A stretch of 60,642 bases of DNA from Pontiellaceae bacterium B12219 (GTDB taxonomy: Bacteria; Verrucomicrobiota; Kiritimatiellia; Kiritimatiellales; Pontiellaceae), in assembly GCA_029432795.1 (NCBI GenBank), contig JARNMJ010000024.1:1-60642 (forward strand), written 5' to 3'. Shown here one piece after another: positions 1 to 60,642 of the stretch. Made by a program: the position numbers and the translations under genes. The notes below the pieces were generated by a model. That model searched no databases, had not been told where the DNA came from, and was given only the letters and a program-made list of their open reading frames with translations. Every line of letters starts with the position of its first letter. Position 1 is the first letter of the stretch.

Positions 1-197
1 GATGCTATTCGTACTTCCATAAGTTGGAAACATACCGCCTCCGGGCTCATTCATCCACGGGAAATCCCGTGGTGTTCTGTCTTCGACCGCATAAAACCCT
101 CTTAGACCTCGCTACCCTTCATGTGCTCATGGCCGGGAATGCTTTCACAAACATGGCCATAGCGTTTCCAGTTGCTACTGTTTTCACTACACAGATC

Positions 198-239
198 GGC
201 CGCCCGAAGCAACAGGGGAAGACGTTCCTCCGGGCGGCC
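198..239 (-). terminator. GC-rich hairpin after the EF-hand gene
   Basis: GGCCGCCCG pairs with CGGGCGGCC across a 24-nt loop, beginning about 10 nt past the stop of the minus-strand EF-hand gene. No T tract follows, so it may be an mRNA end-protecting structure rather than an intrinsic terminator. A second small hairpin (CCACGGG, loop AAAT, CCCGTGG) lies at 55-72. I see no credible gene in 1-248. Confidence 0.3.
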
Positions 240-248
240 CATACTGCA

Positions 249-734
249 TTAGCGGCGGCCGCGCGGAGGGGGACCGCTCGGCGCTTCGTCTTCGCCAAGA
301 TATCCATCGTTGTTCTTATCTAATTGGGAAAAATGTTCTGACGGCCCATCGAACTCGTCCGCAGAAACTTTACCGTCTTTATCCTTATCCAACCGGGCAA
401 CAAACCCGCCTTCATCCGCCGGATCCTGTCCTCGCTGCGGACGCTGCTTCTGCTGCAGGCCACGCTCCTCGCTCTGATTTTTTCCCTGCTCCTCCTGAGG
501 AGGGCCGGTCGGCGCTTCGCTTTCGCTGATATAGCCATCGCCGTTTTTATCGAACTGAGAAAAATGTTCTGCGGGGCCGTCGAACTCGGTTTCCGAAATC
601 TGCCCGTCCTTATCCTTATCCAGCTTCGAAATGAATCCGGCAGCACCGGATGTCTGCTGATTTTCCTCTCGTCCCCGCTGTGCCATGGCGGTGCCTGCTG
701 CAAGTAGAAGCAAAACAGCTAATTGAATCTTCAT
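249..734 (-). CDS. secreted protein with four EF-hand loops
   Basis: 161 aa. A signal peptide (residues 1-19, ending AMAQ) points to export. Four canonical calcium loops are visible at residues 39-50, 62-73, 116-127 and 139-150 (DKDKDGQISETE, DKNGDGYISESE, DKDKDGKVSADE, DKNNDGYLGEDE). They form two tandem pairs, each with an EFDGP-x-EHF linker, separated by a Gln/Glu/Arg-rich stretch; this looks like an internal duplication. AGGAGG precedes the ATG at good spacing. The gene is divergent from a two-component system whose sensor carries the same EFDGP-type pair, so a joint role in calcium sensing or buffering is inferred. No catalytic domain is present. Confidence 0.85.
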   Translation of the reverse strand: MKIQLAVLLLLAAGTAMAQRGREENQQTSGAAGFISKLDKDKDGQISETEFDGPAEHFSQFDKNGDGYISESEAPTGPPQEEQGKNQSEERGLQQKQRPQRGQDPADEGGFVARLDKDKDGKVSADEFDGPSEHFSQLDKNNDGYLGEDEAPSGPPPRGRR

Positions 735-876
735 GACTGACCTCCTTGAGTGAGTTGTTTTTGATGACGGGATTCATTGGAACAGGGAAAGATGACGCGA
801 AACCGCGCGCGTTTATGAATGTTTTGTCATGATAAATCCTTGGCCGTTCATCGCCGTTCTGTGGTATCCAGTTCCC

Positions 877-1548
877 ATGAAAATTTTAATCGTTGAAGAC
901 GATCAGAAGATTGCCTCCTTTGTAAAAAAAGGACTGAAGGAACAGGGGTATGTGGTGGATGCCTGCCATAACGGCGACGAAGGATATAATCTGGCATCCG
1001 GCGAATCCTATGATGTGATCCTGCTCGACATCATGCTGCCGGGCCGCGACGGACTCAGCATTCTGCGCTCACTGCGTGAGGAGAAAAATACCGTACCGGT
1101 TATTCTGCTCACTGCACGCAGCGGACTGGATGAACGGGTGGAAGGGCTCAATCTGGGCGCGGACGACTACCTGCCGAAACCCTTTTTCATGGAAGAACTC
1201 ATTGCCCGAATTATTGCCGTCAGCCGGCGCTCTTCGGGCGATCAACTGAGTGTCATGCATCATGACGACCTCACCCTGAATCTGATTACCCGGGAGGTGA
1301 AACGCGCCGATGAATCGCTGGAACTGACCAGCCGCGAATTCAACCTGCTCGAACTCCTGATGCGCTCCCCCGGCCGGGTCTATTCCCGCACCCAGCTGCT
1401 CGAACATGTTTGGGGCTACGACTTTGATCCTCAGACCAACGTCGTCGACGTCTATATTCGCCGCGTCCGGGGCAAAATTGATCCCCCCCACTCCGGCTCA
1501 CTCATCGAAACCGTCCGAGGCGTCGGCTATCGCTTCAAAGCGGAATAA
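877..1548 (+). CDS. OmpR/PhoB-type response regulator
   Basis: 224 aa from the ATG at 877. An in-frame ATG at 829 would add 16 non-conserved residues, whereas MKILIVEDD is the usual receiver start. Receiver domain about 1-115 with the acidic pair in IVEDD, phospho-acceptor Asp51 in LLDIMLPGRDG, Thr in LLTAR and Lys in LPKPF. Winged-helix DNA-binding domain about 125-222 with ELTSREFNLLELL and VDVYIRRVRGKI. The closest known style is CusR/CopR-like regulators. It is followed after 23 bp by its kinase and presumably forms an operon with it; the divergent EF-hand gene is a candidate target. Confidence 0.92.
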   Translation: MKILIVEDDQKIASFVKKGLKEQGYVVDACHNGDEGYNLASGESYDVILLDIMLPGRDGLSILRSLREEKNTVPVILLTARSGLDERVEGLNLGADDYLPKPFFMEELIARIIAVSRRSSGDQLSVMHHDDLTLNLITREVKRADESLELTSREFNLLELLMRSPGRVYSRTQLLEHVWGYDFDPQTNVVDVYIRRVRGKIDPPHSGSLIETVRGVGYRFKAE

Positions 1549-1571
1549 TTCCGCCGTACTCATTACGTACG

Positions 1572-3149
1572 ATGAAACTCTCCTTTAAATTTAAAATCGC
1601 CACCCTTTCGTTCGCCGTTTCCGGTGCACTGCTGACCACATTCGGCATCACCTTCTTTGCCTTCATCTACTCTTCCGGCATCGAACGCATGGACCGCGAA
1701 CTCCGCTCACTGGCAGAAGTTCCCATACGCGCAGAACATCCGCCCGAATACTGGAAGCAGTTTGGCGACTCCCTTAAATTTATTCAGGGCGAAAGCCGCG
1801 CTGAACGCCTGTCCATGATCGTCCGGGACCGTTTCAACAAGGTTCTGTTCCAATCCGAAAATGCACGTCCGCAATTCGACCGGCTTCCGCTCCCAGACAT
1901 TCCGGACACAGCCCTTCCGGACGAAAAACCTCAACATGCCCACCTCTTCCTTAAACGAAATGATTTCAACAACGACGGGAAAGTGACTCCCGATGAATTC
2001 GATGGCCCGCCGGATATGTTTCGCTTTTCAGATAAAAACAAAGACGGTGCGATTGACCTGGAGGAAGCGGCAACGCTGCGCGGCCGCGGACAACGCCCCG
2101 GCCCGAGAGGCGGCCCCGCCCCCCATCTCCCGACGAACTCCGGCTTTTACACCATGGAACTTCCGTTCGAAAACTGGCGGGTCGGCATTTTCCGAAATGC
2201 CGAAATTACCATCGTTGCCGCACTCAACATGGATTCCTTCAATGCCGAAGTGAATGGCTTCCGAACCGCCTTCATGATTGCCGTTCCCCTCGGACTGCTC
2301 ATTCTCGGATTTATGGGGTGGTACCTCGCAGGCCGCGCCATGAAACCCGTCGCAGCCATTGCAGACACCGCCGAAGGCATAACCGCCAAAGGTCTCGACC
2401 AGCGTATTCCAAAGGTTGGAAACGATATTGAACTCGAACGTCTGGTTTCCGTTTCGAACAACATGCTCGACCGATTGGAAAAGAGCTATCATCAGGCCGT
2501 CCGTTTCAGTGCCGATGCCGCACACGAGCTCCAGACCCCGCTCACCATTCTGCAGGGCGAACTCGACAATGCCATCCAGAGCTCGGTCGACGGCTCCGAA
2601 GAACAGCAGCGCTACAGCATGCTGCTTGAAGAACTGGGCAACCTCAAAGCCGTCGTGCAAAAACTCCTCCTGCTCGCCCATGCCGATGAAGGCCGGCTGA
2701 ATGTCAGCCCGCAATCCGTGGATCTAAGCGACCTGATCTTCAACGCCACGGAAGATCTTGAAATCATGGCCCCCGAACTTCTGATTGAAACCCGCATACA
2801 GAAACCCGTGGACATTCAGTCAGACCCCGCGCTGCTCAATCAGACGATTCGGAATATGACCTCCAATGTCGCAAAATATACCGCCCCCGGCGGACGAGTT
2901 GTCTTCATTCTGGAACAGGATGAAAATACCGTCCGCTTTACACTGGAAAACTCCGCCCCGCCGATTCCGGAAGAAGATCGCCCCCTGCTCTTCGAACGCT
3001 TCCACCGCGTGGAAAAATCGCGTACCACCACCGGCTCCGGTCTGGGCCTCAGCCTCGCCCGCGAAATCGCCCGCGCCCACGGCGGAGATCTCGTGCTGAA
3101 CCTCTATAAAGACGGCATGGTTTCGTTCACGCTCTGCCTTCCCGTTTGA
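1572..3149 (+). CDS. sensor histidine kinase with periplasmic EF-hand pair
   Basis: 525 aa. TM1 about residues 11-33 and TM2 about 233-254 enclose a roughly 200-residue periplasmic region. That region contains two EF-hand loops at 131-142 (D-x-N-x-D-G-K-V-T-x-x-E) and 154-165 (D-x-N-x-D-G-A-I-D-x-x-E), joined by EFDGPPDMF. Then come HAMP, a dimerisation domain with the phospho-acceptor His in AAHELQTPL (about 318), an N box (IRNMTSNVAKYT) and a G box (GSGLGLSLAREI). A kinase sensor containing EF-hands is not the usual architecture and suggests direct sensing of external Ca2+; this is inference. Cognate regulator is immediately upstream. An exact copy of the 15-bp palindrome lies inside at 2407-2421. 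Confidence 0.9.
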   Translation: MKLSFKFKIATLSFAVSGALLTTFGITFFAFIYSSGIERMDRELRSLAEVPIRAEHPPEYWKQFGDSLKFIQGESRAERLSMIVRDRFNKVLFQSENARPQFDRLPLPDIPDTALPDEKPQHAHLFLKRNDFNNDGKVTPDEFDGPPDMFRFSDKNKDGAIDLEEAATLRGRGQRPGPRGGPAPHLPTNSGFYTMELPFENWRVGIFRNAEITIVAALNMDSFNAEVNGFRTAFMIAVPLGLLILGFMGWYLAGRAMKPVAAIADTAEGITAKGLDQRIPKVGNDIELERLVSVSNNMLDRLEKSYHQAVRFSADAAHELQTPLTILQGELDNAIQSSVDGSEEQQRYSMLLEELGNLKAVVQKLLLLAHADEGRLNVSPQSVDLSDLIFNATEDLEIMAPELLIETRIQKPVDIQSDPALLNQTIRNMTSNVAKYTAPGGRVVFILEQDENTVRFTLENSAPPIPEEDRPLLFERFHRVEKSRTTTGSGLGLSLAREIARAHGGDLVLNLYKDGMVSFTLCLPV

Positions 3150-5237
<2,088 letters not shown>

Positions 5238-5254
5238 AACAGGAAGAACGAATT

Positions 5255-5701
5255 ATGATACTCGACACATTGGAAAATGCCGCGAAATATGCAGGACTTA
5301 AGAATGGCCTTTCGGAAGGGTTTGGCTTTCTGGACCAGCCCGACGTGGCAGAATTGAAACCCGGTAAATATGAAATTTCGGGCGATCTGGTTTTTGCCAT
5401 TGTGGAAAAGAACGAGGGACGCAAGATTGCGGATGGGAAACTGGAAGCCCACCGGAAGTATATGGATATTCAGTATATCATCAGCGGCAATGAAAGCATG
5501 GGTTGGAGCCCTCGCGCGGATTTGACCGGCTCCGAGGGCTATGACCCGAAGCGGGATCTGGAATTCTTCACCGATGCTCCGCAGAGCATCGTGAAAGTTC
5601 CGCCGGGTTCCTTCACCATCTTTCTTCCTTCCGACGCACATCTTCCAGGCATTGGAACCGGACCGATCCATAAGATCGTGATTAAAGTTGCTGTGGACTG
5701 A
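5255..5701 (+). CDS. YhcH/YjgK/YiaL family protein
   Basis: 148 aa, full length for this family of small cupin-like proteins (NanQ/YhcH type), some members of which act in sialic acid or sugar acid metabolism. Recognisable stretches are the KYEISGDLVFAIVEK strand, AHRKYMDIQYIISG, and the C-terminal PPGSFTIFLPSDAHLPG; conserved Glu and His residues are candidate metal ligands. The ATG follows an AGGAAG about 8 nt upstream. Substrate cannot be told here; the neighbourhood (ligA, bamA) gives no hint. An exact palindrome copy is inside at 5643-5657. Confidence 0.85.
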   Translation: MILDTLENAAKYAGLKNGLSEGFGFLDQPDVAELKPGKYEISGDLVFAIVEKNEGRKIADGKLEAHRKYMDIQYIISGNESMGWSPRADLTGSEGYDPKRDLEFFTDAPQSIVKVPPGSFTIFLPSDAHLPGIGTGPIHKIVIKVAVD

Positions 5702-5702
5702 G

Positions 5703-5744
5703 GAAACCTGAAACCTGAAACCTGAAACCTGAAACCTGAAACCT
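5703..5744. repeat. six tandem copies of GAAACCT
   Basis: Six uninterrupted 7-bp units fill the gap between the convergent YhcH and bamA genes. A partial inverted counterpart (CAAGTTTCAAGTTTC, about 5771-5785) follows, so the RNA of either strand could fold back. It is not a CRISPR: units are 7 bp with no spacers. Confidence 0.9.
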
Positions 5745-5784
5745 GATTTTTAATTTCCAGGTTCACACTTCAAGTTTCAAGTTT

Positions 5785-8100
5785 CTAAAAGGTATGTCCG
5801 ATCAGGAAGTTGAAGCGACCGCTTCCGTCCATATAGCGTGAGTCATAGGTGATCGGCCAGGCGTAGTCGAGATTGAGCGGGAATCCCGGCAGATCGAGCC
5901 GTAATCCGATGCCCCAGTCGTCGGCATAGCTGGATGTATCGAAATCCCACGAATCCACATTCACAAAACCCCAGTCGTAGAAAACAGCACCGCGTATTTT
6001 GTTCCAGATCGGGTACGTCAGTTCTCCACTCCAGTAGGCAGAACTGTTACCGCCCACCGGATCGCCCGTCGCCGGATCGGTGGGACCGACTTCTCGGTAT
6101 TCAAAACCACGCAGCGTATAAGATCCCCCCAGAAACAGGCGGTCGAAAATCGGCACACCGGCCCCATAGGTTGTAGCGTTGGCTTTGCTGTCGCTATAGG
6201 CTTCAACGGATTCAATTTGTCCACGCAGATTAAAAATCATATCCCCGATCAATGCCCAATATTTAGAGGAACGAACCCGCAATCCGAAAATATCGGTTTG
6301 TCCGCCCAGCGGTCCACCGGCGACATAGGGCGTCACCGTTGTTTTGGTTCCGCGCGACGGGTTGAAATAACGATCGCGCGAGTCGTAGGTCCAGTCGTAT
6401 TCCAGGCTGCTGCTGGTACGCCTTCCCGCTTCATCCTTAATGGCCTGGGAAGCAGAACTATCCACATCAAAAACATTGTACTGCTCCAGCGTGTAGGACA
6501 GATTTCCTCGGGTAAAACGGGAAAGCGGCTTCCCGAGCGACAGACGGAACCCGTTGTTTTCCTGATCGTATGCATCGGAAAAATAGCGTGCTTCATGATG
6601 GAACAAGTCGATGCCAAACGAAAGCTGCCGATTCAGAAACCACGGTTCTACAAAAGAAATATCCAGGTCGTTTCGTTCGGTACCGAGCTGCGCCCGAATT
6701 TTAAATTTCTGACCGGCCCCGATCGGCGGCCACGTTTTCCAGTTAAAATTACCCTGCGAAAGTTCAACATATCCCACCAGAGAGTCCACACTGGAGAACC
6801 CGACACCGGCCGAGAACTGCCCGGTTGGTTTTTCTTCCACCTGGACATTCACGTCGTACCGATCGCCTTCGCCGGTTGAATCCGGATTGATGGTGACAAT
6901 TTCAAAGAAGTTCAGGTTGCGCAGTCGGTTTTCCGAGGTCTGGATGCGGCTGCGGTTATATTTTTCTCCGGGATACATCACGAGTTCCCGGCGGATCACC
7001 TTATCGAGCGTTCGCTCATTTCCATTAATGTTGACCGCTTTAATATAGCCGATCGAACCCTCGGTCACGTCGTACACAATGTTAACGACACCGCTTTCTG
7101 CATTGGCATCGTATATCGGGGTTACCCCGGTACGAACATATCCGCGGTTGCCGTAAAAAGCACGGATCGCTTCGCTGGCACTTTCCGCATTTTCCACCGA
7201 GGCAATGTCGCCGGCCTGGAGGCGGATGCCCTGCCGGATTTCCCGTTCCGAAAAACTTTCCATTCCAACAATCGAAATCTTACCGATCCGATAGCGCTGG
7301 CCTTCATCGATTTTAAAAATCAATTTTGATTTTTTCGGATCACTGTCTTCCAGAATCGGTTCTGCAACCTTCACATCCAGAAATCCGTTATTCATATAGA
7401 ACGACTTCAGCGAATACACATCGGAATCAACAACTTCGCTCTTATATTTTCCGGAACCGGTGATGAACGACCACCACCTTTTTCTCTTCTGCTGAATTAC
7501 CTTCGACAACTTCTTACTGTCGATAATGTCGTTGCCTTGAAATTCAATATATTTGATGGCCATCTTGGGGCCTTCATCAATTCGGAATGCCACATCCACT
7601 GTATTCAATTCGTCGTTAACCTTGGAGGTCCAGGTGACTTTCACATCCGGATACCAATAGTCGCGATACGCTTCCTTGATTTTCGCGGCCGCCATTTCGA
7701 ACGTGGAGTCGTCGGCAAACTGACCGATTTCCAGTTCGCTCTTTTTATTGATTTTTCGACCGCTTTTTTTACCGCCGATGATCGCAATCCGGCGCAAACG
7801 ATGTTTTGAGACCACCGTGTAAACCAAGACAACACCATCCGGTTCCACATCCATCCGCGCATTCACATACGTGTAGCGGCCCGACTCGCGCATGCGGTTG
7901 ACGTCAATGGCAATAGAAGAGAGGATAACCTCCCGGTCCGGAACCTGTTCCCCAACAGAAAAGGACGTAAAGGCAGAAACTGAACTGATGTCGTAGGATT
8001 CACCGGCCTGATTTACAATGCGGATGTCTTTGATGACCTCGGCACGGGCAAACAGAGTGGTTAATACTACAGCGAAAATCGTTACAGCTTTTTTCATCAA
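5785..8100 (-). CDS. bamA: outer membrane protein assembly factor BamA
   Basis: 771 aa. Signal peptide 1-20 (ending FARAE), then five POTRA-like repeats to about residue 420, then a 16-strand Omp85 barrel. The barrel shows the loop-6 hallmark GGSYTLRGFEYREVGP and the protein ends in phenylalanine (LIGHTF), as expected of a beta-barrel signal. It inserts barrel proteins into the outer membrane and so shows the organism is diderm. It is the last gene of the minus-strand block, 20 bp after dnaB; an exact 15-bp palindrome occupies that gap. Confidence 0.93.
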   Translation of the reverse strand: MMKKAVTIFAVVLTTLFARAEVIKDIRIVNQAGESYDISSVSAFTSFSVGEQVPDREVILSSIAIDVNRMRESGRYTYVNARMDVEPDGVVLVYTVVSKHRLRRIAIIGGKKSGRKINKKSELEIGQFADDSTFEMAAAKIKEAYRDYWYPDVKVTWTSKVNDELNTVDVAFRIDEGPKMAIKYIEFQGNDIIDSKKLSKVIQQKRKRWWSFITGSGKYKSEVVDSDVYSLKSFYMNNGFLDVKVAEPILEDSDPKKSKLIFKIDEGQRYRIGKISIVGMESFSEREIRQGIRLQAGDIASVENAESASEAIRAFYGNRGYVRTGVTPIYDANAESGVVNIVYDVTEGSIGYIKAVNINGNERTLDKVIRRELVMYPGEKYNRSRIQTSENRLRNLNFFEIVTINPDSTGEGDRYDVNVQVEEKPTGQFSAGVGFSSVDSLVGYVELSQGNFNWKTWPPIGAGQKFKIRAQLGTERNDLDISFVEPWFLNRQLSFGIDLFHHEARYFSDAYDQENNGFRLSLGKPLSRFTRGNLSYTLEQYNVFDVDSSASQAIKDEAGRRTSSSLEYDWTYDSRDRYFNPSRGTKTTVTPYVAGGPLGGQTDIFGLRVRSSKYWALIGDMIFNLRGQIESVEAYSDSKANATTYGAGVPIFDRLFLGGSYTLRGFEYREVGPTDPATGDPVGGNSSAYWSGELTYPIWNKIRGAVFYDWGFVNVDSWDFDTSSYADDWGIGLRLDLPGFPLNLDYAWPITYDSRYMDGSGRFNFLIGHTF

Positions 8101-8104
8101 AACG

Positions 8105-8119
8105 TTCCAGAGGTTGGAA
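8105..8119. repeat. 15-bp palindrome, intergenic copy (dnaB-bamA)
   Basis: TTCCAG-AGG-TTGGAA, an exact match to TTCCAR-N3-YTGGAA. It fills the 20-bp dnaB-bamA gap, just upstream of the bamA start, with no T tract. Confidence 0.9.
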
Positions 8120-8120
8120 A

Positions 8121-9506
8121 TTATTCATTATCGGGAGAGTAATCATCGTCGATATCCGCGCGGTCTTCAAACCGGGTATATTCACGAATGAATGAGAGTT
8201 TGACATCGCCGGTCGCCCCATGGCGGAATTTGGCAATATCGAGTATAGCAAGATTGTCGGTATTCCGGTCATCGCCCTGCTTATAATAACTCGGGCGATA
8301 CAGCAGCCAGACCATATCCGCGTCCTGCTCAATCGCTCCCGAGTCGCGCAAGTGCGACAGCTTCGGAATATTGTCGCCCGTACTTTCCGCCGCACGGCTG
8401 AGCTGAGAAAGCACAATAACCGGCACATCCAGCTCTTTGGCCATGGCTTTGACGGCCCCGGAAATTGCCATCGTTTCACGTTGCCGGCCATCTTTGGCAA
8501 ATTTGCTGTAGTTCATCAACTGCAGGTAGTCGATGACGATCAGTTGAATTCCGTAGCGGCTTTTGAGCCGGCGCGCTCTTGAACGGAGCTCTACGGCTTC
8601 CAGACCGGGTGTGTCGTCGATATAAATCTGGGCTTTGGAAAGTTTGTCTACAGCACGCGTCAGCCGGGCATGTTCATCATTCGTCAAACCGCGGCCATCT
8701 TTTAATTTGTACGCCGCAACTTTGGCATTGGAAAACAACATACGTTTCACCAGCTGCTCACGCGACATTTCCAAACTAAACACCGCAACGGGAACGGGCT
8801 CGCCATGTAAACCAATCGCCGCATTCTCCGCAATGTTCAGCGCAAGCGATGTTTTTCCCATCGCCGGACGAGCCGCAAGCACGATCATGTCCGTCTTTTG
8901 CAGACCGCCGAGATGCTTATTGAGCTCCATGAAACCGGTGGTCACCCCCGTGACAAGCTGATTCGGGTCGGTGTTTTCGATTTCGATAAAGGCATTGCGA
9001 ACCGAATCTTTCCAGTCCGGAATGGTTTCGGATCCGTGGTCGCTCAGCTTGAACAGCGAGGCTTCCGCTTCGCCCACGAGTACACTGGCTTCCTCTTCTG
9101 CTTTGTAGGCGGCGTCAATCGTTTGAGCCGACTGTTCAATCAGCATGCGGTATAACCGCTTTTCCATTACGATATCGCAATAGAACTCAACGTGGGCGGA
9201 AACCAGCGTGCTGTCCTGCAGCTGTACGAGGTAGTCATAGCCTCCGACTTTTTCAAGGGCGTTATGACTTTTGAGCCATTCACCGATGGTGATGGCATCC
9301 ATGGGCATATTGGCCTGACTCATGTCGACCAGATGCTCAAAAAGCGCCTGATGCCGCCGATCGTAAAAACAGTCGGGACCCAGTCGCTTCGTCAGGCATT
9401 TATCAAGGGACCCAGACGGATCAAGCAGAATGGAACCTAAAACCCCCCGCTCGGCTTCTTCGCTGTGCGGGGGGATTCTCAGTCCTGCTGAATCCCCATG
9501 GATCAT
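8121..9506 (-). CDS. dnaB: replicative DNA helicase DnaB
   Basis: 461 aa, usual length. N-terminal primase-interaction domain (about 8-110, beginning IPPHSEEAERGVLGSIL) and RecA-like helicase domain with Walker A ARPAMGKTSLALN, Walker B LIVIDYLQLM, and the DnaB C-terminal RHGATGDVKLSF motif. Unwinds DNA at the fork. Its ATG overlaps the rplI stop by 4 nt (ATGA type), so translation is probably coupled. rplI-dnaB adjacency is common in bacteria. Confidence 0.97.
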   Translation of the reverse strand: MIHGDSAGLRIPPHSEEAERGVLGSILLDPSGSLDKCLTKRLGPDCFYDRRHQALFEHLVDMSQANMPMDAITIGEWLKSHNALEKVGGYDYLVQLQDSTLVSAHVEFYCDIVMEKRLYRMLIEQSAQTIDAAYKAEEEASVLVGEAEASLFKLSDHGSETIPDWKDSVRNAFIEIENTDPNQLVTGVTTGFMELNKHLGGLQKTDMIVLAARPAMGKTSLALNIAENAAIGLHGEPVPVAVFSLEMSREQLVKRMLFSNAKVAAYKLKDGRGLTNDEHARLTRAVDKLSKAQIYIDDTPGLEAVELRSRARRLKSRYGIQLIVIDYLQLMNYSKFAKDGRQRETMAISGAVKAMAKELDVPVIVLSQLSRAAESTGDNIPKLSHLRDSGAIEQDADMVWLLYRPSYYKQGDDRNTDNLAILDIAKFRHGATGDVKLSFIREYTRFEDRADIDDDYSPDNE

Positions 9507-9955
9507 TTCTCTTCGACGATCCAGACCTTAAGCGTTGCAGAGACTTCCGGATGCAGTTTAATCGTAACGTCAAAGACGCCGAGTTCGTGCAACGGAGCAG
9601 CCAGTACAACTTTGGACTTCTCAATTTCAAGTCCTTGCTCGGCCAGTTTTTCGAGAATCTGCGAAACACCAACAGAACCGAACATTTTTCCGGTTTCGCC
9701 AACTTTTGCAGCGATGGTGCATTCGAGACCTTCGATTTTCTTCAGAATTTCTTCCGCAGCGGATTTTTCCTTTTGAAGCTGTACGAGGCGTTCAGCACGC
9801 TTTTTCTCGATCTGACGCTTCTTGCCTTCGGTTACCTCCGAGGCAATTCCACGCGGAAACAGGAAGTTGCGGGCATAACCGTCTGCAACTTTAACCACAT
9901 CTCCCTCAATACCCAGGCCTTCCACCTGGTCCATCAATAAAACTTCAGTAGCCAT
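9503..9955 (-). CDS. rplI: 50S ribosomal protein L9
   Basis: 150 aa, full length. N-terminal domain motif VEGLGIEGDVVKVADGYARNFLFP is diagnostic, followed by the long connecting helix (about 41-75) and the C-terminal rRNA-binding domain with KMFGSVG. Part of the rpsF-ssb-rpsR-rplI set; 16 bp after rpsR. Confidence 0.97.
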   Translation of the reverse strand: MATEVLLMDQVEGLGIEGDVVKVADGYARNFLFPRGIASEVTEGKKRQIEKKRAERLVQLQKEKSAAEEILKKIEGLECTIAAKVGETGKMFGSVGVSQILEKLAEQGLEIEKSKVVLAAPLHELGVFDVTIKLHPEVSATLKVWIVEEK

Positions 9956-9971
9956 TTTGCGTACTCCTTTT

Positions 9972-10202
9972 CTAGCGAACGAGGCCCATCACACGGGCAC
10001 GGCGGATGGCTTTTTTAATGTGACGCTGCTGCTGGGCGTTAGCACCTGTAATACGGCCGGGCAGAATTTTACCGCGATCGGTCATAAATTTCTTAAGCAG
10101 TTCAGCATCCTTATAATCGACCGAGGTAACTCCACGGAGGAGCTCTGGGTCGCGCTTGTAATCATCTCTATCTCTACTATTATTGTTACGACGCATTGTC
10201 AT
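9972..10202 (-). CDS. rpsR: 30S ribosomal protein S18
   Basis: 76 aa, typical. The core shows [21 protein letters not shown] and [19 protein letters not shown], the family signature. The N-terminus is Arg/Asn-rich ([12 protein letters not shown]). Lies between ssb (9-bp gap) and rplI in the standard order. Confidence 0.96.
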
Positions 10203-10211
10203 ATCCTTTCT

Positions 10212-10649
10212 CTAAAACGGCACATCATCGTCATCGTCCACATGCGGCTCGGGACGCTGCGGTGCAGTATCCTGTGAAGCAATTGCGGATGGTGCCGCGG
10301 AAAATTCCGTACCTTTACCGGGTGAACCCAGGAACTGAACACGGTCTGCACGTACACGCAGCTTACTCCGCTTCTCGCCCTGCTGATTTTCCCATTGATC
10401 CAGCTGCAACCGGCCTTCTACAAAAACCGGAGAACCCTTCTGAAGAAACTCGGCCGAAGTTTCGGCCTGTCGTCCCCATACTACAACATCCACAAAGCAG
10501 GTTTGTTCCACCGTTTCTCCTGCTTTATTTTTGAAGTTCTCGTTAATCGCCAGCCCCAAATCCGCAACAGCAGTGCCCGTCGGCGTGTACCGGATTTCCG
10601 GATTACGCGTCAGGTTGCCCATCAACAGCACTCGGTTATAGCTGGCCAT
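10212..10649 (-). CDS. ssb: single-stranded DNA-binding protein
   Basis: 145 aa. OB fold about 3-105 (YNRVLLMGNLTRNPEIRYTP, CFVDVVVWGRQAE), a short Pro/Ala/Gln linker and the acidic tail DDDDDVPF used to recruit partner proteins. Placed between rpsF and rpsR as in many bacteria. The upstream gap to rpsF is only 5 bp. Confidence 0.97.
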   Translation of the reverse strand: MASYNRVLLMGNLTRNPEIRYTPTGTAVADLGLAINENFKNKAGETVEQTCFVDVVVWGRQAETSAEFLQKGSPVFVEGRLQLDQWENQQGEKRSKLRVRADRVQFLGSPGKGTEFSAAPSAIASQDTAPQRPEPHVDDDDDVPF

Positions 10650-10654
10650 AGCGT

Positions 10655-10963
10655 TTACGCCTCCTGTGCGGCGGCCACTCCGTTGGCGACAACAAACTGA
10701 TAACGGAACACATTGGTGGCCAGTTTCAAGCGGGCTTTGAACGCATCAATCTTGGTGCCTTCAATCTTGAACATAATCACTACATACAGACCAGCCTTCT
10801 GCTTTTTCAGCGAACGGGCAAAGGCCTTTTTTCCCATACGGGTTGTGATTTCGATGGAGCCACCCAATTTCTCGAGCTCGTCCTTCACGCTACCGATGGC
10901 CTGGTCGAGTCCTTCCTCGTCCAACACCTCCGGAAAGATGAACAGTCCTTCATATGTATTCAA
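10655..10963 (-). CDS. rpsF: 30S ribosomal protein S6
   Basis: 102 aa. MNTYEGLFIFPEVLDEEG start, then the alpha/beta ferredoxin-like S6 fold with KKAFARSLKKQKAGLYVVIMF. No glutamate-rich tail. First gene of the rpsF-ssb-rpsR-rplI unit; 16 bp after pth. Confidence 0.95.
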   Translation of the reverse strand: MNTYEGLFIFPEVLDEEGLDQAIGSVKDELEKLGGSIEITTRMGKKAFARSLKKQKAGLYVVIMFKIEGTKIDAFKARLKLATNVFRYQFVVANGVAAAQEA

Positions 10964-10979
10964 TGGTATTCTCCTATAC

Positions 10980-11555
10980 TTATCCTATGCGCAACTGATT
11001 AAACTCATTCATCGTTCGTTCAGTTCCAACGGAAAAGATGCTTTCTACCGCATCGGCGGCACGTTCGACAACCTTTTCCAGCTTCAAAAAATCCTGTTCG
11101 GCAAAGTCGCCCAGTACGAACTTAATCATATCTGTATCCGGCGGCTTGGGCCCGATTCCCACCCGAACCCGGGGGAAACCTTTTGTCTGCAGCCACTCCA
11201 GTATGGACTTCATACCGTTATGACTTCCGCCCGAGCCTTTCGCCCGAACCCGGATGCCGCCGAATTCCACGTCGACATCGTCGTAAATCACCACAACCGA
11301 TTCTGGCGGGACACGCCATTTTTTCATCGCGCCCCATACCGCTTTCCCGCTGCGATTCATGAAGGTGGTCGGTTCTATCAAACGCACCTCCAGCTCTCCA
11401 ATCCGGCATTTCGCCTGCCGGGCGGGGAACCAAAACATTTTTTTGAGCGGCACCCCCTGGCGCTTTGCCAATTCCTCCACAACCATAAAACCGATGTTGT
11501 GGCGGGTTCGCTCGTATTCTGCTCCGGGATTCCCCAGTCCAATGACCAGTTTCAA
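10980..11555 (-). CDS. pth: peptidyl-tRNA hydrolase
   Basis: 191 aa, normal. Releases peptides from prematurely dissociated peptidyl-tRNAs. Signature LVIGLGNPGAEYERTRHNIGF contains the catalytic His; Asn in TTFMNRSG and Asp in VVIYDDVDVEFG are present. Follows rplY by 29 bp, a frequent bacterial pairing. Confidence 0.96.
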   Translation of the reverse strand: MKLVIGLGNPGAEYERTRHNIGFMVVEELAKRQGVPLKKMFWFPARQAKCRIGELEVRLIEPTTFMNRSGKAVWGAMKKWRVPPESVVVIYDDVDVEFGGIRVRAKGSGGSHNGMKSILEWLQTKGFPRVRVGIGPKPPDTDMIKFVLGDFAEQDFLKLEKVVERAADAVESIFSVGTERTMNEFNQLRIG

Positions 11556-11584
11556 AACATTCTCCCGGAACAGTTATAAGAAGA

Positions 11585-12211
11585 CTACGCTTCTTCTTTT
11601 TTCTCAGTCAGAACTTCCGGCTCATCAGAAGCATCTTCATCGGCTTCTTCTTCAACATTCGGTTCAGCCACGGAGCAGACAATGGCATCGCCATCGACCA
11701 GCAGCTTTAACTTGGAATCAAGTTTCAGATCTGCGGCATGCAGGTTGCCGCCGATTTCAAGATCAGACACATCCACTTCAATTGCTTCAACCAAATCGCC
11801 CGGCAAACACTCAATTCCGATTTCATGAATAACCTGATCAAGGATACCGCCGGCTTTCACGCCCTTAGCCTCACCAACGAGCTCAAGCGGGATGTCCACC
11901 TGAATCGGCTTGTTCGCTGAAACGCGCAGAAAATCAACATGCAGCAGGTTGCTGTTCACCGGATGGTGCTGAACTTCTTTCACCAGCACAGACATATCGC
12001 CTTCGCCTTCAAGCTCAATGTTGATAAGCACGCTTTCGCTGCTGTGGTGATGAAGGATCTGCTCAAATTCATGAGCATTCATGACAATTGAAACGGGTTC
12101 TTTTTCATCGCCATAGATGACGCCCGGCAATTTACCTTCGTGGCGAATGCGACGCGCGTTGCTTGAGCCTTCAAGGTCTCTTTTCGATGCAATAAGTTTT
12201 TTGTCTTCCAT
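11585..12211 (-). CDS. rplY: 50S ribosomal protein L25, long Ctc form
   Basis: 208 aa with the ATG at 12211 (MEDKKLIASKRDLEG), preceded by AGGAGAG at good spacing; the longer frame starting with TTG at 12232 overlaps prs and is less likely. N-terminal L25 beta-barrel (SNARRIRHEGKLPGVIYGDEK) binds 5S rRNA; the C-terminal TL5/Ctc domain (about 100-185) precedes an acidic, Glu-rich tail. prs-rplY-pth order is classical. Confidence 0.94.
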   Translation of the reverse strand: MEDKKLIASKRDLEGSSNARRIRHEGKLPGVIYGDEKEPVSIVMNAHEFEQILHHHSSESVLINIELEGEGDMSVLVKEVQHHPVNSNLLHVDFLRVSANKPIQVDIPLELVGEAKGVKAGGILDQVIHEIGIECLPGDLVEAIEVDVSDLEIGGNLHAADLKLDSKLKLLVDGDAIVCSVAEPNVEEEADEDASDEPEVLTEKKEEA

Positions 12212-12221
12212 TGATTCTCTC

Positions 12222-13154
12222 CTAATTGTCAACCCGGAACAGCGAGCTGACGGACTGGTCGTTGTGGATGCGACAAATGGCTTCAGCCAAGATGTCTGCC
12301 ACGGATAGTACAGTTACATTAAATTCGTCCCATATTTTCTGAGGAACCGTATCCGAAGTTACAAGTTCCGTAATGGGCGAGTCCTTCAAACGGTCGATGC
12401 CTTTTTGCGTCAGCAGGGAATGGCTGACGGCGGCACGAATGGTTTTTGCTCCGGCCTTATGAAGCAGGCTGGCTGCGGCGCTCAGTGTTCCGGCGGTGGA
12501 GGTCATATCATCCACCAGCAGGGTGTTTCGGCCTGCAACATCACCAACAAGATGATTGGCTTCAACGTGCTCAGCACTGGTCCGTTGCTTTCCAACCAGC
12601 GCAATACCGGCATCCAGCATTTTAGCGTAAGCGTCCGCCATTTTCAGACCGCCGGCATCCGGCGACACCACCACAAGATCGTCGAGTTCGAGCGAACGCA
12701 GATATTTCACAAAAACGGGGGAGGCATACAGATGATCAACCGGGACATCGAAAAATCCCTGAATCTGCTGGGCATGCAAATCAACACAGAGCACACGGTC
12801 CGCACCGGCAGCTTCCAGCAGACTGGCCACCAGCTTCGCGGTAATCGGAACGCGCGGCTGATCTTTTCGATCCTGACGGGCGTAGCCATAATAGGGAAGT
12901 ACCGCCGTAATGCGATCGGCCGATGCCCGCTTGGCGGCATCGATCATAATCAGGAGTTCCATCAGATATTCGTTCGGATTCACGGAAACGGACTGAATGA
13001 TATAAAGATCATCACCGCGTACATTTTCCACGATCTTTACGAAAATTTCACCGTCCGGGAACCGGGTAATGTTGACATCACACAATTCCACACCAGCCGA
13101 GCTCGCAATGCGCTCGGCCAAATCCCGATGTCCTGTTCCTGATATTATTTTCAT
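12222..13154 (-). CDS. prs: ribose-phosphate pyrophosphokinase
   Basis: 310 aa. Makes PRPP from ribose-5-phosphate and ATP for nucleotides, His and Trp. Visible: FPDGEIFVKIVENVRGDDLYI, the flexible-loop PYYGYARQDRK, and the PRPP-binding motif VDDMTSTAGTL. Leads the minus-strand block after tRNA-Gln; rplY starts 10 bp after its stop. Confidence 0.96.
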   Translation of the reverse strand: MKIISGTGHRDLAERIASSAGVELCDVNITRFPDGEIFVKIVENVRGDDLYIIQSVSVNPNEYLMELLIMIDAAKRASADRITAVLPYYGYARQDRKDQPRVPITAKLVASLLEAAGADRVLCVDLHAQQIQGFFDVPVDHLYASPVFVKYLRSLELDDLVVVSPDAGGLKMADAYAKMLDAGIALVGKQRTSAEHVEANHLVGDVAGRNTLLVDDMTSTAGTLSAAASLLHKAGAKTIRAAVSHSLLTQKGIDRLKDSPITELVTSDTVPQKIWDEFNVTVLSVADILAEAICRIHNDQSVSSLFRVDN

Positions 13155-13171
13155 AGTTATTTCTATACTTA

Positions 13172-13245
13172 TGGTTGCCCGACCAGGGTTCGAACCTGGA
13201 CCCTGTGAGTCAAAGTCACATGTGCTTCCATTACACCATCGGGCA
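13172..13245 (-). tRNA. tRNA-Gln (anticodon TTG)
   Basis: 74 nt including encoded CCA. Acceptor TGCCCGA/TCGGGCA with discriminator A, anticodon stem TGTGA/TCACA around loop CTTTGAC, and T arm CCAGG-TTCGAAC-CCTGG. The U1-A72 pair and TTG anticodon fit glutamine. Lies 17 bp upstream of prs, same strand. Confidence 0.95.
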
Positions 13246-13434
13246 ACGAAATACGTAAAAAGAAGCTACGTCATGTACTTCTTTCCCTATCTCAATTTCA
13301 AAAGAGCGGAAGACCATAGAAAGCAGGGGGTTATAAGTCAAGCAGGCAAATGGAAGTAATTAAGCTCATTTGAGCACCAAATCCGAAGGGGTTCCAAATC
13401 GGGTAAAAACGCCTTTGAATACACCTGTTTTCCG

Positions 13435-13632
13435 CTAAACACCACCCCAGCGTCGGAGTGCAAAATGGACCGCCAACATGCACCAAGCCACACTCACTTC
13501 AACCAAAGCCACCTTCCTGACATTCCATTTTGACGTCATTTTCTGCCATTTCTCCTCAAAAATAAGCCCCAACGATCCGTCGATCAACGCCACAATGCCG
13601 AGCCAGAAGAGAATGTTAATTACAATCTGCAT
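13435..13632 (-). CDS. small two-helix membrane protein
   Basis: 65 aa with two hydrophobic helices (about 3-22 and 43-58) separated by a basic, Trp-containing loop (EEKWQKMTSKW). The layout recalls YjeT/DUF2065 proteins, but I cannot confirm membership. No Shine-Dalgarno is obvious and the codon evidence is limited, so this is a moderate call. About 190 bp of featureless DNA separates it from the tRNA. Confidence 0.5.
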   Translation of the reverse strand: MQIVINILFWLGIVALIDGSLGLIFEEKWQKMTSKWNVRKVALVEVSVAWCMLAVHFALRRWGGV

Positions 13633-13711
13633 AATTTAATAAAACGTGAAACGTGAAATTTACAACCACCGGAACCTTGGAAAAGAAAGTTCACGGTTCA
13701 ATCGTCATTCA

Positions 13712-15088
13712 TCACACAACCGGATACTTCACACCCAGCAGCTTTGAAATGGCTTTGTTAAAACTCTTCCGTTCCTCCCGGACCATTTGCTTCACCGCGC
13801 CGATACGATCCTTAAAATAACCCCAATCCAATCCCAGCGGCGCGCCCAGATGCGTTTTCAGCAAAATGGCTTCAGCCGGATCAATATTTTCCAATTCCTG
13901 GAGATTTTCCTTCACATGATGATACGCATCCCGGAACGGCATACCCTCGCCTACCAACTCAAGTGCGCGATCCGTGGCAAACACATCCGGTGTGAATCCG
14001 GCAATCAGCGCGGCTGTATTCACTTTCGTATCTTTAATCATCGGCGTCATAATCCGCAGACTGGCCCGCGTGGTGGAAATACCTTCCATAAAGAGTTCTT
14101 TGGCATCCTGCAGATCGCGGTTGTAGCCCGTCGGAGAGCCTTTAACCAAATCGTAAACGCCCAATTCAGCCGCTTTCACCCGCGAAGCTTTGGCCCGCAT
14201 CAGCTCGCAGACATCCGGGTTCTGCTTCTGCGGCATAATCGAACTGCCGGTGCAGAATTCAGCCGGCAGTTTGAAATAGTTAAATTCCGGCATCGTGAAA
14301 ATCATAAAATCCTGCGAGAGGCGCGACAGTGTCAACATCACCTGACTCATGGCCATCAGCACAATATTTTCCATTTTTCCACGGCCGTTATTTGCATACA
14401 GCACATTGTGGGTCGGGCGACTGAACCCGAGCAGGTCCGAAGTCAGCTGACGATCAATCGGAAGCGGCACCCCATACGATGCCGCTGAACCCAGCGGACA
14501 TTGATCATTCAACTCATAGGCATTCATCAGTGCCACACAGTCGTCCAGCAGGCTTTCCGCATGCGCCGTGGCCCACAGTCCAACACTCGACGGCATTCCC
14601 GGCTGCATGTGCGTCCTTCCAACCATGGGAACTTTCTCATGCTTCTTCCCAAAGGCTGTAAGGGCCGCCGCCAGCGCTGCGGCCTCTTCCAAAGTCTGGA
14701 GAAGCTGCTCTTTCGCATACAACCGGAGATCGGTGGCCACCTGATCGTTACGACTGCGACAGGTGTGAATCTTTTTTCCGAGATCCCCCAGCTTTTTAGT
14801 AAGCGTGCGCTCTACCGCCAGATGCACATCCTGGTCTGCCAGTTCGATCGTAAATTTATTCCGCTGCGCCAGACCGATAATCTCCACCAGCCCGGCAATC
14901 ACCTGCTTACGCTCGGCCTCCGTGATGAGCTTCGGATTGACCGGCATCTTCGAAAGCATGGTCACATGAGCCGCTGTCCCGATGCAATCGACAGTAATCA
15001 ATTCATGATCCAGTTCCACATCCCGCCCGGCGGTATACGCCAGCGTATCATCATTAATCGTTCCAACGGTGGTTTTCTGTTTTGCCAT
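13712..15088 (-). CDS. argH: argininosuccinate lyase
   Basis: 458 aa. Last step of arginine synthesis, splitting argininosuccinate into arginine and fumarate. The fumarase/aspartase signature GSSIMPQKQNP is present (catalytic Ser in GSS), with HTCRSRNDQVATD and GRTHMQPGMPSS. No other arg gene is nearby. Near-palindromes at 13889, 14617 and 14687 are embedded in it. Confidence 0.96.
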   Translation of the reverse strand: MAKQKTTVGTINDDTLAYTAGRDVELDHELITVDCIGTAAHVTMLSKMPVNPKLITEAERKQVIAGLVEIIGLAQRNKFTIELADQDVHLAVERTLTKKLGDLGKKIHTCRSRNDQVATDLRLYAKEQLLQTLEEAAALAAALTAFGKKHEKVPMVGRTHMQPGMPSSVGLWATAHAESLLDDCVALMNAYELNDQCPLGSAASYGVPLPIDRQLTSDLLGFSRPTHNVLYANNGRGKMENIVLMAMSQVMLTLSRLSQDFMIFTMPEFNYFKLPAEFCTGSSIMPQKQNPDVCELMRAKASRVKAAELGVYDLVKGSPTGYNRDLQDAKELFMEGISTTRASLRIMTPMIKDTKVNTAALIAGFTPDVFATDRALELVGEGMPFRDAYHHVKENLQELENIDPAEAILLKTHLGAPLGLDWGYFKDRIGAVKQMVREERKSFNKAISKLLGVKYPVV

Positions 15089-15155
15089 AAGGTATCCCCC
15101 AAAATAATCAGCTCAATAAACACGAATAGGCGGTATTGAAGAAGCAAGATCGTTT

Positions 15156-15611
15156 CTAATCTTTCGAACGCCCCGCTGACTCAAGAATCAGCGTGACCGG
15201 CCCGTCGTTGAGCAGATCCACCTTCATATCCGCTCCGAACTTTCCAATGTTTGGAACAAATCCAAGTTTTTCCAAGGCCTGGACAAATTCATTAAACAAG
15301 GCCTCGCCCTGTTCCGGCCGCGCAGCACCGATAAAGCTCGGGCGGTTGCCTTTAGTACAGTCCCCATAAAGCGTGAACTGACTGACCGACAGAATTTCAC
15401 CGCCAATGTCCCGTACCGAAAGATTCATTTTTCCTTCCCCGTCTTCGAAGATCCGGAGATTGGACGTCTTTTTCGCCAGAAAACGGGCATCAAACGAAGT
15501 GTCGTCGTGACCGACCCCGCAGAGCACCAAAAGCCCCGGACCGATTCGGGAAATCAGTTCCCCTTCCACCGTAACCGAAGCCTGCTTCACGCGCTGAATG
15601 ACAAGTTTCAT
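15156..15611 (-). CDS. dtd: D-aminoacyl-tRNA deacylase
   Basis: 151 aa, full length. Removes D-amino acids from tRNA. Diagnostic SVSQFTLYGDC (SQxxLY) and the cross-subunit GPVTLILES motif (Gly-cisPro in NDGPVT) are present. Holds one exact (15242) and one near (15270) palindrome copy within 43 bp. The gene follows argH by about 70 bp. Confidence 0.95.
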   Translation of the reverse strand: MKLVIQRVKQASVTVEGELISRIGPGLLVLCGVGHDDTSFDARFLAKKTSNLRIFEDGEGKMNLSVRDIGGEILSVSQFTLYGDCTKGNRPSFIGAARPEQGEALFNEFVQALEKLGFVPNIGKFGADMKVDLLNDGPVTLILESAGRSKD

Positions 15612-15640
15612 AAAATGAGCCCCAAGTCTAAACGTTAAAA

Positions 15641-15717
15641 GTCAAAAGTCGGCAATCAAAAGAAAAGGCCGAACGCCGCCTGAACGACCTTCGACCTTCG
15701 AATCTGCGACTTTTGAC
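15641..15717. repeat. inverted GTCAAAAGTCG spacer hairpin
   Basis: The dtd/ABC-ATPase spacer begins GTCAAAAGTCGGC and ends GCGACTTTTGAC, so the transcript can fold with an 11-bp stem. Between the arms are tandem GACCTTC-like units. There is no T run after the stem, so it is not a plain terminator. Confidence 0.7.
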
Positions 15718-15731
15718 AGCCGCGAAGCGAC

Positions 15732-17471
15732 TTACTCTGTCACGTGGGACACACGGAAGGCCGGCAGACGATTGATGGCTGCAGCAACTTCATAGCGACG
15801 CGGACGGGCCAGGTCGCCGCGAATATCACGAACAAGGGCATTCAAGCCTTCATTTGAAAGGTCGCGGTCAACGAGGTCCAGAATTTCACGCATCGGGTAA
15901 CCTTCGTCCATATAACGCAGTTTTGCATAATAAAGCACGAAGCCGATGGCGCGCGCCTGATCCGCATCTGCAATCTGACGAACGGCATCAAGATCAACCA
16001 ACGAACGACCGAATTGCAGGAAATCGACCTCGTCCGTTTCAATCACAAGATCTTCGCGTCCAATGCTTGGATCGATCGAGCTCGGCATGACCCAACGCGA
16101 GCGACTAAGCATGGTGGAAAGATTAACGGTATCGTTTACCGGTGCGGGCGCAACAATATTAAGCGCCTTGGCTTCTTCTGTGATATCGCTGATGCAGAAG
16201 TTTTCAATTTTCAGGATTTTATCGGCGATCGGAATAAATTCCGCCACAAGACTGCTGCCCGCCACAACCATGGAAATACCGAGCTCGTCCACCATCTGAC
16301 GCGCACGGGCCGCCAGTGTGTTGCGGGAAGACTTTCCGAGCAGCGAGGCAACACGGGTATCCGACGAAAGGAAGGTCGAGGAAGAACTGTGCTCATCATA
16401 CAGCAGCACACGGGCGCCCGCTTCAAGCGCCTCAACAGTGGATGCCGCCTGCGAGGTGAAAGAACCGGCGCTTTTGGTGGAGTAGGAAGCAGCATTTCCG
16501 CCATCCAGCAACTCAGAGGCAAAGGCGGAAATATCAACCTGCTGAATCGAACGGCCCACTTCGGCACGAATAGAAACGGCATCAGCAACAGTAACCACAT
16601 GTTCCCGGCCATCACCGGGCACATGGTTGTAAATGCCCTGCGCAATGGCATCCATCAAATCAACCCGACCACTGTTGGATTCGCCAAGAATCAACGTCAA
16701 TCCATTCGGAATTCCGAAACCACGGACCGCACCGCTGTGAGGCACTTCAACTTCATCCAGCAGCTCATCAGCCGCTTCCACCGGCGACATCCGTTCATAG
16801 TCCGGAAGATCAGATCCGGTCAAGCGGGTCACCAGAGCACCTTCAGCAACAAAGGCCACCTGGCCGCTGGCACCGAGATACTGACGCAGACGGTCGGCGT
16901 CTTCCATGTTGTTCACATGCTCATCCGCTTCGGCAATATCAATATTGCAATACAACAGGCTGTTGCTGACAATTTCAGGTAGGTCTTCAAAGAAAATCTG
17001 CTGGGCCATTTCTCCATCAATGGAAACCAGCGGTTCGCCATCAACGATAATGGTCTGGAACGGCAGGGTAATCTCGATACGGACTTCAATATATTCCTTG
17101 GTCAGCAACAGGGCATTACGCGGAAGAATCTTCTGATTCGGCGAAGAAACCTGAATATGCCGGCGGGCAATTCCGTTCTGGTCATAATTGGCAATACGGG
17201 AAATACAGTCGGAAATACGACGCAGCAACAGATCTTCCATGGCTGTGCGGCGAACCGGCGTATCGAACAGATATTCAGGAATCTCTGAAATCGTCTGCGG
17301 AACACGAATGCTGAATACCGGGTGTGCGGCATCTTCATCTTCCAGATTGATCGCTGCACATTTAATGACATAACGACTGAAATCGAAGTCTCCGATCAGC
17401 TTCTGATACCCGGAGAACGGCTGCCCATCCAACTCAGCCAGCAGATTGTAGAATTCCTTCTTATCCTTCAT
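15732..17471 (-). CDS. predicted ATPase of the ABC class with degenerate P-loop
   Basis: 579 aa, matching the family of soluble 'ABC class' ATPases (PF09818), not a transporter. Family landmarks are GFGIPNGLTLILG before the P-loop, YNHVPGDGREHVVTVADAVSIRAE, GRSIQQVDISAF, and SQAASTVEALEAGARVLLYDEHSSS (Walker B region). The P-loop reads GESNSGRVDL, where the family normally has a GK[ST]: the Lys is Arg and the Ser/Thr is Val. Nucleotide hydrolysis is therefore doubtful, although the rest is conserved. Cellular role of the family is unknown. fmdB lies 65 bp upstream on the same strand. Confidence 0.85.
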   Translation of the reverse strand: MKDKKEFYNLLAELDGQPFSGYQKLIGDFDFSRYVIKCAAINLEDEDAAHPVFSIRVPQTISEIPEYLFDTPVRRTAMEDLLLRRISDCISRIANYDQNGIARRHIQVSSPNQKILPRNALLLTKEYIEVRIEITLPFQTIIVDGEPLVSIDGEMAQQIFFEDLPEIVSNSLLYCNIDIAEADEHVNNMEDADRLRQYLGASGQVAFVAEGALVTRLTGSDLPDYERMSPVEAADELLDEVEVPHSGAVRGFGIPNGLTLILGESNSGRVDLMDAIAQGIYNHVPGDGREHVVTVADAVSIRAEVGRSIQQVDISAFASELLDGGNAASYSTKSAGSFTSQAASTVEALEAGARVLLYDEHSSSSTFLSSDTRVASLLGKSSRNTLAARARQMVDELGISMVVAGSSLVAEFIPIADKILKIENFCISDITEEAKALNIVAPAPVNDTVNLSTMLSRSRWVMPSSIDPSIGREDLVIETDEVDFLQFGRSLVDLDAVRQIADADQARAIGFVLYYAKLRYMDEGYPMREILDLVDRDLSNEGLNALVRDIRGDLARPRRYEVAAAINRLPAFRVSHVTE

Positions 17472-17535
17472 AGTCCATATTTCCTTGTTTAATCAATTAT
17501 CCAAGTCATCCCGACCTAAAATCGCAATTGGTCGC

Positions 17536-17817
17536 CTACTGTGCCTTCTTTGCATTCTTTTTGGAAGCCGACTTTTTATCCTTTTTCGGAGCGGCGGAAC
17601 TGCTTTTGTCCGCCTTTGCATCCTTTTGATACCCCGAACTCCGGTAGTCGGTCTCATAAAACCCGGACCCTTTAAACAGAACCCCGGCTCCGGTTCCAAG
17701 CAGGCGCTCCACCCGCCCCCCGCATTTCGGGCATACGGTTATCGGATCGGCGGACATACTGTGAAACACTTCAAATTTATGGCGACAGTCTTTGCATTTA
17801 TAGTCGTAGGTTGGCAT
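17536..17817 (-). CDS. FmdB-family zinc ribbon protein
   Basis: 93 aa. Start MPTYDYKCKDCRHKFEVFHSM is typical, with paired CxxC motifs (CKDC, CPKC) binding one zinc. The mid-part VLFKGSGFYETDYRS is also family-typical. The last 25 residues are almost all Lys, Ala and Ser, suggesting nucleic-acid contact. Function of the family is regulatory at best guess. Divergent from the alcohol dehydrogenase. Confidence 0.88.
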   Translation of the reverse strand: MPTYDYKCKDCRHKFEVFHSMSADPITVCPKCGGRVERLLGTGAGVLFKGSGFYETDYRSSGYQKDAKADKSSSAAPKKDKKSASKKNAKKAQ

Positions 17818-17943
17818 AGCCTTCTCCTGCTGAGATTAGTAAAGAGGTCGGAATTTATCGCATCCGCCTCTATTGTCAAAATGATTCTGGACAAGGAAAA
17901 CGGCCCCGCTACTCTGTTTTTCCAACCTTTGGAGCTGCAATCT

Positions 17944-19134
17944 ATGAACTTTGAATTCGCCACCGCCCAACGCATTGTTTTCGGGCCGGGAAAACTGAAC
18001 GAACTGCCGGAACTTATTAAAGGGCTGGGCCGGAAAGCGGCCCTCATTACCGGAAGCAACGCCGAACGCATTGGTCCCATCTTCCAAACACTGAAAAACT
18101 GCGGCGTTGAACCGGCCGCGTTCAGCATTAAAGGCGAACCGACCGTGGACCGCATTGCCGGGCTCTCGAAAAATGCCCGTGAACTGGGGTGCGATTTTGT
18201 GGTGGCCTTCGGCGGAGGCAGCGTTATCGATGCAGGCAAAGCCATCGCAGCCCTGCTCACCAACACACGCGATTTAATGGATTATCTCGAAGTCATCGGC
18301 AAAGGCGAACCTCTCACCGAGCCCCCCGCCCCCTGCATTGCCATCCCCACCACCGCCGGAACCGGAGCGGAAGTTACCCGCAATTCAGTCCTGCACTCGG
18401 AAAAGCATCAGGTGAAAGTCAGTATGCGCCATCCACTGATGCTGCCGACCGTTGCGCTGATTGATCCCGAGCTTACGCTGTCCATGCCCCCGGAAGTCAC
18501 GGCCAGCACCGGACTCGATGCCTTCATCCAATTACTGGAAGCATTTACCTCCAACAAAGCAAACCCACTGACTGACGCTATCTGCCGAGAAGGCCTCAAA
18601 CGCGTCGCCCGGTCAATATACCGGGCCTACCTCCATCCCGACGATCTCAACGCCCGAACCGACATGGCTTTTGCCAGCCTTTGCGGCGGGCTGGCGCTGG
18701 CGAATTCAGGTCTCGGGGTGATACATGGATTTGCCGGGCCGATCGGCGGCATGTTCAAAGCCCCGCACGGGTTCGTTTGCGCCGCCCTCCTGCCGGCTGC
18801 AGCCGTCATGAATTTCGATACGCTGAAAACCCGCGAGCCGGAAAACCCGGCCATTGCGAAATTTCAGGAAGCTGCCCGTATTATTCTTAGAGACGAAAAA
18901 GCCACAATCGAGAACGCTCAGGAATACCTGAAAGATCTTTGCGTTCAAATGTTTGTTCCCGGACTTTCAGAGTTCGGCATTAAAAAGACCGACTTTTCAG
19001 CCATCGTTACCAAAGCGAAAAACTCCAGCAGCATGAAAGGAAATCCCATTCAGCTTACGGATGAAGAACTGCACAGCCTACTGGAAGAGTCCCTATTCCC
19101 TCCCATGGACGGCAACGAAACCCTTTACATCTAA
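17944..19134 (+). CDS. iron-containing alcohol dehydrogenase
   Basis: 396 aa from ATG 17944 (MNFEFATAQRIVFGPG); the longer open frame runs back over the divergent fmdB. NAD-binding GGGSVIDAGKAIA and C-terminal metal-site region GVIHGFAGPIGG and KAPHGFVCAALLP are present. In the first ligand helix, GLDAFIQLLEAF, the second ligand of the classical D-x3-H pair is Gln, as in the DALTQ subgroup of this family; substrate is unknown. Coupled to an SSF symporter starting 3 bp after its stop, so a transported alcohol or sugar derivative is a plausible substrate. Confidence 0.88.
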   Translation: MNFEFATAQRIVFGPGKLNELPELIKGLGRKAALITGSNAERIGPIFQTLKNCGVEPAAFSIKGEPTVDRIAGLSKNARELGCDFVVAFGGGSVIDAGKAIAALLTNTRDLMDYLEVIGKGEPLTEPPAPCIAIPTTAGTGAEVTRNSVLHSEKHQVKVSMRHPLMLPTVALIDPELTLSMPPEVTASTGLDAFIQLLEAFTSNKANPLTDAICREGLKRVARSIYRAYLHPDDLNARTDMAFASLCGGLALANSGLGVIHGFAGPIGGMFKAPHGFVCAALLPAAAVMNFDTLKTREPENPAIAKFQEAARIILRDEKATIENAQEYLKDLCVQMFVPGLSEFGIKKTDFSAIVTKAKNSSSMKGNPIQLTDEELHSLLEESLFPPMDGNETLYI

Positions 19135-19137
19135 CGC

Positions 19138-20637
19138 ATGAACGCAACCCACTTCGGCACACTCAACTATACAATCCTGGGAATTTACCTGGCCTGCATG
19201 CTGGGGATTGGAATCTTTTTTTCGCGCAAACAGGAAGACTCCGAAATGTTCTTTCTCGGCGGGAGAAAACTGCCGTGGATCGCCGTGGCGATGAGTATGT
19301 ACGCTTCGCTCACCAGCGCCGTCACCTACCTCGGACTGCCCGGCACCGCCTATTCCGAAAATATCGCGCTGATCATCGTCTGCATCATGAGCCCGATTGT
19401 CGCGCCCTTCATTCTGCTGCTCTTCTATCCGCTCTATCATCGCTTGCAGGTCACGACGTCCTATGAGTACATCCAAAAGCGATTTGGGAACTCCGCCCAC
19501 TTCGGCGTTGCCGGGCTCTTCATTCTATCGCGGCTCTGCTGGCTGGGAACAGTGGTCTATGCCCCAGCCCTCGCCATGTCCATCGTTACCGGAATTCCAC
19601 TGTGGGGCTGCATTTGTATGATGGGCCTGCTTGCCACGGTCTACACTGCGCTGGGCGGAATTTCCGCCGTCGTCTGGACCGATGCCATCCAGTTCCTCAT
19701 TCTAATCGGCGGAGCCATCTGGGTTGCGGCCAGCCTGATTAACGGAGTGGACGGAGGAATACAACGCATTATAACGCTGGCCCACGAAACCGGGCGCCTG
19801 CAAATTGCCGACTGGAACATCGACCTGTTTGCCATGTCCGGTCCCATCGTGGCCGTTTCCTTCTTTTTCCAACTCATGCAGGATTACGGAACCGATCAGG
19901 TCACCGTTCAGCGGTTAATGGCTACCGGCTCCCTGAAAAAAACCATCAAATCCGTCGCCTTCAACGCCTGCACCGATTTTTTTATCATCGGACTTCTTCT
20001 TTTTATCGGGCTCGCTCTCTTTGCTTTTTTCCAACCACTGGAACTTCCGGACGGCATGGGCGGCGACAAAATGATGCCCTACTACATTATCCACTATCTG
20101 CCGCAGGGAATTTCCGGACTTTTAATCACCGCCGTTTTTGCTGCGGCCATGTCGTCCATGGATTCCGGCATCAACTCGATCGCCACCGTACTCATCACAG
20201 ACTTCAAAAAACCTCTCACTCACCCCCCAGGTTTCAAGCCTCAGGTTTCCCGCTTCAGATTTCCAGTTTCCGACGTCACCCTCGCCCGGATTCTCACGGT
20301 TGTTCTCGGAGTGCTGGCCACCGGGCTGGCGTTTTATGTTTCCACTATCGGCGGAATCATTAAAGCCTTCGCTTCTTTCATGAGCCTGTTCAGCGCACCG
20401 GTGCTTGCCCTGTTTTTACTGGGTGTTCTGACACGCAAAGGAAACTTTGCGGGCTGGCTGGTCGGCCTGGCCGCCTCCATTCCCGCCACGCTCTGGCTGC
20501 AGAAAACGATCGAAGCACATTGGGTATACTTCTTCCCGTTCTCATTCCTGATTGCCTTCAGCGTCGCGCTCGTTGCCAGCCGATTTTTCCAAACCTCGGA
20601 AGCCCCGAAAGAGCTGACCATCTGGAACAAAGATTAA
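19138..20637 (+). CDS. sodium:solute symporter (SSF family)
   Basis: 499 aa with about 13 predicted transmembrane helices. SSF landmarks: FFLGGRKLPWIAVAMSMYAS near the N-terminus, GGISAVVWTDAIQFLILIGG, and AAAMSSMDSGINSIATVL (Na+-site region). The cytoplasmic loop near residues 360-382 is unusual: its DNA (about 20217-20270) resembles the GGTTTCAAG-type spacer repeats found between genes. Substrate unknown. Exact palindrome at 20029-20043. Confidence 0.9.
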   Translation: MNATHFGTLNYTILGIYLACMLGIGIFFSRKQEDSEMFFLGGRKLPWIAVAMSMYASLTSAVTYLGLPGTAYSENIALIIVCIMSPIVAPFILLLFYPLYHRLQVTTSYEYIQKRFGNSAHFGVAGLFILSRLCWLGTVVYAPALAMSIVTGIPLWGCICMMGLLATVYTALGGISAVVWTDAIQFLILIGGAIWVAASLINGVDGGIQRIITLAHETGRLQIADWNIDLFAMSGPIVAVSFFFQLMQDYGTDQVTVQRLMATGSLKKTIKSVAFNACTDFFIIGLLLFIGLALFAFFQPLELPDGMGGDKMMPYYIIHYLPQGISGLLITAVFAAAMSSMDSGINSIATVLITDFKKPLTHPPGFKPQVSRFRFPVSDVTLARILTVVLGVLATGLAFYVSTIGGIIKAFASFMSLFSAPVLALFLLGVLTRKGNFAGWLVGLAASIPATLWLQKTIEAHWVYFFPFSFLIAFSVALVASRFFQTSEAPKELTIWNKD

Positions 20638-20749
20638 TGGCCACGAAGAAGCTCAGGAAACATAAAGCCCCCCGCACAGAGATTTCGTGCTTCGTTTGCC
20701 TAAAGAGAATTTCGACCGGGCAGAAAGGTTTCCGCCCATTTCAGAAAAG

Positions 20750-21424
20750 CTAAAGTGCAGAGCAATAGGCCGCAGCAGCCTGCTTCCGAAAGTCGGCAAC
20801 TGCCGCAGCCATGTCGTCCTGTTTATACAGATACGAACCGGCCACAAACAAATTACAGCCCACTGCCGCCGCGCGCGTCACCGTCTGATCATCAATTCCG
20901 CCATCAATGGCAATATCCACCCAGTCGGCCATCCGCCGAACAGTCGCCACCTTTTCTTCCACGGCCGCAATATATTTCTGGCCGCCGAATCCCGGATGTA
21001 CCGACATAATCAGCACTTCATCCACCCAGCGATTTTCCAAACACTGGAAAATAGATTCCACCGGAGTTTCCGGATTAACGGTAATCGCCGGACGCTTTCC
21101 GAGCGATCGGATTTCCGCCAGCACCGCTTCCACATCGCATCTGGATTCAATATGAATCTGAATCGTGTCCGCCCCTGCATCCGCGAAGGTCTTAATGTAG
21201 TGCTGCGGCTCGATCACCATTAAATGCACATTCTGCGGAATGGAAACCGCAGCTGAAGAAACTTTCACCGCTTCCGGGCCGAAACTGATGTTCGGCACAA
21301 ACACCCCGTCCATCACATCAACATGAACCTGATCCGCACCTGCATCTTCGGCACGTTTACAACCCGCCGCCAAATGACCAAAGTCGGCAGCTAGAATGGA
21401 AGGCATAATCTGAATATCCGGCAT
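20750..21424 (-). CDS. rpe: ribulose-phosphate 3-epimerase
   Basis: 224 aa. Interconverts Ru5P and Xu5P. Two ATGs are adjacent; the second (21424) is chosen for 6-nt spacing to AGGAG. Motifs: IMPSILAADFGHL, VDVMDGVFVPNISFGP, LIMSVHPGFGGQKY, DGGIDDQTV; the catalytic Asp pair and metal His are present. Exact palindrome at 21035-21049. Convergent with the SSF gene; the 112-bp gap holds only a weak hairpin (20718-20737). Confidence 0.95.
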   Translation of the reverse strand: MPDIQIMPSILAADFGHLAAGCKRAEDAGADQVHVDVMDGVFVPNISFGPEAVKVSSAAVSIPQNVHLMVIEPQHYIKTFADAGADTIQIHIESRCDVEAVLAEIRSLGKRPAITVNPETPVESIFQCLENRWVDEVLIMSVHPGFGGQKYIAAVEEKVATVRRMADWVDIAIDGGIDDQTVTRAAAVGCNLFVAGSYLYKQDDMAAAVADFRKQAAAAYCSAL

Positions 21425-21478
21425 CATTATCTCCTGAAAATTAAAACGGCAAATGTACCCATCCGGATCGGGATCGGC

Positions 21479-21509
21479 AAAAAAAAAGACCGACTGTTTC
21501 AGCCGGCCT
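21479..21509 (-). terminator. rho-independent terminator
   Basis: Read on the minus strand: GGCCGGCTG, loop AAA, CAGTCGGTC, then a run of about nine T. It sits between the 632-aa gene and rpe and should end the esterase/632-aa transcript, so rpe needs its own promoter. Confidence 0.88.
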
Positions 21510-21541
21510 CTATTCGAAGCGGGCCATAAGGCACGCCCGGC

Positions 21542-21556
21542 TTCCAACCATTGGAA
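21542..21556. repeat. 15-bp palindrome, intergenic copy (upstream of rpe)
   Basis: TTCCAA-CCA-TTGGAA, exact. Lies between the 632-aa gene stop and its terminator, outside the terminator stem. Confidence 0.9.
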
Positions 21557-21572
21557 ATCTGACGGCGATACC

Positions 21573-23471
21573 TTACTTGCCATCAATGGCTCCGGGACCA
21601 CGGCTATCTTCCGTCGGGCGCGCCGGAATTACACGTTTGCATTCCTTATTGAAATGCGTGTTAGGAATCAGTTTTTTCAGGTTATGCAGATTCTCAAACA
21701 GGAACTCGTGCGATGCCTTGTATCCGATAATTTTTCCGCGCTCATCCGTCAACGTCACCAAATATCCCCCATATTTGCTTCCCCGCACCGGCGCCGTACT
21801 TCGGTAGGCCATTCTCCGCAGCTCGATCTCCTTCCCGCGGAATTCAAAACTTTTTCCGGTGTAAGTCGCAGGGTTATATGTTTCCTGATTACGCTCCAGC
21901 AACACATAATTATCCCCGTCAATCTCTTCGCCAACCGCAAAATATTCCACAATCAGATCATGGTTATAGACTTTCCCCACCGTGGTCTGACGAACCTGCA
22001 CACCGAAAGTATAGGCAAACATTTGCAACGGCCGCTGAATTCCTGAACTCCAGGGCGGAGTAGGCGGATTCTGAATCTGTGAACTTTTCTTGATAAAGTT
22101 GATATCGAACTGCGGCGGCTTTGTCAGCGCAAGATACTCACGGTCTTCCGGGCTCAGCTGATCGACAGGAACTTTAATCTGCTTTCCATTGATACTCTCC
22201 AGCACAACGGTTGAACCCAAAACCGTCTGTAACGTCGCTTCAAGTGTCTTTCCGTCGGCGCTCGACCACAGACGCGTCTTATCTTCAGCATCATCCATCA
22301 CCGGAACGGCTGCTTCAACAATATCTGCATCACTGGTCGAAGACCGATCTTTCGCCACAAAATCTCTAAAAATAGGACCATTGGTCAGTGTGATATCGCC
22401 CGGATACAGATCCGAGTAAATCGAATCCATAGTGGCCACAGGAATCTCCGATGTTCTGAAAACCGGAAATGTCGGCCCTGTGCCGGCACGGGTGAGCGGA
22501 TAGGTCTCGCCTTTCACCTCCACACTCAGCATGTGATAAACCAGTCCGCCTTCCAGATCGACCAGCATGATTTTAATTTTCTTGGGTTCCCCGGCCTTCA
22601 GCGTGATCCAATCACTCGGCCGCGCCCGGCTTTCACCAAAATAGTAGGTATTATCCTTTGAATCCTTGGTTTGCCAAATCGGCGCAAAACGCGCTCTCCG
22701 CGCTTCATGATACGCACAGATCAATACCGTCTCACCATCAACATTTACAGCCATCATCTTATCGCCCACGCCCCAAAACCTGAACGTGATATCCTCGGGG
22801 TACACCAGCTCGCCCTCATAGAGAACCGCCCAGCAATATCCCTCTGCATTCTCTTCGCCAAACGCCTGCGGAGCAAGCTCGGACATTACCGTCGGAATAC
22901 AGATTGCCGGTGTATAGATCGCGTTTGGTGAACGATAGTAACGCGATAGATAGGACGATTTCCAACCGCTGTTCCAGTAGGCATACATCAGATCTTCCAT
23001 CTGCTCAGGCGACATCGGAATCGGCCGGCCGGTACGGCCGCGGTTCATATTATAAAAATAGCCCTTAAGGTCGCTCCCCGTTGTGAACCCGCCTCCAAAC
23101 GGCGATGCCAGCTGGGTCAGATCCGGAATAATATCAAATCCCCCCACACCACCAACAAGACCATCCCCCATTCCCCCGAGCTCCGGCAGTTCAAGATCCG
23201 GCATATTTGCCTTTTCAATCTTGGTAACAATACGGGTGGTTGATTGCGGCTTTGCCGACTTCTTCACCTTCACCTGCGGTTTCTTAAGATCCATTTTCGG
23301 TCGATCCACCGGCTTGGGCGGTATAAACTTTTTTTCTTCCTTCTGGGTAACCGAAAATACAACCAGCATACCTGCCAACAGAAAAGCACCGGCATGAATC
23401 ATCAGACTGATCATGAAGCCGCTTGGAGCCCCTTTTACAGCCCCTTTATCTTTTACAGAACGTTTTTTCAT
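21573..23471 (-). CDS. membrane-anchored protein with TonB-like N-terminus and SHD1-like domain
   Basis: 632 aa, not recognised as a named family. One membrane helix (about 19-42) is followed by a Lys/Pro-rich stretch (EEKKFIPPKPVDRPKMDLKK) of the kind that spans the periplasm in TonB and related proteins, then a Gly-rich linker (LGGMGDGLVGGVGG). The large soluble part has a Trp/Tyr-rich region (YAYWNSGWKSSYLSRYYRSP). A segment about 435-490 (IKVPVDQLSPEDREYL) resembles the SLA1-homology SHD1 domain frequent in Planctomycetes and Verrucomicrobia. It follows the esterase gene by 21 bp on the same strand. Confidence 0.6.
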   Translation of the reverse strand: MKKRSVKDKGAVKGAPSGFMISLMIHAGAFLLAGMLVVFSVTQKEEKKFIPPKPVDRPKMDLKKPQVKVKKSAKPQSTTRIVTKIEKANMPDLELPELGGMGDGLVGGVGGFDIIPDLTQLASPFGGGFTTGSDLKGYFYNMNRGRTGRPIPMSPEQMEDLMYAYWNSGWKSSYLSRYYRSPNAIYTPAICIPTVMSELAPQAFGEENAEGYCWAVLYEGELVYPEDITFRFWGVGDKMMAVNVDGETVLICAYHEARRARFAPIWQTKDSKDNTYYFGESRARPSDWITLKAGEPKKIKIMLVDLEGGLVYHMLSVEVKGETYPLTRAGTGPTFPVFRTSEIPVATMDSIYSDLYPGDITLTNGPIFRDFVAKDRSSTSDADIVEAAVPVMDDAEDKTRLWSSADGKTLEATLQTVLGSTVVLESINGKQIKVPVDQLSPEDREYLALTKPPQFDINFIKKSSQIQNPPTPPWSSGIQRPLQMFAYTFGVQVRQTTVGKVYNHDLIVEYFAVGEEIDGDNYVLLERNQETYNPATYTGKSFEFRGKEIELRRMAYRSTAPVRGSKYGGYLVTLTDERGKIIGYKASHEFLFENLHNLKKLIPNTHFNKECKRVIPARPTEDSRGPGAIDGK

Positions 23472-23492
23472 ATTCGGGCATCCCTCGGTAAA

Positions 23493-25097
23493 TTAAGAAA
23501 CTGCGGGGAGAAGATTCCTTTTCTTCAGAAACGTCTCCACCTTGGATTTTACTTTCTCTTTCCACTCCGGATAAGCAGATGAGTAACCATGCCCGCCACG
23601 CGGGACGGAAATAAGCTCGCATTCATTTCCGGTCGTTTTCATTTTTTTGTACAGCGCCACAGCACTGCTGTAACTGACCCGTTCATCATCGCAGGCATGA
23701 AACATCAGAATCGGCGGCATAGCGGAATCAAGTTGATGATATGGAGACAGCGCCTCTGCATCATCACCGAATCGCTGCGGGGCATATCCTGTACGCACGG
23801 ACGTGTCGGTTACGGCCGAACTGAGAAACAGAGCGGCCGGTTTAACCCTTGCAGCCTCCTCTAGGCTGGAACCCGGCGGCGTTTGAGCAATGGCTGTCCA
23901 TAAAGCAATGTGTCCTCCGGCTGATGACCCACCAACAACAATCCGTTCCGGATCGATGCCCAATCGGCTCGCATGCTCTACAACCCAATTAAACGCGACC
24001 CGGCCATCGGCCACCGCAGATAACGGACTCGTTCCAAATCTGTTTTCAGTGCGGTAATCCGGAGCAATTCCAACCATCCCCTGCTCAGCCGCCCAGCGCG
24101 CCCACGAAGCGGAATTCAGCGGTGTACCCCTGGTCCATCCGCCCCCGAAAAAATAAATCAATGCAGATCGCCTATCCGTTGCAGCCCACCCTTCAGGCCG
24201 ATAGACGAATAGATTCATCTCCGCTTCGCCTTTGCGATATTGAAGAGTATCTGCACCCGCCATCCGGTCCGGCGTAACCTCTGCGCCTTCGTTCCCTTCT
24301 AACAAAGCAGACGTTGCAGGAGCAGACGCTCCGGTCGGATCCTCAACATGAAAATTATCGAGTAAAAAGTCGACCAGGCCATGACTGGGAGAGCCGAAGC
24401 CGACTCGGCCCAGAACAGCGTCTCCTGCAGAAATCGACTTTTGCATGAGAATGCCTGCCGGATCAAAACCTACCAGTTCTTTATTAATCCAAACCACGAA
24501 GGAATCCGGATTCAGCAATGCCGCCTCTCCCGTGTCCGGTTTTTCATAAGAGAGCATTTCCGTCTCATGATCGTTCACCCAAACCTGAACATGCTGCGGC
24601 ACATTCATATCATAGGTGCTTTCCTGCTCAACCGAAGCACCCACACGCAGCAGCAGTGTTCTATAGTACCCAGACTGATAAAATTCTATTGCAAAAGCCC
24701 TCTTGGCGTTGGCATTCAACGACAGATTTCTGGACGCATCCCATTGGGCTACAGAAAAAATAAGAGCCATTTTACTGTCGAGTTCTCCGGGCTCGTTGTT
24801 GAAAAGATCAAACTCGATATACATTCGGCCTGGAGCACGGGCTCCCACACTGTATTCCAGTGCACCGCCATCGTCCGGGCTGCTGTCATTGTACCGCGCC
24901 ACCTTACCCGTCCCGAATGTTCCGGGCGCTTTTTCAACAGAAACCTGCTCAACACGGCACAGCGGCGCAACCGCTCTTAAACGGCCCGCATCATACGAAT
25001 CGAATGTTTCGTCAATATACACCGTTGAACCTTTGGCCTGAGCGAATCCCGCGGCACAAACAACCAGTCCTGCAAATGCCATCCCCAATGTGTTCAT
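23493..25097 (-). CDS. secreted alpha/beta-hydrolase with N-terminal jelly-roll-like module
   Basis: 534 aa. Signal peptide 1-22 (GFAQA). Residues about 28-260 form a beta-rich module with NLSLNANAKR and VLGRVGFGSPSHGLVDFLLD, a diverged version of the module repeated in the two large secreted proteins near 29-35 kb. Residues about 275-530 are an HSL/acetylxylan-esterase-like hydrolase: oxyanion region FFGGGWTRG, nucleophile Ser in VVGGSSAGGH, acid Asp in HACDDERVS, His in RGGHGYSS. The usual HGGG is FGGG here. Substrate is probably an acylated polysaccharide (inference). A strong GGAGG precedes the ATG. Confidence 0.82.
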   Translation of the reverse strand: MNTLGMAFAGLVVCAAGFAQAKGSTVYIDETFDSYDAGRLRAVAPLCRVEQVSVEKAPGTFGTGKVARYNDSSPDDGGALEYSVGARAPGRMYIEFDLFNNEPGELDSKMALIFSVAQWDASRNLSLNANAKRAFAIEFYQSGYYRTLLLRVGASVEQESTYDMNVPQHVQVWVNDHETEMLSYEKPDTGEAALLNPDSFVVWINKELVGFDPAGILMQKSISAGDAVLGRVGFGSPSHGLVDFLLDNFHVEDPTGASAPATSALLEGNEGAEVTPDRMAGADTLQYRKGEAEMNLFVYRPEGWAATDRRSALIYFFGGGWTRGTPLNSASWARWAAEQGMVGIAPDYRTENRFGTSPLSAVADGRVAFNWVVEHASRLGIDPERIVVGGSSAGGHIALWTAIAQTPPGSSLEEAARVKPAALFLSSAVTDTSVRTGYAPQRFGDDAEALSPYHQLDSAMPPILMFHACDDERVSYSSAVALYKKMKTTGNECELISVPRGGHGYSSAYPEWKEKVKSKVETFLKKRNLLPAVS

Positions 25098-25160
25098 ATT
25101 GACCCTCCTTTCTCTACGTATTACCTAACTACCATCCGTTCTTTTATAAAATCCGTCAAC

Positions 25161-25170
25161 TAATAATTAT
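25161..25170. promoter_or_regulatory. AT-rich motif TAATAATTAT upstream of the esterase
   Basis: TAATAATTAT followed by TATCTTATTATTATT lies about 65 bp before the esterase start. The same 10-mer occurs at 26427, 31451 and (inverted) 44537, each upstream of an alginate-locus gene. Candidate operator or upstream element. Confidence 0.4.
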
Positions 25171-25206
25171 TATCTTATTATTATTCAACACCGCGCCCAC
25201 CCCCCC

Positions 25207-25231
25207 AAAAAAAAGCCCGCTTGAAGCGGGC
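25207..25231 (-). terminator. rho-independent terminator of the LacI-family gene
   Basis: On the minus strand GCCCGCTTCAAGCGGGC is followed by eight T, about 40 bp past the regulator stop. Confidence 0.9.
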
Positions 25232-25271
25232 ATTCTGCATACATTAACGGACTCGGCCGGTATCGCGACGG

Positions 25272-26330
25272 TCAGGCCGAACAAGGCCCACTGGTTTCAC
25301 CGGCATCAAAAGTGGAAGGAACCACCAGGTCGGTATAAATTTTATCGACGGACCGAGCTCCCCCCCCCGACCGACATAACAATTTAGCCGCCTCTTCACC
25401 AATGACCTGCGGATCACTTCCCGCACTCGTCATATATGGATGAATTTCTTCACAGGCACGGGTCCGATCAATAGTAACCAGACTGATATCCTGAGGAATT
25501 CGAATACCCCGCAATAAAGCAAACTGCAATGCACCTCTGGCCATAAGCCCGTTATAGCAAACCCATGCCGTAGGTGCCTCCCGCCCCGCAGTCCGCTGAA
25601 CCAGCTCCGCCGCACAATCAAACCCCTCCTGCCGATCTCCATTGGACACATTCAGAACATTTCGCTCATCCAGCGAAAGATTCCGTGCCGCCAGCGATTC
25701 GCGAAGTGCACTCAGCCGGGCATGGTTACGCCCCAGCTTGGCATTGCCTCCCAAAAAGGCAAACCGGGTGTGCCCCAGCTTAGTCAGGTGATCCACCAAC
25801 TGCTCAAGCGACTGCTTTTCGTTCGGAAGCACAGAATGACAAAGTCCGGGCATATTGGCATACACACTGAGCACCTCCACGCCCAGTGCACCCAGTGCGC
25901 GCAGAAACGGTTCTTTAACCTCGCCATAAACAACAATACCTAACAACGGGTCCCGCCGCCGAAGCAGTTCATAGAGCATTTTTTCATCCAGATCCCCCTC
26001 CCCACCAAGGAAGGTCGTACTGATATGTGATTGCTGCAAAACCGTGAACAGACCCTGATGCACATGACTGAAGGTGTTACTCAGATTTGCCAGCCGCAGG
26101 CCCGTACGCAATATTACACCGACGTAACTGCTGCGTACATCAGGCGCAAGATTCGGTTGCATACCGCGCGGTATATACCCCTTTTCATCTGCCAACGTCC
26201 AAATCCGGTTATACGACTCGTCCGAGACATTTTCACGCCGCCCATTCAACACCAGCGAAACCAACGACTGGGAAACCCCCAACTCCTTGGCAATCTGACT
26301 TTGAGAAATTCGTTTTTTTGTTTTAGTCAC
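25272..26330 (-). CDS. LacI-family transcriptional regulator
   Basis: 352 aa. N-terminal HTH (ISQSQIAKELGVSQSLVSLVLNGR) and hinge, then a periplasmic-binding-protein-like sensor domain (about 70-340). It is divergent from the dehydrogenase/isomerase pair and beside the alginate-degradation genes, so local control is likely. Its effector would be a sugar or uronate; this is inference. AT-rich motifs recur in the promoters around it, but LacI operators usually have a central CG, so the link to those motifs is not established. Confidence 0.92.
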   Translation of the reverse strand: MTKTKKRISQSQIAKELGVSQSLVSLVLNGRRENVSDESYNRIWTLADEKGYIPRGMQPNLAPDVRSSYVGVILRTGLRLANLSNTFSHVHQGLFTVLQQSHISTTFLGGEGDLDEKMLYELLRRRDPLLGIVVYGEVKEPFLRALGALGVEVLSVYANMPGLCHSVLPNEKQSLEQLVDHLTKLGHTRFAFLGGNAKLGRNHARLSALRESLAARNLSLDERNVLNVSNGDRQEGFDCAAELVQRTAGREAPTAWVCYNGLMARGALQFALLRGIRIPQDISLVTIDRTRACEEIHPYMTSAGSDPQVIGEEAAKLLCRSGGGARSVDKIYTDLVVPSTFDAGETSGPCSA

Positions 26331-26421
26331 TAATACCCTCTCGATGCATATTTATGAATACAGCCAAATTAGTAACACAACTTTTCAGCAGTTTACAATT
26401 GAAAACACGGACACGAATCCC

Positions 26422-26440
26422 TAAATTAATAATTATGAAT
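26422..26440 (+). promoter_or_regulatory. 19-bp AT-rich sequence shared with 44533-44551
   Basis: TAAATTAATAATTATGAAT is identical at both positions and has the same orientation relative to the downstream gene. Here it overlaps the proposed ATG at 26435. Confidence 0.5.
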
Positions 26441-27451
26441 TCGAATCCAACCCGCCTGCCCAAGACATTGATCCTTATGACTGTTCAGGAAAGAAAGGAA
26501 TTTCTCCCTGAGCCGTTAAATCAGCAGCTCAAAACGCTGATTCCAGAGGCTGTCCACGTTAACGCTCCAGTATCGGATCGGGAATGGAAAACCCTTCTTG
26601 AACGACACCAACCCGAAATCGTGCTCTGCGCCTGGGAAACCCCGGCTATACCCGCCGAGGCCACATCGCACCTGAAATACGTATGCTACCTCTGCGGCTC
26701 CGTCCGGACCTTGGTTCCACGCAATTTAATTAAAGACGGTCTGCTCGTGACCAACTGGGGTTCCACCGTCAGCAACACGGTTGCGGAATGCACATTACTC
26801 CTGATCCTCGCCACCCTTCGACGGATGAGCAATTGGACACTGGCCATGCACACACGAGGCGAATGGAAGGTTGGACGACATCCGGATACGCTCAGCCTGT
26901 TCAACCGCCGGGTTGGACTTCACGGCCTCGGCGCCATCGGCCGCGACCTGGTCAAACTGCTGGCTCCGTTCAACGTAACCCTTTCCGCCTATTCGCCCAG
27001 CGTACCCGACAAAATGTACAGACAACTGGGCGTCCATCGGGCCGATACACTCGAAGAGCTGTTTTCGACATCCGATGTTCTCGTTGAACTCGCGCCGGGC
27101 AAACCGGAAAACTACCACCTCGTCGGAGAGACCCTGTTCAACCTGCTGCCCGAACAGGCGGTATTCGTTAACGTCGGCCGCGGCATGGTTGTTGATGAAG
27201 AGGCAATGATCCGAGTCAGCCAGAAGAAAGGCATCCACCTCGGCATCGATGTCTACGAAACCGAACCGCTGCCGAAAAATTCTCCGCTGCGCGGACTGCC
27301 CAACACCACACTGCTGCCTCATCTCGGCGGTCCGACGCCGGACCGACGGCGCGATTGCGGTGAACTGGCCATTCAGAACATCAGGAACTATATCAACGGC
27401 GATCCGCTCATCAATCTCATCAATCTGGAGGCCTATGACCGCGCAACCTAA
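26435..27451 (+). CDS. D-2-hydroxyacid dehydrogenase family protein
   Basis: 338 aa from ATG 26435; an in-frame ATG at 26354 would add 27 unconserved residues, and no clear Shine-Dalgarno exists for either. Rossmann motif GLHGLGAIGRDLV, and the catalytic triad of the family: Arg in VNVGRGMVVD, Glu in YETEPLP, His in LPHLGGPT. NAD-dependent reduction of a 2-keto acid or sugar acid is expected. The stop overlaps the next gene by 17 nt. Divergent from the LacI regulator. Confidence 0.88.
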   Translation: MNSNPTRLPKTLILMTVQERKEFLPEPLNQQLKTLIPEAVHVNAPVSDREWKTLLERHQPEIVLCAWETPAIPAEATSHLKYVCYLCGSVRTLVPRNLIKDGLLVTNWGSTVSNTVAECTLLLILATLRRMSNWTLAMHTRGEWKVGRHPDTLSLFNRRVGLHGLGAIGRDLVKLLAPFNVTLSAYSPSVPDKMYRQLGVHRADTLEELFSTSDVLVELAPGKPENYHLVGETLFNLLPEQAVFVNVGRGMVVDEEAMIRVSQKKGIHLGIDVYETEPLPKNSPLRGLPNTTLLPHLGGPTPDRRRDCGELAIQNIRNYINGDPLINLINLEAYDRAT

Positions 27452-28289
27452 ATTTCAATGGGGCATTTCAACTCTGGGCTGCCACGAACTGGATCTCTCT
27501 GAAATCTGCCAGCTTGCGGAACGGCACGATATACATGCTCTGGAAATCCGCTCGCTTGCCGACCGACAGGATCTTCCTCTCTATCTCGACGAAACATTCC
27601 GCAATGCCGGAGAAATTCAATCTATTCTCGACAAACACAAACAGCGCATCATTGCACTGAACAGCGGCTTCAGCCTGATTGAAGCAAAAGATTCCGACAA
27701 AGAAGAACTGCTTGGCTTCGCACGCTGGGCAGAACTGTTAAATATTCCATACATCCGTGCCTTCGGCGGAAGTACCATGGCAACCCCGCTTACCAAAGAG
27801 GATCTGGACCTTGCCGTTGCCAGCTTCCAATGGTGGGAAGAGATCCGCCTGAAAAACGGATGGGAAACTAAATTGGCACTGGAAACCCACTGCGGATTCA
27901 GCAGCTCCGACCGCTGCCTGCAACTGCAAAAGCATCTAGGCCACCCAATCGATATTATATGGGACACACACCACACCTGGAAATACGGCAAGGAGTCCGC
28001 ACAAGACACGTGGAACCAACTGGCCCCACAGATTCGGCACGTACACATCAAGGACAGCATTTCCGTCCCTTCCGCACGCCATCCTTACAGCTACGTACTT
28101 CCCGGCACCGGAGAATTTCCCGCCTCAGAGGTGCTCAATCTGCTGGCCAGCCATAACTTTGACGGAATTGTCAGCCTGGAATGGGAACGCAAGTGGCACC
28201 CCTACATGACCACGCTGAACGAGGCGCTGGAATCATTGGTTTCCAATCATTGGAAAAGCGCCCCAACGTCCTCTCCCTTCCTTAGCTGA
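27435..28289 (+). CDS. sugar phosphate isomerase/epimerase (TIM barrel)
   Basis: 284 aa, starting inside the dehydrogenase gene (ATG 27435). AP-endonuclease-2/xylose-isomerase-like TIM barrel. Metal-site residues are visible in LALETHCGF, IIWDTHHTW, VHIKDS and VSLEWERKW. With the overlapping dehydrogenase it probably processes one imported sugar acid; the substrate is unknown. An exact palindrome (28241-28255) encodes part of its C-terminus. Confidence 0.85.
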   Translation: MTAQPKFQWGISTLGCHELDLSEICQLAERHDIHALEIRSLADRQDLPLYLDETFRNAGEIQSILDKHKQRIIALNSGFSLIEAKDSDKEELLGFARWAELLNIPYIRAFGGSTMATPLTKEDLDLAVASFQWWEEIRLKNGWETKLALETHCGFSSSDRCLQLQKHLGHPIDIIWDTHHTWKYGKESAQDTWNQLAPQIRHVHIKDSISVPSARHPYSYVLPGTGEFPASEVLNLLASHNFDGIVSLEWERKWHPYMTTLNEALESLVSNHWKSAPTSSPFLS

Positions 28290-28377
28290 TTCCCTCCGAA
28301 TTTGACCGAGTCCGCGCACCGACCTCCCTCAAACCTCTGCCAACAGGCCCGCACAACACGAAACAGAAACAAAAAAA

Positions 28378-28405
28378 GCCCCCGCTTTAAACGGAGGCCT
28401 TTTTC
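28378..28405. terminator. bidirectional terminator between convergent genes
   Basis: GCCCCCGCTTTAAACGGAGGC forms an imperfect stem with T5 on the plus strand and T7 on the minus strand. It serves the isomerase and the PEP-CTERM gene. Confidence 0.75.
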
Positions 28406-28424
28406 TTTTCCAATGACAGGAAAA

Positions 28425-29315
28425 CTATCTTCTCATCCGGCGACGCATAAACAGAAAGACAATCGAAGCCATTCCCAACAGACCGAGTGTGGCCGGCTCA
28501 GGAATTACCTCCACCTGAACATTTGTCAGTGTGATTCCATTATCCGGATCTCCACCTGAATTCGATGAGCCGAATACTCCGGAATTCGCCCACAGCCCGA
28601 ACATGCCGAAATTATTGGCAATTGCACTCGAATCTGTTTCTGAATGGCTGTCCAGCAGCGTTTCACCCTGACTCAGGGAACTGAAGATATCAACGCTATC
28701 CAGCCCCGTACGCGTCACAGAGAACACCCCCACATAATCCGTATTTGCCAGCGTGGCATAACCATTGTCTGCCGATGACCCAAGCGAATCCCATTCCCCC
28801 GAGGTACCCAGAAAACGCCCCGTAGTGGCCGCAACATTATGCTTTCTCAGACTGATATCATCCTCACCGGCAGCATTGTTAACATCAAAATCAGCCATGT
28901 ACCCCGCCTGACCGATATACAGCGGATTCGCCGAACTTGAACTTGAGTCCAAATCAGCAGCTAAACCTGCATTATTAAAGTCCATCAATGCCACTTTAAA
29001 GGCCCCGCCTTTATCATTCCCAATGGTAGTCGGGGTTGTATAGCGATAGGTCACGGTGATGCTATCACCAACCGCAAGTGTCTGAGCGGCAAACGTGGCA
29101 TGAATGCCGCGTCCTGAAGATCCTGTCACCAAACCCAAGCCGAATTCATCGATCTCAACCGAGTTACCGCCCGAAGAACTGGAAGACCACCAGTCGGCAT
29201 CCAGTAAGCCGGTCTTAGTTCGAAACCCGTCGAAAAAATCATCGTTGACGATAATTTCGCCGAACACCAAGGCCGGAGCTAACAGCATCGCACCATACAG
29301 CATTCCTTTTTTCAT
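28425..29315 (-). CDS. PEP-CTERM surface protein
   Basis: 296 aa. Signal peptide 1-19, a beta-rich, Ser/Gly/Asp-rich body, and a textbook C-terminal sorting signal: VIPEPATLGLLGM, hydrophobic helix, RRRMRR. Proteins with this tail are processed by an exosortase and placed on the outside of the cell. No exosortase is in the window. Distant resemblance to concanavalin-like lectin proteins (VTYRYTTPT, KVALMDFNN) suggests carbohydrate contact. Last gene of the minus-strand group; 69 bp after the two-module protein. Confidence 0.85.
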   Translation of the reverse strand: MKKGMLYGAMLLAPALVFGEIIVNDDFFDGFRTKTGLLDADWWSSSSSGGNSVEIDEFGLGLVTGSSGRGIHATFAAQTLAVGDSITVTYRYTTPTTIGNDKGGAFKVALMDFNNAGLAADLDSSSSSANPLYIGQAGYMADFDVNNAAGEDDISLRKHNVAATTGRFLGTSGEWDSLGSSADNGYATLANTDYVGVFSVTRTGLDSVDIFSSLSQGETLLDSHSETDSSAIANNFGMFGLWANSGVFGSSNSGGDPDNGITLTNVQVEVIPEPATLGLLGMASIVFLFMRRRMRR

Positions 29316-29384
29316 TTTTTCTCCTTATTGTTTTTTCGATTTGCGAACGCTCAGAAGCGCGCTCGCATGACGGCTTTCATTTTA

Positions 29385-31379
29385 CTAATCGATCTCCACC
29401 TGCAACTGCATGAAGGCCTGATCAGAGGCAGCTGTTGATATCCGGTTGGTTACCACATCAAACCCCGAAACGGAGGGAGAAGATCCAGCTTCGATGGTTG
29501 GTGTGGTCATGGATCCGAAAACCAGATCGGTATCCGAATAGACGTTATAGGTTAAGCCGTATGTCGCCGGATTATCGCGGCGGTGATACACATAATTCAG
29601 CCAGGTCGTCCCACCATCTTCCCTCAGGTTATACGTCGGCGCATAGAGTTCGGCATCACTGACGGTCGGGTTACCCCCGAAAGCATATTCCTGCAGATTA
29701 TTCATGCCGTCCATCTCCGCATCATCCAGATAATTGGTATCGGCTCCCAATGCAGGGAACAGAGCCAACCACTCGTCAAAGGTATCGACCAGAAGATTGG
29801 TGGTAATCAGGAAGTTATCGAAAACATAATTTACATCATATTCCGATGAACCGGAATAGAATCCAAATTTACCCAGATTGCTCTCGGTATTCCATATCTC
29901 GCCATCGGCAGTAGCATCGAATAAATCCATGGTAATATATTCATTGGTAGCGACATCATTGCTCATAATAATCAAGTTGCCGTTCAACCAATAAGCAGCA
30001 GAATTGGTCGGCAGCGTATACACATCTCCATCAAGCCCGGTGTACTGCACGAACTGGGTATCGTAGTCATTCACAAAGATACTGAGCGTGTTTGCACCCG
30101 GAAGGATTATATTATCTTCACTGACCGGATAATTGGTTGAAACGCCATTTCGACGGAAATCGATCGTGCCATCATTGTAAAAACGCGCATCGGTATAGCG
30201 CCGTGAATTACTGTTCAGCGTCCGGTCGGTATCCCATTGACCAAATCCCAGAGCAAGAAACTTATCGCCAGGTCCCGCTTTCGTTACATAAGCAAATTCA
30301 AGATCAAACCGCAGGGCCGAGATTTGATCCTCCGGAAAGTCAACAAAGTTATATTCCAGCGAAACAATATCTGCAGAGGTCGTGCCGTTATCATACAGAT
30401 TCACCCCGTTGCCCGTTCCGGCTGGATTGTCAGCCGCATTCACCACCGTGCACCACGCTACTGCAGTTGATCCAGGAGGTGATGGACGCACCGCTGTGGC
30501 CACCGGTTGCGAACCCACAATCTGATCCGAAAAATTTTCGTAAAATATATTTTCAGGAACATCCGGCGGAGCCACATACACAGAGTCATAGGAGGAAACA
30601 ACCAGATTATCCAATGCATAATTCAGCCCCACGGCGGATGATCCGGTACTAAATCCGAATTTACCGAAGTTGTTCGTGGAGGTGCCAATCGTCCCGCCCG
30701 CCGTAACATCGTCCTGATCCAGCAGTGTCGAAAAGATCAACGCACCATCCAGCCAATAGGAAACCCCGTTTGCGCTCAGGGAATTTGTACTTCCGTCCAG
30801 CCCGATATAATTCACCGAATCGGAATCCAGATCGTTAACAAACATCGTTACAGTATGGGAGGTGTTGGAGGGCGACACATCAATATTGGAGCTGTCTCCG
30901 CCGGAATCACTTTCAAACGAAACAGTTCCGTTATCGTACAGACGCATATTGTTCCACCGGTTTCCGTTTGAGTTCAACGACAACCCCTCGTTATACCCTC
31001 CAAACCCGGCCGTGATGTATGCCACCTCATTCGTATTTCCGCCCAGATAGGAAAAACTGAAATCTGCACGAACCAGCGATTTCTGATCTCCCGCCGAGGC
31101 CACAAAGTTATACGACATGACCGCAGATCCATCCGTCGAAACAACCCCATCATCCATATCATACATCTGAACCCCGTTCCCGGAGCCGGCGGAATTCACC
31201 CCACTGTCCACAACCTTCGTAAAAATAATGGAGGTATTTGCATTCGGACGAACAACGTCTGCTGCAGGTGGATTGCCCACTGTTTCTGCATCGTAGTTTT
31301 CATTGAGCAACTCCACTGAATATCCTGACAGCGCCCCAAACACCGACACCGCCGAAATTACCAGAACCATCCTCTTCAT
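29385..31379 (-). CDS. secreted protein with two copies of a shared beta module
   Basis: 664 aa from ATG 31379, chosen because GGAGG lies 5 nt before it (an ATG four codons upstream overlaps that site). Signal peptide about 1-20. Two modules (about 22-265 and 285-530), each with L-[ST]-LNSN-x2-R, a DNGT-[VI]-[SD]-F strand, a FVND-x-D segment, YWL-[DN]-G and N-[FL]-GKFGF near the end. C-terminal part has a Ca-loop-like DDAEMDGMNNLQEYAFGGNP segment common in secreted proteins of this phylum group. No catalytic motif is visible; an adhesive or alginate-binding role is inferred from its neighbours. Confidence 0.8.
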   Translation of the reverse strand: MKRMVLVISAVSVFGALSGYSVELLNENYDAETVGNPPAADVVRPNANTSIIFTKVVDSGVNSAGSGNGVQMYDMDDGVVSTDGSAVMSYNFVASAGDQKSLVRADFSFSYLGGNTNEVAYITAGFGGYNEGLSLNSNGNRWNNMRLYDNGTVSFESDSGGDSSNIDVSPSNTSHTVTMFVNDLDSDSVNYIGLDGSTNSLSANGVSYWLDGALIFSTLLDQDDVTAGGTIGTSTNNFGKFGFSTGSSAVGLNYALDNLVVSSYDSVYVAPPDVPENIFYENFSDQIVGSQPVATAVRPSPPGSTAVAWCTVVNAADNPAGTGNGVNLYDNGTTSADIVSLEYNFVDFPEDQISALRFDLEFAYVTKAGPGDKFLALGFGQWDTDRTLNSNSRRYTDARFYNDGTIDFRRNGVSTNYPVSEDNIILPGANTLSIFVNDYDTQFVQYTGLDGDVYTLPTNSAAYWLNGNLIIMSNDVATNEYITMDLFDATADGEIWNTESNLGKFGFYSGSSEYDVNYVFDNFLITTNLLVDTFDEWLALFPALGADTNYLDDAEMDGMNNLQEYAFGGNPTVSDAELYAPTYNLREDGGTTWLNYVYHRRDNPATYGLTYNVYSDTDLVFGSMTTPTIEAGSSPSVSGFDVVTNRISTAASDQAFMQLQVEID

Positions 31380-31450
31380 CACTACCTCCATGGATTTTAG
31401 CTTTTCCGATTAACTAGCGTGATAATAGGACGCCCGTTCACAAGGTCAAG

Positions 31451-31460
31451 TAATAATTAT
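31451..31460. promoter_or_regulatory. AT-rich motif TAATAATTAT upstream of the two-module protein
   Basis: TAATAATTATGATT, followed by further AT-rich sequence, lies about 70 bp upstream of the start at 31379 and shares its core with 26427 and 44537. The gap 31392-31570 holds no gene. Confidence 0.45.
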
Positions 31461-31570
31461 GATTGATTATTAATAGCACTATTACGCTTATTACTAGCTA
31501 CTAACAAATTTTTATCAACAAATCTAAATCGCCAGATTTCAATATTATTATTTTGTACAGCAACCCGGTT

Positions 31571-34500
31571 TCACGGCTGAACAAGCAGGCGATAGAAGCG
31601 TTTTCCAGCGAGCGGATCAGAATCGGTTAAATCCAGTACATCACCCGCCCCAACCGCCGCTCCGGCGGCATTCACCCAATTAACCGGAGTCAGCGATTCG
31701 GTACGCTGGAGCTGATAGAGCGCACCGTAGACCGCGAAAAGTGAAAACCGAATGCCACCATCGGCATTTTCCATAGCGGGCAGGACCACTTCCTCTGGAA
31801 GCGTGGCCGGCACACCCCGGATTTCAACCTCGGAAATTGCGAATTCATCATTCACATTATTTCCATAGCCCACGATGCGGAGGTAACGCGCACTGATCCC
31901 GGAAAAATCGTATACCTGCAAAGCTGTACTGCTTCCGGAAGAGGTCTCCAGCGCGACCACTCGGGCCCAATTTAAGCCATCCACCGAAACATCAACGGTA
32001 AAATCATAGGAGCGCGCGTCGCCCAGATACCACGCCACCAGCACTTCATGCAGACTTTGCGGAACGCCCAGGTCATAAGAAATCCACGCACCCTCTCCCG
32101 CGGCAGACCAATGGGTCCCCAACAACCCATCCACTGTATTCTCCGGACCATTCCCATCATCGGAACCGGCCGCAACGCCCACCAGCGCACGGCTCGTCAA
32201 CTCAACCATTGGACCGCCGCTCAGATCGTAAACCTGTATATCATCGAAGACGAAGTCCAGACCGACATAGCTCGTACTGGAATAAAAACCGAATTTGCCC
32301 AGATTATCTTCGGTGGAGCCCACCGTTCCCCCCGCCGTGGAATCCCCGACATCCATCGCAAGACAGCCCTTGCCGTCTCCCATAATCACACGCGCCCCGT
32401 TCAGCCAATAGGCCACCGAGTTGGCCGGAAGCGAATAGATGCTTTCGTCGGGGCCGGTATAATCGACCGCCACTGAGTCGTAGTCGTTGACGAAAATAGA
32501 GAGCGAATTCGGGCCCGTCGGCAGGACATTTCCCGTGCTCGACGACCCTCCCGAGGCAACAAAATCGATCGTGCCGTCGGCATACAACCGTACTTCCGTA
32601 AACCGATTGGCCGAACTGTTAAGCGATTGCCCCGTATTATACTCGCCAAAGCCGAGCCCGACAAAGTGACTGCTCGACCCGCCGGTCACGATTTGAGCAA
32701 AATTAAAGTCAGCGCGGACGGCGGAAATCTGATCGCCGGCACTGTCGACAAAGTTATAAGAGAGCAGCGTTGAGGCGCTCCCGTTATCACGAAAACGTAC
32801 TCCGTTTCCGGCTCCCGCGGTGTTTCCGGCGCCATCAACAACCTTCACATAATTATCGGCAGTATTGGAGGTCGGCCGCAGCACCGTTGCCCCGTTCGGT
32901 TGTTGGCCGGCTGTCTGCCCGGCTTCGAAATCTTCCGACAGATACACCATTGAAGATCCTGCAGTATCCACAGCAAGACTCAGCGACTGCAAATCGGCGA
33001 TGCCTCCCTCAAGCACCTGCACCGTAAACAGAAAAACCCCGTTAGTCGTTGGCGTTCCGGATAGAAGTCCTCCGGCGCTCAACGACAATCCCGGCGGCAG
33101 TGCGCCACGCTCAATCGACCAGGCAGGACCGCCCGTACCGCTGACCGTTTGCAGAGATTGAGAATAGGGAAACCCCAGCACCGCGTTCGGCAATGCCACC
33201 GTGGCAATCTCCACATCGCCGCCGCGCGATAGCGACAGTTCCTGGAATGCCACCTGCGTGGTGGAGCCCGGGGCAGGAACGGTGTAATACGCCCCCGCCT
33301 TGAAATAGAAGGTCGATACCAGCCAGTTTGCCAGATCGTCCGACAAATCGACCGACTGGGTGGAACCGTTCACCGTGCAATAGAACGTAAACGAAGTCGG
33401 AGAGGCAACCATCTTCATTTGGTAGGCAATCGATTCGCCCAGCGCAGGAGCCGGAAAATACATCCAATCCTTGGAACCCAGCCCATCCGCAGTCAGATAG
33501 GTCGATACCGCAATCTGCGCCGGATCCGTTGTGCCGTCGTAGCGCATAATCACCGTCGGCACATTCGGCTCCTTGCCATGAATCTGTCCGATTGCAACCT
33601 TGCCGATGCCGACCGAGTTCACCCGGCACACCGCTTCGAGAGTATGAACACCGCCATCGTCGAGCGGCAGCCAATTGCGCAGCGATCCATCGGAATAGGT
33701 TTCCCGCAGTTCGCTGCGCGGACTCGGGGATGTTCCGGCAATGGCTCCGTTGTAGGGCACTGTAAAGACCATCGAGCCATCCGTTCCCGTATAGAAATAC
33801 GGCGCATTTTCATAGCCGTTTGTCAGCATTGCGGAGGAAAGCGTCAAGGCTTCCCCCGAAAACCCATTGGTGGAATCAACCGGCGCCTGCAGATACCATT
33901 CGCTCAGATCAAAATTACCGGATGGCGGAACAAGCGGATCCAGCGCACCCAGCACCACCGGATAGGTTCCGGCCGGCCCGCTGTCGAACTCCGGCCCCAC
34001 CTCGGAACGCAGCAGCGGACGGCTGCCCGTTCCATCCACCTCGCGCTCGAAACTTCCAATGTCTGGAAGCAGACCCATGCGAGACAGCCCCCGCACGTCA
34101 TTCGATACCAGACCGGGGATCAAGGCGGCATTCAACAGCGGACTGCTCGATGTCGGAACCAGACAGGCATCAAACGCCTCTGTAATCTGCGCCGATACCG
34201 AATGGGTGTAGGTCCCGTTCACCAGCCCCGTCCAGCCATACGCCCCCGGTTCATAGATATAGTTTCCGCCGCAAGGCCCCACAACAAACCCATTGGAACG
34301 CTCAATGGCACCGGACGAGCCGGTGCCGTGCCACGCGTTGTTGTAAATCGCACAATTGGTGGGTTGCATATCGCCATCCGAACCATAGAAACCCAGATTA
34401 ATCTCCCCACAACCGACAAATGTATTATGGAAAATCTGCGCGTTATGCGCCGCTTCGTAGCCGTTGTCCCCGGTGGATCCATCACCATCGTCGAAATCAG

Positions 34501-35548
34501 CAGAGCCGCCCATCAGACAGATTGCAGCACGATAGCTGCTGCCCCGCAGGTTTTCAAAATAGTTATTCCGTACCACGTGATCCGTGCCGATGACCCGCAC
34601 TCCGCCCTGATAATCATTGGGCGAATCCACAACAATCGAAGTGCCGGAATATCGACCGCCCCCGAAGAAATAATTCCCCTCAACCAGCGCACGGTCTCCA
34701 TGCCGCAAAGTAACCTCGCCGTAACTTTCCAGAAACGTATTGTTCCGGATCACGTTGTCGGCCGATTTGTTGGAGATGATCTCCATGTCGTTTGGCTTTT
34801 CGCCGTCCGAACGCCAGATCGACCGATAGAACACATTCTCTTCTACGGTCACCTGCATCGAATGCGCCTGCGAAGAACTGTCGCCGATCCGAATGGTTTC
34901 GTATCCGTTTTCCGACTCCGATGATTCCCGGGGACCGAAATAGCACCGGCGGATAATATGGTTGCGCGGCACCGCAATTCCCGCTTCGGAACTGCTGCGC
35001 TTAATGCCGATGGTTGCATTGGCATTCGGCTCGTCTTTCCCCTCAAAGGAGCAGTATTCAACGACATGATTAAACCCGTTAATCTGGATCCAATGCCCAT
35101 AGTCATCACCGGTTGTGCAGTCCTTAAAACGCAGGTTGGACAAGGTCATATAGCGGGAATCAATACCCAACCGAATGATTTCCGCCGGCGAACCGCTTCC
35201 ATTATCAATCATCCCGCTTCCGGAAACAAAGTCCAGTCCGGCCAGCGTGATGCCCCGCCCCGACAGCGTAATATTGGAAGGCTCCGTAATTTTCACCCCA
35301 CCCGGCGTCTGGGCATAGACCAGCACCGGATTAGTTTGAGCTGCGGCATCGCTGGAAATCGAACTCGTCAGCGTTTTATCGAGCGCCCCGTAATTTCCAT
35401 CCTGCAGCACGACCTGATCGCCCGCATTCAGTGTAGGCAATGCATTAAACTCCGCAGCAGTTGAAACCGGATATACGGTCGCCACGGAAACCCCGGCCAT
35501 CCACAGGAACATCATTGTCAGTTGTACAGTTCTCATCTTATTTTCCAT
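31571..35548 (-). CDS. multimodular alginate lyase PL6-PL7
   Basis: 1325 aa, secreted (signal about 1-23). Residues 24-500: PL6/chondroitinase-B beta-helix with the catalytic Lys and Arg in IISNKSADNVIRNNTF and TLRHGD. About 545-775: PL7 lyase with RSELRE, GQIHG and YFKAGAYYT, all three hallmark motifs. About 783-860: Ig-like putative-binding domain (GALPPGLSLSAGGLLSGTP). About 866-1105: the beta module shared with the neighbouring protein. About 1113-1245: F5/8C discoidin domain (ENTVDGLLGTHWSA). C-terminal about 75 residues resemble a sorting or fibronectin-like tail (RTESLTPVNW). Both catalytic sites look intact. Two Met codons start the frame (35548, 35536). Confidence 0.93.
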   Translation of the reverse strand: MENKMRTVQLTMMFLWMAGVSVATVYPVSTAAEFNALPTLNAGDQVVLQDGNYGALDKTLTSSISSDAAAQTNPVLVYAQTPGGVKITEPSNITLSGRGITLAGLDFVSGSGMIDNGSGSPAEIIRLGIDSRYMTLSNLRFKDCTTGDDYGHWIQINGFNHVVEYCSFEGKDEPNANATIGIKRSSSEAGIAVPRNHIIRRCYFGPRESSESENGYETIRIGDSSSQAHSMQVTVEENVFYRSIWRSDGEKPNDMEIISNKSADNVIRNNTFLESYGEVTLRHGDRALVEGNYFFGGGRYSGTSIVVDSPNDYQGGVRVIGTDHVVRNNYFENLRGSSYRAAICLMGGSADFDDGDGSTGDNGYEAAHNAQIFHNTFVGCGEINLGFYGSDGDMQPTNCAIYNNAWHGTGSSGAIERSNGFVVGPCGGNYIYEPGAYGWTGLVNGTYTHSVSAQITEAFDACLVPTSSSPLLNAALIPGLVSNDVRGLSRMGLLPDIGSFEREVDGTGSRPLLRSEVGPEFDSGPAGTYPVVLGALDPLVPPSGNFDLSEWYLQAPVDSTNGFSGEALTLSSAMLTNGYENAPYFYTGTDGSMVFTVPYNGAIAGTSPSPRSELRETYSDGSLRNWLPLDDGGVHTLEAVCRVNSVGIGKVAIGQIHGKEPNVPTVIMRYDGTTDPAQIAVSTYLTADGLGSKDWMYFPAPALGESIAYQMKMVASPTSFTFYCTVNGSTQSVDLSDDLANWLVSTFYFKAGAYYTVPAPGSTTQVAFQELSLSRGGDVEIATVALPNAVLGFPYSQSLQTVSGTGGPAWSIERGALPPGLSLSAGGLLSGTPTTNGVFLFTVQVLEGGIADLQSLSLAVDTAGSSMVYLSEDFEAGQTAGQQPNGATVLRPTSNTADNYVKVVDGAGNTAGAGNGVRFRDNGSASTLLSYNFVDSAGDQISAVRADFNFAQIVTGGSSSHFVGLGFGEYNTGQSLNSSANRFTEVRLYADGTIDFVASGGSSSTGNVLPTGPNSLSIFVNDYDSVAVDYTGPDESIYSLPANSVAYWLNGARVIMGDGKGCLAMDVGDSTAGGTVGSTEDNLGKFGFYSSTSYVGLDFVFDDIQVYDLSGGPMVELTSRALVGVAAGSDDGNGPENTVDGLLGTHWSAAGEGAWISYDLGVPQSLHEVLVAWYLGDARSYDFTVDVSVDGLNWARVVALETSSGSSTALQVYDFSGISARYLRIVGYGNNVNDEFAISEVEIRGVPATLPEEVVLPAMENADGGIRFSLFAVYGALYQLQRTESLTPVNWVNAAGAAVGAGDVLDLTDSDPLAGKRFYRLLVQP

Positions 35549-35755
35549 TCTCTGCGCCCTGTCTGCCTTCTATTCGAGTGGATATAGCGCGCACCGCAAA
35601 CAGACGGCACAACAAACTGCATTCTTTCTTCCCATGCCTGCAGCACGGAAGTTTCCGTAGCGATAAAACCTGCAACACAGCCGGATTTCCTCCGGTTTAT
35701 CTTTGTTTTAATATGGGGTTTCATATTTTTAACCACATCCCCCTGATAAGCCCGG

Positions 35756-36952
35756 TCAGCGCATCAACGGAACAACCAGCCGTTCTCTCTCTCCCGCAGT
35801 TCCCTCCGGAAATTTCTCTACCCATTTTCCATAGGATTCATCCGCATAAACCTTTTCAGCATACAGCAGCAGCTGAAGCAGCTGCATGCGCCCTTCGTCC
35901 CTGATTTCCGGATACGGCCAGGGCTTTACCGGATCTGCATACGGCGCCATAAAATCAAGTCCGGCCCGTATGCGCGAATCGCCCGCATGCCACAGATCAA
36001 CTCCGGTTGGTTCGGCCAGCCGGGCCAACAGAAACATGGCATCAAGATTGAACAGGCTGTAGAAAAGAGATCGCGTACGCGCCAACTCTTCCGGTTGCGC
36101 CCCATCCTCCTCAATCTGGACCAGAATTCGCTTATTGACGGCCGCGACGGCGATTTCCCGCGCATAACTTACATCGCCGGTAAAAAGGGCAATATACATA
36201 ATCTGCACATCAAAGAAGGTACCGTGGTTATTTTCGGCATTAGACGCATTCTGTGCCATTTCGTTCGACTTCAACCATTTAAGATATTGAGCAAACCACG
36301 CCCGCAAGCCCTCCTCTTCGGAATCACTCAGCGCCGCGGACCCCTCCAGCAAAACGACGCCATCCAATACCCGGCAAAAAAGCCGGCCGTCAAGAATTCC
36401 GCTCTTTTTGCCGTCCACCAACCCCGGGACGCCCTGTGCAAAATTGAGGTTCGGGTTCATACGGGTTGCCGGATTCAGAAACCAGATACGGATCAGCTCG
36501 GCAGCCTTCTCGGCATAACGCGGATCGCCGGTAAAATAGTAGGCCAATCCCAACGTTTCCACTCCGGCCGCCATATGACCCAACCGTGGGCGGTCCGACG
36601 CCGAACCTTGACTTTCCGGGTTGGTTTCGCCGTCACGCCGGATATAGGGCAATCCATCGGGTTTAGTCGGATCCGGCCACCAGTAGCGACTGAAGCTCAT
36701 ATAATCATGCTTATCGCCGCTGGGCGGAACGCGGGTTTTATTCATCACCGAAAACGGCCCGGAGAACAATGCGGCTTCGGCCTGTTCAACCAGATTTGAA
36801 AAAGCAGGCAGTATCTCCGCATCGCCCGCCAGAATCCGCTCTTTGCTTTGTGCCAATACGTCTCCATCCATCAGAAGCGTTGCCGGCGGATGAGCCGCAA
36901 GAGCAATGCCGGAAACGGCAATCAGACCGCAGACTAATCCGGCACGGTTCAC
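35756..36952 (-). CDS. alginate lyase (PF05426 fold)
   Basis: 398 aa with a GTG start at 36952 preceded by AGGAG. Signal peptide about 1-20. Alpha/alpha-toroid lyase of the PF05426 group (PL5/PL38-type): WWPDPTKPDGLPYIRRDGE and the catalytic AENNHGTFFDVQ (Asn-His). The heparinase-type gene stop and this start overlap (GTGA). It likely cuts alginate or a related polyuronate in the periplasm. Last gene of the six-gene operon; a 207-bp gap with a small CCGGA/TCCGG hairpin precedes the PL6-PL7 gene. Confidence 0.88.
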   Translation of the reverse strand: MNRAGLVCGLIAVSGIALAAHPPATLLMDGDVLAQSKERILAGDAEILPAFSNLVEQAEAALFSGPFSVMNKTRVPPSGDKHDYMSFSRYWWPDPTKPDGLPYIRRDGETNPESQGSASDRPRLGHMAAGVETLGLAYYFTGDPRYAEKAAELIRIWFLNPATRMNPNLNFAQGVPGLVDGKKSGILDGRLFCRVLDGVVLLEGSAALSDSEEEGLRAWFAQYLKWLKSNEMAQNASNAENNHGTFFDVQIMYIALFTGDVSYAREIAVAAVNKRILVQIEEDGAQPEELARTRSLFYSLFNLDAMFLLARLAEPTGVDLWHAGDSRIRAGLDFMAPYADPVKPWPYPEIRDEGRMQLLQLLLYAEKVYADESYGKWVEKFPEGTAGERERLVVPLMR

Positions 36953-39102
36953 AATCTCCTTGCCTCGCTCCGGAGTTCCGCTGATTGGAACAGTATATTT
37001 CCGGCCTTCTTCAGATACGTCGCTTCGCGGACGGCGAACTCAACGGGTTTCCCGTCTTTTGTGCGAACCCAGCAGAAGCTTGCATCCGTTTCCAATCCCT
37101 GGAACTCAACCTTATCCGACCCCGGTTGCACCATCAGAACATCCGCCATGCCTTCACCGGAAACCGTCGCCCAGATCTGATTTCCGTTCCGGCTCGATTC
37201 AACCACAGGAGCCGCCTGATCGGTCGATGCAGGGAAAAGTATCTGCAGAAAGGTGATCTCTTTTCCTTCGGCCTTGGCCTTGATGTACGGGAAGACCCCG
37301 TAATCGTCTTTCAGATACGTGCTTTCACCTTCGTCGTTTTCGATGGTTTCCGCGCCGAACGTCCAGGTGTAGAGCTTCGAGGCCGGCCCGTACGCATCAT
37401 CAGAAAAGTTCCAGACTCTGGAAACGCCGGCGCCGGTCATCGCACCCCGACCGCCGTGCAGCACCTGAACCGCTTCGGACTTTTCGGGCGAGGTAACAAT
37501 ATCGGCCACCACAAAATAGGACTCGCCGGGAAAGGCAATCGCACGGCGCAGCAGCCCGCCGTTCGGATACGGGGCCTCCTTTTCCTCAAAGTCAAAAAAT
37601 GTAGTATCCATCCGATGTTTGGAAAGCGGCGTCTGCCCTTCTGCAACATCCACCGGTGCCTCGCCGTTCAGCAACACCACATTATGGGCAATGCCCTGAT
37701 TGTACCATTCTGTACGTTCTTTACCGGAATACGTGCCCCGACTGTAGCCGCCGTCGGACGCCATCATCTGATTTTCTGCAAACAGAATAAAACTCAGGTG
37801 CTCCGCATGATGATGGTTGTCGGCTTCGGCCACGCCCTGAAAAAGCAGGTAACGCACAGCAGGATCGGACGGCGCCCAGCTGTTTCGGAATATCGTCTGT
37901 CCGCCATCGAGAAAAACGGTCGGCGACACGTCGGGCGCAGCTCTTCCAAGGGTTGGATCGTAGGTCAGGTATTCAACCAACGACATCGCGAAATCCCAGC
38001 TTGCACCGGAATAATTGTATCCCGTTTTTTCCAGATACGCTTCAAACGGCGACCAATCCGTGGTTTCAAAATTCCACATCAGAATATCCGATAAAGGAGC
38101 CGATGAATTGAGCCACGAAGATGCCTCTTTATACATGCCGGCAGCCATGTGTCCGGGGAACGGCCGGATGTAGGAATCTTCAAGATTCGGCAACCAGCCT
38201 TTTCCGTTGCGCACGGCAATCCCCCATTCCATCAGCGGCTGAAAATTCTCAAACTGGTTCACGCCCGAAACGTTGTAGTAGTTCCACATGAACGGCAGAA
38301 AATTGACCCAGCTGAACATCATATAGTGCGCGCCTTCCCGATAGATTCCGTCCGCGCTGAAAAAATAGCGCGTGTTGTCGTTCGCCGCCGCCAGCGCCAT
38401 GCCCAGCCAGCCGAGCGCCCGGGGATCGTCCGACAGCGCCAAAGCCATACTGCCGACGCCCCAGGCCGGTTTTGACAAATGGTTGTGCGGGCGATCCGCC
38501 CACTCATACAGATTGATAGCAACCCGGTTGCACTCATCGCCTAATTGCTTCCGAATGGCCTCGTCCTGCTGCGGCGAGAGGAACGGCTGCATCCAGTCAT
38601 ACGCCGCCGCATAGTTCTGCAGCCAGGTCCCCATATAAATTTCGTCGACCGGACCGCTCTTCTCTTTCGGATCCAGTTCTTTGATCGGCCCGTCGTACGC
38701 CCGCTCCAGCGCCGCAATGGCCCGTTCCTGATATTCAGGAGAAGCGTCCATCCAGAACATGAAGGCATTGTATGCGGCGATCTGCGACATGGTGCCGTAG
38801 TATTTATGGATCACCTTTTTGCCATCATCGATCCCGGGGACCGACGGAAGTTCCAAGGTCAGGAACTCGCTTCCGGAAACCTCCGCCCAGAACCGCGCCG
38901 CCGTTTTGTCCTGATCCTTCTTCGCCTTCAATGCCGCCACATCCGCCTTCTTAAACCAGAGCGAGGGATGCACTTCTTTTGCCGGAAGCTCCGGCACGGA
39001 ATCGACCGTGAATCCGGTATAGGATTCGTAGTCTGCATATTTTGATGCGGACTGCGCCGCAATCGCGGCGAACAGGCACCCCGTGAAAATCAGCTTTTTC
39101 AT
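36949..39102 (-). CDS. heparinase II/III-type polysaccharide lyase
   Basis: 717 aa from ATG 39102; the upstream TTG in the open frame is inside the SDR gene. Signal peptide about 1-18. N-terminal alpha/alpha toroid (about 50-400, with WADRPHNHLSKPAWGVGSMAL), then the two-layer beta-sandwich with EADNHHHAEHLSFILFAEN and SDGGYSRGTY, the heparinase II/III metal and catalytic region. Families PL15, PL17 and PL39, several of them exolytic alginate lyases, share this fold; I cannot choose between them. Position behind an SDR fits release of DEH monomer. Exact palindromes at 37090 and 37409. Confidence 0.88.
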   Translation of the reverse strand: MKKLIFTGCLFAAIAAQSASKYADYESYTGFTVDSVPELPAKEVHPSLWFKKADVAALKAKKDQDKTAARFWAEVSGSEFLTLELPSVPGIDDGKKVIHKYYGTMSQIAAYNAFMFWMDASPEYQERAIAALERAYDGPIKELDPKEKSGPVDEIYMGTWLQNYAAAYDWMQPFLSPQQDEAIRKQLGDECNRVAINLYEWADRPHNHLSKPAWGVGSMALALSDDPRALGWLGMALAAANDNTRYFFSADGIYREGAHYMMFSWVNFLPFMWNYYNVSGVNQFENFQPLMEWGIAVRNGKGWLPNLEDSYIRPFPGHMAAGMYKEASSWLNSSAPLSDILMWNFETTDWSPFEAYLEKTGYNYSGASWDFAMSLVEYLTYDPTLGRAAPDVSPTVFLDGGQTIFRNSWAPSDPAVRYLLFQGVAEADNHHHAEHLSFILFAENQMMASDGGYSRGTYSGKERTEWYNQGIAHNVVLLNGEAPVDVAEGQTPLSKHRMDTTFFDFEEKEAPYPNGGLLRRAIAFPGESYFVVADIVTSPEKSEAVQVLHGGRGAMTGAGVSRVWNFSDDAYGPASKLYTWTFGAETIENDEGESTYLKDDYGVFPYIKAKAEGKEITFLQILFPASTDQAAPVVESSRNGNQIWATVSGEGMADVLMVQPGSDKVEFQGLETDASFCWVRTKDGKPVEFAVREATYLKKAGNILFQSAELRSEARRL

Positions 39103-39857
39103 GCGCAATAGACTCCGCCGTTAATATCCAAGGTGGCACCGGTCATAAAACCGTCGAACTGCTCCGCCAGAAAGACCACCGAATGAGCAACGTCGTCCGG
39201 CGTGCCGGCACGGCCCAATGGAATCTGGGCAATCGTTGCAGCAGCCGACTCCTTGGTGGTGTGTGTATTGTGAAAACTCGTTTCAAGAATCAAACCGGGC
39301 GCGAGGGCATTCACACGAATGCCATCCGGCCCGAGCTCATTGGAAAGCGCGCGCGTCATGGTGAGCACCGCGCCCTTGGCCAGCGAATAAACCAGCGACC
39401 CGGGATGCCCGCCTTTCCGACCGGCCAGCGAAGCAAGGTTCACAATGCTCGCACTGCCCGCCTTCTTCAACGCCGGAACCGCAGCCTGCGTAACGTTCAG
39501 CATGGAGGTCACATTCACATCAATGACCGTCCGCCAGAAATCCATATCCACTTCATTCAATAAGCGCCGGGCAATCAAAGAACCGGCGTTATTAATCAGA
39601 ATATCGAGCCCGCCAAGGCACGCGACGGAATCGGTAACGAGTTGTTCTGCCGCCGCGGCATCCGTCAGGTCGGCCTGAAAAATACAAACGCGCTCTTCGC
39701 CATATTCCGCCTTCAGGGCATTGGCCGCATCGGCCGAAGAAAAATAATGTACAGCCACGTTACAGCCCTCCGCCAGCAGTGCCTTGCTGATGGCCAACCC
39801 GATACCCTGCGCACCGGCCGTAACCAGCGCGCGTTTTCCGTTCAGTTTTTTACTCAT
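39099..39857 (-). CDS. SDR oxidoreductase, probable DEH reductase
   Basis: 252 aa, classical SDR. Cofactor motif VTAGAQGIGLAI, NNAG at about 90, and catalytic Ser/Tyr/Lys in NLASLAG and VYSLAKGA. In alginate pathways an SDR reduces 4-deoxy-L-erythro-5-hexoseulose uronate to KDG; the placement between lyase and transporter genes supports this, but specificity is inferred. ATGA overlaps at both ends show tight translational coupling. No KDG kinase or aldolase is in the window. Confidence 0.85.
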   Translation of the reverse strand: MSKKLNGKRALVTAGAQGIGLAISKALLAEGCNVAVHYFSSADAANALKAEYGEERVCIFQADLTDAAAAEQLVTDSVACLGGLDILINNAGSLIARRLLNEVDMDFWRTVIDVNVTSMLNVTQAAVPALKKAGSASIVNLASLAGRKGGHPGSLVYSLAKGAVLTMTRALSNELGPDGIRVNALAPGLILETSFHNTHTTKESAAATIAQIPLGRAGTPDDVAHSVVFLAEQFDGFMTGATLDINGGVYCA

Positions 39858-41605
39858 GATTCATTTCCTTTTTTAGATGCCCGATACAACAGTGCGCCTA
39901 CACCGCCAATCAAACCGCCGGAGAATAAAAAGGCGATACGGCTCATCCATGGATTCGGCACCAGAATCAGCAACAGAACAAAACCGCCATAGACAAAGCA
40001 GAGGATTCCGAGCATCCGTGATTGTGCCCCATCCTTGGCCTCGCCCACTTCTTTCCTGAAATCAATCGGCGTACGCATCGCCGTAAAAAACGTGTCCACC
40101 CGCGCCCTGAACTCAACCGAAGATTTTCTGTAGAACAAGGAGGTAGCAAAGAACCAGGCCGTGCAAATCACGGCGTTGGCGAGCACGCCGAAGAAATAAT
40201 AATAGTCCTTCACTTCCCGCGAACTCATTTCACCGTCAAAGCCGAACAGTTCACCAAACCAGGCCGGATCGATAAAATTCTTGATGACCAGCGAAACCGT
40301 CAAACCGACCACCACCGTACTCCAACCGGACCACGGCGGAGTCTTTTTATACATAATGCCCCACACCAGCGGAATCACATATGGAATCGCAATCAAGCCG
40401 CTGAACAGCAGCATCACATTGAACAGATCCATATCTTCCAGTCGGCTGATATACGTCGCAATCATAATGATAATCACACCGAACAACCCGGACACCACAC
40501 GGCCTGCAACCAGCAGCTGCGTTGATGTTTTTTCTTTGCCGACACGCTGATAGAAACTACGGATAAATATGCCGGCATTCCGATTAAGCCCGCTGTCCAT
40601 AGACGAAATCGTTGCCGCAAACAACCCGCAGACCAGCAGCCCCATCATACCGACCGGCAGGACCTTCATCGCCGCAAAAATGTACGAAGCCTCTGCCGGA
40701 TTTTTGAGCATAGGGAATTCAACGGCCAGATCCGGACTCAGTATCCGGGCGGCCATCGGCGGAATAAACCAGATCACCGGACCGATCAGCATCAGGCCGG
40801 AGGCCAACAGCGCGGCCTTGCGCGCCTGATGTTCGTTCTTTACACCGAGGTAGCGATAGGAATCCTGCATATTGTTCAGAATCAGGAACTGCTTGATGAA
40901 GGTCGCAATGATCCAGAACCAGATAATCTGCGGGCGCGCCACCTCGTCCCAGTTAAAATGATGGCCCGGCACTTTTTCAATCAGGCCTGAAATTCCGCCG
41001 ATGTCGGCATGACCCAATACCATTACAGCCGTTACAATCGAAACCGCCATCAGCAGCAGCAATTGAACAAAGTCGCCGGCACAGATGGCCCACGAACCGC
41101 CCGCCACAGAGAGCACAATCACCACAATGCCGACCACCCAGATGGTCTGCTCCATGTTGAATCCGAATACCGCCGAGGCAAATACCGCCAGACCGTTCAG
41201 CCAGATCGAAGCATAGACCAGGCTCATCGGAATCTGCAGCCAGGTGAATACCTGTTCATTCACCGGACCGAAACGTTCGCGCACCGATTCAATAGGCGAT
41301 ACCACCCGCATTCGGCGGAAGCGCGGTGCAAACCAGACAAAGTTAATGAAAAATCCGACGGCGTTCGCGAAAAAGATTAACGCCACCAACGTGCCGTCCT
41401 GATAGGCCTTACTCGCCGCACCGGTAAAGGTCCACGCGCTGAACTGCGTCATGAAGGCCGACCCGCCGACCATCCACCAAAGCATCTGCGCCCCGCCACG
41501 GAAAAAGTCGCTGTCGTTTTTACTGAAATGTTTAAAAACCGGCCCCAGCGAAAGCATGAAGAGGAAGAAGAACCCAATCACCACATAATCGTAAACCGTC
41601 AGCAT
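39854..41605 (-). CDS. SSF sodium:solute symporter of the alginate operon
   Basis: 583 aa from ATG 41605, preceded by AGAGGGGG; the longer frame has no ribosome site. About 13-14 membrane helices; SSF motifs WTFTGAASKAYQDG near the N-terminus and AATISSMDSGLNRNAGIF at the Na+ site. Probable carrier for oligo- or mono-uronates; SSF members serve as oligoalginate transporters in Vibrio. The stop overlaps the SDR start (ATGA). Confidence 0.9.
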   Translation of the reverse strand: MLTVYDYVVIGFFFLFMLSLGPVFKHFSKNDSDFFRGGAQMLWWMVGGSAFMTQFSAWTFTGAASKAYQDGTLVALIFFANAVGFFINFVWFAPRFRRMRVVSPIESVRERFGPVNEQVFTWLQIPMSLVYASIWLNGLAVFASAVFGFNMEQTIWVVGIVVIVLSVAGGSWAICAGDFVQLLLLMAVSIVTAVMVLGHADIGGISGLIEKVPGHHFNWDEVARPQIIWFWIIATFIKQFLILNNMQDSYRYLGVKNEHQARKAALLASGLMLIGPVIWFIPPMAARILSPDLAVEFPMLKNPAEASYIFAAMKVLPVGMMGLLVCGLFAATISSMDSGLNRNAGIFIRSFYQRVGKEKTSTQLLVAGRVVSGLFGVIIIMIATYISRLEDMDLFNVMLLFSGLIAIPYVIPLVWGIMYKKTPPWSGWSTVVVGLTVSLVIKNFIDPAWFGELFGFDGEMSSREVKDYYYFFGVLANAVICTAWFFATSLFYRKSSVEFRARVDTFFTAMRTPIDFRKEVGEAKDGAQSRMLGILCFVYGGFVLLLILVPNPWMSRIAFLFSGGLIGGVGALLYRASKKGNES

Positions 41606-41618
41606 AAAATCCCCCTCT

Positions 41619-42683
41619 TTATCGAATCGGCGGTTGTGCCAGCAAAATGTTCCAATCCTTGGAAACGGCCGTCCAATTCCACTCCGGCACGGCACCGGGC
41701 AGCAACCAGGTTTCGCCGGCGCTTACCGCAACGCCATTCAGTCGGCCGGCCCCCTTCAAGGCAATCAGCACCATCGGCTCGTTTCCAATCCAGTCGGCCG
41801 GCCCCGTACCGTACATACGCCTTAACCGGAAAAAGGCCGCATGCTTCGGATCAATAATCCGTTCCTCAACAAAGGAGTCCGACGTACGCAGCACCTCCGG
41901 TGCCTGCAGCAATTTTTCACAGACCGTGTTCAACGCATATTCCGTATAGTCGAAAAGCGGGAGCACCTCTTCCAGTTCGAGCCCCATAAAGCGCGCATCG
42001 TGCGGCAGAACATGACCGCCCGCACTGAACTCGCAACGCACCACCCAATCGGTCGGCTCCTGCAGTTCGATCATAAAAATGCCTTCGCCTATGGCATGCG
42101 GAATGCCCGCCGGCACCATCAGGCAATCGCCCGGCTTTACCGGTATTTTTTCAAAACAGGCCCGCATGCCTTCCAGATCCTGATCGCGCACCATCTGCCC
42201 CCACTCCTCCGGGGTCGGAGCATGCTGAAAACCCAGATAAACGAAGGCATCGTCATCCCGGACAGAAAGAATATACCAGCACTCGGTCTTACCGGCATTT
42301 CCCCTGAAATGCTCCGCAACAAAAGCCCGGTCAGGATGCGCCTGCAGGTGCAGACGAACACTGGAATCGAGCAGTTTAATCAGAATGCCGGTCCTTCCCA
42401 ATTCATCAACGGGTGGTACCTGATTTCCCCAGAACCACCGGGGGTTCAAAGCAATCACATCAAGCAGCAGCCGCTCGACCCCATCAACAATAATCTTCGA
42501 CAACCCCTCATTGGCCGATTGCTGATTTTCACCGTTCCGTGCCCGCACGGTGGAGGCCAGCCAATCTTCCGGGAAATGGTCATCCGCCGTGCTCCTCCCG
42601 TTGCGAAACGTACGGAGCTCGGCACCGCCGAGGTAACTGCGCCATACATACGCAGGCGGCAACTGAATCGGTTCGTTAGTCAA
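41619..42683 (-). CDS. class I mannose-6-phosphate isomerase-like protein
   Basis: 354 aa with a TTG start at 42683: GGAG lies 7 nt upstream and the first residues (TNEPIQLPPAYVWRSYLGG) fit the family. The start codon lies just inside the upstream gene's last codons (8-nt overlap). Zinc-site motifs LQAHPDRAFV, KTECWYIL and VPAGIPHAIGEG are intact. Converts Man6P/Fru6P or a related sugar; its exact job in an alginate operon is unclear. Exact palindrome at 41650-41664. Confidence 0.85.
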   Translation of the reverse strand: MTNEPIQLPPAYVWRSYLGGAELRTFRNGRSTADDHFPEDWLASTVRARNGENQQSANEGLSKIIVDGVERLLLDVIALNPRWFWGNQVPPVDELGRTGILIKLLDSSVRLHLQAHPDRAFVAEHFRGNAGKTECWYILSVRDDDAFVYLGFQHAPTPEEWGQMVRDQDLEGMRACFEKIPVKPGDCLMVPAGIPHAIGEGIFMIELQEPTDWVVRCEFSAGGHVLPHDARFMGLELEEVLPLFDYTEYALNTVCEKLLQAPEVLRTSDSFVEERIIDPKHAAFFRLRRMYGTGPADWIGNEPMVLIALKGAGRLNGVAVSAGETWLLPGAVPEWNWTAVSKDWNILLAQPPIR

Positions 42684-44454
42684 AGCAGATCTCCCACGCC
42701 GGTTCATTCTCTTTTTCCAAAACAACACCGGATGCATCGGCTGAAACAATCTTCCAATCTCTGGAAGGATGCTTCCCGCAATACGACAAACACACCAGGG
42801 CTCCCTCGCCCTCAACCCATTCTGTCTGCAAAATCGGATAACTGCTCGCATCCGCCAGCATGTGCGTACGCGCTGCGCCGGAATGCCGGATGAGATCGGA
42901 TGAATCCCAGCCCGCCACGGCCTGCAGTTTTGAAAAATGGGTCTCGTCCCCGACGGGTAAACTGTAGCCGCCCACGGTCAATCGCGCCTTCTGATGCGCA
43001 TCGTATTTGTGCAGCTGCAGCTGCCACCCCCCGCGCAACCAGATCCGACTTTCCACCTGCAGGCCGAACAGTGTCACTTTATCGCCCAGCACATAGGCCA
43101 TAGCGACTTCGTTCTCCGTGCATTTAAGCACATGCGTGCTGTGCCGCCCGAAAACCGTTCCGTCCTCTGTTTCCGCCGTTAGCGCGGCGTCGCGCGGAAA
43201 CTCGCCTTCCGGCGATTTCACCTCAAATCCAACGCCGGTGCGGAAACTGGTTTTCCCCCACTTATAGGTTCCGAACGCTGTGTTTCCCGGACAGATGGCA
43301 CTCTCGCCATTCAACAGTTCCACCTCGCCTTCGATGGAGCGCACCACCATTCCAATGATTGGAATCGGGCGCGAATAATCCGCCCCTTCAGCAGGCAGCG
43401 GTTCTTCGGCTTCCGTCCAGAACGGATCAGCCGGCTCAATCAGCAACGGCGCAAAAGCCTTCGCCGCCCAATACGGCGAACCCGCGCACGAATAGGCCTC
43501 GGCCAACGCCGGGAAATCATCAACCCATCCGATACTGAGCGGCTCGCCGGCGGGCAGCCGATCCAGAAAAAACTCCAGATTCTTAGTGCAAAGTTTCCGG
43601 CTCATGCCCGCCGACAGCTCCCGCACCTTGCAAAGATGTGCAAGCCCAAAAGGGGCCGATGCCGCAAAGCGATAGATCAGCGAACGGCCAAACGGAACAT
43701 TTTCGCCGGAGGCCGCAAAAAAGTGCGAATAGTCATGAAGGAACGGTTTGGCATAGTCACGCCAGCGCTCGGCGCGTGCAGGATCCATATCCCCGTAAAG
43801 CCTGCCCCACCACAGGCCGTAATAATGAAAGGCGTAGGCATTATAATGATCGACGGTTTCGTTCATTCCATCCAGAAACCAGCCGTTACCCAGATACATA
43901 CTCTCCAGAATATCCATCCACTGCAGTACAAGCGCCTGATCCTCCGTCGACCCCAGGCCTTCGCGAATCGTAAAACAAAGCGGGAATACGCCGAAAAATA
44001 AATGATTGTTCCGGTGCAGTCCCACGCCGCGCACCGTGCGGAACCACTTCAATACCTGCAGTTTCCCGTCTGCCGTCAACGGCGTCCACAACCAGTCGCG
44101 CGCCATTTCAAGCGCCAGCACCAAAGCACCGGATTCAACGGAATGCTGATGATAGTTGGTGATGGCCCCCCAATACGTATCCGCCTTCGGATCGGTTCCG
44201 GCCACCAGGCCTTCGCGAAACCAGCGCGCCACCTCATCGCGGCTGAATCCCGATGCCTCTCCGCCCTGTGCAGCCAGCCAATGGCTCGCCAGCAAACACG
44301 GCCGGGCAAACGCTTCCAGCTCATCCGCACCAATGCCATGATTACTCGCCATACCTTCCAATGGAATGAACGCTGCACCCGGCTGCATGCGATCGACTAA
44401 CGGTTTCAGCAACTGCTCCGCCGCCAGCACCCAACTTTCATATGAACTCATCAT
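42676..44454 (-). CDS. DUF2264 family protein
   Basis: 592 aa. N-terminal alpha/alpha-barrel region (about 1-360; YWGAITNYHQHSVESGALVLALEMA, GNGWFLDGMNETVDHYNAYAFHYYGL) characteristic of DUF2264, then a beta-rich C-terminal domain. No signal peptide, so cytoplasmic. These proteins often sit in polysaccharide utilisation loci; the biochemical function is not settled. First gene of the operon running to 35756. Exact palindromes at 42752 and 43350. Confidence 0.85.
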   Translation of the reverse strand: MMSSYESWVLAAEQLLKPLVDRMQPGAAFIPLEGMASNHGIGADELEAFARPCLLASHWLAAQGGEASGFSRDEVARWFREGLVAGTDPKADTYWGAITNYHQHSVESGALVLALEMARDWLWTPLTADGKLQVLKWFRTVRGVGLHRNNHLFFGVFPLCFTIREGLGSTEDQALVLQWMDILESMYLGNGWFLDGMNETVDHYNAYAFHYYGLWWGRLYGDMDPARAERWRDYAKPFLHDYSHFFAASGENVPFGRSLIYRFAASAPFGLAHLCKVRELSAGMSRKLCTKNLEFFLDRLPAGEPLSIGWVDDFPALAEAYSCAGSPYWAAKAFAPLLIEPADPFWTEAEEPLPAEGADYSRPIPIIGMVVRSIEGEVELLNGESAICPGNTAFGTYKWGKTSFRTGVGFEVKSPEGEFPRDAALTAETEDGTVFGRHSTHVLKCTENEVAMAYVLGDKVTLFGLQVESRIWLRGGWQLQLHKYDAHQKARLTVGGYSLPVGDETHFSKLQAVAGWDSSDLIRHSGAARTHMLADASSYPILQTEWVEGEGALVCLSYCGKHPSRDWKIVSADASGVVLEKENEPAWEICFD

Positions 44455-44935
44455 GATTTTACATTTATCCTAATTAGAACACTTCAGACGCATGCTGCAC
44501 TGCACCTCGCAGTCCTGCACTCAGACCACTTCATTCATAATTATTAATTTATTACATGACTCGTTCATTCAACGCAATATAAACCTCCTAATTATTGCCT
44601 TTTAATGAGTTCAGCTTATCAAAGATCAGATTCCGACCGGACGGCATCCGGCAACGGACCGGCATTATGTATAATATTAATTAATTAACTCGATAAAATT
44701 TCGGTTGCACGATTTCAATTCCCGGAACAGATACCGCCTGCAAAAAAAGAGCACGAACCACACTCCCGCCAAAATAAATACTGATTCTTCTTACTTTAAA
44801 TCAAACCGCCGAAGGTGATACACACTACCCTCATCTTTGTAACCGGGCTCCTGAAGTGAGACCCGATAGCGTTAACGAATTCATTATAAAATCGGCCAGT
44901 GCGTTTACCGTACTCGCCCAACACTGTACGAAAAT
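44455..44935. other. 481-bp intergenic region, AT-rich promoter DNA
   Basis: No gene is seen. It holds the shared 19-bp sequence at 44533-44551, a further AT-rich stretch at 44668-44690 (ATAATATTAATTAATTAA), and the divergent promoters for the alginate operon and the 112-aa gene. No terminator or 15-bp palindrome copy is present. Confidence 0.7.
44533..44551 (-). promoter_or_regulatory. 19-bp AT-rich sequence, operon promoter copy
   Basis: Reverse complement reads TAAATTAATAATTATGAAT, identical to 26422-26440. It lies about 80 bp upstream of the DUF2264 start, the expected place for an operator or UP-type element of the six-gene operon. Confidence 0.5.
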
Positions 44936-45274
44936 ATGGCTTTTGAAATGTCCAGGGGAAAAGTTCCGCATTTTAGCCTGCGACCGCATCCGGCAGTTAC
45001 AGGAGCGCTTATCTTAATCATCACCGTCGGGCTGCTGCTCGCCCTCTCCTTCTTTGCTAAAGAAGAAGGAACCGGCGTCCATAAGCATAAGGGCATTTTA
45101 ACGCTCATGATCACCGCCGTTTTCTCCATTTGTCTGCTCATTGTGGCCACCGCCAAACTCTGGTACACACACCTCTGGAAGAAAAATTCCACGCACGACC
45201 GCCACAGACAGCACACCCAATACCATCCGGCATCACGGGAAAAACAGTATCGGAACCAGCAGAAACGCCGCTGA
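44936..45274 (+). CDS. small membrane protein of unknown function
   Basis: 112 aa. Two hydrophobic helices (about 21-41 and 54-75) with a charged, His-rich C-terminal tail (about 85-112: HDRHRQHTQYH). No family recognised. Precedes pdxB by 54 bp, same strand. Confidence 0.6.
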   Translation: MAFEMSRGKVPHFSLRPHPAVTGALILIITVGLLLALSFFAKEEGTGVHKHKGILTLMITAVFSICLLIVATAKLWYTHLWKKNSTHDRHRQHTQYHPASREKQYRNQQKRR

Positions 45275-45277
45275 TTT

Positions 45278-45292
45278 TTCCAGCGATTGGAA
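45278..45292. repeat. 15-bp palindrome, intergenic copy (upstream of pdxB)
   Basis: TTCCAG-CGA-TTGGAA, exact, 36 bp before the pdxB start and 3 bp after the preceding stop. Confidence 0.9.
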
Positions 45293-45328
45293 CTTGAGCC
45301 CCATCCCTTAACTGCGGAGAATGCCCGC

Positions 45329-46480
45329 ATGAAAATTGTCTGCGCAGAAACAGTATTGCTTGGCGAAACCGCCTTTTCCACTGCCGGGAAAACCGAAATC
45401 ATTCCCGACCGCGAAATCACACACGATGACCTGCTCGATGCCGATGCACTGATCATCCGTTCCAAAACCAAAGCGACGGAAGAGCTGCTAAAAGGCACAC
45501 CGGTCAAATTTGTCGGCACCGCTACTGCCGGCACCGATCATCTCGATGCCGACTGGATGCAGCGCCGCGGCATCTACAGTTGTGCCGCCCCCGGCTGCAA
45601 TGCCAACAGCGTTTCCGAATATGTCGTTGCCGGCTTGCTCACTCTCGGCCGTCGCCACGGCTTCGACCTCGAAGGAAAAACCATCGGTGTAATCGGATGC
45701 GGAAATGTCGGCAGTCGCGTCGTGAAAAAATGCCACGCGCTCGGCATGAATGTACTGCGGAACGATCCTCCCCTCGCCGCGGTCTCTTCCGATCCCGACT
45801 TCCAATCTCTGGAAACCGTGCTCGCGGAATCCGACATCGTCACGCTCCACGTTCCATTCATCAAAGAAAAGCCCTGGCCCACCGAACGGATGGCTGACTA
45901 TCTGTTTTTTGAACAGCTGAAACCCGGCGCCATTTTCATTAATGCCTCACGCGGCAGCGTGTGCGACTACGATGCATTGATGGATGCCAAACGCGGCGGC
46001 GCCGTTTCGCGTACAATCCTTGATGTATGGTCCCCCGAACCCGCCTTCCGAAACGATATTCTGAAAATGACCGATCTGGCTTCCCCCCATATTGCCGGCC
46101 ATTCCTACGAAGGAAAAATCAACGGAACGATCGACTGCTATAACGAGCTCTGCAACTTCTTTGAAATCTCCAAGGATTGGAACATTGCCGCCTCATTGCC
46201 GGAACCCGAAGTTCCTTCACTGGAAGTCGACTGCACCGCACGGGACGACGAAGAGGTCCTGCACGCAATCATTAAAGCCGTGTATGATATTGAAGAAGAT
46301 GACCGCCTGATTCGCGAGGCCGCTGTGCATGGAGAGATTGATCGGGCGCGAAACTTCGATGCCCTGCGCAAGCACTACCGGATGAGACGCGAGTTTAACA
46401 ACACCACGCTGCACCTCACCGGTGCCGGACAGGAACTGAAGCGTAAGCTGAGCTGCATGGGTTTCGTGTTAGCGGATTAG
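45329..46480 (+). CDS. pdxB: 4-phosphoerythronate dehydrogenase
   Basis: 383 aa from ATG 45329 (MKIVCAETVLLGE). Pyridoxal phosphate synthesis step 2. Substrate domain GTATAGTDHLD, Rossmann motif GVIGCGNVGSRV, and catalytic Arg (NASRGSVCDYDAL), Glu (WSPEP) and His (SPHIAGHS), plus the PdxB-type C-terminal dimerisation domain. Exact palindrome at 45800-45814. Confidence 0.9.
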   Translation: MKIVCAETVLLGETAFSTAGKTEIIPDREITHDDLLDADALIIRSKTKATEELLKGTPVKFVGTATAGTDHLDADWMQRRGIYSCAAPGCNANSVSEYVVAGLLTLGRRHGFDLEGKTIGVIGCGNVGSRVVKKCHALGMNVLRNDPPLAAVSSDPDFQSLETVLAESDIVTLHVPFIKEKPWPTERMADYLFFEQLKPGAIFINASRGSVCDYDALMDAKRGGAVSRTILDVWSPEPAFRNDILKMTDLASPHIAGHSYEGKINGTIDCYNELCNFFEISKDWNIAASLPEPEVPSLEVDCTARDDEEVLHAIIKAVYDIEEDDRLIREAAVHGEIDRARNFDALRKHYRMRREFNNTTLHLTGAGQELKRKLSCMGFVLAD

Positions 46481-46500
46481 TTTTTAATCCAATCGAGGGT

Positions 46501-46558
46501 CGAGTTCCACCTCGACTAAACCCAAACGTACGGAAGACCGGGAGGAACCGGTCCCTCC
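46501..46558. terminator. two hairpins between convergent pdxB and SET gene
   Basis: GTCGAG-TTCCAC-CTCGAC (starting 46499) is followed by GGAGG-AACCGGTC-CCTCC (46541-46558). They separate the two convergent genes. No T tract, so termination is not assured. Confidence 0.45.
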
Positions 46559-46568
46559 AGTGTAACAG

Positions 46569-46898
46569 CTAGGAATTGAGCCACTCCACAAACATTTCCC
46601 CATAGTGGAAGGTAATTTCTTCACCGGGCTGGATATCCCGAAGCGCGTATAATTCCTCGCCATCGAATTCGGCATTCGGTTCGTGCGCATGATTCAGGAA
46701 CTTCAGATCCGAGGTTCCGTTCACGCCGTACTCCTTTCCGTCCTCATCGGTAACCCACAACACATAGGTATCGTCCTCATCGGTAATCTCGCCATGGTAG
46801 GTTCCAATCTTTGCGCCGGCTTCAATCAGCTCAATGGCATAAACCCCCTTGCCGTGAATCCCGCTTTTCCGCACTTCCAATTTATGCATATTCGGCAT
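46569..46898 (-). CDS. small SET-domain protein, putative lysine methyltransferase
   Basis: 109 aa, essentially a bare SET core: RKSGIHGKGVYA (SAM binding), LKFLNHAHEPNAEF (the conserved NHxxxPN), and EITFHYGE (catalytic Tyr). No pre- or post-SET cysteine cluster. Bacterial SET proteins are scattered; target is unknown. It starts right after the modF-like stop with no gap. Confidence 0.85.
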   Translation of the reverse strand: MPNMHKLEVRKSGIHGKGVYAIELIEAGAKIGTYHGEITDEDDTYVLWVTDEDGKEYGVNGTSDLKFLNHAHEPNAEFDGEELYALRDIQPGEEITFHYGEMFVEWLNS

Positions 46899-48224
46899 CT
46901 AACTCTCCATCTTCAGCGTTCGTTGGATACAGGAAATCTGATCGGTGGTATGATGCGAAACATATACCAGCGTTGTTCCGCTGCTTTGCCCGATATGATC
47001 AATCAAATTTAAAATGGTCCGCCGGTTCACCTCATCCAATCCCTGGCACGGCTCATCCAGAATGAGCAGGGCCGGCCGTTTAATCATGGCCCGGGCAATC
47101 AATACCAGCCGCTGTTCGCCGTAGGACAAACTCCTGAGCGGACGCGTCATCTTATGCCCCAGATGCAGCAGATTGATCCATTCTTTTGCACACCGAATTT
47201 CCTGCAGCAATGGCTTGCGGTAGATTCCGATGGAATCGTGCAGACCGGAAATAACCACATCAAGAATCGAGGCCGACACCCGGTAGTTCACCTGCACCGA
47301 CGAGGAAACATGCCCAATGTGTTTTTTAATGTCCCACACGCTTTCTCCCGAACCGCGGCGGATCCCAAAAACATTCACATCGTTTGCATAGAGCTGCGGA
47401 TGATCCCCCGTCACCATTTCCAGCAGCGTGGTTTTACCGCAGCCGTTCGGCCCCGCCACCTGCCAATGCTCGCCCGGCTCCACCCGCCAATCCAGTTCCT
47501 GGAAAACCGGCTTGTCCCCGTAGGCCACACCGACCTGCCTGAAATCAATCAGCGGCATTCCCGGTTTCAGCTCCAGCGGCTCCCGCTCCGGCGGCTCCGG
47601 GAGCTGATCCGGCAGCGCATACATCTTGAAAAAACGTTCCAGATCATCTCCAGCCGAAACGGTATCCACGATGCCGAACTCATCGATCAGAAAAACCGTA
47701 CTTGCAGCTTCAATAATTTCATCCACCCGATTCAGAATCAGCACAAGTTGCAGTCCCTGTTCCGCAAGCCGGGTCAATAAACGCTTCAGCTCGTCCTGCG
47801 CCTGAATATCCAGCCCGTCAAACGGCTCATCCAGAACCAGCCGTTTCGGCTTTTCCGCCAGCGCCCGGCAGATCTGCGCCTTCCGGAACTCGCCGGTCGA
47901 AAGAAACTTCAGTCCACGCTCCAGAATCGGTTCCATATTGAATGCGGAAAAACAGCGCTCCAGCTCCGGCGTAATGGCTCCGACCTCTGCAATAAAGTCC
48001 GCAACGCTGCGCCCCGGATCGGGACAATCCATGAAATCGGAATCATCATTACGCCGCTCCTCTTCCATTACCTCAATCTGCTGTTCCAGCGAAACAAGCT
48101 GGCACGGAACGTCCGAAGTCTGGAAAAGTTCCTCCGCCAGCCGGCTCTTCCCGGAACCATTGGTTCCGAGGATCGTACAGGATTTTTCTTCTGCCCGTAG
48201 AAAATGGATAATTTGCTGAATCAT
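46899..48224 (-). CDS. modF: ModF/PhrA-type twin ABC ATPase
   Basis: 441 aa with two ABC domains in one chain: Walker A LGTNGSGKSRLAEEL and GPNGCGKTTLLEM, signatures RKAQICRAL-region and SYGEQRLVLIARAM, and LILDEPCQGLDEVNRR. The segment DIKKHIGHVSSSVQVNYRVS is typical of ModF. No membrane partner is nearby. The molybdenum link fits the nif operon 5 kb away, but that is inference; the E. coli homologue's role is also unclear. Confidence 0.82.
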   Translation of the reverse strand: MIQQIIHFLRAEEKSCTILGTNGSGKSRLAEELFQTSDVPCQLVSLEQQIEVMEEERRNDDSDFMDCPDPGRSVADFIAEVGAITPELERCFSAFNMEPILERGLKFLSTGEFRKAQICRALAEKPKRLVLDEPFDGLDIQAQDELKRLLTRLAEQGLQLVLILNRVDEIIEAASTVFLIDEFGIVDTVSAGDDLERFFKMYALPDQLPEPPEREPLELKPGMPLIDFRQVGVAYGDKPVFQELDWRVEPGEHWQVAGPNGCGKTTLLEMVTGDHPQLYANDVNVFGIRRGSGESVWDIKKHIGHVSSSVQVNYRVSASILDVVISGLHDSIGIYRKPLLQEIRCAKEWINLLHLGHKMTRPLRSLSYGEQRLVLIARAMIKRPALLILDEPCQGLDEVNRRTILNLIDHIGQSSGTTLVYVSHHTTDQISCIQRTLKMES

Positions 48225-48310
48225 GCAAACACGGTAAGTTGATTCCCCCCGTATTTCAACCCTGCGACGTACAGGGATGCAGAATAAAAACTCGTAGGCA
48301 GAAGTTTGCA

Positions 48311-48382
48311 GTTCCGCGTTGACTGGCGTCTCGCTTCGCGTCAGGCGGCCAGTCCGCAGAGGCCGCCTAAAGGCGGAACTAC
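48311..48382. repeat. 72-bp REP/MITE-like repeat, copy A
   Basis: Begins GTTCCGCG and ends with the complementary GGCGGAAC, then TAC. Inside, GACTGGC pairs with GCCAGTC and CCGCCT-AAA-GGCGG makes a second hairpin. Copy B at 51267-51342 is in inverted orientation on the other side of uvrA. Confidence 0.88.
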
Positions 48383-48411
48383 ATACCTTTCACACCCCTT
48401 TCACACTCTTC

Positions 48412-51222
48412 TTACAACAATTCCTTCAGATATTGACCCGTGAACGATTCCTTGCACTTTGCCACTTTCTCGGGCGTGCCGGTGGCGACGATGGTTCCGC
48501 CGTTAATGCCGCCGCCGGGGCCGAGATCGATGATGTGGTCGGCGCGTTTAATCATGTCGAGGTTGTGCTCAATCACGATGACGGTATTACCTTCATCGCG
48601 CAGGCGTTCCAGCACTTCCAGCAGTTTATGCACATCGGCAAAATGCAGACCGGTGGTCGGCTCATCGAGAATATAGACCGTCTGTCCCGTCGACCGTTTA
48701 CTGAGCTCAGTCGAGAGTTTCACGCGTTGCGCCTCGCCGCCGGAAAGGGTCGTGGCCGGCTGACCGAGTTTCAGATAACCCAGCCCAACCTCGCAGAGCG
48801 TTTTCATCTTTCGCTGAATTTTCGGCACGGCTTCAAAAAAATCGAGTGCTTCGCTGATCGTCATATCGAGCACATCGGCAATGTTTTTGCCTTTGTAATG
48901 CACTTCCAGCGTTTCCTTGTTATAGCGCTTTTCATTACACTGTTCGCAGGGTACATAGACGTCCGGCAAAAAGTGCATTTCTATCTTCAGGATACCGTCG
49001 CCTTTGCATTTTTCGCAGCGGCCGCCCTTCACATTAAAGCTGTACCGCCCCGGTTTGTAACCCCGCATTTTGGAGGCGGGCAAGGTGGCAAACAATTCAC
49101 GGATATCGGTAAAGGCCCCGGTGTAGGTGGCCGGATTGGAACGCGGCGTCCGTCCAATCGGCGACTGGTCGATCACGATCATTTTATCGCACTGCTCCAG
49201 CCCCTTGATTTCCCTGTGCTTGCCCGGCGCATCCTTTGAACCATTGAAGTGCCGGCCCAGCGCACGCTTGAGTGTAAAATCGGTCAACGTGCTTTTTCCG
49301 CTTCCGGAAACGCCGGTCACACACGTAAAGAGACCGAGCGGAAATTTGGCATTCACCTTTTTCAGATTATTGGCTTCCGCACCCTTCAGTTCGATCCAGC
49401 CTTTGTACGGTTTCGTCCGCGTTTCAGGCACTTCCACCTTCAGTTCTTCGCGGAGATATTTAGCCGTCAGCGTATCAGCCTTCATCAGCTTATCCGTGCG
49501 TCCTGCAAAAACCACTTCGCCGCCGTAACGCCCGGCCGCCGGGCCCATATCAATCACATAGTCGGCCGTCCGAATGGTCTGTTCGTCGTGCTCCACCACA
49601 ATCACGGTATTGCCCAGATCCCGCAGGCCGCGCAACGTATGAATCAGCCGATCGTTATCGCGCTGATGCAACCCGATGCTCGGTTCGTCGAGCACATACA
49701 CCACGCCCACCAGCCCGGCGCCGATCTGCGTGGCCAACCGAATGCGCTGCGCCTCGCCGCCGGAAAGCGTTCCGCTTTCGCGGTCGAGCGTCAGATAATC
49801 GAGCCCGACGTTCACCATAAAGCTGAGCCGCGCCCGAATCTCCTTCAGGATTTCCTTCGTGATCAGCTCTTCCTGCTTCGAGAGTTCCAAAGTCTGGAAA
49901 AACTGCTGCGAGTCGATTACGGAGTCGGTAATAATTTCGCGAATGTTCCGACCGCTCATGGTGCAGGCCAGCACCGCCGGGCGCAGACGCGCCCCGTTGC
50001 AATCCGGACAGATGCGTTTGTTCATATACCCGCGCAGCCAATGACTCATCGCCTCGTTTTCATTCGATTCCAACCGCTCGTTAAGCATGGCGAACACACC
50101 CCGAAACGGCTTTTTGATCAGGCGACGGCGCATATAGTACTCAATGTCTTCATCGCCCGTTCCATAGAAAATCTCGTGCTGCACTTTTTTCGGCAAATCT
50201 TTGAACGGGGTTTTCGGGTCAATCCCGTGCCGGGCCGCGACGGCCTGAAGCAGTTTTTTATGATAAATGATCATGCGCTGCCCGCCGTAACGCCACGGAT
50301 GAATGCAGGATTCGATGGCCTTTCCGTGATCCGGCACCACCTGCTCTTCGTCGAAAACCATCTGCGTTCCCAACCCATGACACGTCGGGCAGGCCCCATA
50401 GGGACTGTTAAAGGAAAAATGGCGGGCTTCCAATTTGTCGAAGCTGATCCCGCAATCGAGACACGCATTGGATTCGGAAAACATGCGCTCTTCCCAGCCG
50501 CCGTCCTCCGTGGCAATCAGTGCTGTAACCAATCCTTCCGCTTCACCCAGCGCCAGTTCGACGGAATCGGTCATGCGGGTGCGGATATCGTCGGAAATCG
50601 CCAGGCGGTCCACCACCGCTTCGATGGTGTGTTTGTAGGTTTTCTTCAGCTTCGGAATATTTTCGATTTCGTAGATTTCGCCATCCACCCGTACGCGCAC
50701 AAAACCCTGTTTCCGGATATTATCAAATACGTCGACATGCTCGCCCTTCCGTCCACGAACATAAGGCGCCAGAATCATCAATTTTGTTTTAGCCGGGAGC
50801 TGCATCAATTGCTCAACCATCTCCTCGGCGCTCTGACTCGTCACCGGTTTGCCGCATTTATAACAATGCGGTTTACCAATGCTGGCGAACAACAAACGCA
50901 GGTAGTCATAGATTTCCGTCGTCGTCGCCACGATCGAACGCGGGTTCGATCCCGCCGTGCGCTGTTCAATGGAAACCGCCGGCGAAAGCCCTTCAATATA
51001 ATCCACATCCGGCTTCTGCATCTGCCCCAGAAACTGGCGCGCATACGCCGAAAGGCTTTCCACATATTTGCGCTGCCCTTCGGCATAAATTGTATCGAAT
51101 GCCAGCGATGATTTTCCCGAGCCGCTCAGCCCCGTCACCACCGTCAGTTCATCCCGCGGAATTTTGACGTGCACATCCTTTAGGTTGTGCTCCCGCGCCC
51201 CCGCCACATTGATCCATTTCAT
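48412..51222 (-). CDS. uvrA: excinuclease ABC subunit A
   Basis: 936 aa, full length. Damage recognition in nucleotide excision repair. First ATPase [20 protein letters not shown], UvrB-binding and zinc-finger CxxC pairs (CLDCG, CPTCHG), second ATPase [13 protein letters not shown] and CEKCKGDG zinc site, [15 protein letters not shown]. The gene lies exactly between two inverted copies of a 72-76 bp repeat. Exact palindrome at 49885-49899. Confidence 0.97.
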
Positions 51223-51266
51223 AACGCTCTTCTCGTAAAAGTTTGTGGTTCGCCTTTAAAAGGTTC

Positions 51267-51342
51267 GTAGTTCCGCCTTCAGGCGGTCCGCTCAGGGGAG
51301 GCCGCCTGACGCGAAGCGAGACGCCAGTCAACGCGGAACTAC
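51267..51342. repeat. 76-bp REP/MITE-like repeat, copy B (inverted)
   Basis: Reverse complement reads GTAGTTCCGCGTTGACTGGC then follows copy A closely, with a few changes near the loop. Its end supplies the TAG stop of the 88-aa gene (51339-51341). Confidence 0.88.
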
Positions 51343-51605
51343 GAACTTAAGTTTTTCTTCCCGCGGTAGGTGAAGAGTTCTTCCCATTCATAGGATTCGG
51401 GTTTGCTGTAGATATTCAGCGCATCCATCAGCTTCTGCTGCATGTGCATCGTCAGGCGGCGCCCTTTCCGGCCCTTCTGAATCTGCTTGTGCGTGATGAA
51501 GCCGGGAGGCGCAATCGCCACCAGATCCGTATTCTTAATATTTTTTTCGGTCATAATGGCATCCAGGGGTTGGACGCCGACATTCATTTCAAGTTCTTCA
51601 GTCAT
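51339..51605 (-). CDS. conserved small HTH-like protein
   Basis: 88 aa. The core LDAIMTEKNIKNTDLVAIAPPGFITHKQIQKGRKGRRLT has the helical spacing of an XRE-like HTH with a 'THKQIQKGRKGRR' recognition-type helix; DNA or RNA binding is inferred. Its stop codon comes from repeat copy B, so the reading frame end may differ in relatives. Between uvrA and dusB, same strand. Confidence 0.7.
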   Translation of the reverse strand: MTEELEMNVGVQPLDAIMTEKNIKNTDLVAIAPPGFITHKQIQKGRKGRRLTMHMQQKLMDALNIYSKPESYEWEELFTYRGKKNLSS

Positions 51606-51673
51606 TCGTTCCTTTTCGTGAAAAGTGACGATTGAGCCGTGACGATCCCGGATAGGTCATCACGTCTCACGTT

Positions 51674-52723
51674 TCACTCGTCACGCATATTTTTCTCTAC
51701 CAAAAGATCAACTTCCTCGAGAATCGAGTTCACGCTCATCAGCGTGGCCAGTTTCATCAGCAACCGCTTCTTATCAAACAACCCCTTCACATAATAGGGA
51801 ATATGCGTGCGGAATTGGATACAGGCCGCTTCTTCCGGGGTGTATTTCTTCGGGAAACCGGCAACCTGCTGCTTCGATTCGTTCAGTTCAACCAATCGTT
51901 TCAGGTGCTCGGCCATCAGGTCGCGCTTTTCCTGGAGCCTGCTGGAAGCAGGCGGTACGGCCTGTGTATCGCCCGCTTCCAGCGGGCCCCGCCGAATGGA
52001 ATCAAAAACCCAAGGATTGCCGATGGCGCCGCGGCCGATCATCACACCGTCCACGCCGGAGACTTCAACCATGCGCTCGGCATCTTCCAGACATTGGACC
52101 CCGCCGTTTCCAAGGATTGGAATCTTCAGCGCCTGTTTCATTTCGCCGAGTTTTTCCCAATCCGGATCGCCGCCGTGAAAGTTTTTGGCCAAACGGGCAT
52201 GTACGGCAATCATATCCGCCCCGCTCTCTTCCACCACACGGGCAATTTCTAGATGATCGGAAAAATCGTTGTTAAATCCGATGCGGGTTTTGACGGAAAC
52301 CGGCAGCGAAACCGCGTTCCGAACCTTGGAAATAATTTTTCCAAGGGTTGGAAGATCCTTCAGCAGCGCCGCGCCGGCACCGCGCGAAACCACCTTTTTC
52401 ACCGGACAGCCGCAGTTGAGATCAATCCAGTCGAACTGTCCGGTCTGCTCCACATATTTCGCCGCTTCCACCATCGCCTCCGGATCGCGGCCGAAAATAT
52501 GCCCGGCAATCGGGTGCTCACTCGCAGACGTGTTCAGCACAGCAAAGGTATTTTCTGAATCGCGGCGAATGCCCTCGGCGCTGGTCAGCTCGGTATAAAC
52601 CGCACCGGCACCGTGTTCGAGGCAGAGCGTGCGCATGGCGGCATCGGTGTAGCCGGCCATCGGAGCCAGCACCACCGGGAACTCAATCGTTACATTTCCA
52701 AACTGTAGAGGCTTTAAATTCAT
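51674..52723 (-). CDS. dusB: tRNA-dihydrouridine synthase
   Basis: 349 aa from ATG 52723. FMN-dependent reduction of U to D in tRNA. LAPMAGYTDAAMRTL, DLNCGCPVKKVVSRGAG (catalytic Cys), HARLAKNFHGGDPDW, GNGGVQCLEDA, and GRGAIGNPWVF are present. It contains two exact and two one-mismatch palindrome copies within 270 bp (52085-52353), the densest cluster in the window. Confidence 0.93.
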   Translation of the reverse strand: MNLKPLQFGNVTIEFPVVLAPMAGYTDAAMRTLCLEHGAGAVYTELTSAEGIRRDSENTFAVLNTSASEHPIAGHIFGRDPEAMVEAAKYVEQTGQFDWIDLNCGCPVKKVVSRGAGAALLKDLPTLGKIISKVRNAVSLPVSVKTRIGFNNDFSDHLEIARVVEESGADMIAVHARLAKNFHGGDPDWEKLGEMKQALKIPILGNGGVQCLEDAERMVEVSGVDGVMIGRGAIGNPWVFDSIRRGPLEAGDTQAVPPASSRLQEKRDLMAEHLKRLVELNESKQQVAGFPKKYTPEEAACIQFRTHIPYYVKGLFDKKRLLMKLATLMSVNSILEEVDLLVEKNMRDE

Positions 52724-52848
52724 CGGGCAGGGAATATTTAACAGCAACAGGCGGATGTAAATCCCGTTTCGGCTGAATCAGGAAATTTGTTTCCACCTGC
52801 GAATCAGCGATGGAAATAAATGTCGGTCTTTTACGTAATCCCCTCTTT

Positions 52849-52863
52849 TTCCAAGAGTTGGAA
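52849..52863. repeat. 15-bp palindrome, intergenic copy (upstream of nifH)
   Basis: TTCCAA-GAG-TTGGAA, exact. It is about 160 bp upstream of the sigma-54 promoter, in the range used by enhancer proteins; coincidence is possible because the motif is widespread. Confidence 0.9.
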
Positions 52864-53010
52864 CGCGTCAGCTTTCACCCCCTGGAACCCGCGGAAATTT
52901 TTTTCCGCTTCCGCCAGGCGCAGCATCCGCACCCGAAAAACCACTCAAACTTTTTCTAAAACCTACAGGCAAAGGACTTAAGCAACAGCCCTTCACCGCC
53001 AAACCTGCGG

Positions 53011-53026
53011 TGGCACACCTGGTGCA
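53011..53026 (+). promoter_or_regulatory. sigma-54 (-24/-12) promoter of the nif operon
   Basis: TGGCAC-N5-GTGCA matches the RpoN consensus TGGCAC-N5-TTGCA with one change. It lies about 85 bp upstream of nifH. RpoN promoters need an activator such as NifA, which is not in this window. Confidence 0.82.
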
Positions 53027-53067
53027 ATAGGGGCTGTCACCATTTGGGAAGATAGAAACCGAACTGA

Positions 53068-53930
<863 letters not shown>

Positions 53931-53931
<1 letters not shown>

Positions 53932-53945
53932 GCAGTGAGACTGCC
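53931..53945 (+). other. 15-nt hairpin overlapping the nifH stop
   Basis: GGCAGT-GAG-ACTGCC: a perfect 6-bp stem with a 3-nt loop whose first base is the last base of the TAG stop. No T tract. Matching design at the nifD stop (56507-56521). Likely an mRNA 3'-end stabiliser, raising nifH RNA above the rest of the operon; inference. Confidence 0.6.
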
Positions 53946-54033
53946 AGTTCCTAGTCCGGCGTCCCTGGTCCCTAGTCGACCAAGGACGAAGGACTACGGA
54001 CCAAGCACTAATTAAAACTACCAGGAGAAAACC

Positions 54034-54366
54034 ATGTCTAAACTACTCGTACGCTCGATCGTCCGTCCGGAAAAAGCGGATGCCGTTATGAAGTCCCTGC
54101 TCGAAGCCGGCTACCCGGCGGTTACCAAGGTTCCGGTCTTCGGACGCGGCAAACAACGCGGCCTGAAAGTCGGCGAAGTGACCTACGACGAACTGCCGAA
54201 AGAAATGCTCATGACGGTGGTGCCGGAAGCCGAGAAGGAGTTCGTGGTGAAAACCGTGCTCGCTGCCGCGAAAACCAGCGAAGCCGGAAATTTCGGCGAC
54301 GGCAAAATATTCATCTCACCCGTGGACGACGTATACACCATCAGTTCCGGTGTTAAAGAAGCGTAG
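54034..54366 (+). CDS. nifI1: nitrogenase PII-like regulator NifI1
   Basis: 110 aa, GlnB-family. T-loop region about 35-60 (FGRGKQRGLKVGEVTYDELPK) and the PII-type FGDGKIFISPV motif. In archaea and anaerobic bacteria NifI1 and NifI2 bind NifDK and switch off activity when ammonium appears, with 2-oxoglutarate and ATP relieving it. Position between nifH and nifD is diagnostic. Confidence 0.93.
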   Translation: MSKLLVRSIVRPEKADAVMKSLLEAGYPAVTKVPVFGRGKQRGLKVGEVTYDELPKEMLMTVVPEAEKEFVVKTVLAAAKTSEAGNFGDGKIFISPVDDVYTISSGVKEA

Positions 54367-54463
54367 ACTGAAACGGGAAACTTGAAACCTGAAATGGGAA
54401 ATAAAGCCCAGCTGCGACTGAGTTCCAAAATTCAAAAAAACCAAGTTCCCCGAAAGGAGAGTC

Positions 54464-54874
54464 ATGAAAGAAGTAATGGCAGTTATACGAATGAATAAAA
54501 TCAACGACACCAAACGTGCGTTGAACGAAGCGGGCATCAGCTCCTTCACCGCAACCGGGCGCGTCCAGGGCCGGGGAAAAGGTCTGGTCGACTACCGCAT
54601 CCTGCACGGTGCCGAAGAAGGAGCCGAAGAAGCCATTGCCCAATTGGGCGAAGGTCCGCGTCTCGTCCCCAAGCGCCTGATCACCGTGGTGGTGTCGGAC
54701 GACTGGGTGGATAAAACCGTGCAAACCATCATTAACACCAACCAGACCGGCAGCTCAGGCGATGGAAAGATTTTTGTCCTGCCGATTTTGGAAGCAACCC
54801 GTATCAGAACCGGAGAAACCGTTGAAGGTCCTTCGGGCGGAACCGTACTCGACTCATCAGGAGGTTTATCATGA
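54464..54874 (+). CDS. nifI2: nitrogenase PII-like regulator NifI2
   Basis: 136 aa, longer than NifI1 owing to a C-terminal tail (about 112-136) and a longer T loop (GRVQGRGKGLVDYRILHGAEEGAEEA), as is typical of NifI2. PII signature SSGDGKIFVLPI present. The stop overlaps the nifD start (ATGA). Works with NifI1 as a heteromeric post-translational switch. Confidence 0.93.
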   Translation: MKEVMAVIRMNKINDTKRALNEAGISSFTATGRVQGRGKGLVDYRILHGAEEGAEEAIAQLGEGPRLVPKRLITVVVSDDWVDKTVQTIINTNQTGSSGDGKIFVLPILEATRIRTGETVEGPSGGTVLDSSGGLS

Positions 54875-56508
54875 GCGCAGATAAAAAATTACCGGACCCT
54901 TCTAAACTGAAGGAAGAAATACTTTCAAAATACCCGGCAAAAATTGCACGTAAACGTGCAAAATCGATGGTGATCAACGACACCAAACTGGATCAGGAAA
55001 TTCAGTCCAACGTCCGCACCATTCCGGGCATCATCACACAGCGCGGCTGCACCTATGCCGGCTGCAAAGGGGTAGTGCTCGGACCGACGCGCGACATCAT
55101 TAATCTGGTGCATGGTCCGATCGGCTGCAGCTTCTATGCCTGGCTGACGCGCCGCAACCAGACCGATCCCGGTCCGGAAGGGCCCGATGGTGAAAACTTC
55201 ATCAACTACTCGTTCTCAACCGACATGCAGGACGATAACATTGTATTCGGCGGTGAAAAGAAACTGAAGCAGGCCATCCAGGAAGCCTATGACATCTTCA
55301 AGCCGAAGGCCATCGGGGTGTTCTCCACCTGTCCTGTCGGTCTCATCGGTGATGACGTGCACGCCGTCTCCCGCGAGATGAAAGCCAAACTGGGCGACTG
55401 CAACGTGTTCGGTTTCAGCTGTGAAGGGTATAAAGGGGTTTCCCAGTCGGCAGGTCACCATATTGCCAACAATCAGCTGTTCCGCCACGTGGTTGGTAAC
55501 GACGACACCAAACCGGAAGGCAAATTCAACATCAACCTGCTCGGTGAATATAACATCGGCGGGGACGGGTTCGAGATCGACCGGATCTTCAATGCCTGCG
55601 GAATCAACGTGGTCTGCACCTTCTCCGGCAACTCCACCATCGGTGCGTTTGAAAAATCGCACACGGCGGACTTGAACCTGGTGATGTGCCACCGCTCGAT
55701 CAACTATATGGCGGAAATGCTGGAAACAAAGTTCGGCATTCCCTGGTTCAAGGTCAACTTCATCGGCGCCGAATCCACGGCAAAAGCACTGCGTAAAATC
55801 GGTGAATACTTCGAAGATGACGGCCTCAAGGCGAGAATCGAAGAAGTGATTGCTGAAGAACTGCCGAAAGTGAAAGCCCGTGCTGCCGAAGCCCGGAAAC
55901 GCACCGAAGGCAAACTGGCCATGCTGTTCGTGGGCGGCTCCCGCGCACATCACTACCAGGAACTCTTCAAGGAACTGGGAATGGAAACCGTTTCCGCCGG
56001 ATACGAGTTCGGTCATCGCGACGACTACGAAGGCCGGAAAGTATTGCCGACCATTAAGGTCGATGCCGACAGCCGTAACATTGAAGAACTCAAGATCGAA
56101 GCCGATCCCGAGCGCTTCAACCCGCGGGCGTCCGACATCAAACTCGAAACGCTCAAAGAGAAAGGGCTGGAAATCAGCGATTATCGCGGCATGAAAACCG
56201 ATATGGCCGATAATGCCCTGATCGTGGACGACATCACGCATTGGGAAACCGAAAAGCTGGTGGACTTCTACAAACCCGACATCTTCTGCGCCGGCATTAA
56301 GGAAAAATATGTCGTCCAGAAATCCGGGATTCCGTTGAAGCAGCTGCACTCCTACGACTACGGCGGACCGTATGCCGGATTCGAAGGGGCAATGAACTTC
56401 TACGCGGATATCGAAATGATGCTCAGCACAACGATCTGGAAGAAGATCAAGGCGCCGTGGCTCAGTAAAGAAACCGATCCCAGCATCTGCGCGGAGTATG
56501 TAGCTTAG
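54871..56508 (+). CDS. nifD: nitrogenase molybdenum-iron protein alpha chain
   Basis: 545 aa. P-cluster Cys in RGCTYAGCKG, HGPIGCSFY and TCPVGLIGDD; FeMo-co ligands Cys in VMCHRSINYMAE and His in LHSYDYGGPY. Gln and His of GVSQSAGHHIANN, important at the active site, are kept. The residues and the absence of an anfG/vnfG gene point to the Mo enzyme. Length and gene order fit group III anaerobic nitrogenases. Confidence 0.96.
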   Translation: MSADKKLPDPSKLKEEILSKYPAKIARKRAKSMVINDTKLDQEIQSNVRTIPGIITQRGCTYAGCKGVVLGPTRDIINLVHGPIGCSFYAWLTRRNQTDPGPEGPDGENFINYSFSTDMQDDNIVFGGEKKLKQAIQEAYDIFKPKAIGVFSTCPVGLIGDDVHAVSREMKAKLGDCNVFGFSCEGYKGVSQSAGHHIANNQLFRHVVGNDDTKPEGKFNINLLGEYNIGGDGFEIDRIFNACGINVVCTFSGNSTIGAFEKSHTADLNLVMCHRSINYMAEMLETKFGIPWFKVNFIGAESTAKALRKIGEYFEDDGLKARIEEVIAEELPKVKARAAEARKRTEGKLAMLFVGGSRAHHYQELFKELGMETVSAGYEFGHRDDYEGRKVLPTIKVDADSRNIEELKIEADPERFNPRASDIKLETLKEKGLEISDYRGMKTDMADNALIVDDITHWETEKLVDFYKPDIFCAGIKEKYVVQKSGIPLKQLHSYDYGGPYAGFEGAMNFYADIEMMLSTTIWKKIKAPWLSKETDPSICAEYVA

Positions 56509-56521
56509 CGGCACAGCCGCT
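56507..56521 (+). other. 15-nt hairpin overlapping the nifD stop
   Basis: AGCGGC-ACA-GCCGCT, a perfect 6-bp stem and 3-nt loop beginning inside the TAG stop, as at the nifH stop. The rest of the spacer (56521-56588) holds GTCAAAGGTC and inverted GACCTTCGAC arms. Confidence 0.6.
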
Positions 56522-56609
56522 GTCAAAGGTCAGAGGGTCCAACGTCAAAGGTCATGGACTTTCGACCTGCAACCTTCAGACCTTCGACTAAATATTAAGG
56601 AGAAATAAA

Positions 56610-57992
56610 ATGCTCTTACGACACACCCCAAAAGAAATCAAGGAACGCAAAGCGTTAACCATCAATCCGGCAAAAACCTGCCAGCCCGTAGGGGCCATGT
56701 ATGCGGCACTCGGCGTTCACGGCTGCCTTCCCCACTCGCACGGTTCGCAGGGCTGCTGCTCGTATCACCGCAGCGTACTGACCCGGCACTACAAAGATCC
56801 GATCATGGCCGGAACCAGTTCCTTCACGGAAGGCTCCTCCGTTTTCGGCGGCCAGGCCAACCTGATGCAGGCGATCGCAAACATGTTCACGATTTACAAT
56901 CCGGACCTGATCGCGATTCACTCCACCTGTCTTTCGGAAACCATCGGCGACGACCTGAACCAGATCGTCTCCAAAGCCATCGAAGACGGCAAGGTTCCGG
57001 AAGGAAAGAACGTGATCTACTGCAACACGCCGAGTTATGTCGGTTCACACGTTACCGGTTTTGCCAATATGTGCACCGGCATCGTGAAGGGACTGGCGAA
57101 ACACACCGGAACCGCCATTGATCAGGTGAACATTCTGCCGGGCTGGGTTGAACCCTCCGATATGCGTGAAATCAAACGCATCGCTGCGGAAATGTCCGCC
57201 CCGATCGTCATGTTCCCCGACACGTCCGATGTCGTGGATACACCGCAGACCGGCGAGTTTAAAATGTATCCCGCTGGCGGCGCCACGGTGGAAGCCATTG
57301 CCTCCTCCGGCGACAGCATCAAAACGCTGGCCCTGGGTTCGTATGCTTCTGAAGATGCAGCCAAGCTGCTCGACAGCAAGTTCAAAGTGCCCTACGAGGT
57401 GCTCGATATTCCGGTCGGCCTGTCCGCAACGGACCGCTTCGTCGAAGCACTTGCCAACGCAGCCAAGGTTCCGGTTCCGGCATCCTTCGTGGCGGAACGC
57501 GGCCGGCTGGTGGATGTGATCACCGATATGTCGCAGTATCTCTACGGCAAAAAGGTTGCGCTCTTCGGCGATCCCGATCAGCTCATTCCGCTGACGGAAT
57601 TCCTGCTGGATCTCAATATGATCCCGACGCACATCGTTTCAGGCACACCCGGCAAAAAGTTCACTAAAAAGATTATGGAACTCTGCGCCGAAAAAGCCCC
57701 GAACGTGAATGTGAAAAACGGACAGCAGGCCGATATCTTCCAGCTGCATCAGTGGATGAAAAACGAGCCGGTCGATTTGCTCATGGGCAACACCTACGGC
57801 AAGTATATTGCCCGCGATGAAGACGTACCGTTCGTTCGCTACGGCTTCCCGATCCTCGATCGGATCGGGCACAGCTACTTCCCGACGGTGGGCTACACCG
57901 GCGGGATCCGCCTGCTCGAAAAAATCCTCGGCGTCTTCATGGACAAAATTGACCGCGATGCCGACAGCACCAAGTTTGAGCTGGTGATGTAG
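56610..57992 (+). CDS. nifK: nitrogenase molybdenum-iron protein beta chain
   Basis: 460 aa, short form lacking the N-terminal extension of aerobic NifK, as in anaerobe-type enzymes. P-cluster Cys in KTCQPVGAMYA, HGSQGCCSYHR and STCLSETIGDD. The NifD-NifK heterotetramer reduces N2. AAGGAG precedes the ATG. Confidence 0.96.
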   Translation: MLLRHTPKEIKERKALTINPAKTCQPVGAMYAALGVHGCLPHSHGSQGCCSYHRSVLTRHYKDPIMAGTSSFTEGSSVFGGQANLMQAIANMFTIYNPDLIAIHSTCLSETIGDDLNQIVSKAIEDGKVPEGKNVIYCNTPSYVGSHVTGFANMCTGIVKGLAKHTGTAIDQVNILPGWVEPSDMREIKRIAAEMSAPIVMFPDTSDVVDTPQTGEFKMYPAGGATVEAIASSGDSIKTLALGSYASEDAAKLLDSKFKVPYEVLDIPVGLSATDRFVEALANAAKVPVPASFVAERGRLVDVITDMSQYLYGKKVALFGDPDQLIPLTEFLLDLNMIPTHIVSGTPGKKFTKKIMELCAEKAPNVNVKNGQQADIFQLHQWMKNEPVDLLMGNTYGKYIARDEDVPFVRYGFPILDRIGHSYFPTVGYTGGIRLLEKILGVFMDKIDRDADSTKFELVM

Positions 57993-58003
57993 AAAGCCAA
58001 TTT

Positions 58004-58032
58004 CATTCCAGCGGCTTCCGACCGCTGGAATG
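58004..58032 (+). other. 11-bp stem hairpin after nifK
   Basis: CATTCCAGCGG pairs perfectly with CCGCTGGAATG, loop of 7 nt, about 12 nt past the nifK stop. No T tract directly after; it precedes the terminator below. Confidence 0.7.
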
Positions 58033-58041
58033 AATCTCTTA

Positions 58042-58131
58042 GGAACCGGAGTGCGTTGGCCATATTGCTTCATACAGGAAATCTCTCTCCTCCTTCTGTC
58101 TGCATTGCGCACTCCGGTTCCATTTTTTTTT
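58042..58131 (+). terminator. long-stem terminator after nifK
   Basis: GGAACCGGAGTGCG (58042-58055) pairs perfectly with CGCACTCCGGTTCC (58108-58121) across a 52-nt loop, followed by nine T. Probably ends most nifHDK transcripts and lets the small downstream genes be expressed at a lower level or from their own promoter. Confidence 0.75.
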
Positions 58132-58199
58132 ACCGCCGGTATCCTGCCGGCTCCGCGCCAGATCCAATATGAAGTACGTAATACATAACAGGAAAAAAT

Positions 58200-58607
58200 A
58201 TGACTGCTGAAATCGACAGAATCACCGATTGGAAAAGCTTCATGACCGAAGGCGATAAATATCTGAAAACCGCCCGCGGCGGCATGAACCGTCCGGCCAT
58301 TTTCACAGCTGAAATTCTCTACAACATTCTCGGCCTCGCCATTGAAAAACATGTGATGGGCGCATTGATGGCCAAGGGACAGCTGGCCGACAACCATACG
58401 TTCACCGACCTGATCGATGCTACCAAACAGATTGGAGAAATCGACCCATCCATCGCGGACTCGCTGCGCAAATTTGAAGCCTACCAAAACCTCTGCCCCG
58501 TTTTTGCCGGCTATCGCAGTGTGCAGATTTCGCGGGAGGTCATTCCGGAAATGATCACAACTGCCGAAGCCGTCCAGGCCTGGGCCGAAACAATGATCGC
58601 CGCGTAA
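58200..58607 (+). CDS. HEPN-like helical protein downstream of nifK
   Basis: 135 aa, all helical, with the two-helix ARGGMNRPAIFTAEILYNILGLAIEKH arrangement seen in HEPN domains. The catalytic R-x4-6-H pair of toxic HEPNs is not evident. No named nif protein recognised. It sits after the nifK terminator. A role tied to nitrogen fixation is guessed only from position. Confidence 0.65.
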   Translation: MTAEIDRITDWKSFMTEGDKYLKTARGGMNRPAIFTAEILYNILGLAIEKHVMGALMAKGQLADNHTFTDLIDATKQIGEIDPSIADSLRKFEAYQNLCPVFAGYRSVQISREVIPEMITTAEAVQAWAETMIAA

Positions 58608-58616
58608 ATAATAGAA

Positions 58617-58678
58617 CCACGGAACACACCGAATACACTGAACTTTTCTTCTTCCGTGTTTTCAGTGTATTCCGCGGT
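58617..58678. repeat. inverted-repeat spacer GAATACACTGAA/TTCAGTGTATTC
   Basis: A perfect 12-bp arm pair (58631-58642 and 58661-58672), with extended ACCACGG/CCGCGGT ends. Fills the gap between the HEPN-like and 101-aa genes. Confidence 0.75.
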
Positions 58679-58698
58679 CCCACTCCACAGGAACAGAT

Positions 58699-59004
58699 AT
58701 GAACACTGCCATCATCAAACCCCTCGGAAAAATCACCGCCATCCTCGCCGACCTCGGTCTGGAAGTCACCTATGCCTACGACGACCTGGTCTTCGTGCAG
58801 GAATGCGCCTTCCTGCTCCAATTCACCGAAAAGCCCGCTGCACTTAAGCTTTTCATCAACACCGAATGCCATCCCGAAGAAGCCAACACCGTGGCTTCCA
58901 CTATCGTCATCGAATTCGACAAAGGCGGCTTCACCGCTGAACCTGCCGGCAAATTCACCCTCACCGAAAACGACGACCAAACCGTCAGCCTCACGTTTGT
59001 TTAA
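58699..59004 (+). CDS. unknown nif-linked protein
   Basis: 101 aa. No family recognised. Composition suggests a small alpha/beta fold with alternating strands (ECAFLLQFTEK, ALKLFINTECH, STIVIEFDKGGF) and many acidic residues. Two Cys (ECAF, TECH) could be ligands. A CACAGGAACAG ribosome site is present upstream of the ATG. Confidence 0.6.
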   Translation: MNTAIIKPLGKITAILADLGLEVTYAYDDLVFVQECAFLLQFTEKPAALKLFINTECHPEEANTVASTIVIEFDKGGFTAEPAGKFTLTENDDQTVSLTFV

Positions 59005-59047
59005 TCCAATAGCCGGATCACGAAGGACAAGGCACAGGAGAGTCGAT

Positions 59048-59161
59048 ATGAAAAGGTGGGTGTGTTCTATTTGCGGTCATGTCCACGAGGGCGAAGAACC
59101 TCCTCAATTTTGTGTAATCTGCAAAGCGAACGGCACAAAATTCGTAAGCTCAACCGTATAA
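59048..59161 (+). CDS. 37-aa rubredoxin-like mini-protein
   Basis: WVCSICGHVHEGEEPPQFCVICKA is the rubredoxin-like domain found at the C-terminus of rubrerythrins, here on its own: CSIC and CVIC supply four Cys for one Fe or Zn. AGGAG precedes the ATG. Its stop overlaps the next ATG (TAATG), so translation is coupled. Possible electron carrier or redox sensor for nitrogenase; inference. Confidence 0.75.
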   Translation: MKRWVCSICGHVHEGEEPPQFCVICKANGTKFVSSTV

Positions 59162-59562
59162 TGAAAAAACTCCTTTTTTATGAAAAATCCGGATGCAAGG
59201 GAAACGCCCGGCAAAAAGCCATTCTCGAAGCCAACGGCTATACCCTCGAAGTAAAATCCTTACTCGATGAACCGTGGGAGCGCGGTCAACTGCGCTCCTA
59301 TTTTGGAACCCGCCCTGTGTCGGAATGGTTCAACAGGAAAACCCCGGCCGTCAAGCAGGGCCGGATTGATCCAACATCATTCAACGCGGACGATGCATTG
59401 GACACTATGCTGCGCGAACCGATTTTAATCCGCCGGCCCCTCCTCGACATCGACGGGCAACGGATGTGCGGCTTTGACGATGAAGTACAGGCCATGCTGG
59501 GTCTCGCCGAAAGCATCCAGGGATTGGAAGCCTGTCAGAATACGGTAGAGCGGTGCGATTAA
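59161..59562 (+). CDS. ArsC-like nitrogenase-associated protein (NifO type)
   Basis: 133 aa from ATG 59161. Thioredoxin-fold ArsC/Spx family: MKKLLFYEKSGCKGNARQKA and the RPLLDIDGQRMCGFDDE end match the nitrogenase-associated arsenate-reductase-like group (NifO). Only one Cys in the N-terminal site (SGCKG). Function in diazotrophs is not settled. Near-palindromes at 59515 and 59577. Confidence 0.8.
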   Translation: MKKLLFYEKSGCKGNARQKAILEANGYTLEVKSLLDEPWERGQLRSYFGTRPVSEWFNRKTPAVKQGRIDPTSFNADDALDTMLREPILIRRPLLDIDGQRMCGFDDEVQAMLGLAESIQGLEACQNTVERCD

Positions 59563-59599
59563 CCACAGCCCGCAAGTTCGAACTCTTGGAAACTAACCG

Positions 59600-59806
59600 A
59601 TGAGCTCAGAAGAAATCAAAGAACTAGAGAAGCAGGTAGCCAAGCTTAAATTTATCGCCGGCCAAAGGGCCAGCGACCTTCATGATCTGATCGAGGATCG
59701 CTTGTGGTCTGATTTTGAAGATATTCCCGCTGTTTCCGAAACAGCCTACAACGCCTGCAAAGCGTGGCAACAAAAACGGGAAAAATTAAACGCAGCCCAA
59801 AGTTGA
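59600..59806 (+). CDS. CCE_0567/Rop-like nif-associated protein
   Basis: 68 aa, a two-helix hairpin: EEIKELEKQVAKLKFIAGQRASDLHDLIEDRLWSDF ... WQQKREKL. It matches the short family first seen in cyanobacterial and proteobacterial nif clusters, reported as a metal-binding dimer. Last gene of the nif group. Confidence 0.78.
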   Translation: MSSEEIKELEKQVAKLKFIAGQRASDLHDLIEDRLWSDFEDIPAVSETAYNACKAWQQKREKLNAAQS

Positions 59807-59823
59807 TGATGATCGACAAAAAT

Positions 59824-59838
59824 TTCCAAGGATTGGAA
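59824..59838. repeat. 15-bp palindrome, intergenic copy (right end)
   Basis: TTCCAA-GGA-TTGGAA, exact, just after the last nif-associated gene. Confidence 0.9.
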
Positions 59839-59905
59839 GCTACTCAGATTGCACCGCTACTATTACAGTTGCCCAGATTACGGGCCTGACTCTTCTCCTT
59901 CTAGA

Positions 59906-60556
59906 TTAAAGAACTGAGCCGAATGACATCAGGCCTGTGTCTTCAAAGAAAGATTTTCGTCCAAATAAGTGCTTAGGCTTGCAGGCTCCTGTCGCTATTG
60001 TTTCCTTTAATTTTAGAAGCATAATTTGTGATCCATCCAGTGCGGTTTGCCTACCAGACACTTCATATTGCTGAAAAATTATACCATGAGAATTCCTGCT
60101 CGATGTCCGTTGCATGAACTCTTCATATTCATTTGTTAGCTCATCGACATAGAAAAGAGACATTTGCTGTGCCTCTGCCTTTCTATAGGCTCCATTTATA
60201 TAACAGGAATACAATGTTAGTAGAGCGAGAGTTACAGATGGATGTTTGTGAAATTCGGGTTTTTCCTGAAGTAACCTAGTAATAAATGTCGTGTAAAAAT
60301 CAGGGAAGAATTCGATCGACATCAACCTAGTCATTACTAAATCAGTAAAGTAATCACTTTGGTTAGAAGATATAGTAACAGCTATAGCAAGTTCGTTGGG
60401 CAGTCTCTTAATAAACTTCTCATCCACGGGAATAGAAGGTAGGCGCACGATATATTCAGCAGCAAGATACTCTTGTAAAGAGCGATGGGCGAATTCAAAT
60501 GAATCGTAGCCAGATTGAATGAAAAGTCCGGTATGGCTTTCTATTTCAGGGCGCAT
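59906..60556 (-). pseudogene. C-terminal remnant of a NACHT/STAND-type NTPase
   Basis: 216 aa without any P-loop. FEFAHRSLQEYLAAEYI is the hallmark C-terminal winged-helix motif of NACHT and related STAND ATPases, many of which are phage-defence proteins; the NTPase domain that should precede it is missing. A TAG codon directly precedes the ATG, and upstream sequence is not coding in this frame. The DNA is AT-richer than the nif operon, suggesting separate origin. Read as a decayed or rearranged gene at the operon edge. Confidence 0.65.
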
Positions 60557-60642
60557 CTAAAAACCACAACGCACATTGATTGCAAGTCTGGACAAGTGTA
60601 TTATTGGCACATGAAATACAAAAAGCACAACCGGGACGGCGG

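Follow-up and report, generated by a model that had tools for sequence, protein, structure and literature searches.

A predicted secreted protein with PL6 and PL7 alginate lyase domains in an alginate locus of a Pontiellaceae bacterium

The presence of two intact, structurally unrelated alginate lyase domains in a single secreted chain is well supported for one gene of Pontiellaceae bacterium B12219. The gene lies in a 60,642-nucleotide stretch of DNA, referred to here as the window, and its product is very probably a multimodular secreted alginate lyase that combines two catalytic heads with binding modules. The likely operon around it would complete the degradation. The domains and residues are read from the sequence, from which we infer the cooperation of the heads, their specificity, the binding and the order of the pathway. 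The less familiar part of the find is a pair of undescribed lyase-linked modules, of which the beta module is the foremost.

Architecture and catalytic residues of the fusion

The fusion gene contains 0 internal stops and 0 N, and its product is divided into the following features.

31571 to 35548, minus strand: PL6-PL7 fusion gene (P0001), one open reading frame from ATG to stop, 1325 aa
35480 to 35548, minus strand: putative signal peptide, aa 1-23, read by eye from a basic start, a hydrophobic core and a predicted cut between SVA and TVY
34043 to 35479, minus strand: PL6 right-handed beta-helix, aa ~24-502, from Pfam, PDB relatives, conservation and a model
33227 to 33913, minus strand: PL7 lyase of presumed jelly-roll fold, aa 546-774, from Pfam, the nearest PDB structure and a motif alignment
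33005 to 33199, minus strand: He_PIG Ig-like domain, aa 784-848, Pfam E 8e-7
32228 to 32947, minus strand: beta module, aa 868-1107, an undescribed family with a predicted concanavalin-like jelly roll
31847 to 32164, minus strand: F5/8 type C (CBM32-like) domain, aa 1129-1234, Pfam F5_F8_type_C E 5e-14
31574 to 31801, minus strand: C-terminal module, aa 1250-1325, recurring at the C-termini of other secreted proteins of the same order

The N-terminus looks like a signal peptide, and the protein would accordingly be exported. The Pfam matches to both lyase families are far above chance: Chondroitinas_B/PL6 (PF14592) covers aa 36-381 with E 5.7e-45 and 154 bits against a cut-off of 24, and Alginate_lyase2/PL7 (PF08787) covers aa 546-774 with E 6e-34 and 118 bits against a cut-off of 29.7. 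An earlier note on this DNA, made from the letters alone, had described a 1325-aa reading frame joining PL6 and PL7 together with an Ig-like domain, a discoidin domain and a new beta module. The uninterrupted frame and the two Pfam matches bear out the first part of this description, and He_PIG, F5_F8_type_C and the Pfam-unmatched region at aa ~868-1107 bear out the second. The closest solved relatives of the F5/8 domain are the CBM32s of alginate lyases (AlyQ; E 1e-26 to 1e-28). With both families and a CBM in a single chain, the protein belongs with the PL7+PL6 multicatalytic alginate lyases.

The same note took both catalytic motif sets to be intact, and this holds. The motifs are present (DMEIISNKS at 254-262, TLRHGD at 280-285, PRSELRE at 610-616, GQIHG at 654-658 and YFKAGAYY at 748-755) and their residues agree with the family alignments. 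In an alignment of 98 PL6 sequences, K261, R282, E256 and S259 are invariant. Position 214 is N in 94 of the 98 sequences and in the window protein; at position 254, 71 sequences have E and 26 have D, the residue of the window protein; and position 283 is H in 65, as in the window protein. N214, D254 and E256 are presumably the Ca2+ ligands, after AlyGC. Among the aligned sequences the window's PL6 alone carries an EKPN insertion, immediately before D254. K261, R282 and H283 are the counterparts of K249, R270 and H271, the Lys, Arg and His that are essential in BcelPL6 (PMC6879350). For PL7, the motif types R(S/T)ELRE, QIH/QVH and YFKAG(V)Y all occur, and in the motif alignment R611, E613, Q655, H657 and Y748 fit the pattern of other PL7 homologues.

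For both heads the best PDB relatives are alginate lyases. Those of PL6 include 7o84 and AlyGC 5gkd, with chondroitinase B also among the matches, while the solved structure nearest to PL7 is A1-II' (2cws, E 6e-25), with glucuronan lyase 7nde among the matches. AlyGC and the other PL6 lyases (5gkd, 7o84, 6qps) and A1-II' share the catalytic residues of the window protein, although each contains a catalytic domain of one family only. An AlphaFold2 model of the PL6+PL7 part gives PL6 as a confident beta-helix (pLDDT mostly 80-97) and falls below pLDDT 50 over aa ~523-631 and ~743-862 of the PL7 part, where the alignment consists of two rows; PL7 was placed wrongly when the fusion was aligned with PL7-only rows, and that alignment did not enter the folding.

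That the two heads attack different block types, as had been suggested, is plausible, and the residues found here do not decide it. PL6 and PL7 each include M-, G- and mixed-specific members. The motifs do not give specificity, and both heads could favour the same blocks.

PL6-PL7 fusions in other genomes

Searching 84,980 species genomes for conserved segments taken from two fusions yielded 73 loci. Together with loci collected earlier, these place PL6 and PL7 in one reading frame in the window, Kiruna_bin-04469, Paenibacillus cremeus, Kribbella albertanoniae and Kibdelosporangium persicum; the scan used two short patterns only, and further fusions surely exist. Independent PL6+PL7 proteins occur in three phyla. 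The PL6 tree calls for at least four fusion events, with the long-branched Kiruna_bin-04469 protein (P0002) unsure in its placement. The window's PL6 groups with five others from Verrucomicrobiota (support 100), which carry different C-terminal modules. We know of no characterised member of this small clade.

The known fusions differ in domain order and in the modules attached. The Kiruna_bin-04469 protein (L029/L139), from the same taxonomic order as the window genome, has the layout PL6-Ig-PL7 and therefore PL6 before PL7 as in the window, but its PL6 is distant and its PL7 has QMK where the catalytic QIH is expected. The 2477-aa protein of P. cremeus (L125) also begins with PL6, followed later by PL7, and contains binding modules; in contrast to the window protein, it has CBM96 and fn3 between the lyases and a PL6 of a separate lineage. 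K. albertanoniae (L119) and K. persicum (L130) share with the window the two lyase families and a CBM32, whereas their layout, CBM32-PL7-PL6, is the reverse and their PL6 comes from another clade.

In the literature no paper was found under the name PL6-PL7, but a CAZy survey (ISME J 2026) describes PL7+GH16+PL6 enzymes with the layout CBM32-PL7-GH16-CBM32-PL6, one of which was tested and is active on alginate and glucans (PMC13235733). Like the window protein, these enzymes carry PL6, PL7 and CBM32 in a single secreted chain; unlike it, they have the reverse order, a GH16 glucanase between the lyases and no reported beta module, and come mostly from actinomycetes. Since such enzymes are published, this kind of fusion is already known, with domain order and modules that differ here. 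The published type and the at least four separate PL6+PL7 lineages rule out the fusion as unique; the exact architecture of the window protein was not met elsewhere in the genomes and literature searched. That the two lyases have been joined repeatedly and independently, in at least four PL6 lineages and in both orders, suggests an advantage in tethering a beta-helix lyase to a jelly-roll lyase. The window gene, with binding modules of its own, offers a compact natural case for testing this.

Probable operon and lyase-linked modules

Nine genes follow one another on the minus strand from 44454 to 28425, in the order DUF2264, mannose-6-phosphate-isomerase-like (assigned by eye), symporter, SDR, PL39, PF05426, PL6-PL7, two-copy beta protein and PEP-CTERM protein. 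The features around the fusion gene are listed below.

42676 to 44454, minus strand: DUF2264 protein, first gene of the run
39854 to 41695, minus strand: sodium:solute symporter, probable oligo-uronate uptake
39099 to 39857, minus strand: short-chain dehydrogenase (SDR), possible DEH reductase by an assignment that is not decisive
36949 to 39108, minus strand: PL39-type lyase, matching Dp0100 structures 6jph/6jp4/6jpn with E 6e-209 over 685 aa
35756 to 36952, minus strand: PF05426 alginate lyase (PL5/PL38-type), E 6e-87, nearest solved structures 3nfv and 8bdq
29385 to 31391, minus strand: 668-aa secreted protein with two beta modules, at 30597-31328 and 29811-30533
28425 to 29315, minus strand: 296-aa protein bearing a PEP-CTERM anchor signal and the second of the undescribed modules
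28371 to 28405, minus strand: terminator-like stem, 16 pairs and a T tail, just past the last gene of the run
25272 to 26330, minus strand: LacI-family regulator near the run

Several genes upstream of the fusion overlap by 4-10 bp, and the run is probably transcribed as one operon. By its domain content the locus is one for alginate: its four lyase domains each represent a different family. The neighbour at 36949 to 39108 was considered as PL17 on account of a heparinase domain; by similarity it is PL39 instead, 6JPN being PL39 Dp0100 (PMC8286568). PL39 is found in 3 of the 387 genomes sampled from the phylum.

The beta module (aa 868-1107) has no match in Pfam, nor in the PDB by sequence, and hence falls in no named family of either. 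The 668-aa protein, which likewise has no Pfam match, is mostly filled by two further copies, 43-50% identical in an alignment of 28 copies. An AlphaFold2 model of the module (pLDDT 92, pTM 0.91) predicts a concanavalin-like jelly roll, and by sequence the family is undescribed. The best Foldseek match is TtX122A (E 6e-7, TM about 0.5), and VIA-align gives Z 19 to a domain of sialidase BT_1020 (rmsd 2.6 over 178), Z 14-15 to X122, 14.4 to glucuronan lyase and 13 to L-type lectins. A fold common to sialidase lectin domains, glucuronan lyase and L-type lectins does not fix the function of the module. The X122 domains of Teredinibacter turnerae (8q28, 8q29, 8q2a) are also jelly rolls in secreted multidomain proteins but are 15-17% identical to the beta module and attached to redox proteins; neither carbohydrate binding nor activity was found for X122 (PMC10916295).

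The beta module is present in 10 of the 387 phylum genomes, and eight of these ten have a PL6/PL7 match, compared with 31 of 387 overall (Fisher p 3e-8, or 3e-7 excluding the window's genome, in a test that assumes both draws to be from the same 387 genomes, which as relatives are not independent). It is fused to PL6 in three genomes (G123, G300 and, by a weaker match, G365) and to PL8 in G118, there near a PL6 gene; G171 has a long homologous reading frame in the same position, also near a PL6 gene. It stands alone beside PL6 in G193 and G362, and in G036 lies between two PF05426 lyases near a PL39-SDR-symporter set. Other copies occur alongside a SASA esterase in one protein and LRR or Ig repeats in others, which, with the PL8 fusion, speak against an alginate-only role. 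Lyases of uronate polymers make up most of its partners, and these are not confined to alginate lyases. By context and fold the module is a candidate carbohydrate-binding module.

The second module, in the PEP-CTERM protein, is present in only 4 of the 387 genomes and in all four lies by alginate lyases. A PL6 protein of G406 has a C-terminal domain that shares 67% identity with it; in G165 the module is about 2 kb from PL6 and in G056 about 1 kb from PL39. As the search for this module was run without regard to lyases, the way in which loci were chosen does not explain the linkage. Two exosortase matches in the source genome mean that the PEP-CTERM signal is usable. Both modules provide trackable leads, as few genomes have them and most copies adjoin uronate lyases or are fused to them. 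Tentatively, they might constitute two new polyuronate-binding families that, with the exosortase-anchored form, make up a surface alginate-capture system in Kiritimatiellia/Verrucomicrobiota with the two-headed lyase as its catalytic part. Such a system would parallel the SusD-type binders of Bacteroidota.

Proposed function and alternatives

In the proposed mechanism, the protein is secreted and would be held on the polymer by its CBM32, probably together with the beta module. The PL6 head would act by Ca2+-assisted beta-elimination and the PL7 head by His/Tyr beta-elimination, both yielding 4-deoxy-uronate-terminated oligosaccharides. Because the binding modules would keep both heads on one chain or gel, the pair could cleave a wider range of linkages than a single head. 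Completing the breakdown of the products may fall to the PL39 and PF05426 lyases of the operon, after which the symporter would import them and the SDR reduce them. Two neighbouring products, the beta-module protein and the PEP-CTERM protein, would serve as non-catalytic alginate binders, and the PEP-CTERM protein would be anchored to the cell surface.

An assembly or binning chimera of two genes is very improbable. The source assembly consists of 273 contigs, close relatives lack the fusion, and PL7 occurs in one of the 29 genomes of the family, that of the window. Against this, a linker joins PL6 and PL7 in the open frame at a junction of about 33914-34043. The even GC across this junction and the absence of any N make a chimera unlikely: GC is 0.55 for PL6 and 0.57 for PL7, GC3 is 0.61 and 0.66, and a 500-base GC profile has no step there. 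The locus also fits, as every module has kin in it or in related loci, with beta copies adjoining and lyases upstream, and analogous PL6+PL7 fusions exist in other genomes.

The remaining alternatives concern the activity of the heads. PL6 includes dermatan-sulfate lyases (chondroitinase B), and the relatives of PL7 include glucuronan lyase; both appear among the matches here. A protein in which a single head works as an alginate lyase, while the other acts on a related polyuronate or mainly binds, would also suit a PL6 from a clade without a known characterised member, with its unique EKPN insertion by the Ca site and Asp for the commoner Glu at one Ca position. This is nevertheless quite unlikely, as alginate lyases are the best PDB relatives of both heads, the operon is rich in alginate lyase families, and the Asp recurs in other PL6 sequences (26 of 98). 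It is also unlikely that both heads work without cooperating, the fusion being neutral or serving only co-expression. The sporadic occurrence of the fusion and its absence from relatives fit such an account, whereas the fusion arose independently at least four times and with either lyase first, which suggests that the combination has been repeatedly favoured.

The operon marks an alginate specialist in the genus of Pontiella agarivorans, if the placement of the source genome in Pontiella is correct; cultured P. agarivorans did not grow on alginate (PMC10880615). Elsewhere, the source genome encodes a second PL6 protein of 1315 aa without PL7.

A recurring gene set, possibly for polyuronate use

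A shared gene set is repeated at the compared loci L167 (genome G362), L168 (G193), L164 (G257) and L177 (G123), containing a PL6 protein, a protein carrying the beta module, or both. Its other members are a symporter, a ManA-like protein, a 2-hydroxyacid dehydrogenase, a DUF2264 protein and a TIM-barrel protein, and further a SASA esterase, a heparinase-II/III-like protein and a LacI regulator. Because numerous members of the set are homologous to window genes, the sequence comparison suggests a conserved locus for polyuronate use in the phylum Verrucomicrobiota.

Modules shared with other proteins

In G118 the beta module is joined to a PL8 lyase (L169:7228-12930), and a PL6 gene lies ∼8 kb further on. 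A long ORF of 1876 aa in G171 (L170:7282-12909) occupies the corresponding position and likewise has the beta module. Three beta modules occur in a 3576-aa protein of G036 (L171:5028-15755), together with BspA-type leucine-rich repeats and 15 InlB B-repeats.

The module of the PEP-CTERM protein (window 28425-29315, minus strand) shares 67% identity with the domain at the C-terminus of a PL6 protein from G406, a genome of another order, and lies beside alginate lyases in each of the four genomes in which it was found. The PL6-PL7 fusion itself ends in a short module:

31574-31801, minus strand: C-terminal module of the fusion (aa 1250-1325), ∼75 aa, with a FYRL-like end

This module is also present at L024, L032 and L019, where it is attached to unrelated secreted proteins from the same order, and is possibly a sorting or anchoring signal.

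Related lyases

In P0002, the PL6-Ig-PL7 protein of Kiruna_bin-04469 (L029:2225-6241), whose gene runs off the contig end, QMK replaces the catalytic QIH of PL7, so this head may have lost or changed its activity. The second PL6 protein of the window's own genome (L026, G000:C240:97878-101825; 1315 aa) contains three Ig domains and an autotransporter-type repeat, without PL7. The same genome harbors 14 PF05426 matches, the majority of which are divergent, with many located within long multidomain frames.
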